The translations under genes and the position numbers were made by a program. DNA of 64,000 nucleotides from Rhododendron vialii (taxonomy: Eukaryota > Streptophyta > Magnoliopsida > Ericales > Ericaceae), in NCBI RefSeq assembly GCF_030253575.1, contig NC_080561.1:30837564-30901563 (forward strand), written 5' to 3'. Below, one piece after another: positions 1 through 64,000 of the stretch (its first letter is position 1; each line of letters begins with the position of its first letter). Below the pieces are notes generated by a model that was not told the origin of the DNA, ran no database searches, and saw only the letters and a list, made by a program, of their open reading frames with translations.

Positions 1-299
1 AAGTTTGACACAAGATTAAAAATTGCAAATAAAAATTTGAATAAAGACAAATTAAAAAGCCCAAAAGCTGAAAAATTAAAAAAACTAAAGAGAAACAACA
101 CCTTTCATTCGAGCAAGTAAAAGGTGTTAGAGCAAATCTACCAGCACGCCAAATTCTGTAATCCTCAATTTGAATATTTAAAATAAAAAAAAAACTCTCT
201 ACTAAAGTGGGCAAACTTTTAATGTCAAATTTTGACAAAGTTATTTCTTGCTCTAAATATGGCAACAAGCCAACAAGTACGACAATGTCAAGTGCCCGT

Positions 300-430
300 C
301 AATAGGTTCTAGTTCAGTTGTCATCTCCTGATCTTCTCCACATGAGAGGTCAGGGTTTGAGTCCCGTCATAGGCTTTTAGAATTCAGGATTATAGATAGT
401 CTCTGAAACCATCCTTCTGAACTAACCTAT
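300..430 (+). repeat. tRNA-derived SINE-like fragment
   Basis: An A-box-like run (TAGTTCAGTTGTCATCT) is followed about 35 bp later by a B-box-like run (GGGTTTGAGTCCCG), the order of a tRNA promoter. No full cloverleaf can be drawn, so it is a SINE head rather than a tRNA gene. A shortened copy of the same region is in block B near 29810. Confidence 0.5.
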
Positions 431-1294
431 TAACTTTCCGCTAACCCATTGATGTATACAATATTGGGAAAAAAGAAAAAAAAAGTAGTGTCCTCCCAGC
501 AAACCTGACTAATTTTTCCACCGCACCAAACGGAAGCAACGAAATTGTTATTTTGTGAATTTTTAGCACTGTAATATGCTCATTTTGACACGAACAAATA
601 GACTTTGACAAAATCATTTTGAATCTACCTCGTGCTACAGTAATTGAACTTTGTTTATGTACATGAGGGTACGAGGGAGACACCAATTATACTGAATTCA
701 GATTTTCATAAATCTAAACTTATTTTTAATATAATCTGAAACATAACGACTAACGCATAATAACACTGAATTCAGATTTTGTTTTTTTGTCCTCTCATTA
801 TTTGCATAACGAGTGACACATTCTAGCAAGATTCAGGATTTTGTTTTTAATTCTTTCATTATTGGTTGCTGAATTTTAAAATGAAGTGGAAGCAACCATT
901 TTCTATCCTTTTTTCAATGCCAATCCAGTCCGATTATGTACTTTCGTTCTAAAGGGTTTTTTCTTTTCTTTTTTTTTTTTTTTTTTTTGGGTCAACTTAC
1001 GTATATTTTGACTAATCTTCTTCTCAGTCCGGTCAAAGACAAACTATTCACGCTAGAAATTCCTTTCTTAATGCTTGACCCCAAGAATCGAATCCCGATT
1101 AATTGTATGAGAACAAATCCACAACTAAACGGACTAACGTGTTAGGGCCGAGGGCTTTCTTTCTTGGAGGGGCTGTAGGGTAGAGAGAGAGAGCGCAAAT
1201 GTATAGTTTTGGTAAGAAGAGAGAGAGAGCGCAAATGTATAGTTTTGGTAAGAAGAGAGAGAGAGCAAATGTTGTCCCACAGAGAGCAAATGTT

Positions 1295-1305
1295 GTCCCA
1301 CATCA
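1295..1305 (+). promoter_or_regulatory. Orphaned snRNA upstream element (USE) of variant U1-1
   Basis: GTCCCACATCA matches the plant snRNA upstream element with one change at its end. A second partial copy lies just before it, near 1275. In block B the same element sits 34 bp before a TATA box. Here the following sequence is broken by about 0.5 kb of inserted repeats, so it lies about 520 bp before the U1 start at 1827. Confidence 0.75.
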
Positions 1306-1334
1306 TTTACCGAGGGAAAGAGGAGAGCAACGAT

Positions 1335-1560
1335 TTGTTTGTCCATTTTTATTATTTGGAACTTATTACAAAATTATCTATATGTTTTAATTTATAATGT
1401 TTTTTTATATGCAATATGGATCTTGTTTGATAGATTTTAATTAAATCTAAAATATGATGTTTTCGAAATTATATAAAACATTATAGATTATGAGATATAG
1501 ATAATTTAAAAAAAGCACGTATGTCGAAATTAGACAAATAAACTGGGATGGAGGGAGTAC
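1335..1560. mobile_element. Stowaway-like MITE remnant
   Basis: The right end reads GGGATGGAGGGAGTAC, the classic plant Stowaway-type terminus, and the left part has the matching TTTGTCCATTTTTATTATTTGGAAC-like interior without a clean left terminus. It sits between the USE and body of the variant U1 and helps to separate them. Confidence 0.55.
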
Positions 1561-1802
1561 AATTTTGTTCACCCTCATTATCCTTTCTCTTATTAGTTGG
1601 TTGAAATGGTGTGAATTCTATTACAAAGTGATGACATGTTTATTATGCAATACGCTTTTTGATAAGCATGACATCACTTTGTGATGGGTAATATTATTTT
1701 AACCAATAAAAAGTTAGGTAATGTTCACGTGGTTAATATTATTTTAACCAATAAAAAGTTAGGTAATGTTCACTTTTTTAAGTGGAAGGTGAACAAAACT
1801 CA
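1561..1802. mobile_element. MITE with TTTTGTTCACC terminal inverted repeats
   Basis: The ends read AATTTTGTTCACC and GGTGAACAAAACT as inverted repeats, with AGTAC on both sides as a possible target duplication. The interior holds a direct duplication of a stretch containing TAATATTATTTTAACCAAT. The same family is at 4513-6023. Together with the adjacent remnant it splits the U1-1 promoter from its body. Confidence 0.65.
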
Positions 1803-1826
1803 AGTACGTGAGAAGGGGTATAAAAT

Positions 1827-1994
1827 TACATACCTAGACGGGGTCAATGGGTGATCAAGGGCGGGCTCATGGCCTAGGTGCGTGGCTTTCATTGCACATA
1901 CTGAAAGTGCACTCGCCTAACATCTCTCCTCTGTTGAGAGACTGTACGTCTTAATTTCTGGTAGCTGGGGCCTGGGCTCTGCCGCGGCCCCTCC
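1827..1994 (+). ncRNA. Variant U1 snRNA, copy 1 (U1-1v; probably silent)
   Basis: U1 snRNA base-pairs with the 5' splice site at the start of spliceosome assembly. This copy shares the unusual body of the locus at 32643: a 5' arm with ACATACC, a stem-loop II of CTTTC and GAAAG around ATTGCAC, a stem-loop III with CTCTC and GAGAG, and an Sm-like AATTTCTGG. It has an extra change in the arm (CCTAG for CCTGG) and a lengthened stem-loop I. Two miniature elements separate it from its USE, and the TATA box is not at the usual distance, so it is probably a pseudogene of the block-B variant. Confidence 0.8.
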
Positions 1995-2897
1995 TCAATT
2001 CTAAATACCCACAAATTTTTTGGAGAGAAATGACTGGCATACCAACTGTTTGATTGTTTGCACGAGAGAAAGCCAGCCATCATCGAAATAGATGTTAAGA
2101 TTGTGCTCCTCAATTCTCAAACCCAGAATTTTTTTGGAGAGAAATGACTGCGTACCAACTGTTTGTGTGCTTGCTTGAGAGAAAGCTATCATCGAAGGAG
2201 TAGATGTAAAGATTGTGTGACTTAATTCTGGGTTTCCCCTGCCTGATTTGTCTTCTCTGGTAGGAGAGAGAGACCCATCAGCAGAAAACAGTCAATCTAC
2301 TCTCCGAATACATACCAGCTGTTCTAGTTTTTGCTATAATGCTTTGTATGGAACTTGCAGAAGAGAAGGGAAAGTAACAAAATGAATTCAATTTTGCTCC
2401 TATTTTCTCTCCAACCTTTCCTCTACTTTCTCTCTTAATTATTTTGTCCATTTTTTTTTCCTTTCCACAAGTTTCGAGCAGAGTTTAAGGGCCTGTTTGG
2501 AACTTGAGGAAATGAAAAGAAATGAAAGAAAAGTGTAGATGGAAAAGAATGAAAGTTTCTTCTGGGTTTCTGCGGCTGTTTCCGGTGGGAGCTTTCTTCA
2601 GATTAATTGCCATCGTGAATGTTTCGGTGAATTATCTAGCACCCCTAGAGGCTTTTCATTTCGTCCAACTCAATCAGTTTCTAAGTTTCTTGAGCAGGCA
2701 GGTATAGAACATTTGTATGCTAGTGATAATACAAATTTTGAGTCGGGGTAGCAAGATAACGAGCAAAGAAAACGAATTGGGACTCTTGGCTGTAATCCCG
2801 TATCAATATGGACGTGAAGAAAGGGTGGCAAATGCATCTGCCTAAATGAGCAGCAAGCAGGAAAAAAGAGAGAACTAAAGGCTCACTCTTGTTTTGA

Positions 2898-2951
2898 AGT
2901 CCCACATCGAGAAATTACAAAAGGTAAAGAAGCAAAGGCAGGATACAAATA
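2898..2951 (+). promoter_or_regulatory. U1-2 promoter: USE and TATA
   Basis: A perfect USE (AGTCCCACATCG, 2898-2909) is followed 34 bp later by TACAAATA (2944-2951). The U1 start is 32 bp after the first TATA base. The 34-bp gap is the RNA polymerase II spacing of plant snRNA genes; polymerase III types are about one helical turn shorter. Confidence 0.9.
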
Positions 2952-2975
2952 AGCAACAGCGTGCAACCATACAAT

Positions 2976-3135
2976 ATACTTACCTGGACGGGGTCAATGG
3001 GTGATCAATAAGACCCATGGCCTAGGTTAGTGGCCTCCATTGCACTTAGGAGGGGTGCTCGCCTAAGGTCTACCCAAGCGGTGGAGCCTACGTCATAATT
3101 TGTGATAGCGGGGGCCTGCGTTCGCGCGGCTCCTA
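2976..3135 (+). ncRNA. U1: U1 snRNA gene (U1-2)
   Basis: The RNA starts ATACTTACCTG, the conserved arm that pairs with the 5' splice site CAGGTAAGT. Stem-loop I has the GATCAATAAG loop (the U1-70K site in known U1s) closed by GGGT and ACCC. Stem-loop II has CCTCC and GGAGG around ATTGCAC (the U1A site). The Sm site is AATTTGTGA, and stem-loop IV is GGGGCC with GGCTCC, paired with one G-U wobble. A plant 3' box (AGTTTAA) follows at 3147-3153. Promoter and body are both intact, so expression is likely. It lies 1.15 kb downstream of variant U1-1v, the same pairing as in block B. Confidence 0.95.
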
Positions 3136-3591
3136 CCCTATTCTGAAGTTTAAAGCATTTGGGTTCTAGAGGGTTAGTTATGTTGTTTGGTTACTTCTTC
3201 ATGTTTTCCAATATAAATTGAAATATAGAAGTTATATTTATGATCAATGAACATCTTGACCCAATCTGTAAGGCAGCCAGCTCGAAGAGGAGTTTTTCCT
3301 TATCAGGACCTTTATTTCCTGATTTCCTGAGATGGCTTGCTGCCCATCTTAGAGGCTTATGTATTTTTTGAGATGAGATACCATGAGTCGTCATTGTTTA
3401 CATCTAGGACATTCATTCGGAGTATTTGAAATATCAGCAGACTTTCTAGTTTTTTGGTGTTCTTTACGAGTTTGTGGTCAACTTGAATGCATTGATTAGT
3501 TTTCTATTATGTCTACATACGTACGCACTACTGTTGCTTTGATCTTTCGTGCATGGCTGTTGATTGCTGACCATACAGCTTCTATTGTTAG

Positions 3592-3720
3592 GTGTCTTCT
3601 GGAAAGAAAGCGAAGGCTATATCTAAAAGGATGAAGAAGTTGCAAGACCTTGAACAGCGGTTGCAAGAGAAGGAATTTGAGCGGGCCTTTTTCAGGGAAT
3701 TCTGGCCAGACAATGTTTAA
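3592..3720 (+). CDS. Possible terminal exon of an unrecognised gene
   Basis: After a pyrimidine-rich stretch ending TTGTTAG, an open frame of 42 residues runs to a TAA stop. It is rich in Lys, Glu and Arg (VSSGKKAKAISKRMKK, then LQDLEQRLQEKEFERAFFRE, ending FWPDNV) and would form a charged helix. The composition looks coding rather than random, but no upstream exon was found and the family is not recognised. It could be the last exon of a gene lost in the repeats, or a captured fragment. Confidence 0.3.
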   Translation: MSSGKKAKAISKRMKKLQDLEQRLQEKEFERAFFREFWPDNV

Positions 3721-4938
3721 TGGTTTCATTCTCTACCCCTTTCAGCTTCTTATGGTGTATGTTTCCTGAGGATTTGTTTCGCATACATCCTCGTAGGCTA
3801 CCAGGCAGTGTAAATTTGTTAGCCAAGGCGTAAAATTACTTTTGGGGATTACCCATAGTTCAGCTGCCAGGACGACCACAACTGAGACGCTTGTTCAAAT
3901 GCAAGGCTCGGTTTGGCTGCACCAATAGGCACCCTTGTTGCTATTTTTTCGCTCGTATGTTTGTTCTGAACTTTTTGGAGCACCTAGAGGACCAGAAAAA
4001 TGCTTTATTCTTTTTAATAAAAGTTCAATTTGGATGGTAGGGAAATAAATATGCCCATCTGATTGTAACTTGGTAGCTAAAGATTCAAGGGCTATGATCA
4101 GCGCCATTGAAACTGGAACAGTTTTTGTAGGTTGGTGGGCAGTACTCGACTACTTGCAGCTTTGTCTTGAATTATATCCTGATTATTTTGTCGTGTCAGA
4201 TGGAATATTTTGTTATCTCTTTTCCTGTTGCTCTGCTATGTTGTATCCGAAAATTATTACTGCTCTTGGAGCACCAAGTGGAGTACCGCCACGTGGTGCT
4301 CCAGGGTCTTCTCCATCACTCATTCAAGGTGGAGAAGGCCCTGGAGCACCATGGGTAGGTCCTCCAGAAGCACTGAAGAATCACTCTGTCGGTTCCGGGT
4401 TTTGGGTAATATTTTGATTTGGTTTATATTGCTAACCGAAAAGCCAAGTAGATCCTGGCGAACCTCATCGATAGAAACTACACAAACTGTTTTAATAATG
4501 GAGTTGAGTTGAGTTTTGTTCACCCTCCACTTAACAGAGTGAATATTACCCTTCTTCTTATAGGTTGAAATGGTCACCATAAAGTGTGTGGATCCCATAA
4601 CAAAATGATGTCATGCTTTTGAAAAAGTGTATTGCATGGGTAAGACTTACACTATTTCAACGAATAAAGAGGGTAATGTTCATCCTCTTTTAAGGACTTG
4701 GGGGGCTGCTGTTCCTTCAAGGGATAGCAGCGTGCTGTCCCGGCCGAGGGGGCCCCGCTACGGTTTCCCTTCGACGATCGGAAATGTTCATTTCGTAGAG
4801 CTTGTCGAGTTAAACAAGTATGCTAAAAATCAGTTTGATCAGATATCATTAAGTGCCTAATCGAAACCTTTTTGTCTTGAAAAGAATGGATCCGAAACAC
4901 TGGATCAAATCTACTAAAACCCATTATTGACAAGTTAT

Positions 4939-5531
4939 TAGGGATGCCAAAGTGAACCGAACCGATGGGTACCCGAACCGTAACCGAAAAATTTCCCCGA
5001 ACCATAACCGAAAAATTTCCCGAACCATAACCGAAAAATTTCCCGTGGGTATAGGTATGGTTGAGGCCTTGGATACCCGAATGGGTATCGGTTCGGGTAT
5101 GGTTTAGCAGGTCCCCGAACCGATCCCCAAACCGAACCGAAATATATATGTATAAGAGTCCAGTGGTCGAAGTGCATATGTCTAGAAATTTAGGGACCAA
5201 ATTGTTGCATGTGTTACGGTTTAAAGGCCTGGAGTGTGATAACCCTTTTCTTTATTTATAATTAGGGTTACAATTGACAGCTACAGATTCATACCAAACA
5301 GTCAAACCCACCCCCTCCTCTCTTACTGCGTTGCAGACAACCCTTCGCAGCCTCACCGCCGCTCGTCGTCGTCTCTGCTCTCTCTCTCTTTCTCTCTCTC
5401 TCAATCACACATACATGAGACACCCCACCCACCTTCTCCAATGTCGTCAAGCAAAATATTCGGTCGAATACACAGATCAAAGGCTTCGGAGATCGGCCGC
5501 TCCGGCGACATTCAAACATACGTACAGTACG

Positions 5532-5565
<34 letters not shown>

Positions 5566-5812
5566 ACTCCCTCTTTCTTCTCTCATCGATCAGAACCCAC
5601 CCCAAGAACTTGAAATCGGACGAAATTTTCAGATCTGCCCATAGCAGTTGTCATTTGGTTCGGGGATTACCCGAACCCCGAATGGTTCGGTTATGGTTTC
5701 TTCGTGCTCTCCCCGTTCGGGTAACGGGGCGGATATGGGTAGAGGTTCGGTTTTGGGGGATTGGGTACGGAATTCCCCATATCCGCCCCGAACGCCCTGA
5801 TTGCCATCCCTA
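4939..5812. mobile_element. Short hAT element inside the MULE, carrying a host gene fragment
   Basis: Ends TAGGGATG and CATCCCTA are flanked by a perfect 8-bp target duplication, CAAGTTAT (4931-4938 and 5813-5820), the hAT hallmark. Subterminal regions are built from repeated GAACCG- and GGTTCGG-type words. There is no transposase. Its interior (about 5270-5640) is unlike the ends and resembles the start of a host gene. Confidence 0.9.
5441..5640 (+). pseudogene. Captured gene fragment within the hAT element
   Basis: A CT-rich leader is followed by ATG and an open frame, MSSSKIFGRIHRSKASEIGR then SGDIQTYVQ, which ends at a possible donor (GTACGTACC) before a CT-repeat intron-like stretch. 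A second open piece (NPPQELEIGRNFQ) follows a CAG acceptor-like site near 5592. This order of leader, first exon, intron and second exon is what a transposon that copied a host gene would carry. The parent gene is not recognised. Confidence 0.45.
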
Positions 5813-6023
5813 CAAGTTATATGTGTTCCGATCAGGCACTTAAAGATATCCGATCATACTGATTTTTTGCATACCTGTTCAAGTCGAAGAGCTCTACAAA
5901 GTGAACGTTTTCGATCGTCGGAGCGAGATCGGAGCAGGGCCCCCTCGGCCGGGACAGCACGCTGCTGTCCCTTGAGGGACAGCAGCCCCCCCAAGTCCCT
6001 CTTTTAAGGAGGGAGAACAAAAT

Positions 6024-6969
6024 TGCACTCATCAAGTTGGGTCCAAGCCTTTGCAATGAATGTAGATAGAGATGAATTATCTTTTTTTCCAATAAAAAAG
6101 AAGGAAAAATGGAGTAATTTAAGTGGCAAAAAATTCACAGCATCCTAGACCTCTCATACCACTCCCATCTCCTTCCTCCAACATCCCTTTATTCACTAGT
6201 TCTTTATCTGATTAACAGCCTCTTTGGATAATGATTGGATAATGAGAAATGGTGACATAAAAAAAGAGAGCCCTTTCACATTGGGATGTGAAACGAGAAG
6301 GGCCAATTAAAACATTTTACTTTTGTACTTTTCTCTCCATTTCTCGCCAAAAAACTCAAATCAAGTAGTAAGTGATTTTTGTTCCAAAAAAAAAAGAAGT
6401 AGCAAGTGACTTGGCTTGAAACCACAAACCTTTCTTTTCTAGACTAGAAATGACTATGCCGCCATTAGAATTAATAATTGTATATTGGTTATTATTTCTT
6501 GGTATAAACAATATGGCCTTGTTTGTTTTAGTGTCACGGTCTCCAATAAATTTTTTATTTTATGTCTCTCCACTTATTTCTGACAAGGTCTATGTAATTA
6601 AACGCATAAGAATAAAATAGGAATGATATTTAATTCCTGAAGGCAATCAGTTGGAGGCACGAGTTCAACCTCAAGATGGTACCTCACTTTAGAATGAGAC
6701 AACGAAAAACTAGAACAACTAAGGGAACACATTCAAAAGAGCCCTTTTCTTCAATAAGTATAGAAAGGGAAAACAGAGCCATGAAAGGCTAAGCCAAGTT
6801 CAAGGGGAAACTCAGTTTCTAATCATTTTAGAAGAATGTTTCAATAGCGTGTATCAATCACTGTAGACTGATGTCCCCCAGAAAACAAGGAACCAAAAGC
6901 ATAGTACTTCACTTCATTGACTAGAGTTTATGCCGAACACTCGATTAGTAATGGCAGAAATGAGTTCTC
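6024..6969. other. Intergenic and 3' flank of the cysteine synthase gene
   Basis: AT-rich sequence with no convincing gene. The part nearest 6970 is expected to hold the 3' untranslated region of the minus-strand gene, but no poly(A) signal could be assigned with confidence. Confidence 0.5.
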
Positions 6970-26082
<19,113 letters not shown>

Positions 26083-26149
26083 AATTTTCTCTTCAAATTA
26101 CTATTTTAAGAAGGAGAAATGAAAGGATCATTGATACTATTATATTAAT

Positions 26150-26248
<99 letters not shown>

Positions 26249-27965
26249 ATGAGGGGAAGTTGGAAATCTCATGGTATCGCAAACCATTCCAAGGTTGCAG
26301 ACACCAAATTACAATACATAAGCTAAAAACTAAATTAGGCATCTCAAGAAACCTAAAGATGGTCCTATAGATGAGTGCAACAAGCCAATGCACATTCTGA
26401 GAGGAATATACAGTCAGATAAATGAACAAATGCAGGCATAAAAGAAGATCAAATTTCTCATCCCGAGAAGGCATCAACATAAGCCCAACCAGATAGGCAA
26501 AAAACTGGTATTCAGCTAATGCCCCGGGGTCCAATTAAACCAAAACTTCTATCGAGTGTTCATGCAATTAATCCCTGAGAAGAAACGAATTGAAATGTAC
26601 TATATGCTAAAGAGATTGCCGTATTTGACAATTTGCCTCATTCACTAGACCTCGTGATCAATTTTCAGCTTCATAGTTCTAACCAAGAAAACAGCTCCCA
26701 CACTGCAACAATATTCACATACAGTATTTAACATCACAGACAAAGGATCGTAATATAGACCAGTCCCATTTGTGACTTATAATTCCCTAAGAAAACTGTG
26801 GTAGAGCAACACAAAGAAGAAAGCTTTTGTCCTTGAGAGGTTTCAAGCGGAACCAAGACATGCATAAATGCAAACCAACAATAACCAATTTGGGAAATAG
26901 AATATAGATGCTTCGAAGAAAGAGAGGATCAAGCTTAAGATCTATGCAGCTTAGGATAGTTGCAGACTTAGAGTGTCACCCCTTCAACAAATTTCCATCC
27001 AAGAGAAATTGGCTTAGATAATGCAAGGATTGCTGATAAAAAAAAAGATAATCCAAGGATTGATACAAGTAGCCAACGAAAACTTTCAGCCAGTGAATAT
27101 TGAGATGCATATATTCGAAGAAATTAAACAGTCCAAACCCCCAAATAACTTTAACACAAATCAAGACTTGTTATGGAATTATGACAGGTTATGAAAAAGG
27201 CCAAACAATGAATGTGCTATACGAATACAAAAATCCAATCAACAGAAAACACCGCTAGCCCGACTGTGCACTAATTATGCAAATTTGTGGTTGAAACACC
27301 ATACAATAGGTTTCGGATGATGCTATAGACAAAGAATGCCTCTGTAGTCGTAGTCTTGTAGTCGGCACTAGCACTATACACAATGTTATTCGAATTCCCT
27401 TGACCATTAATGGAAGAAAAATGAAGGTTTCAGAATGACATCAAATTTTGTTAAAATTTGAAAGTTCACGTAACCAAATCTCACAAACACTCCAATGAAG
27501 AAGATTTCCAACAAATTATCACTGGGTTTTGACCAGCTAATATGACCATTAGATTGCTCAAAGACACAAAAAAGTGAAACCAACAAAGCAAGGCAACTTT
27601 TTTTCTTAAATACCCAATTCATTTTGAATATTCCAAAGCAAAAAATGTATAAACATGAAAAGAAAAATTTATAAGGAAGAAAGATAACCCATCAAAAATG
27701 GTAAAAAAGCAACACAACATCAAAGGAATCAAAAGTGGATTAAAGTGAAATAACAACAACTACAGAGTTGTGAAACTAGGATGCTTGCTTTCATGAAATG
27801 AGTGACCAAACAACTCAGATATTCAAGAAATTGGAAGAAAAACAGAGCAATTGCAATACCATTTTTGGCGTTCACACTTCTTCTGAGATAGGGCTTCTTG
27901 TATGCATCTGTAACTATGCATACTATCCATTTTGTGGCTGTATATACTACTATATCCTATACATC
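26083..27965. other. 5' flank of the cysteine synthase gene
   Basis: It should hold the promoter and 5' untranslated region of the minus-strand gene. A 95-bp GA tract (CT on the coding strand) lies 70 bp upstream of the ATG, a common setting in plant leaders. No other gene or clear element was seen. Confidence 0.5.
26152..26246. repeat. (GA)n microsatellite
   Basis: An uninterrupted GA dinucleotide tract of about 95 bp. On the gene strand it reads CT and lies upstream of the cysteine synthase start codon. It is likely to vary in length between individuals. Confidence 0.98.
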
Positions 27966-27982
27966 ATACAGTCAATTGATTA

Positions 27983-28245
27983 CTCCATCCGTCCCAAAAA
28001 AGAATGACAATTTTTGAAACTCGTGTCATTTTTCATCGCTTATATCTTTCAATCTATAATATTTTTCATGAGTTTGAAAACTTTGTATAATAGAATTAAT
28101 CGAGAACTATCAAACAAAGATCCATATTACATATTTTTGAGATCCATATTGAAAGATATAAGAAATTGAAATTGACACAGATATAAAAAATTGACATCCA
28201 ATTTGGGACGAAGGAAATATTATTTTCCGCTTGACAAAAAAAAAA
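27983..28245 (+). mobile_element. MITE-like sequence inserted with a poly(A) tail
   Basis: The insert starts CTCCATCCGTCCCAAAAAA, has the matching inverted stretch TTTGGGACGAAGGAAAT near 28202-28219, then a short tail and about 10 A. A perfect 17-bp direct repeat, ATACAGTCAATTGATTA, flanks it (27966-27982 and 28246-28262). Stowaway elements make 2-bp TA duplications and have no poly(A), so the ends look like LINE-driven retroposition of a transcript containing a MITE. Confidence 0.7.
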
Positions 28246-28319
28246 ATACAGTCAATTGATTATTGAATAAATTGGGTCATGAGGTGAACAATACAAAAAA
28301 AGTAAGTCTGTTTACACAG

Positions 28320-28675
28320 ACTTTTGACAAACTGATCGTGCAAAGATCACTGTGTGGAGCCCACTACAGGTCCCACATAGATGATCTGAGTCGTTTATTA
28401 AATGTAAAAATATTTTTTAAGGGCTTCCGTGACAAATCAGCTCAATTCGATATTTATAAGTGCTCAATCAAACTATCTAACTTTTCATTATCTTGAAAGC
28501 TGAATAAAAACTTAGATGATTGGAATGAGCACTTATAGGTATTGAAATTTGCTATTTTTTTGCAAGAACTCTTGAAAAATGGTATTACAATTATTGAACG
28601 GTTCGAATTGTTTGTGTGAGATTCTTAGTGGGCCTCACACCGGATCTTTGCACACAATCTATGTATATATGGTGC
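28320..28675. mobile_element. Foldback MITE
   Basis: The two halves are imperfect inverted copies of each other: GATCGTGCAAAGATCAC and the CACACCGGATCTTTGCAC side, with AACTTTTCATTATC and AACTTAGATGATTGG-like arms meeting near 28490. It is related to the better-kept foldback at 58005-58371. No coding capacity. Confidence 0.65.
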
Positions 28676-28859
28676 GTGAGTAGCAGCTAGGAGACCTTCC
28701 ACAGGGTCAGGGATGACTTCGTTAGTAGGAGTATTTTTTAATTCATTAGTTGGCGGGGAAAGTAAGTGTATTTTATTGGGTAGCATTTAGTTTTTTTTTT
28801 ATTTTTTATAGTTAGCAGGGGTTAAAGGGAAATTAGTAACAAGGAGGCTCAGAGGTTAT

Positions 28860-28955
28860 CCGTAACCCTAAAACCCCAAATCCTATCCCGCGTGGGACTC
28901 GAACTTTGGTCTCCATAGAGGAGGGGACATGAGCAAACCATCTCACCAAAACATA
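28860..28955 (-). repeat. tRNA-derived SINE-like fragment (minus)
   Basis: GTGGGACTCGAACTTTGGTCTCC on the plus strand is a B box read backwards (GTTCGAGTCCC), followed by an A-box-like stretch near 28935. It has a SINE head arrangement without a full tRNA fold. Confidence 0.45.
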
Positions 28956-29884
28956 GCATTTAGTTGGTTGATGTGTTCATAGCTTATTGTTTAGTTTGAA
29001 CAACAAATCTCACTTTATTTAATTCTCCTTGTATTTTTTTCGTAAAAATCTCACTTTTTAGGTGTTGTTTATCTTAGTGTTTGGGCTTTTTCAGCTTTAT
29101 GTACTTGTTAAACAAAAAATGCATTTATTAATTTTGCGCTAATTGTTTTGTAAATTATTGATTCGTCTCGACGAGAAGAATCTAAAAAGTAAATTTTTTT
29201 TTTACTTTTACCAAAGCCGGACTTTTTGAGCTTTATTTATCTTGAATATTTCCGAAAATATTTGGCTAAAAGTCATAATTTTTAACTTTTTCAAATTAAT
29301 AATCTACAAAAATTTGGCACAAAATTAAAAAATACGAATAAAAATTTGAATAAAGACAACCTACAAAGTCCAAAAAGCTAAAAAACAAAAAAAAACTAAG
29401 AGAAACAAACATCTTTCATTCGGATCCGGAGGTGCTGTAGTGCACCCCTGTGTAGTGTGCATGTAGGGCGACACACAACCGTGGATCTCATCAATGAACT
29501 ATCTAGATCCAAAATCAATTATGACCGATAATAAATGATTTTTACCGGTCATAATTAAAAATCATATCTCAACAATTCATTATCAAGATCAATGACCCGT
29601 GTGTGCCCTATAAGATGCCTTGTAGGGCCTTGCACTATAGAACTTTCCAATCCCTTTCATTCATTAGGAAAAAGGTTATATCTCTCTATACACCTCCTTT
29701 TTAGAGCAAATCTACCGTCAAACTTTTAACGTCCAATTTTGACAAAGTTATTTATTGCTCTAAATATGCCAACAAGTATGACAATGTCAAGTAGTGCCCG
29801 CCAATGCGCTGTAGTTCAATTGGCTTTTTCTGGGGGCTTGGGAAGAGAGATGAGTGCTTATAGTAATCAAACTCTGCCTATGTG

Positions 29885-31401
29885 TAGGGTCGGCTCTAAG
29901 CCCAGATGAGCAAGGGGTAGATTTAAGCCCTGAATTTTGGATCAAAATTAGGGCCCCAGATAAGTGTAGCTAGATATGTAATATATATTTAGTCTAGCAC
30001 TTACATGACAAATAAGCTAGCTAGCCTAGTGGAAAAGTTTAATTTCTCTTTCCAAGAGGTACATGGTTCAAGTCTTAAGGGGCTTCTTAAGTAGGGACGG
30101 AAATGGCCAGATTGACTGCTTGACACCGTTGCCAAGTACCCCCGAGTTTGCAAATTAAATGTATACTAAAAAAAACATGCATTGCAATATGAATAGTCAT
30201 CAACTCTAGGAAAAATTAAAATAACATAAAAAAAATTATAGTAAATGTTATTTGTCGTTTGCACATGGAGTACAAAAAAGACTAATATAGTTTTGGAATA
30301 CTATTTTGGATCTCCTTTCTTCAAAAAATCTAGCGGTAGTGAGTCTATATAAGCTGGGAATAATTTTTTTTTACATATAATAATTGCATTTTCTAAAATT
30401 CTTATTGTGGTGGCCTCCCCTACTAGACCCCCTAGCTCCATCCTTGTATATGCACCTTGACTAATATATCTTTGGGGGACCAAATACGATGTGACAATAA
30501 CTTAGCATGGTAGCACGCTAGTGTTATCAATTTCGATAGAAATCTTCCCTTCTTTGTCCATGTTTGTTAGATGGGTCTTGAGTCTTGACTCTGCTATAAA
30601 AATCTTTTAATCACTAACGGCCATGTTACTAGAACTCCATAAAGCAATAAAAACTTGGCAAAGTCGCATGTCAATATATCATAGAACTGATGAGAAGACT
30701 CTTTCCTCATCTTTCCGTGTTCCGTTTGTTTAACAATGTGAGCTTGACTCGTTAAAAAAATCTTACGATCACTCATGGCATATTTCTTTCGATTCCGTAA
30801 AGCCACAAAGAATTGGAAAAATATATATGTAATTATCAGAGAATAGACAAGAATGGCATCTCCTCATCTTTCCATTTATGTTTTGTTTTCAAAAAATCTT
30901 GCAACCATTGATTGAGAACCTCATGTTTTATCATTAGGGATTGATGGCCATGTCCTTATCACTCTGTACACAACAACTAGCATGCAAAGAATTGTAAAAG
31001 TCAATTCAGTGTCATTATCATAGAATAAAACTCGTTGGAAAAATCTTGCAATCAGAATCCATGCATAAAGTAGCCCAGACTTGGAAACGTCTCTTTGGGA
31101 TATTTATTGGTGATTTCGTAGCCGTCTCCATCGATTTTAGTGTATAATGTGGAACTTGGCTCATTGAAAAATCTTGCAATGAGTATTTATTCACTACTAC
31201 TGACATGGCATGTAGGGGAGGTGAGCTATATTTCTGGAAAGGGGTGAGACTATACATTTTGATAAAAAGTTTTTTTTTCAATGTAATAGTAGTATTTTTT
31301 TAGAATCGTAGGGGAGGGCGACTGCCCTTACTAGCCCCCCTCTGTCTCCATCCTTGCTCTTAAGTTCGTCTTAAGCTCCAAGAATCTCAAAACCGGCCTT
31401 G
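29885..31401. mobile_element. hAT-like non-autonomous element with internal tandem repeats
   Basis: Ends TAGGGTCGGCTCTAAG and CTCAAAACCGGCCTTG are imperfect inverted repeats of the GGCCGG type seen in plant hAT families. They are flanked by the related 8-mers CCTATGTG (29877-29884) and CCTGTGTA (31402-31409). The interior from about 30590 to 31190 holds about five degenerate tandem units of roughly 145-155 bp, each with an AAAAATCTTGCAATCA-like core. No transposase seen. A tRNA-like SINE head (TAGCCTAGTGG and GGTTCAAGTC) lies near 30010-30080. Confidence 0.65.
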
Positions 31402-32479
31402 CCTGTGTATGAGAGTATAAAGGAGGCACCAAGTGCACTCCACTCCACTCGCTATTAGGGGATGTTTAGGAGCTCGATTTTTGCGTTGTGCAATTTGATC
31501 GAGTTTGAGTGTTAATTTCAAAATATATTATGTCACAACCCATAAATCAATCCAGATGAGCTTTTTGCATTTTCATTTGACGGATTGATGACATCCTCAA
31601 ATTACTTTGAAAACACTACTACAAACTTATCCCTTACTTCTTGCTTCAGTAATCTTAAATAACCATTAACCCACTTGGAGTAATTTTTTATTCTAATTTT
31701 TAGATTAATTATATACACTACTAGTATACAGTACTTTGCATGATGTAACTTAATGCGATGAGACAATTTTGTAAACTAGTATTTTTTTTTTAAACTTCCA
31801 ATAAAATAGGGCTTACATATATGTGAAGTAAATAGGCATACAATTTCAACCCAAAAATTTTTATGAAAAAATTATGGGCGATTTTTTCATAAGACTTTTA
31901 TATGTAATAATAATGAATATTAATTACCAATCCTACGCAAGGGAAGAAGGTAAAAAGAAAAAGAAAAATTTCTTTCTTCCAATTATACTTCAAATAACTA
32001 CTCTGCATATATTATTCAAATATTTTCATAGATCTAAAATTATTTTCAGTATAATCTGAACCATAACGACTGGCGCGTAACACTGAATTCAAAATTTGTT
32101 TTTTATGCTCTCATTATTTGCATAACGAGTGACGCATTCTAGCGGGATTTAGGATTTTGTTTTTAATTCTTTCATTATTGGTTGCTGAATTTTAAAATGA
32201 AGTGGAAGCAACCATTTTCTATCCTTTTTTCAATGATAATCCAGTCCGATTATGTACTTTCGTTCTAAAGGAGAAGGCTTTCTTTCTTTCTTTTTTGCTC
32301 CGGGTCAACTTATGCGCATTTTAACTAATCTCCTTCTCAGTCCGGTCAAAGACAAGCTATCCACGCTAGAAATTCCTTTCTTGATGCCTGACCCTAAGAA
32401 TCGAATCCCGATCAATTGTACGAGAACAAACCCACAACTAGACGGACTAACTTGTTGGGGCTGAGGGCTTTCTTTCTGG

Positions 32480-32480
<1 letters not shown>

Positions 32481-32520
<40 letters not shown>
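32481..32520. repeat. (GA)n microsatellite upstream of U1-3v
   Basis: A GA dinucleotide tract of about 38 bp. The related site in block A (1185-1265) has only short GA runs within a repeated AGTTTTGGTAAGAAGAGAGA-like unit. Confidence 0.9.
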
Positions 32521-32521
<1 letters not shown>

Positions 32522-32565
32522 CAAATGCATATTTTTGGTAAGAAGAGAGAGAGAGAGCAAATGTT

Positions 32566-32620
32566 GTCCCACATCGTTTACTGAGGGAAAGAGGAGAGCA
32601 ACGGTGGCTGTATAAAAAAG
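32566..32620 (+). promoter_or_regulatory. U1-3v promoter: USE and TATA
   Basis: A perfect USE (GTCCCACATCG, 32566-32576) and TATAAAAAAG (32611-32620) are 34 bp apart, the RNA polymerase II snRNA spacing. The variant U1 starts 32 bp after the first TATA base. This intact, correctly spaced promoter is the main reason to think the variant is transcribed. Confidence 0.88.
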
Positions 32621-32642
32621 GAGGTGGGAAAGGGAATTAAAA

Positions 32643-32810
32643 TTACATACCTGGACGGGGTCAATGGGTGATCAAGAAGGCTCATGGCCTAGGTGTGTGG
32701 CTTTCATTGCACATACTGAAAGTGCACTCGCCTAACATCTCTCCTCTGTTGAGAGACTGTACGTCTTAATTTCTGGTAGCTGGGGCCTGCGCTCTGCCGC
32801 GGCCCCTCCT
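32643..32810 (+). ncRNA. Variant U1 snRNA gene (U1-3v) with altered 5' arm
   Basis: The 5' arm reads TTACATACCTG where ordinary U1 has ATACTTACCTG: position 5 is A instead of T, so it pairs with U at donor position +4 and fits CAG|GTATGT best. Stem-loop I keeps a GATCAAGAAG loop. Stem-loop II is CTTTC/GAAAG around ATTGCAC, and stem-loop III is TCTCTC/GAGAGA (32738-32743 and 32751-32756); both sides differ from ordinary U1 yet still pair. The Sm site is AATTTCTGG (32768-32776), and stem-loop IV is GGGGCC/GGCCCC. The 3' box is only weakly recognisable (CAATTCTAAA). Known U1s vary little, so kept structure with changed sequence suggests a period of selection. Expression is inferred, not shown. 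Confidence 0.85.
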
Positions 32811-33606
32811 CAATTCTAAATACCCACAAATTTTTTGCAGAGAAATGACTGGCACACCAACCGTTCGATTGTTTGCACGAGACAAAGCCAGCTATCATTG
32901 AAATAGATGTTTAGATTGTGGTACTCGATTCTCATACCCAGAATTTTTTTGGAGAGAAATGACTGCATACCAACTGTTTGTGTGCTTGCTTGAGAGAAAG
33001 CCATCATCGAAGGAGTAGATGTAGAGATTGTGTGCGACTTAATTCTGGGTTTCCCCTGCCTGATTTGTCTTCTCTGGTAGAGGAGAGAGAGACCCATCAG
33101 CAGAAAACAGTCAATCTACTCTCCGAATACCTGCCAACTGTTCTAGTTTTTGCTATAATACTTTGTTTGGAACTTGCAGAAGAGAAGGGAAAGTAACAAA
33201 ATGAATTCAATTTTGCTCCTATTTTCTCTCCGACCTTTCATCTATCTCTCTAAATTATGTTGTCCATTTTTTTTTCCTTTCCACAAGTTTCGAGAAGAGT
33301 TTCTGGTGGGAGCTTTCTTCAGATTAATTGCCATCGTGTTTGTTTCGGTGAATTATCTAGCTCCCCAAGAGGCTTTCCATTTCGTCCAATTCAATAAATT
33401 TCTAAGTTTCTTGAGCAGGCAGGTATAGAACATTTGCACGCTAGTGATGCTACGAATTTTGAATCGGGGTAGCAAGAAAACGAATCGGGACTCTTGGCTG
33501 TAATCCCGTATCAATATGGACGTGAAGAAAGAGCGGCAAATGCATCTGCCTAAATGAGCAGCAAGCAGGAAAAAAAGAGAGAACTAAAGGGTCACTCTTG
33601 TTTTGA

Positions 33607-33660
33607 AGTCCCACATCGAGAAATTACAAAAGGTAAAGAAGCAAAGGCAGGGTACAAATA
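33607..33660 (+). promoter_or_regulatory. U1-4 promoter: USE and TATA
   Basis: A perfect USE AGTCCCACATCG (33607-33618) and TACAAATA (33653-33660), 34 bp apart; the U1 start is 32 bp after the first TATA base. Confidence 0.9.
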
Positions 33661-33684
33661 GGCAACAGCGTGCAACTTTGCAAT

Positions 33685-33844
33685 ATACTTACCTGGACGG
33701 GGTCAATGGGCGATCAATAAGACCCATGGCCTAGGTTAGTGGCCTCCATTGCACTTAGGAGGGGTGCTCGCCTAAGGTCTACCCAAGTGGTGGAGCTTAC
33801 GTCATAATTTGTGATAGTGGGGGCCTGCGTTCGCGCGGCCCCTT
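33685..33844 (+). ncRNA. U1: U1 snRNA gene (U1-4)
   Basis: Starts ATACTTACCTGG. The stem-loop I loop is GATCAATAAG, closed by GGGC and ACCC with one mismatch. Stem-loop II (ATTGCAC), the Sm site AATTTGTGA and a fully paired stem-loop IV (GGGGCC with GGCCCC) are present. The 3' box is CAGTTCAGTTTAAAGC. Near-copy of U1-2 with an intact promoter; probably active. Confidence 0.94.
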
Positions 33845-33939
33845 CCCAGTTCAGTTTAAAGCATTTGGTTGGTTTCTCAAGGGTTAATTACCTGGCCCTA
33901 ATTACCCTTGTCCAATTTCTTCTTCATGTTTTCCGTTGG

Positions 33940-35297
33940 GAGTTGTTTGGATGGAGTATTAGCAAGGGACATTAGTTATGCCCCCTTGTAAGGATGTGGG
34001 CCCAGGGCTAAGCCCTTGTTTGGGAAGCCAAATGGCTGCCGGTATTATTTAGTCCCCCCTTCCAGCAATACCGGCCAAGGGAGCATGCGGGGTATTAGTT
34101 ATGGATAGGATTTAAGGTGTTATTAAGTTATACCTCCAATCCCCTTGAAATTGGACAATTTCATCCTTCTTTATCCTCCTTCCCCAACCCTCTATTTGCT
34201 GGGTTTTTTTGGTTTAGCAGGAAAACAAAAAGAACAGAAAATCGGAGAGAGAGAAGATGAAGTTTATCAAATTTTAAAAAAATATGGTTAAAAAATTAAG
34301 TGTTTCAAATTTCAATCCGTTTAAACGGGTAGAAAGATTTTAGTTTTCTGATCATTTTATCCTAAATGGTCATTATTCAATTATGACTCGAGGGCTCTCG
34401 TTGATTAGTCCTAAGAAAGTTGTAGAATCAAATATCTTTTAGGGCTAATCAACGAGAGCCTATCTTTTAGGGCTAATCAACGAGAGCCATAGAGTCAAAA
34501 TTTAATTATGGTCATTTAGGATAAAATGATCAGAAAACTAAAATCTTTCCACCCGTTCAAACGGATTGAAATTTGGAATACTTTATTTTTTAACCATATT
34601 TTTAATATATAAACTGGTCTAAAGAGGTTGAAAAATTAAGTGTTCCAAATTTCAATTCATTTGAACGGGTGGAAAGATTTTAGTTTCTGATGATTTTATC
34701 CTATATGGTCATAATTCAATTTTGACTCGAGGGCTCTCGTTGATTAGTCCTAAGAAAGTTGTAGAATCGAATATCTAGGGCTAATCAACGAGAGCCATAG
34801 AGTCAAAATTTAATTATGGCCATTTAGGATAAAATGATCAGAAAACTAAAATCTTTCCACCCGTTCAAACGGATTGAAATTTGGAACACTTAATTTTTTT
34901 TAAAAAAATCGAATTTTATAAAAAAAAATTGTTTAATAATAATACTAAATTCGTTAATTTGTTAGTAGAATACTTGTGAAAGAATAATTAAATTTGCAAT
35001 TTTATATATAAAACGTAATACATAATGAATTTAGGGACTGCACAAGGGTAAAAGGGTCATTTAACAGTTTTTACATCATCCATCCTTCCTTATACCCCCT
35101 ATTAATCCTTCATCCAAACGAAGTACTATTTGATCCCCTGTCTCTAATACCTTATCCAAACAACATACTATTTAATCCCCCTTCCATAAACATCACATCA
35201 ATGTGGGCCCTCCCTTATTAACTAATACCCCATACTATCTTATTCCCCCTTATTAACTAATACCCCCAATCCTTATCCCGCATCCAAACGGGCCGTA
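33940..35297. mobile_element. Non-autonomous DNA element with two internal foldbacks
   Basis: The ends carry GTTGTTTGGATGGAGTATTAG and, inverted, GGCCCGTTTGGATGCGGGAT, a common plant miniature-element terminus, with repeated TATTAGTTA-type words inside both arms. Between them are two related imperfect palindromes (about 34270-34610 and 34625-34905), each with GGCTCTCGTTGATTAG facing CTAATCAACGAGAGCC. No coding capacity; the superfamily is uncertain. Confidence 0.6.
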
Positions 35298-35569
35298 ATA
35301 GATATAGATTGTGTAGATAAAGTGAAAATTCAGTCGTATTTATGATTCTTCTCTGATGCTTGAGTGTAGATATATGGAGAGAGACATCAACAGAAAGAAA
35401 TGACTACCTACTAACTGCTTGAGTGTTTGCTTGAGAGAACAATTGTCGAGGTAGATGGGAAGAGTTTCGATCAATCAAAAAAAAAAGGATGGGAAGAGCT
35501 TCGATTTTTTCCTTGCTCTTCGATTTTTCCTGGTGTGTATAGCCATTTCCCGCGGGGACTTTTTGCGAT

Positions 35570-36290
35570 TAATTGCCATTTGAAAAGATAAAATCACCAA
35601 ATGAGCACCCGAAATTATATTTGAAATAAATTTTGGTAGGAGCTGCGCGGGCGCTAGCCCCTGCTACAACAAATTGTGACGTAGACTCCACCGCTACCAC
35701 TTGGATAGACCTTAGGCCAACACCCCTCCCAACCCAAGTGTGATGGTTCCAAACAAAACTCAAGGACAATGGGAACTTAATTGTTCTTGCACATGGAGAT
35801 CACTAAGAAAAGAAGGCAGAAAAATGGATTTAGGGTCAGTAGGTTGTTTCTTTGAATCTTTATAAGTTAGTCGAGTTTTAGTGTCAATAGTTTTATCTCG
35901 CATTTTTTTTTTATATAACTCTGGAATAGAAGGTTGTTCTTATATTTCAATCTAAAAATGATGCAAAGAAAGACGATCGGCATCAAAATAAGGTCATGCT
36001 CTGTAGTTCATTCAATCCAAATTAGGTTAGACACTTCAAAGGTATATATAGCGCCCATGATCCTAGAAAAATATTGGGTCTTCCTAGCTATCGTCATATT
36101 GTAATGGCGATGGGTACCATGTAGCGGTACCCCACCGAGACATTGATTGACTGCCTCCATAGTAAAAGGGCACCCACTTGCTACTGAGCATCATGAACTG
36201 CTATAGCAAAGGCTTAGAGTATGTACGTATAGGGATTCAACTATAGGTGATAAGGTGGGTAAGTAATACTGGGGGATTCACAGATTCTTA
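35570..36290 (-). repeat. Inverted partial copy of the U1 array unit
   Basis: Read on the minus strand this follows the flank order seen downstream of other U1s: the CCTCATAGTAAAAGGGC-like stretch near 36170 is the reverse of CCCTTTTACTATGGAGG, and 36240-36280 is the reverse of the CCCACAATATTACTTACC stretch. A 3' U1 fragment lies at 35636-35747 in the same reversed orientation. Confidence 0.7.
35636..35747 (-). pseudogene. U1 snRNA pseudogene, 3' part only (U1-5)
   Basis: On the minus strand the sequence covers stem-loop II's end through stem-loop IV: GGAGGGGTGTTGGCCTAAGG, TCTATCCAAGTGG, the Sm-like AATTTGTTG and a decayed stem-loop IV. The 5' arm and promoter are absent. It is the only U1 locus on the minus strand. 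Confidence 0.85.
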
Positions 36291-36722
36291 CTCAATTGCG
36301 TTCGGAACCGTTCGATGCACATGGGTCCAAAATTGTGTTTGTAGACTTGTTGTATGTATTTAGTAACACGGCTTTTCATTTTGTTCAATTCAATCAGTTT
36401 ATAAGCTTCTTCTTGAGCAAGAAGATTATTGTAGAACTTTTGTGCACTACTCATGCCTACGGATTTTGAATCAAGGTAGCAAGATAATGAGCATAGAAAA
36501 TGAATCGGGACTCTTGGCTAAAATCCAACTAGCAAGACCCGTGCTATACTGCTATGCACGATATCGGAGAAGATATTTTTTTTTTACAACTTCACATTGA
36601 CAGAAATAAGGTTCTACAACAACAAATTTTTTATGCACATGAAATTAGAGTGGCAAATGCATATCAGCCTAAATGAGAAGCAAGCAGGAAAAAGAGAGCT
36701 TAAGACCCACCATGTTTTGAAA

Positions 36723-36774
36723 TGTCCCACATCGAGCAATTACAAAAGGTAAGATGCAAAGACGTGTACAAATA
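36723..36774 (+). promoter_or_regulatory. U1-6 promoter: USE and TATA
   Basis: USE TGTCCCACATCG (36723-36734) and TACAAATA (36767-36774), 32 bp apart; start 32 bp after the first TATA base. Confidence 0.9.
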
Positions 36775-36798
36775 ATCAACAACTTGCAACATTACAAT

Positions 36799-36958
36799 AT
36801 ACTTACCTGGACGGGGTCAATGGACGATCATCAAGGTCCATGGCCTAGGTTAGTGACCTCCATTGCACTTAGGAGGGGTGCTTGCCTAAGGTCTACCCAA
36901 GTGGTGGAGCTTACGTCATAATTTGTGATAGCGGGGGCCTGCGTTCGCGCGGCCCCTC
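36799..36958 (+). ncRNA. U1: U1 snRNA gene (U1-6)
   Basis: Starts ATACTTACCTGG. Stem-loop I is GGAC/GTCC around GATCATCAAG, a paired change from the GGGT/ACCC of U1-2. Stem-loop II has ATTGCAC, the Sm site is AATTTGTGA, and stem-loop IV is fully paired. A 3' box, CAGTTAAATG, follows. Promoter and body are intact, so it is probably active. Confidence 0.94.
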
Positions 36959-37657
36959 CACTAATCAGTTAAATGCTTTTGGGGTTTTCAATCAATGTTT
37001 AATTACTCTGCTCAATTATTCACTTATTCTACTTTCCCATGTCTTCCAATTTGAAGTAGAAATTTCTAAGCTATATATATTTGTCACTTGTGAGCAGCGA
37101 AATGCTTCGTTTTCTCTCTTGTGAGCCTTTTGGGCTTTGGTTTGGGATATGGTTCTCGACGTCCATTGAGTTCATAGAAGGTCGCTATTTCAAAGGGCTG
37201 TCGATCGGAGATTACAATCTCCACAGAGACTCCAGGGAAAGAGGCTGATGATTAATCTCCGAAAGAATTGCTTCTTTGGTTTGAGGAGATAAGGTAGACA
37301 AGTAATATTGTGGGATGCACATATTTTTTTCACATAATACCTTGAGCCAATTCCACAACCTAATGCAGCCAGCACCATGGACATGCACCAATTGATCGAC
37401 GAAAGTGAATGTTCCATTTCCTCTGGAGTCAGGGTCTATGATCGGTGTTATTATCCCGTGGTCCTGGGCATCGTCCGCATGAGTGATGATGGTGCTCGTG
37501 GAGTATCCAATGTATTTTTCCTCGAATCGGGGGCAACCTGTTCCTTTGAACATCTGACCTAATTTAGGTGAACTACGAGCATGAAATTGACGCACACCGT
37601 CTTTCTTTGCAGCATATCTCGATAGGGAAATAAAAAAAAACTTTCTATTAGTTCTCT

Positions 37658-37660
<3 letters not shown>

Positions 37661-37699
<39 letters not shown>
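37661..37699. repeat. (GA)n microsatellite
   Basis: About 38 bp of uninterrupted GA repeats in the U1-6 downstream flank. Confidence 0.95.
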
Positions 37700-37702
<3 letters not shown>

Positions 37703-38159
37703 TAAAACTCAACTGGTTTATAAAGAAACAATCTAATGACCCTGATCTCTATGTGGCCGTTAATAGGGGCGTAAATGTTTACATACGCGCTCCTAATTTA
37801 TCCTTGTTAAGTCTATTTATATTGTTACTCGAAATTTAATGCTTGATTTTCGTATTGTAGGTGTTCAGAAGCTTCATGGATTAAAACGGATTAAATTTAA
37901 AGTAATCGGTTGGACTGGTTCTTCATGATATTGGGTTCAACAAGGAATAATTGGATGAGGCCCAAAAGGAGAAATAATCTTGCATGGTCTAATGCAAGCT
38001 CTGCACGTGGGAGTCAAGGCCCAAGTTATATATGTTTGGTATTGGACTAGTTTTAAATATAATGGAGAGTTAGGCTTCTTGGGTGAGAACTAGGGTGTAT
38101 TGGGTGGCCACGCACGAAAAGGCATGAGGGAAATTAAAGTTGGCTACAGCTTATAAAAA

Positions 38160-38400
38160 GGAGATCCAGGGCTGGGATTGGGGTACGACGCATTACAGCT
38201 AATAAAAAGGAGACGCACGGCTGGAATTGGGGTACGACGCATTACAACTTATAAAAAGGAGACCCACGACTGGGATTGGGGTGAAGGAGACCCACGGCTG
38301 GGATTAGGGTACGACGCATTACAGCTTATAAAAAGGAGACCCACGGCTAGGATTGGGGTACGACGCATTACAGGAGACGAAAAGAAAGAGAACCACGGCT
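38160..38400 (+). repeat. Minisatellite within the solo LTR
   Basis: About five tandem units of roughly 45-60 bp, with a core of AAAAAGGAGACCCACGGCTG then GGATTGGGGTACGACGCATT. The matching place in the intronic Athila LTR has a single unit-like stretch, so the expansion happened after the two LTRs separated. Confidence 0.85.
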
Positions 38401-39216
38401 GAAAATCGAGAGCAGCGTTCCCCGCAAAATCATCCTTTTTGGATCACGGCTGGACAGAAGGATACTTCAATGATTACCACTCCAATGTTCAGCTAAACTC
38501 GTTTTTAGGGTGTAGATAGAAGTTCGAACTATGAGTAACGATGTTTATGTTTTGATTTAATGTTTTATTATTTGAATCGTGGTTGTATGACTTGAGGATT
38601 TATTTGCAGTATTAATTTTCTCTATCAAACCTTGTGTATGATTTTCTAGATTTTTATGCACGTTCATACAACAGTTCTTAATTGTTTGTGATAACCAAGG
38701 TTTTCAAATCGGAATACGTATCGTGTATCGATTATATGATTTTTCGTATCGTATCGGGATACGTATCGAGTATCGTAAGATACGGTAACAAAAGTTAATT
38801 TACACTAATTAATCATAAAATACATTGCAATAAACTACAAATTGATAGGACATATGAAAAAGAAAAGTATTTAGGATGCAAAATAACACATTTTAGGCCA
38901 TCTAAAGTGTTCCAAAAGAGTAAGGTGTACCAAAAGATCAAGTATTAGAGACTTACATCCTCTATCCACCTTAAGGGAAATGATATCGACACTCCAAAAA
39001 TTGATGCAAGCACTCCAAAATCAATGTAACTCTCTAAAGCCACTTTCCTTTGTTTTTTGGAGTGTCTGCATCAATTTTTGGAGTGCCAATATCATTTCTC
39101 CCACCTTAATTGCATGGTTTATAACCATTTACTACTAATATGCTAACTTAAAAGCTCAAAAGTTAAAAGTAACAAGTAAACCAAACATATCAAGTTTGTC
39201 TTTTTGCTCAAATCTC

Positions 39217-42200
39217 CTATTCCTCTCTCACGGCAATGTCGTGAAGATCATCATCATCTTCAAGGTCATCCCCAAGCACCACCCCATCATCACCAATATA
39301 TTCTTCTTCTTCTTCCTCTACATCATCATCAATAATTTCAACCTCATCCTCTTCTCCAACGAACTTCCTTTTGCCTTTTTCGTCATTTTGAAGGTTTCTT
39401 GGTCCTATAAAAATGGAAGCAATAACCAATTAGCTATTGCATTTACATGTACATAAATATAATTATTTGAAAGAAGATAAAGATTGCATCCCATGAAATA
39501 TACATCTACGTCCTTTTCTACTAGTTTCTCCCTCATTAACTTCAAAGCACTCATTCATATCCATCCATGAAAGGTCTAGCGGTAAGCATGGATCTTCTCT
39601 TTCGGTAATCCATTCGTCGTCGGATTCCATATCGGAGAGACAAATAGGATCGTAAGCATCACCATTCTCCTCTCGTTTCTTTTGCCTCAACTCTAAAGTG
39701 AGATTGTATTTGACAAAGACTAATGCATTCAATCTTTGTGCTTCTAACCGGTTCCTCTTCTTTGAATGGATGTATTGAAAGGTACTTCAATTTCTTTCAC
39801 ACCCGGTAGCACTACATGTGAGAGATAGAACTCTTGTGGCTAACTCTTGGAGTTCTTTGCAACTACCTCCATAGCTCTCCCACCATAGTCCTAAAAAGAG
39901 AAAGCCAAATTAGTGCAAGAAAGAAACATTGACAAACATTGTTAAGATGAGAGTTAATACCGGGTTGTTTCTTCTCTCTAGTTATAACGGCCATATCAAT
40001 GCCAAACATACCAACTGCATTATGGAATTTGTTCTTTTGGGCATCAAGTTTTAATCTTGCTTGGATACTCGGATACATCCTTTCTATGACCGTGTACAAT
40101 CCCAATCTCACTTCCTCATCTGCCTCAAATGAAGCATCATTATGAAACCTAAAATGAACATTGAAACTAACATTCATGATAGAAAGTCACAAGAAGAAAT
40201 GATTTCATTATTGACAGATTAAATGTTACCTAGGATTAAGAAAATAAGCCACTGCATGAAGAGGTCAATGAAGTTGCAATGCCCAACGCTCATCAACAAT
40301 CTTCCAAATCGCAGCATATCTTCTTTTCACTTTGTTGAATTTTTTTTCATTTTGTTCCTTTGCCCTATCCATTGCTTCATAAATATAACCCATGACAGGC
40401 TTTGCATCACCATCAACTAGTCTTAGGACTTTAACCAAGGGAAGTACACCCTTCAAGCAATACCTAACTGCATTCCAAAACTTTGCATCCAACACTATTT
40501 GTTGGACATCTAACCCATTACGAGTCTTGGCATAAGAACTCTTACACCAAGCCGAAGAAGTAAACATGGCTCTAAGCCCATTTCTTTGAGTCAAGATACT
40601 TTTCAAAGTGAGGTAAGCGGTGGCAAACCTTGTCACGGCGGGCCTTGCTAAGTTATGATTCTTTGTATGCTTCCTCATCAGATTAAGCACCCAAGTATGT
40701 CGGTTGATATAAACGGCGAGTGTCTTTGCTTTGGTGATTGTGTCATGATGCACCGGTAGCCTACCAATACCTTTAAGCATCAAATCAATGCAATGAGCAG
40801 CACATGGAGACCAAATAAGTTTTTTCCTCTTGTCCATTAGCAACTCACCGGTAAGGACAAAAGCGGATGCACTATCGATCAGTGACTACTTGTATTACAT
40901 TTTCTTCACCAATTTCCTCAACAAAATTATCAAGCAACTCAAACAAAGCAACACCATTCTTGATAATTGAGGAGGTATCCAATGATTTTAGGAAAACGGT
41001 TCCCTTTGGACTATTAACAAGGAAATTAGTGATAGAACGTCCACACCCATCTTGCCATCCATCCGACATTAAAGAACAACCTGTTTTCTTCCATTCACTT
41101 TTGTACTTGTCTAAAGTTGAATGCACATTATCAACCTCTTTCTTCAAGAATGTGACTCTAACCTCATGATATGAAGGAGGTTTCAAGCCCTTGCCATATT
41201 CCCCGATTGATTGTACGGCGGTGTGTAACGACCCATATTTTGGTGGTTAAAATTATCATTATTTTTAGATTAAAAAAAGAGAGAGTATTACTTAGTAATT
41301 ATTTGTGCTTTTGCCGTTTGAAAAAAAGAAAAGAAAAGAATAAGAAAATAGAGGCATGGCAATATGCACGTATATGTACAAGTGGCAAGACATGAAATTA
41401 TTGAGGTGTCAAATTTTGGGCATTAGGTGGAGGAATTATGGGAGCTACTATATTGTTTTGGACATGTGGCTGGAAGAGGTGACTCAGTAAACTTGCCTTT
41501 GACTTCACCTTGACACCTAGCTAATATCCACCATTGACACATCATACTCCCAAGCCAATATAAATCAACATAATCACTTGTTCACTTTTGTTGTAGTTGC
41601 ACCGAGAGACAGAGCCCAGGGAGAGAACTTTTTATTCTAGAGTCGTGAACTCATGGTCTAGAGTTAGGAAACCTACTGATACGTTTGGTTGGTAAAGAAA
41701 AAAAGGACCAAGATAAATTATTCAGTGTGATCTTTGTCCATATATATACGTACAGCATAGGATTTTCTTGAGGCCATTAGATTTTGATCAGCAAACTATT
41801 AAAAACATGTGGAAAATCAACTGATCATGTAGGCTTTTAGAAAATGAGGTTTCCGGTTGTGGGTGCATGGCAATCAGTTTTGGCTGAGATCTTTGCGTCA
41901 CATGTTTAACGGTTCCGATCATAATTTTAAGGTACCGGGTAGTGTGCAATACATTCTAAGCTAAATCTCTTTGCAAAGAGTGTTCTTTGATTCTCTCATA
42001 TTTGTACTCATTTGATGTCTAAGCTTATTGATTCAGTTATTGTCACTTCTTGTATCGTGACACAGAAAGTATTTGGCTGAAAGCCATGGAACAGATTGGT
42101 ATATGTTTAAGCCCACCGGATCACAGAGTTATGAAAGTTGTACGATGGACTGCCCCACAGGGAGTCCAGAATGTTTATGGGGCCCATGTGCCCAATACAG

Positions 42201-43038
42201 AGTTTTGACCTGGGTGGTGCTTGGCATGTTACTGAGATAAGCCGGGTATAAGGCTACAAATGAAAATGTTCAGAATGATCCTACTTGATTTGTTATCCTC
42301 ATTTATTGAGCATATTCTTATTGCTAGCCATGTTATTGTCCTCATATTGCATATACTACCCGGGCGTTTTATATTTTTCAGGTGCAGAGCAAGTAAGTGG
42401 GGACCCGAGTTGGAGTATTTGAAAGATTTAGCTTTAGAAATATGTATCGTTTTGGAGGTTTTTAGGCCCACCATGTACATTTGTTCTTGACGACTTGTAA
42501 TTATTGGAGATGTATTTATTTTGAGGCAATGTAAAAATTCGGGTCGTCACACGGTGTGAAACCATGAACTCTTAACCAAGCTAAAGGGCAAAGCCTCTGC
42601 ATATATCATTCTACATATGTCAACACATGGTTTTGTTCGATCTTTCAACATTGAAGGCAAAGTGACTTGTTTCGCCTTTGTTTTGCTCACATATTGATCC
42701 ATACTTCCTCTTTTAGATATCACATTTTCCGCCTCATCAAAGCAATCCACATCATCTTGCTCAATGCAATTTCTTTGTTTCAACTCTCCTAATATTTTTA
42801 GAAACATATTTGCAACATCTTCTGGAACTTTTTCACAAGGTATTGCATTATGATGGGTACGAGCTAAGTGGTGCTTCATTCTACTCACACCACCAGACAA
42901 TGTCTTACCACAATAATAGCACACTAGTTTTAGTCTAGTGTTATTAACAACTTCAAGATCTGTTAGCTCAGTAGCACGTACACAGTGGTTCCATGTGGGA
43001 TCTACCACATTCTTAATTTTCTTTTTTGGTGGAGCCAT
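39217..43038 (-). pseudogene. hAT transposase (BED finger, DUF659, hAT core), broken
   Basis: Starts MAPPKKKIKN with a BED-type zinc finger at about residues 30-65 (CYYCGKTLSGGVSRMKHHL then ARTH). A DUF659-like part (LMSDGWQDGCGRSITNFLV, about 41050) follows, then the RNase-H-like hAT core (WSPCAAHCIDLML, near 40790), the dimerisation region (LTCSATGCERN, near 39800) and an acidic tail ending DDLHDIAVREE. A solo LTR splits the frame at 41224-42551. There is also a one-base frameshift just after VVTD (near 40865) and a stop where Trp of CERNWS is expected (near 39790). So it is an inactive DNA transposon; the host use of its product is not suggested by anything seen. Confidence 0.9.
41224..42551 (+). 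mobile_element. Solo LTR inserted in the hAT transposase
   Basis: Starts TGTAACGACCC and ends GGGTCGTCACA, with a perfect 5-bp target duplication, CGGTG (41219-41223 and 42552-42556). 1328 bp with no coding capacity. Ends of this kind occur in plant Gypsy elements; the exact lineage is not assigned. Confidence 0.88.
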
Positions 43039-43581
43039 AACACTACAAAACAATACAAAAGATTGCATAAAAAATATTTAAAACTGTAAAAGAAAGTTAT
43101 GGGATATTGGGATAATAAAATACAGTGCTCTGTGGACTGTGATGATCAAAAAAACAAAACAAATATAGTGCTCTATTTTTGTTGTCTCTTAGTGGAATGA
43201 GAAAGGGACATGCTTCACTTATTTTAATGAGGTGGTCCCAAGAAAGAGATTTGAAAACAGAGAAAAAAAGGGTCGGTGGTAGACTGGTAGGTGAACATGA
43301 ATAATGGAGTCAAACAGAAAAACCCCACTCAGTGGGCTTTTACTGTGTATATATATATACACACACACATATATATTAGGATTAATGGAGTCAAGCTTAA
43401 ACTACCAATTAAATAAAGGGTATTCCTAGGATTACTTTGTCAGTTAAGTTTTGGACTAAAACAAATGAGGTTTTGAAACAAACTTTATTTTGACAAACAC
43501 AAACTTCAGGTAATTTATATCTAATTCACATTTTACTACCATTTGAAGATTGATTTACCGTATTTATTATAAATGTATGAA

Positions 43582-43584
<3 letters not shown>

Positions 43585-43657
<73 letters not shown>
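43585..43657. repeat. Compound (TA)n(TG)n microsatellite
   Basis: About 36 bp of TA repeats run directly into about 36 bp of TG repeats. It lies between the transposase start and the right end of the hAT element. Confidence 0.97.
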
Positions 43658-43660
<3 letters not shown>

Positions 43661-44593
43661 ACACCCACTACTATAGAAAGCAACAAAAACAGAGCAGTAG
43701 AGCACCGACTTTACCCAAAAATAAAGAAAACAGCGCACTGAACCTCTCAAGTCTCAAAGAGGACCAGATTTATGAAAGGAGCACAGTTTCAGAGATCGGA
43801 CCAAAATCATACCTCTCAGTCAACGAAAAGAGCAAAGCTTTCAGAGGTCGGATAGAGATCGGAGAGTAGCAGTCGGAGAGAGGAATCCTTTCACCGTCGA
43901 TTGCATCAGAGACTCGTCGGAGAGTGGAGTCGACTAGGGCTTATGAGTCGTCCATGGTGTATCTCGGTGGGTAAAAGAGTTTGGGTATGGCCTGTATGAG
44001 ATTAAAGTTGAATCGGGGGTTTAAAAAGGTAAGTTTTTACTATGTTTGAAAATCGTACAATACCACCTCATATCCCAATACGTATTGACTCGTACGATAC
44101 TCCCAGTGTAGCGTACGATTTCTGTTCAAATACGGTTCGACGGTTGATACGTATAGATTTACATACGATATGATACGTTTCACGTAGCCTACGATTTTGA
44201 CAACACTGGTGATAACTGAGTAAGATGGGTTATGCTCCTTAAGACGCGTCGTGCTATTAGACGATCCGTGCCATAGAGACGAGTCGTACTTGTAAGACGG
44301 TTTGTGCTAGGCGGCTATACTTCATGCTATTAGGTGATTCATATATATCTTTAGGCGATACCGTAAGGGCCCACGAACCCTAACCATATCTGGATTGATT
44401 TGAATAATTAACATTTATCTTCGCATAAATATTATTACAACAGGTCGAGTGGATTTGAAACCCTAGATCTTTTCTCTCATAAACTCTCGTTATTTCTTAA
44501 TTGCTTTAATTTAGTTTAGTTTTTAATATTTTTGAAATCCAACAATCAAATCTCTTTCTAAATTAAGTTAGAAATTAATTAGAACAACTGCAA

Positions 44594-47508
44594 TGAAAAG
44601 GGGCGCAGTGAAAAGCATGACTCCCCTCAAAGGCATGGAGCCATCCAAAGCCCCTGGGGTTGATGGTATGACTCCCCTTTTTTTTCAAACCTACTGGGAT
44701 ATAGTTGGGCCTGATATAGTAGCCAGTAGCCGCAGTGAAAAGCTTTTTTCATACCTCCCACCTTTTTTGCCGTGTAAACCAAACCTTGATCACTCTAATC
44801 CCAAAAATAAAGTGCCCTACTAAACCTAGCCAGTTCAGACCCATAAGCCTATGCAATATATCCTATAAAATCATTACCAAAATCCTAGCCAACCGCCTTA
44901 AACCTTTCCTTCCTTGTATTATTTCAGAGAATTAGAGTGCTTTTATTGGAGGTCGACAAATCTCGGATAGTGTTTTGATTGCGCACGAACTGATACACTC
45001 GCTCAAAAATCGGCATTATGTCAAAAAGGGTTGGGTTGCAGTACTGAAGTTGGATATGGTGAAAGCCTATGACTGCATTGAGTGGCCTTACTTGGAGGCA
45101 GTGTTATGTCGATTTGGTTTTGATGAACAATGGATCCAGTGGGTTATGGCTTGTGTGACTTCCGTCTCATTTGCTACTGTTATTAATGGCGATAAGGGCG
45201 AAGACCTTTTTTCCCGTCCAGAGGCATTCGGCAAGGCTGTCCCCTTTTTCCCCGTATCTCTTTATTCTGTGCGCTGAGGGCTTCCATTATCTTATTCAGA
45301 AGGAGATTGAAGACTAGACTCTTCGAGGGATTAAGGTGGGTTTACACTGCCCTCCGATTTCCCATCTTTTTTTCGCTGATGACTCCATTCTTTTTTGGGA
45401 AGCTTCAGATGCTGGTTGTCACGCTATTGAGGACATTCTCCGCAAATATGAAGGTGCTTCTGGACAGATGGTAAACAAGGAGAAATCTACTTTGTTTTTT
45501 AGTCCAAATACGCCCAACGATGTTAAACAAGGGATTTCCAACTTCTTGAATATCCGAATTGAGACTCAGGGAGGCAAGTACTTGGGGCTACCGTCCATTA
45601 TTGGCAAATCCAAAATGAAAGTTTTTAAGTATGTTTTTTATCGTGTTTTGGACAGATTAAAAAGTTGGAGAGACTTGACATTGAACCCTGCTGGTAAAGA
45701 GGTCATGATTAAGTCAGTGGCTTTGACCATGCCCAATTATGTCATGCAATGTTTTCTTTTACCAAAGCAAGTGTGTAGAAATCTTAGTTGTGCTATTCGC
45801 AAATTCTGGTGGGGGGCAAAAGAGAGTGAGAATAAGATTAGTTGGGTCCGTTGGAACAAGTTATGTGAGCGGAAGTCAAAGGGAGGGCTAGGTTTTCGTG
45901 ATATTCATGATGTTAATCTTTCGTTCTTAGCCAAACAAGGTTAGAGCTAGCCTCGTTCTTTATTCCAACAACTTTTCAAAGGGAAGCACTTTCATAATTT
46001 ATCCTTTTGGGACGCCCCTTGTCCTAATGCTGCTTCTTGGGCCTGGAGAAGTATTGTCGCTGGTAGAACTATCCTTAAGAAGGGGAGGTGATGGAGTGTG
46101 GGTGATGGGTCTTCTATTGATATCTGGAATGATTCGTGGCTTCCTCGGTCCTTATCTTTTAAGACTCTTAGCCCTCCCCCATTGGCGGATTCCCCTTTTT
46201 ATGATATCAATCGAGTGGCTGATCTTATTGATGATGAGATGCACTGGTGGAATTTTTCTTTGATAAAGTCTTTATTTTCAGATTTAGATTTGGAATCTAT
46301 TCTCTCAATTCCGATAAGTTCTCAAGGAATTGGGGATAAAGGTACGTGGCATTACACTAGCAATGGCTCTTTCTCAGTAAAATCCGCATATCATTTGGCT
46401 ATGAATAGCATTTTTTTACGGCACTCCCGTGAAAGGGGGGAATCAAGCTTAGGTGATTCTTTGAACCCCCTCTAAAAATCTCTTTGGTCTGTTCCCATTC
46501 CTAATAAGATTAAGATGTTTATGTGGCACTGTTCTCATAATGCTATTGCTGTCATGTATAATCTGCATCGGAGGAATGTTGATGTTCTTCCATATTGTCC
46601 TCGCTACCAGTCACATGTTGAAACCCTTGAACATATGCTCTTTCAATGTAAATCGTCTAAAGATGTGTGGCATCGATTCCCGTTTGCTTCTGTTATCTCT
46701 TCCTTCTGGGGCACCGCCCACTTTTTCGAGTGGTGGGGCTCCATCTCGAAGTCATTCTAGAACGACGGGGGATGGAGGATATGGAAGCCCTTTTTGTCTC
46801 TATCTGTTGGCTTATCTAGAAAGCCAGGAATGATTTGCTTTTTAACGGCCATAGTTGGACAACGACTCGTATTTTGGAAAAGGCCTTGGACTTATGCTTG
46901 AATTTTCATTTAGCGTCTGGGCAAAAATATCTACCTTAGTCTCTGCTGATCCTTTACTGGTTCCCAAGTGGTGTTTGCCTCTTGTTGGTATGGTCAAGAT
47001 TAATGTAGACGGTGCTCTTTGTAAGAAGAAAATGATTGTGGGTGTTGGTTTGGTGGCCCGGGATTATCTGGGATAGATTTTGGGGATGGCATCTATCCCC
47101 TTCACGGGTCTGCTAGCTCCTCGTTCTGTCGAAGCTATGAGGTTTCAGGAAGCAATGGGTTTTGCTGCCACCAACGGTCTATCACATGTTATTATTGAAG
47201 GGGACTCACTTGAAGTGGTCCAAGCTCTTATGCAAGAAGGAAAGTCTTTCTCTGATTGTAGCTCGGTTCTCTCAGACTGTATTGAGCTATTACCTCTCTT
47301 TTCTTCTTGTCGATTTACTCATGTTAAACGTTCTTGTAAGGGTTACCCATTCGTTGGCGATAAAAGCCCTATCAGGTGCCAGATTGGTTTCCTGGGTGGG
47401 TCCTATCCCTCAGTCTCTCACTGATCTTTCCCTGTATGATGTCGGGTCTTCTGACCATCCATCTTTCTGATTAATAATAATCCATCTATTTTTCCGGGAA
47501 AAAAAAAA
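44594..47508 (+). mobile_element. L1-type LINE with RNase H, 5'-truncated
   Basis: The reverse transcriptase shows APGVDGM, FRPISLCN, KLDMVKAYDCIEW and the catalytic FFADD (45369-45383). Then come thumb, connection and zinc-knuckle regions (KMFMWHC, about 46510). A C-terminal RNase H (INVDGAL and IIEGDSLEVV, about 46975-47330) marks the plant L1 lineage with RNase H. The 5' half with the endonuclease is missing. Several stops and shifts interrupt the frame, for example after PCIISEN and after LGFRDIHDVNLSFLAKQG. It ends in about 10 A. No target duplication was seen; instead about 16 bp of LTR sequence is missing at the insertion point. Confidence 0.93.
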
Positions 47509-47727
47509 TCCCCGAGGACAATATTCGAAGTACTTACCGCACGCTATCATTTAGATAGTAGTAATTATTTTGTTTTAAATTATATTTTTGATATGGAAAC
47601 GACACGACCAGTCATATGTGGAAGAATTGCTAGTTTCCATTTGTCTTTTTTCATTTGGCCTCGAGTTCATATTAGAATGATTACATGTTAAACGCTTCAA
47701 ATCTATCGCACAGAGGCATTGTCTTAA

Positions 47728-47778
47728 AGTACCACGTCGAGTGGTCAAAGAACGAGAACTGAACAAAGGGCTATAAAA
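47728..47778 (+). promoter_or_regulatory. U1-7 promoter with degenerate USE
   Basis: AGTACCACGTCG (47728-47739) has two changes from the USE. TATAAAA (47772-47778) is in place 32 bp before the U1 start. The clean counterpart is at 53343-53393. Confidence 0.7.
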
Positions 47779-47803
47779 GGGATGCAACGAGCTCCATTTG
47801 AAC

Positions 47804-47963
47804 ATACTTATCTGGATGAGGTCAATGGGCGATCATTAAGGCTCATGGCCTAGGTTAGTGACCTCCAATGCACATAGGAGGGGCGCTCGCCTAAGGTCTA
47901 TCCAAGTGGTGGAGCCTACGTCATAATTTGTGGTAGCGGGGACCTGCGTTCGCGCGGTCCCTA
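47804..47963 (+). ncRNA. U1 snRNA-like locus (U1-7), probably inactive
   Basis: The body is full length, but the 5' arm reads ATACTTATCTG, with T in place of the C that pairs with the first intron base. The stem-loop II loop is AATGCAC instead of ATTGCAC, and the USE is degenerate. Stem-loop IV has changed on both sides (GGGACC with GGTCCC) and still pairs, so the copy was maintained for a time. Sm site AATTTGTGG is kept. Best read as a recent pseudogene or a strongly altered variant. Confidence 0.8.
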
Positions 47964-48630
47964 TCCTATTCAGATGAAAGCATTATGGGTTCTCGAGGGT
48001 TAGTTATATTGTCCGGTAACTTCTTCATGTTTTCCAATATAAATTGAAATACAGAAGTTATATTTATGATCAATGAACATCTTGACTCTATTTGGTGTCC
48101 TACAAAATTAGAACGTCTGGATTTGCAGCGGGGTCGCTTTTATCCTTTAGGATAGGAAGACATAGCTAAAGAAATAAAGGCTTTGGGTTTTAGAAAACCA
48201 AGGAAATGAACAACAACATACTTGTTGGGCCATTGAATCGAGGGTCGCCCACAGTAAGTTTCCAGTTCACACATGTTAGAACTCCTGAAAATTGGCGCGA
48301 TCTTATATACGATACATGCAGAAAGTTTTGCTCACTGTATTTCTTGTTGGGCTTAAATGAGCGGCTAAGAGTTATTTTGCACAATCAACATTGCCTTTTT
48401 CCTTTCTGCCCAAATGTGGATTTTAAAGAATACCAGTGAGTGAGAAGTTTATTGATTGACGAGAGAAATTTCTAATTTTTCTTCTTCTGAAGTTTTTTAG
48501 GCAAAACATTATTGTATACATGCCATAAGTTCCTTTCAAAAAAATACATGCCATAAGTCCCACATTGAACAAACAAGAATAGGAGAGGTGGACAATGCGT
48601 ATATATAGAATTCGTTTGCATCAATAAAAC

Positions 48631-48662
48631 ATACTTCAACTAGGCTCAATGGCCTAGGTTAG
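48631..48662 (+). pseudogene. Rearranged U1 5' remnant
   Basis: ATACTTCAACTAGGCTCAATGG followed by GGCCTAGGTTAG looks like a U1 start with the stem-loop I region deleted. It lies directly before the start of U1-8. A USE-like TCCCACATTG is upstream near 48555. The same arrangement recurs at 59693-59724. Confidence 0.6.
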
Positions 48663-48674
48663 CAACATTACAAA

Positions 48675-48803
48675 ATACTTACCTGTACGGGGTTAAATCG
48701 ATGATCAACAAGGTTCATGACCTAGGTTTGCAATCTCCATTGCACTCAGGAGGGGTGCTCGCCTAAGGTTCACCTAAGTGGTGGAGCATACGTCATAATT
48801 TTT
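48675..48803 (+). pseudogene. U1 snRNA pseudogene truncated at the Sm site (U1-8)
   Basis: Starts ATACTTACCTGTACGGGG, keeps stem-loops I to III in altered form, and ends within AATTTTTG where the Sm site should be; stem-loop IV is missing. Its own TATA position is occupied by the U1 remnant described above. Confidence 0.85.
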
Positions 48804-48814
48804 GAATTCCAATC

Positions 48815-48990
48815 TTAGCAATTTGATTACCTACCAACTGCTTGAGAGAACCATCGTCGTTTGAATTCCAATCTTAGCAATGTGATTACCTACCAACTGC
48901 TTGAGTGTCTGCTTGAGAACCATTGTCGTTTGAATTCCAATCTTAGCAATGTGATTACCTACCAACTGCTTGAGTGTCTGCTTGAGAGAA
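48815..48990 (+). repeat. Tandem repeat of about 65 bp in the U1 flank
   Basis: Three copies of a unit with TTTGAATTCCAATCTTAGCA, then GATTACCTACCAACTGCTTG and ending GAACCATCGTCG. Single copies of part of this unit follow other U1s (52530, 62800, 35400). Confidence 0.85.
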
Positions 48991-49347
48991 CCATCGTCGA
49001 GGCAGATGGGAAGAGCATCAATCTTTTACTAGTCATTTCCCGTGGGGACTTACTTCGATTAATTGTCATTCGTGGTGTTTGTTTAGGAGATTTCTTGAAA
49101 TAATTTTGATTTTCTTCTCTTCTCCGACCAATTGTTACTTCAATGTTTGCTTGGAGACACCATTACTATTGATTTCAATCGATTTCTAAGCATTATTTAG
49201 AACTTTTTTGTTCCTCAACTTTCTGTTTTTGTCTTCATTTTGTTCGTTCATCTCCCACAATATTACTTACTGACCTATAGTCATATCCCTATAGGCCTAT
49301 ACATACATACATTCCCAAAGCCCTTGCTTTAGCTTCATGATATTCAG

Positions 49348-50232
49348 TAGGGGTGGCAAATTGAACCCAGACCCATTAACAAACCCAGACCCATCAACTA
49401 GAAAATAGACCCAACCCAACCCATTTATTAGTTGGGTAAGAATGGGTTCAAACCCAGCTAACCCAGAATTAGTTGGGTCATAATTGGGCATCAATTGGGT
49501 CAACTTGAATGACCCAATGGGCAATGAAAGTAACCTACCAAATTTCATCTCTTAATTGGTTTCTTTTCCAAACCCAGACCCATCAATTGGTCTCTTTTCC
49601 CTCTCTCTCTCTCTCTCTCTCTCCCCCCGCTGGTCTGAATTAAAAATCAATTGTGACCGGTAACAATTATTTTGACCAGTCAAAATTGAAAACACATCTC
49701 ATCCATTAATTGCGCGAATGGACCCGTGAAATTGTGCTCTGCCGTGAATAAATTTCTCTCATGGTAGTCCCGTAAAGGGTTTGGATTAAAAAATTGACTT
49801 ATTTTTTTGTCCTTATTCAAATTTTTTTTTTCATTTTTTTTGTTTTTTGTCATCTTTTTGTGACTTATTAATTTGTTTTGATGAGAGGAATCGGAAAAGT
49901 AAAAAAATTTGATCGAAACTTAGAATTTTTTGAATAAAGACAAAAAAAAATCAATAAGACAAAAAAAATTACTTATTCTCATCTTTTTGAAAAAATTTAT
50001 GAGTTTCGATCATAATTTTTTTTTACTTTTCTAATTTTTCGATCATAATTTTTAGTATATATGTAATTGGGTTAATGGGCGGGTCGGGTTTGCTTTAAAA
50101 TAAATGGGTCGGGTTGGGTATGGGTAATTAGACTCATAGTTAATGGGTCTAAATGGGTCAATGACCCATTAAAGACCCAACCCACTAACAACTTACCCAA
50201 TTTGACCCAAACCCGCCCGTTTGCCACCCCTA
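49348..50232. mobile_element. Short hAT element in the U1 array
   Basis: Ends TAGGGGTGGCAAA and TTTGCCACCCCTA are perfect inverted repeats, flanked by the 8-bp duplication ATATTCAG (49340-49347 and 50233-50240). Subterminal regions hold many ACCCA and TGGGT words. The homologous array unit at 52935-52950 has the site without the element. No transposase. Confidence 0.95.
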
Positions 50233-51079
50233 ATATTCAGTAGCAAGTGAATGCCCTTTTACTATGGAGGCCATCAAGATCTCAGTGGGGTACCGCTGCT
50301 TGATACCCGACACCCTTACCATATGACGGTACTTCGGAGCACCCAATATTTTCTAGGATTATGGGTGACCTTTACCTTCGAATGTCTGTCCAATTGCTCT
50401 ACTTTTCCATGTTTACAATTTATTATAAAATCGAAATTCAAAAGTCATATTTGTGATCACCCCAGTGGTAGCCCCTTCCTTGTTCAGTTGAAAGCAAATA
50501 ACACTGTTGTCGCTTAACATCGCTAATGAAATGTTGGAACTCTTGAAAATTGGCGTGATCTTATATACGATACATGCAGAAAGTTTTGCTCGCATTTTTT
50601 GTTGAGCTTAAATGAGCGGCTAAGAGTTATTTTGCACAATCAACATTGCATTTTTCCTTTCTACCCAAATGTGGATTTTAAAGAATACCAGTGAGTGAAG
50701 TTTATTGATTGTCGAGATAAAAGTTTCTAATTTTTCTTCTTTGGAACTGTGCCTAGAGTGGTGGTCGGAATGATTCGGAAAGGGTGAGAGAACTTTTCAC
50801 CAAAACGGTTAGCATAGCCTATGCTAGGAATCAATAGTTCCAAAGAAACTGATGAAACCATAAGCTTAAGGATGAGTCGAAGGGACAGGTTCAAGCAGAA
50901 AGTTTTATTACAGAAACGAAAAATTCTCGTTGATGATGTTGAGATCGAGGGCGCAGTAAAGAACACAATTGTGATGAGGAAATGAGGACAATAAATATAT
51001 ATAGCTGGGTTGCGAAAACAGCTGAGTGCTGTGGTGCCGGTGGATGGGAAAGGGACACTCAACACCCATCAAAAAACAG

Positions 51080-51150
51080 TTTTAATCGTTCATTGGCATA
51101 ATAGAGGTCTTGTGAGTTTAATTACTTCCCAAATCATACGGTTTAAGTTC
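51080..51150 (+). repeat. Possible tRNA-derived SINE fragment
   Basis: TGGCATAATAGAGGTC (A-box-like) and GGTTTAAGTTCCCGAC (B-box-like) are about 35 bp apart. No full tRNA fold. Confidence 0.35.
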
Positions 51151-51982
51151 CCGACGAGGAGAGCTTTAGAGGGAATTTCATGTTCTTGTAATTCGATCCC
51201 TGGAGCAAGGTTGAACCCGAGGGGCCGGAGGCTTGCTGCCTAACCCATGAGTATCGTACATAATAACATGCTGTTTTCTAGTAACCAAAATTTGAGGGTC
51301 AAAAGCGAAAACTCTAAATCAGATTTGTTACTCCTTTTGGTACTGCCAGTAAATTTTTTTTTTTTTTTGGCTTTTTGGTTCGCAAAACTGTTTACTAAAG
51401 AGGTATCTTCAACTTTACTAACATGTCATATTTTCAGCTGAATTTGTGGCATTAGTAACACAAAAGCAAATTGATTTGTTATGATATACCTCACGGACTG
51501 TTTGAGTGTTTGCTTAAGAGAAAGCCATCATCGGAATAGATGGAAAGAATGTAACTTCTTTCTGGTTTTTATGGCGTTTCGGAGGGGACTTTCTTCGATT
51601 AACTGCCATCATGTTTGTTTCATGAATTATCTAGTAGAGCAATGATACCAACACAATTTTAAAACAAAACACTGAACACAATTGCGTCTAGAGCCGTTCG
51701 ATGCACATGGGTCCACATACATCAACGGTTCTGGACGCAGTTGTGTCCGGAGTTGCGTTTTAAAGTTGTGTTTGTAGGCTTTTTGTATCTAGTAGTAACA
51801 TGAGGCTTTTCATTTCACTCAATTCAATCAGTTTCTAAGCTTCTCGAGCAAGCAGATTACTTAGGACTTTTGTGTATTACTGATGCTATATGGATTTTGA
51901 ATCAAGGTAGCAAGATAATGAGCAAAACAAAGAAAACGAATGAGAAGCAAAAAGAGAGAACTAAAGGCTCACCTTGTTTTGA

Positions 51983-52034
51983 AGTCCCATATCGAGTAAT
52001 TACAAAAGGTAAGAAGCAAAGGCATGTACAAATA
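51983..52034 (+). promoter_or_regulatory. U1-9 promoter: USE and TATA
   Basis: USE AGTCCCATATCG (one change) at 51983-51994 and TACAAATA at 52027-52034, 32 bp apart; start 32 bp after the first TATA base. Confidence 0.85.
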
Positions 52035-52058
52035 AACAACAGCGTGCAACATTGCAAT

Positions 52059-52218
52059 ATACTTACCTGGACGGGGTCAATGGACGATCAGCAAGGTCCA
52101 TGGCCTAGGTTAGTGGTCTCCATTGCACTTAGGAGGGGTGCTTGCTTAAGGTCTACCCATGTGGTGGAGCCTACGTCATAATTTGTGGTAGCGGGGGCCT
52201 GCGTTCGCGCGGCCCCTT
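52059..52218 (+). ncRNA. U1: U1 snRNA gene (U1-9)
   Basis: ATACTTACCTGG start; stem-loop I GGAC/GTCC around GATCAGCAAG; stem-loop II with ATTGCAC; Sm site AATTTGTGG, the standard form; stem-loop IV fully paired; 3' box CAGTTCAGTTGAAAGC. Probably active, though one base of the USE differs. Nearly identical to U1-13. Confidence 0.94.
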
Positions 52219-53342
52219 CCCAGTTCAGTTGAAAGCATTTGGTCACTCAAGGGTTAATTATCCTGTCCAATTACATCATGTTTTCCAATTCAGAAGTCGT
52301 ATTTAGATGGTGGTTACACTATTTCTTCTCTCTTTGGAGCTGTAGAAGCATGGTAAAACTTTAAGAGAGTAATTATTGAAATGTTATGTACGCTCTAATC
52401 TCTGTCGATTGGAGATTACATGAGTAATGTTTCTGTTCGTTTGTTCTCTTGTCATCCGGTTCTTGTCTTCTCTGATGTTTGTGGGTGTGTGTTTATATAT
52501 GTAGATAGAGAGACATCATCAGAAATAAATGACTACCTACCAACTGCTTGAGTTTTTGCTGGGGAGAACCATTGTCGAGGCAGATGGGACTAGTCATTTC
52601 CCGTGGGGACTAGTCAATCTTTTACTAGTCATTTCCCGTGGGGACTACTTCGATTAATTGTCATTCGTGGTGTTTGTTTAGGAGATTTCTTGAAATAATT
52701 TTGATTTTCTTCTCTTCTCCGACCAACTGTTACTTGAATGTTTGCTTGGAGACACCATTACTCTCGATTTCAATCGATTTCTAAGCATTATTTAGAACTT
52801 GTTTGTTCCTTATCTTTCTGTTCTTGTCTTCATGTTGTTCGTTCATCTCCCACAATATTACTTACTCACCTATAGTCATATCCCTATAGGCCTATACATA
52901 CATACATACATTCTCAAAGCCCTTGCTTTAGCTTCATGATGTTCAGTAGCAAGTGAATGCCCTTTTACTATGGAGGCCATCAAGATCTCGGTGGAGTACC
53001 GCTGCTTGATACCCGACATCCTTACCATATGACGGTAACTCGGAGCACCCAATATTTTCTAGAATCGTGGGCGACCTTTACCTTCGGATGTCTGACCAAA
53101 TTTGGATGAACTACAGAGCATGACCTAGTTCTGATGCTGATCATCCACTAAAACTCAACTAATTTACAAAGATTCAAAGAAACAACTTAATGACCCGGAA
53201 TCCATTTTCTGCCTTCTTTTCGTAGAAATCTCGATGTGCAAGATTTGCTTATATCCATTTATCTTTTTTCATTTGGTCTTGAGTTTTGTTTGGAATGATA
53301 CCTAGTTAAATTCTTTGAGTCTAGAAGCTTTTGCATGTCTGA

Positions 53343-53393
53343 AGTCCCACATCGAGCATCGAAGCGAGAGAACTGCACAAAGGACTATAAATA
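53343..53393 (+). promoter_or_regulatory. U1-10 promoter: USE and TATA
   Basis: A perfect USE AGTCCCACATCG (53343-53354) and TATAAATA (53386-53393), 31 bp apart; start 32 bp after the first TATA base. Confidence 0.88.
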
Positions 53394-53417
53394 GGAGGCA
53401 ATGAGCTCCATTATGAC

Positions 53418-53576
53418 ATACTTACCTGGACGGGGTCAATGGGCGAACAAGAAGATCCATGGCCAAGGGTAGTGACCTCCATTGCACTTGGGAGGGGTGC
53501 TCGCCTAAGGTCTATCCAAGTGGTAGAACCTACGTCATAATTTGTGGAAGCAGAGCCTGCGTCCGCGCGGCCCCTC
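53418..53576 (+). ncRNA. U1 snRNA locus (U1-10), doubtful function
   Basis: The promoter is clean and the 5' arm is ATACTTACCTGG. The stem-loop I loop reads GAACAAGAAG instead of GATCANNAAG, its stem is weakened, and stem-loop IV begins AGAGCC against GGCCCC, so pairing is poorer. Sm site AATTTGTGG and the AGTTGAA 3' box are present. It may be transcribed but could bind U1-70K less well. Confidence 0.8.
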
Positions 53577-53719
53577 CCCTAGTCAGTTGAATGTTAAATT
53601 ACTCTGTTCAATCGCTCTACTTTTCCATGTTTTACAATTTATAAAATCGAAATTCAGAAGTCATATTTGTGATCACCCCAGTGGTGGTAGCCCTTTCCCT
53701 ATTCAGTTGAAAGCAAATG

Positions 53720-54950
53720 ACATTGTTGTCGCTTAACATCGCTAATGAAATGAAGGCTTTTGGTTTGACATGAATCACATTGCTAAGATTGGAATTCGTG
53801 TGTTAATGCTTTTCCAAGTTTCCGGTATATCCTTACAAAGTGCGACGAGTTATAACTATTGGGACTAAGTTACTCCTTTTACGCTAAGGGTACTGGTTAA
53901 GAAACTTTTAAAAGTGTCACCAAAACCTACTAAAAATGTAATTTCAAGCTTTAATGGTTAATAGTAAACCATGAATCATAATCTATTCATATTTTGCCAA
54001 ATGGAAAATCATGGCAATCTGATAGTATCATAATCCGAATGTCCTGCTTGGTGTGATCATATATATGATACCAGCAGAAAGTTTTGCTCGGTCCATTTCT
54101 TGTTGAGCTTAAATGAGAGGCTAAGGGTTATTTACCATTAAAGTATCGACCAAAAACCCTTTTGCACAATTTACCATTGCATTTTTACTTTCCGCCCAAA
54201 TGTGGATTTCAAAGAATACCAACAAGTGAAAAGTTTACTGATTGACGAGAGAAAGTTTTTCCGTTTTTCTTGTTCTGAATTTTGTAAGGCAAAACACTAT
54301 TGTATAGGGGATAATCGCTGTTTTCTACTCATTAAATGTTTAGCCCTTGTCACAATTGCCCAAACAACACTAGTCTGAGATTTGAAAAATCCTCTATCAG
54401 AGTCCCTTAGACTTTGTTGATTCACAAAATCTACACATTAAAGACCTTCATTAAATATGGGGCAACGCCTTCTAATTATTATAGGAACCAATATCTCTTG
54501 ATTTCTAATTTTCGATCACAATATTTAGCTGAATTTAAAATTTGAAGGTATTAAAAAAATCAGATAAGCATAAAACTATGAATTTCATCAATGGTGACGG
54601 ACGACTACTTTTGTTAACAATGCACTTTAGTTATGTATGCATTGCAGAGTGAAAACACAATACTGAGAACTTTTAATCTTATGCATCCTAGACTGGGGGG
54701 AAAAACATTGGGATCTACGTAGGAGAAATAATCGATTTCCATCGTGGATTTGAAATGTTGGGATCAATAAAAAATCTGATAAGGATTGTCAAGATCTGAT
54801 TACATTGTAACATTAAATGCACTAGGATCATATTAGATTAACTGGCAAATAAGTTTCAACTGCACCTAGACCAATTTTAATGATACTAACAAGTCTTGCA
54901 TGATACGAAAGCCAGAGAGATAGTTGTAGATGTCATGTGAATTAAGTTCT
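53720..54950. other. Array flank and unassigned sequence
   Basis: The first few hundred bases repeat the U1 downstream flank (AATGAAATGAAGGCTTT, CTTTTCCAAGTTTCCGG), also seen at 63845-64000. From about 54300 to 54950 no gene or element was recognised. Confidence 0.5.
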
Positions 54951-54966
54951 AGGTTCAAATCTTCCC

Positions 54967-54974
54967 TATAAAAA
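54967..54974 (+). promoter_or_regulatory. TATA box of the proline-rich protein gene
   Basis: TATAAAAA lies 44 bp upstream of the ATG at 55011, giving a short leader of about 10-15 bases if the start is the usual 30 bp downstream. The leader just before the ATG reads CACCCTAAAG. Confidence 0.6.
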
Positions 54975-55010
54975 GGGAAGTCTTAAACCTCTGCAACCCA
55001 CACCCTAAAG

Positions 55011-55472
55011 ATGAAAACTGTTGCATGTTTAGTACTTTGCCTTTGGCTAGTTGCTCTAACAAACCTTTGTCTTGCTGATGACGAGCAACTATCAGATCTA
55101 AGTGCTGATTCTGCTTGGTTTGATAGTCAATCAAATCATGAAGAACCATTTGCGGCACCATTCAACCATGAAGAACCATCGGCTGCACCATCCAACCATG
55201 AAGAACCATCGGCAGCACCATCCAACCATGAAGAACCATCGGCAGCACCATCCAACCATGAAGAACCGTCGGCGGCACCATCCTTGGATGAGGAACAAGA
55301 AGCTAAGCATAAACCACACAGGGCACCTGCACCAACACCAACTAGCCCAGAGGCACCTACGCCAAAGGGACCCTCCTCACCTGGTCACAAGCATAAGCAT
55401 AAACACCACAAGCACCGAAAGACGCCAGCACCGTCACCGTCACCGGAAACGACCCCACCCCAACACCCCTAG
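55011..55472 (+). CDS. Small secreted proline-rich (AGP-like) protein with NHEEPSAAPS repeats
   Basis: 153 residues. A signal peptide (MKTVACLVLCLWLVALTNLC, cleavage near LA|DD at residue 22) predicts secretion. Residues 42-91 are five 10-residue repeats, NHEEPSAAPS (the first diverged), coded by 30-bp tandem DNA units (55134-55283). Then comes a Pro-rich region with AP, TP and SP pairs typical of arabinogalactan-type glycosylation, a His/Lys block (HKHKHKHHKHRK, residues 126-137), and a Pro/Ser/Thr tail without a hydrophobic GPI signal. A TATA box (TATAAAAA, 54967-54974) and a possible AATAAA (near 55606) support a real transcription unit. It resembles Lys/His-rich cell-wall glycoproteins; the precise family is not known. 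It sits within the U1 array but is not part of the repeated unit. Confidence 0.75.
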   Translation: MKTVACLVLCLWLVALTNLCLADDEQLSDLSADSAWFDSQSNHEEPFAAPFNHEEPSAAPSNHEEPSAAPSNHEEPSAAPSNHEEPSAAPSLDEEQEAKHKPHRAPAPTPTSPEAPTPKGPSSPGHKHKHKHHKHRKTPAPSPSPETTPPQHP

Positions 55473-55619
55473 GGCCCATAACGCCAATAGTGTCCATGCC
55501 AGAGGCATCGACATCCGTTGTTAAAATGCTCCAATCCTCCTTCCTTTCTTAGAGGGTTTCTAGTAACATGAGCTACTCTTGAAATAACATAGTACTCCTG
55601 TTACAAATAAATGGTAAAC

Positions 55620-57225
55620 TTTTTATCTTTTCCTATTCCCATATGTTCTCTAGTTCTCTTCCATTGAAGAATCGGTCATATTAATTTACAAGTATCTTCG
55701 GAAACAGGAATCATTGGCACTACTAGCGACGGAATTTTTATTGGCATCAACATTTTATTGTGGGTTCTAGTTACCAAAGTTTTAGCTCTCCTCGTAAATA
55801 GTAATTGCCTCAACACATATATACTCGAAAACATGCTCCATCAATTTTCCTTTGATTTTGTTGTTTCGAAAATAGTTCGAAATAAAGGCCTTCGTTGAAT
55901 GTCGGCCACCTCCTTCTAATGAGCACAACAACATCTCACGTTTAGTACATAAATTTTCGTTATCATGTAGTTTAAAAGACTATTGCTTTAGCCATCATCA
56001 AACTCAAACTGAAGCAATATTAATATCAAGGTTACTAATGTTAACTTGCAGAATGAGGTATCAATTAGTAGTATCCATCAACATACTATGAAGCATGGAT
56101 GCTTCTAGACAGAGGCGGCTCGAAAAATGCACTAAGTTTTTGTATTTTTTACATATAATTTAATTTTTCTTTCATACTTTTTCATATTGTTGGTACTGAA
56201 TTGTTCATGAGTAATCTAACTCAACAAAGCAAAATAAATTAAGCACAACTCATTTTCAAACACAATATTTTTTTTATTTTATATAGAGCTTTGTATTCAA
56301 AAAATTTCTTTATATTTTTGTCACCGCTAAACTAAAAGTCTGGAGCTGCTTTTAGATACTCTCCGATACTTGGAAATACATATCCCAAAAGTATGATTTT
56401 CTGCTCCGATACTTGGAAATACATATCCCAAAAGTATGATTTTCTGCAGTTTTTAAGTATCGGATACTTTTCAGATACTCCTTCGATATTTGCAATTACA
56501 GATGAGTTTGGATACTTTTCGGTTGTTGTGGACTAATCACCGTTAAACATTTGTTCTCACAAAAGAATGAAATGTCAAAAAGAGTTTATAACGGATCCGT
56601 TGAGTTGAATTTTGACTAGAGAACAAATGATCATCGAGGGGAATGAGATTAAAGCCTACTAATTAAAAGTCTCTATAACAACAACCCAACCTACCTGTTC
56701 AACTGGACAACCGAGTTGTATGAGACTTAGGAGCGTCACTAAGGAGATATCACTCCAACTTATTCCTATGGTGCAACAGCGATGCTTGCAGCGTATCAGG
56801 TTAAACTTGGCTTTTAATGATTCTTCTACTATGGAAATTTCAGGTGGGGCATAGCAGGATACTCTTTATAAGAGATCACCTATGTGAGTGTGAAGGGGCT
56901 GCTTCTGTGAGAATTTTCTAAGGCTGAATTCTCTAAAGCACTCTTTGAAACTAGTCGATGTTCTAGGGCCAAAATGGGCACAACCATAAGAACCAATTGT
57001 ATTCAAAAAGTTTATGTGTGAATTCTGTTATCGTGGTTTACACAAAATGCTGAATAGTTTAAGGCATCGTGTCCACTGGTTAGCAAGTAAATTTGATAGT
57101 CTTTCACAAGGGAAGGTTCAAAGCCAAAAGCTACCTATCCTATGCAGAAATTTCCACTTGTACTCTCTCTGTCATTTGCATTGTTTTGCGTTTGTTATCG
57201 AGTCAATTTCATTTATGTAGGGGAT
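55620..57225. other. Unassigned AT-rich sequence
   Basis: No gene was recognised. Near 56345-56470 a stretch containing GATACTTGGAAATACATATC is repeated in tandem. The last few hundred bases before 57226 may be the 3' end of a Copia interior, because a purine-rich GTAGGGGAT directly precedes the LTR. Confidence 0.4.
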
Positions 57226-57753
57226 TGTTGGAAAATATTATTGGAATGTAATATTTTTATTTGGTTTGAATGTGAATTGACTTGATTTAGAGTCATGTTT
57301 TTTCAGTGACACCTATTCGTTGTGGACGGACGCTTCTTATATGAATAAATGTGTCTCCTCCCTTGGTGACCATTCGGAATAGTCACCAGTTGGTCTATAA
57401 ATAGAATGTTCCCCATTCATTCTATAGAGATTTGAAAAGATGTTTATGTCTGTATTTTCATCGAGTCAGAGTCATTCTTTTTGAGAGAGTATAAAACACA
57501 AGGAGGTTCAATAGACCCATTGATTGAGTGCTTCTCCTGTGGAGAGTTCGATCAAGTAGAGCTGGGTGATAGACGTTCATGCAAACCGTAAGCACCGTAG
57601 CGGGGACGAATCTGTCTTAAGTATAGAGTGTTACACACTAACATTCACTTTGATCACCAATTTGTTTTCATCAATTTCTAGATTTTGAGTTCCGATTTTA
57701 TTGCACTCATATTATGGGTTTTCATCACAAAAAGTAAACATATTTTTCCAACA
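57226..57753 (+). mobile_element. Copia-like LTR (3' end of a decayed element)
   Basis: 528 bp, starting TGTTGGAAAATATTA and ending TATTTTTCCAACA, with a TATA-like TCTATAAATAG inside. A purine tract precedes it, and the flanking 5-mers (GGGAT, GACTT) do not match, so it is more likely the 3' LTR of a truncated element than a solo LTR. After it the U1 array flank resumes. Confidence 0.75.
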
Positions 57754-58004
57754 GACTTTTTGCATCTAGCAACACGAGGCTTTCATTTCGTTCAATTCAA
57801 TCAATTTCTAAGCTTATTGAGCAAGCAGATTATTTAGGACTCTTGGCTATAAGCCCATGTCAATACGGACGTGATGAAAGATCGAGTGGCAAATGCATAT
57901 CTGCCTAAATGAGAAGCAAGCAGAAAAAAGAGAGCTTAAGACTCACCGATCCCGTTCGTTTTGGGATTTTGGATTTGGATTTGTAGGTAATGAGTATTAT
58001 AAAG

Positions 58005-58371
58005 TCTACACACACATACAATCTGTGCACAGATTGTGCACAGATGTTGTTGTGGGGCCCACCACGGGTCCCACACAAATCATCCGAGCCGTTCATTAAA
58101 TGTAAAACATTTTTTCAAGGGTCCCCGTAAAAAATAAGCTCAATTTGATACCTATAGGTGCTCGATCCAACCATATAACTTTTCATTATCCGGAAATCTG
58201 AATGAAAAGTTAGATGGTTGGATGAAGCACCTATAAGTATCGGATTGAGCTTATTTTTTACAGGGACCCTTGAAAAAATATTTTACATTTAATGAACGGC
58301 TCGGATGATTTTTGTGAGACCCGTGGTGGGCCCCACAACAAAATCTGTGCACAGATTGTCTGTGTGTGTAG
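58005..58371. mobile_element. Foldback MITE, near-perfect hairpin
   Basis: The left arm (CTACACACAC, CAATCTGTGCACAGATTGT, GGGGCCCACCACGGGTCCC) and the right arm (GGGACCCTTGAAAAAAT, GACCCGTGGTGGGCCCC, CTGTGCACAGATTGTC) are inverted copies over about 170 bp each, meeting near 58190. AATGAGTAT occurs on both sides (57989-57997 and 58380-58388), a possible 9-bp target duplication, though it lies a few bases outside the matched ends. Confidence 0.85.
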
Positions 58372-58455
58372 CAAGGGTCAATGAGTATAGAGGGACATAG
58401 AGTAATGATTGAAAATAAGGGTAATGATTGGAGAGAGAGAGAAAAAAAAAAGGAA

Positions 58456-58585
58456 AATTATTCAATACTCCCGGCGTATACTCCCTCCCCTCACATAACA
58501 TATGGGTCCACATGGGACTCAATGTAGGCCCCACATCTTATGTGAGGGGAGGGAGTATACACCAGGATTATTGAATAATTATCTA
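58456..58585. mobile_element. Small palindromic MITE
   Basis: ATTATTCAATACTCCCGGCG, TATACTCCCTCCCCTCAC and their inverted copies (GTGAGGGGAGGGAGTATA, GGATTATTGAATAATTAT) surround a short middle with GTCCACATGGGACTC. Confidence 0.75.
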
Positions 58586-58664
58586 AAAAAATAAGAGTAA
58601 TGATTTGAGAGAAATAAAATAATGATTAGAATCCAAAATGCTTAAACGAACAACCATATTTTGA

Positions 58665-58716
58665 AGTCCCACATCGAGCAATTACAAAAGGTAAGATGCA
58701 AAGGCATGTACAAATA
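58665..58716 (+). promoter_or_regulatory. U1-11 promoter: USE and TATA
   Basis: A perfect USE AGTCCCACATCG (58665-58676) and TACAAATA (58709-58716), 32 bp apart. The promoter is intact though the gene body is not. Confidence 0.85.
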
Positions 58717-58740
58717 AACAATAACTTGCAACTTTACAAT

Positions 58741-58873
58741 ATACTTACCTGGACGGGGTCAATGGACGATCAGCAATGTCCATGAATTAGGTTTGTGACC
58801 TCCATTGCACTTAGTAAGGGTGCTTGTCTAAGGTCTGTCTAAGTAGTAGAGCCTACGTCATAATTTGTGGTAC
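58741..58873 (+). pseudogene. U1 snRNA pseudogene lacking stem-loop IV (U1-11)
   Basis: ATACTTACCTGGACGGGG start, stem-loops I-III with changes (loop GATCAGCAAT, TTAGTAAGGG), Sm site AATTTGTGG, then a deletion joins directly to the flank CCCTATTTAGTTGATAGC. Without stem-loop IV it is unlikely to form a normal particle, although its promoter could still fire. Confidence 0.87.
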
Positions 58874-59617
58874 CCTATTTAGTTGATAGCATTTGGGTTC
58901 TCAAGGACCCGTACGATTGCCTCTTCATGTTTTCCAATTTAAATTGTAATTTAAAAGTTTTATTTATGATCAATGAACAACTTTTTTTAGCTGTGTGTTC
59001 CTAAATGGGGAAAACCAAGGGAGTGGGAAAGAGTGCTAATATTGATATTCGTGTGTTGACGCTTTTCCATGGTTTTTTTAAAAAAAAAAAAAATTGCGCA
59101 TATGAAAAAATGACGAGTTACAACTATTGAGACCAAATTAATTCTCTTACGCTAAAGTCTAAATCGTTTCACATTCGTCTAGCGATAGTATAAAATTTCC
59201 CTAGGGTGATGATAGCATTAGATCCTACATTTGTTAGGGTCTTATTGACAAGTGTCTTCATTTGTTGGGCCAATTGAGTCGAGGTCGCCCATAGTGAGTT
59301 TCCAGTTCACGCATGTTGGAACTCTTGAAAATTGGCGTGATCTTATATACGATACCTGCTGACCTGCCAGACGTTTTGCTAGCTCGCTCCAATTCTTGTT
59401 GGGCTTAAATGAGCGGCTAAGAGTTATTTTCCATTACAGTAGAGACCAAAAACCACACATTTTGCACATTTAACATTGCATTTTTCCTTTCTGCCCAAAT
59501 GTGGATTTTAACGAATACCAGCGAGTGAAAAGTCCACTGATTGACGAGAGAAAAGTTTCTAATTTTTCTTCCTCTGAAGTTTTTAAGGCAAGACATTATT
59601 GTTGTATACATACCATA

Positions 59618-59724
59618 AGTCCCACATCGAACAAACAAGAATAGGAGAGGTGGGCAATGGGTATAAATAGAATCCGTTTGCATCAATAAAACGTACTTCA
59701 ACTAGGCTCCGTGGCCTAGATTAG
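59618..59724 (+). pseudogene. Promoter plus rearranged U1 5' remnant
   Basis: A perfect USE (AGTCCCACATCG, 59618-59629) and TATAAATA (59662-59669) are followed at the right distance by GTACTTCAACTAGGCTCC and GGCCTAGATTAG, a U1 start lacking stem-loop I. The same rearranged unit occurs at 48631, so the event came before a duplication of the unit. Confidence 0.65.
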
Positions 59725-59740
59725 CAACATTACAATTAAT

Positions 59741-60777
59741 ATACTCACCTGGACGGGGATAATGTGTGATCAACAAGGCCCATGAACTTGGTTAGCAATC
59801 TCGATCCATTGCACTTAGGAGGAGTGCTTGCCTAAGGTCTACTGTTAGCACCTTGATTTCCAAGGCTTTCTAAGCTTGGCTAGCGGTGGCACCTTGCACC
59901 CTAGCCAACCGGTGGAAACAAAGGCATGAGGCAGACATGTCTTTACAAGGTGACCCGACGGTGTCGGTTGGTGTCGGCACTGGTCTCTAAGGCAAGTGGC
60001 AGTCGTGATGCACGTGATGGCCCGATGATATCGAGGCAGGGATGCTAAACGGGAAACAGGCTTGTGGGACAAGGCAATCAAGGAAAATGGCTAAGTATTG
60101 GGAGCTGGGGTTGGATCACGAAATTGGCCAGGCAGCCTTGAGTTTGCTCGGGCAAAACGGAGGCAGCCTTGAGTTGGCTCAGGCAAAACGGTTATTGACG
60201 GTTAACAGCATTCTGCACATGTTGCTGGGAGCATGGGACAGGTGTCCAAGGCAGAAACGGGCTGCATGTGTTGCTGGCAGCATGGGATAGGTGTCCAAGG
60301 CAGAAACAGGCAGTTATCAGCAGTTATCTCCAGGCAGTTTCATGTTTCAGTGTGCTGGCAGATTCTGGCAGTGCCAGCACAGCCCTAGGGCAGTTGGGGG
60401 TGTCAACTGCAAGATCATGGGTTGGCCCATGATCTCATGTACTTAGTGGCCACATTTTTATGATTGTAAGCCTATTTAGGCAAGCATTTTCGTAGCCTAA
60501 GGCAGGGGGTTGTTCTGTCTAGGTTCTTAAGTGTATTCCTTTGTAAGTTGGTGCTTAATAAAGGTTGGGACGGTTCCCGTAACTCTTGAGTGTGTTTCTA
60601 GACGTTCAAACATATCGGGTGTGTGAGTAAACACTAGTTGGCTGAGACCAAGTTGTTGGCAAACTTGGTGCCATCACGGGTAGATTTCTAGGCGAAAAAT
60701 AGCCCCGTGACATCTACCCACGTGGTGGAACCTACATCATAATTTTTGGAAGAGGGGGTCTGCGTTTGCGTGGTCCG
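59741..60777 (+). pseudogene. U1 snRNA pseudogene split by a solo LTR (U1-12)
   Basis: The 5' arm reads ATACTCACCTGG, which would fit GTGAGT donors. The body runs to CTAAGGTCTAC, is interrupted at 59843-60712, and resumes CTACCCACGTGGTGG through a decayed Sm site (AATTTTTGG) and stem-loop IV. No TATA box at the usual place. Confidence 0.87.
59843..60712 (+). mobile_element. Solo-LTR-like insertion in U1-12
   Basis: Starts TGTTAGCACC and ends CCCCGTGACA (TG...CA), with a perfect 5-bp target duplication, TCTAC (59838-59842 and 60713-60717). 870 bp, with no coding capacity. A primer-site-like TTGGTGCCATCACGGG near its 3' end suggests that a bit of internal sequence may remain. Lineage not assigned. 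Confidence 0.8.
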
Positions 60778-61112
60778 GTTTCTCGTGGCAACCTGATAGT
60801 CGAGTCTGTAGAGACAAACATTTGATGAGGAACAGGAATTTGAACGTTAAAATGGGGTATCTGCGGGATCATACAAAAGATAAATGAATTTTCGCCGGTC
60901 ACAAGCCAAGCATCCATAACTGAAAAAGAAGACATCGGGTGGGATGAGTTTCAAGAGCATTGGAGTTGTGGTGAAACTAAGGTAGCGTTAGCAGGAGACC
61001 AAAGATAGCTGTACTGCGAAAACATTTGAGTGCTGCGGTGGACATTCGACACCCATAAAAAAACTGATGCTTAACTGCAATCATGTTTGTTTCGTGAATT
61101 ATCTGCCACAAT

Positions 61113-62034
61113 TAGAGGTGTCAAACGGGCCGTGCCGTGCCGGCCTGGCCCGTTTAGTTTCGTGCCAACCGTGCTTCGTGCCGTGCCGTGTCGGCCCATT
61201 TACTTAAATAGTGTCGTGCCGTGCCGGGCCCATTTACTTAAATCGTGTCGTATCATGCCGTGCTGTTTTTCAATCGTATCATGCCATGCTAGCCCATTTA
61301 CTTGATTGTGTCGTGCCGCCCCGTTTACGGTTTACTTGGTCGGGTCGTGTTGTGCCTGTTTAGGGGTAAATAATGTTTTGATAAGTTTTTTTATTTTACT
61401 TGTTATCTTGTAATGTCAATTTACAAACCAAACCCTATTCACTAACACAAACAAAAATAATTCATTTTCACCGAATAAAAATTGTTAATTTTTTTTAAAA
61501 AATCATCGTTACATAAAATGCAATGTATGTGGCACATACTTTGTGCGGTATTTTTGTCATGTTTGATTCAAAGTTTTTTAATCGTATACAAAATTTTAAA
61601 AGTTTATTTTAGTTAAATTACGAAACTAAAATGCATTGTTTACCTAATTTACCATATATATTAGCCATTTGGCCCTTTTAGCCACATAGCGAGTCAATTT
61701 TTTTTTTTACCTTAATTAATGACAATATAAGTCATGAGTCTCATCACTCATGGCATAGAAAGTCAATTTATTTAATAAAATTAATATTATTTTTTTACCT
61801 TAATTAATGACATTATTAGTTAACATAGTGAGTCAATTTATTATTTATTTTTTGTTTTTCCGAGCCTCTTGTTGTGCCGGGCTAAGATCGCGTCGTGTCG
61901 TGCCATGCTCGTGCCATGCCCGTCCACGTTCCCACTTTGACCGTGCCGTGTCATGCCAGGACCACAATCGTGCCTGTGCCGTGCCGTGCCACATTTAAAC
62001 GTGCCGCGCCGGCCCGACCCACTTGACACCCCTA
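61113..62034. mobile_element. Short hAT element rich in GTGCCGTGCC words
   Basis: Ends TAGAGGTGTCAA and TTGACACCCCTA with a perfect 8-bp duplication, GCCACAAT (61105-61112 and 62035-62042). About 250 bp at each end is made of repeated CGTGCCGTGCC-type words in inverted orientation, around an AT-rich middle. No transposase. Confidence 0.93.
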
Positions 62035-62241
62035 GCCACAATTGCATCCGGAGTCACATTTAAAAATTGTATTTGTAGACTTTTTGTATCTCGTTACACG
62101 AGGCTTTTCATATTGTTCAATTCAATCAGTTTCTAAGCTTCTCGAGCAAGCAGATTATTTATGGACGTGACAAAAGAGTGGCAAATGCAAATGAGAGGCA
62201 AACAGGAAAAGAGAGAGAAGTAAAGGCTCACCTTGTTTTGA

Positions 62242-62294
62242 AGTCCCACATCAAGTAATTACAAAAAGGTAAGAAGCAAAGGCAGCTACAAATA
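62242..62294 (+). promoter_or_regulatory. U1-13 promoter: USE and TATA
   Basis: USE AGTCCCACATCA (one change at the last base, 62242-62253) and TACAAATA (62287-62294), 33 bp apart; start 32 bp after the first TATA base. Confidence 0.85.
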
Positions 62295-62318
62295 AGCAAC
62301 AGCGTGCAACATTGCAAT

Positions 62319-62478
62319 ATACTTACCTGGACGGGGTCAATGGACGATCAGCAAGGTCCATGGCCTAGGTTAGTGGCCTCCATTGCACTTAGGAGGGGTG
62401 CTCGCCTAAGGTCTACCCAAGTGGTGGAGCCTACGTCATAATTTGTGGTAGCGGGAGCCTGCGTTCGCGCGGCCCCTT
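62319..62478 (+). ncRNA. U1: U1 snRNA gene (U1-13)
   Basis: ATACTTACCTGG start, stem-loop I GGAC/GTCC around GATCAGCAAG, stem-loop II with ATTGCAC, Sm site AATTTGTGG, a stem-loop IV with one weakened pair (GGAGCC with GGCCCC), and the 3' box CAGTTCAGTTTAAAGC. Probably active. Confidence 0.93.
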
Positions 62479-62479
62479 C

Positions 62480-64000
62480 CCAGTTCAGTTTAAAGCATTT
62501 GGGGTCTCTCATGGGGTTAGTAAGTAACCCTGTGCAATTACTTCTTCATGTTTTCCAATTTAGATTGAAATTCAGAAGTCGTATTTATAATCAGCATGGT
62601 GGTTATACGAATGCTATCTTTGGAGGTATAGAAGCTTGCCAATTCAATGGTTAAACTTTACGAGAGTAATCACTGAAAGTTCGATCCTTTCGGGCTCTAT
62701 AATCTCTGTCGATTGGAGACTACACGAGTAATGTCTCTGTTCGTATCATCTAGTTCGTCTTCTCTGATATATGTAGATTGAGAGACATCAACAGAAAGAA
62801 ATGACTACCTACCAACTGCTTGAGTGTTTGCTTGACAGAATCATTGTCGAGGCAGATGGGAAGAGCTTCAATCTTTTACTGGTGTGTGTAGCCATTTCCT
62901 GTGGGGACTTTACTTAGATCAATGGCCATTCGTGGCGTTCGTTTAGGAGATATCTCGAAATAATTTCGATCTTTTGCTATCCTCCGACCAATTGTTACTT
63001 GAATGTTTGCTCAGAGACACCATTGCTCTCGATTTCTAAGCATTATCTAGAACTTGTTTGTTCCTTGTCTTTCTGTTCTTGGCTTGATGTTGTTCGTTCA
63101 TTTCCCACAATATTATTTACCCACCTTATCACCTATCAGTATCCCTATAGGCCTACACACACTCAAAGCCCTTGCTTTAGATTCATGATGTTGAGTAGCA
63201 AGTGAATGCCCTTTTACTATGGAGGCCATCAAGATCTCGGTGGGGGTACCGCTACTTGATACCCAATATTCTTACCATATGACAGTACCTTGGAGCACCC
63301 AATATTTTCTAGGATCGTGGGCGACCTATACCTTTGGATGTCTGACCTAATTTGGATGAATTACGGAGCATGACCTAATTCTGATGCTGATCATCTACTA
63401 AAACTCAACTAATTTACGAAGACTCAAAAGAAACAACCTAATGACCCGGAATCCATGCGGGTATATATACAAAAAATCAATGTCAGTACGTCACTGAATA
63501 ACTTTCAGCAACCATTAATAAAATTAAGATCTTACATTTTTGCGTGTTTTAAGTTGTAGCTCTATCTTATTAAATTAAGTACTCTGTTTTCTCGGTGACA
63601 CCCCAGTTGTAGCAGTACTCTGTTTTCTCAATGTTTTGCAGTGTAAGTTTAAATTCGATAGTCATGATCTGTGAGCAAAATACCAAAAACAAGAAAAGAA
63701 AAGATCTGTGAGCAGAACATCTTAATTCACCTTTAGAATTTTTTATTTTTTTTGTCTTACAAAGTTAGAACAACTTCTGGATTTGCATCATGTTATCGCT
63801 TAGAGATTCTCTTCTCCCCCCCCCCCCCCCGGGAACGCATCGCCTATGAAATGAAGGCTTTGGGTTTTGGAAAACCAGAGAGTTCCTTACCACATGAATC
63901 ACATAATGCTTTTCCAAGTTTTCGGTATCCTTCCGAAGTGCGCAAGAAAAAAATGACGAGTTATAACTATTGTGACTGAGTTAATTCTTTTTAAGCTAAG
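62480..64000 (+). repeat. Array flank running off the window edge
   Basis: This matches the flanks of U1-9 and U1-10 in order: GAAATGACTACCTACCAACT, CCCTTTTACTATGGAGGCC, CAATATTTTCTAGGATCGTG, AAGTGCG and GACGAGTTATAACTATTG. A poly(C) run of about 14 lies near 63819-63832. The array probably continues beyond 64000. Confidence 0.7.

Follow-up and report, generated by a model that had tools for sequence, protein, structure and literature searches.

A probable long-lived variant U1 snRNA gene, possibly active and possibly just retired, in a U1 cluster of Rhododendron vialii

Arabidopsis has 14 copies of the U1 gene, 10 of which are thought to be active, and the excerpted text of PMC545797 gives the active ones an average mutual identity of 87%; the variant U1 described here is, in full-length matches, at most 78% identical to any non-variant copy. 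Ordinary plant U1 genes have a USE, a TATA box, the U1 fold and an Sm site, and they occur in several copies, some of them clustered. The variant shares the USE, the TATA box, the predicted fold and the clustered setting and carries a putative Sm site; it differs from ordinary plant U1 at arm positions 5 and 1, in rewritten stems II and III and in the lack of a 3' box core. Human vU1s are likewise divergent paralogues, many of them altered at the 5' end and in protein-binding regions. The excerpts of that report describe two that make up 1.0% and 0.4% of the U1 of stem cells, with smaller shares elsewhere, and a role at atypical splice junctions was proposed for vU1s (PMC5159530). The human vU1s were shown to be expressed (PMC5159530), whereas the plant variant is known here from sequence alone, and the two probably arose separately. 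Fly and mouse have developmental U1 isoforms that are, like the variant, paralogues in small gene families; according to a figure legend in PMC4291461 the fly paralogues have very few variable positions, whereas the body of the variant differs from the ordinary consensus by 34 substitutions. In Arabidopsis, loss of U6 methylation lowers the use of A+4 donors and raises that of U+4 donors, as excerpted from PMC9803359, and a U1 matched to U+4 donors would therefore be of interest. The titles and abstract openings listed from the open-licence literature described no plant U1 with the arm of the variant, which may be in print elsewhere.

The window, a 64-kb stretch of DNA on contig C5 (30837564-30901563) of a genome that was searched over 532.6 Mb in 13 contigs, contains a complete U1 snRNA gene on the forward strand at 32643-32808. 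It matched RF00003 with 108.7 bits (gathering threshold, 69.5) and a covariance model of its own family with 124.1 bits. The gene and its surroundings comprise the following features.

32566..32576, + strand: USE GTCCCACATCG, read directly; 34 bp to the TATA box
32611..32617, + strand: TATA box, TATAAAA; 34 bp past the USE, 32 bp to +1
32643..32808, + strand: variant U1 snRNA body, RF00003 match; the start is perhaps the A at 32642
32643..32653, + strand: 5' arm TTACATACCTG (ordinary copies, ATACTTACCTG), with U5 changed to A and A1 to U; read directly
32670..32679, + strand: loop I GATCAAGAAG, same letters as the Rfam consensus
32691..32733, + strand: stem-loop II, with AUUGCAC at 32706-32712; two two-sided pair changes
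32735..32760, + strand: stem-loop III of 9 bp; four pairs changed on both sides
32768..32776, + strand: putative Sm site AATTTCTGG (ordinary copies, AATTTGTGG), read directly
32782..32806, + strand: stem-loop IV, from the predicted fold and the model alignment
32809..32822, + strand: expected place of the 3' box; AGTNNAA absent
33685..33845, + strand: ordinary U1 downstream of the variant, duplicated with it; partner at 2976-3136

A preliminary description of this DNA had held that the promoter was intact and the arm altered, and direct reading bore out both points. The USE and the TATA box stand at the ordinary spacing of a plant Pol II snRNA gene: among the other U1 copies in which both elements were recognised, the USE-TATA and TATA-start distances were 31-36 and 28-32, except for L021 and L025, whose TATA-start distances were aberrant (74 and 10, respectively). 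In place of the ordinary ACUUACCUG, which is complementary to CAG|GUAAGU, the variant has ACAUACCUG, and ACATACCTG occurs once in the window, both strands counted. U at position 1 is unusual for a capped start, and the variant has U there; if transcription starts at the preceding A (32642), its RNA would begin AUUACAUACC. Loop I (GAUCA..AAG, 32670-32679) and the AUUGCAC of loop II (32706-32712), which we take to be the U1-70K and U1A sites, respectively, are both present.

The minimum free energy (MFE) fold of the variant sequence alone was the U1 cloverleaf (z -2.01; 6 of 200 shuffles folded as well), which ordinary copy L001 also reached and L003 and L010 failed to reach. All four stem-loops and the closing helix are present, with 44 of the 46 ordinary pairs kept. 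When the variant was mapped by hand, with regard to structure, onto an ordinary consensus of 11 copies, gaps were confined to loops and 18 stem substitutions separated the two. Thirty-four pairs were unchanged, four were altered on one side and kept, six were altered on both sides and kept (two in stem II, four in stem III) and two were lost, namely 54-84 in stem II, near which the predicted fold has an adjacent G-C pair, and 135-159 at the base of stem IV. Thus, the earlier claim that stems II and III had changed on both strands stood, whereas "fully paired" overstated the case. When 18 stem substitutions were placed at random (20000 trials; 60% constrained to transitions, the others free), 9.4 pairs were lost on average, two or fewer were lost in 0.045% of the trials (P = 0.00045), and six two-sided changes appeared in none. 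A covariance model trained on 13 well-preserved ordinary copies chosen by the analyst, with the variant left out, produced the same alignment of the variant and the same counts (18 substitutions, four one-sided, six two-sided, two lost; P = 0.0003).

A structure-blind global alignment of 34 of the 41 genome matches, which omitted the six lowest fetched (L035-L040) and the broken copy at 59741, gave 14 stem substitutions, two two-sided pairs and five lost pairs (P = 0.136, not significant). We report both counts and set the latter aside because stem III was shifted in the plain alignment; with a P of only 0.136 there, the compensation signal rests on the structure-aware alignment. The earlier argument, that so many features would not have survived random decay together, accordingly holds on the structure-aware counts and lacks significance in the plain alignment.

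The predicted duplex of the variant arm with CAG|GUAUGU was stronger than that of the ordinary arm (-12.0 vs. -8.0 kcal/mol), and that with CAG|GUAAGU was weaker (-7.6 vs. -11.8 kcal/mol); these energies leave pseudouridines and proteins out of account. Averaged across every 9-mer donor tried, the variant arm shifted the predicted energy by -0.74 for U+4 and by +0.29 for A+4. The proposal that A5 fits U+4 and that CAG|GTATGT is the best target agreed with this calculation, in which that donor ranked top among those tried, and the model predicts a switch of donor preference from GUAAGU to GUAUGU. The CTG|GTATGT donor that had been pointed out in the cysteine synthase (8691-8686) was real by reading frame (...KEGLL|VGISSG...). 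It is one anecdote that proves nothing by itself, and we give it no weight. The cysteine synthase piece lies on the minus strand at 7600-8800, and its two exons match PDB cysteine synthase chains; no following exon was noticed by eye in 7600-8450, and the piece may or may not be a fragment.

These results are best read as a variant U1 of long standing, which may be active or may only just have been retired. We regard as evenly poised the fuller account in which the gene at 32643 is a U1 paralogue from a long-lived variant lineage within a plant U1 cluster, transcribed and matched to GUAUGU now or until recently. Pol II would transcribe the gene, at present or until recently, and the RNA would assemble with Sm proteins, U1-70K and U1A. 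Its arm, pairing best with CAG|GUAUGU, would help to commit U+4 introns, to which ordinary U1 pairs less well; the block would then have been duplicated, and one copy (1826) would have lost its promoter. The parts of this account differ in strength. In our judgement, it is highly probable that the variant lineage is real and was under long constraint as an RNA, and a variant that is still expressed and working is quite conceivable, a little short of an even prospect. Preferential action on GUAUGU introns is doubtful, as is a dedicated plant U1 snRNP for U+4 (GUAUGU) donors, with which the plant could control this class of donors separately.

According to the excerpted text of PMC5079582, plant snRNAs need the 3' box, CA(N)3-10AGTNNAA, for the processing of their 3' ends. 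The variant gene lacks this element of plant Pol II snRNA genes: no AGTNNAA occurs in the 494 bases from 32807, that is, up to 33300, downstream of it. Both variant copies read CTCAATTCTAAATA at the 3' flank, where the best core scores 4/5 and no spacer follows CA. When the cores of 30 U1 copies were scanned, 16 scored 5/5 and 14 scored less; the well-preserved ordinary copies L010, L011 and L013 also scored 4/5, yet they keep AGT. The missing 3' box is the strongest sign that production of mature RNA from the variant gene may have ceased, and it weakens the specialised-U1 reading. Neither it nor a second variant copy at 1826-1993 had been mentioned in the preliminary description.

A genome search with the variant body returned 26 matches, among which two were full-length variants (32643, and 1826-1993 with 96% identity); the best full-length non-variant copy among the 26 came next, at 78%. 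The second copy has the following features.

1295..1305, + strand: stranded USE GTCCCACATCA of the 1826 copy, approximately 520 bp from the gene start
1333..1802, strand not assigned: insert within the promoter of the 1826 copy, which it divides, in place of the former TATA segment; right limit approximate
1826..1993, + strand: second variant copy, arm TTACATACCTA, with a 2-nt insertion in loop I, a mismatch in stem IV and no 3' box

The insertion at 1333-1802 holds a stretch, GGGATGGAGGGAGTA, that resembles a Stowaway-type end. Each variant copy lies 1.0-1.2 kb upstream of an ordinary U1, and the whole block is duplicated (32618-33302 vs. 1802-2486, 93.5% identity). If usual plant substitution rates fit the 5.4% divergence of the flanks, the duplication presumably occurred a few million years ago. 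The bodies of the two copies differ by five substitutions and the 2-nt insertion. Polarised against ordinary copies, four substitutions and the insertion were derived in the 1826 copy, and the fifth substitution was unpolarisable. None of the five polarised changes fell in the 32643 copy (P = 0.03), a value that weakens if the two substitutions adjoining the loop I insertion arose with it in one event. Divergence between the copies was 5/168 in the body and 27/502 in the flanks (P = 0.29, not significant), and we dropped this comparison as proof of selection. A tree was built from the Rfam consensus and 34 of the 41 genome matches, with L035-L040 and the broken copy at 59741 left out; in it the variant copies formed a clade (100/100) with a stem of 0.32 changes per site and tips of 0 (32643) and 0.035 (1826). 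The nearest relative of the variant was the copy at 47804, with weak support (85/80).

The gene may have been recently retired: it would have functioned for long, lost its 3' box before the block duplication and decayed in both copies since. The identical box-less 3' flank of the two copies, the necessity ascribed to the box in the excerpts of PMC5079582, the absence of AGTNNAA up to 33300 and the missing promoter of the 1826 copy are all consistent with this history. However, the 32643 copy has zero or one change in 168 bases, whereas the flank rate predicts approximately 4.5 (P = 0.011 if there is none, P = 0.06 for at most one), and its USE, TATA box and motifs are still present. We consider retirement a serious possibility, if not a probable one.

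It is rather improbable that the variant is expressed and its arm change has little consequence for splicing, the RNA being a minor extra U1, engaged in other U1 tasks or too rare to alter the choice of donors. At least 33 U1 matches over the cut-off in the genome, mostly with ordinary arms, could swamp it, and the shares of the two human vU1s in stem cells (1.0% and 0.4%; excerpts of PMC5159530) fit such a role. However, the arm change costs approximately 4 kcal/mol at CAG|GUAAGU, so the variant would be a poor general U1.

The structure-fitted alignment flattered other rows as well. Among 18 rows with at least 13 stem substitutions, the broken copy at 59741 showed seven two-sided pairs, which we take as an artefact of alignment, L036 showed five and the variant copies six each. 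The decayed copies L036, L039 and L026 also kept pairs well under this alignment, and L036 lost even fewer than expected. The binding motifs of the variant were spared (4 of 37 sites changed vs. 12 of 32 other unpaired sites; Fisher P = 0.011), and the same sparing appeared at P < 0.05 in four of 14 non-variant rows (L016, L018, L021 and L034), as may be expected if these are former genes. An ordinary pseudogene with a paired look owed to chance or alignment, already unlikely on the structure-aware pair counts, would accord with the weak plain-alignment statistics and with the seven two-sided pairs given to the broken copy, but the single sequence already adopts the U1 cloverleaf in its unconstrained MFE prediction and the gaps of the map fall in loops only, and we regard this explanation as very improbable.

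If the preference for GUAUGU donors is true, the long-lived variant would be a U1-level counterpart of the A+4/U+4 division that depends on U6 methylation in Arabidopsis, and a natural U+4-fitting U1 would allow the choice of donor class to be tested where splicing begins. Even as a retired gene, the variant at 32643 clearly documents compensatory evolution in U1.

In the window, 11 U1 matches exceed the Rfam cut-off and two further pieces are weaker; the USE promoters are of the type found in plants. The genome has at least 41 U1 matches, at least 33 of them over the cut-off; most carry ordinary arms, and 26 of the 41 listed are gathered within 0.3 Mb of C5. Viral and prokaryote contigs, scanned for exact patterns, yielded no match to the variant arm and likewise none to ordinary arms, as expected for plant DNA. 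A partial U1 similarity lies on the reverse strand at 35635-35732 (75.5% over 98 bases) and also appears as L001:338-508 on the minus strand, with 49.4 bits. The U1 copy at 59741-60780, whose arm is ATACTCACC (T6 changed to C), is split by an insert of approximately 0.87 kb, with its tail near 60711-60780; L026 is a second copy with this arm. At the Sm site, five copies of the C5 cluster (L016, L021, L026, L036 and L039) carry AATTTTTGG or AATTTTTAG; they also have an extra sequence resembling stems I/II upstream of the start. At 47804-47963, a well-preserved U1 (134.1 bits) has a USE-like GTACCACGTCG and a TATA box at 32/32 bp, an arm ATACTTATCTG (C8 changed to T) and a loop II altered to AATGCAC. 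Its arm is predicted to pair better with CAG|AUAAGU (-9.8 vs. -5.1 kcal/mol).
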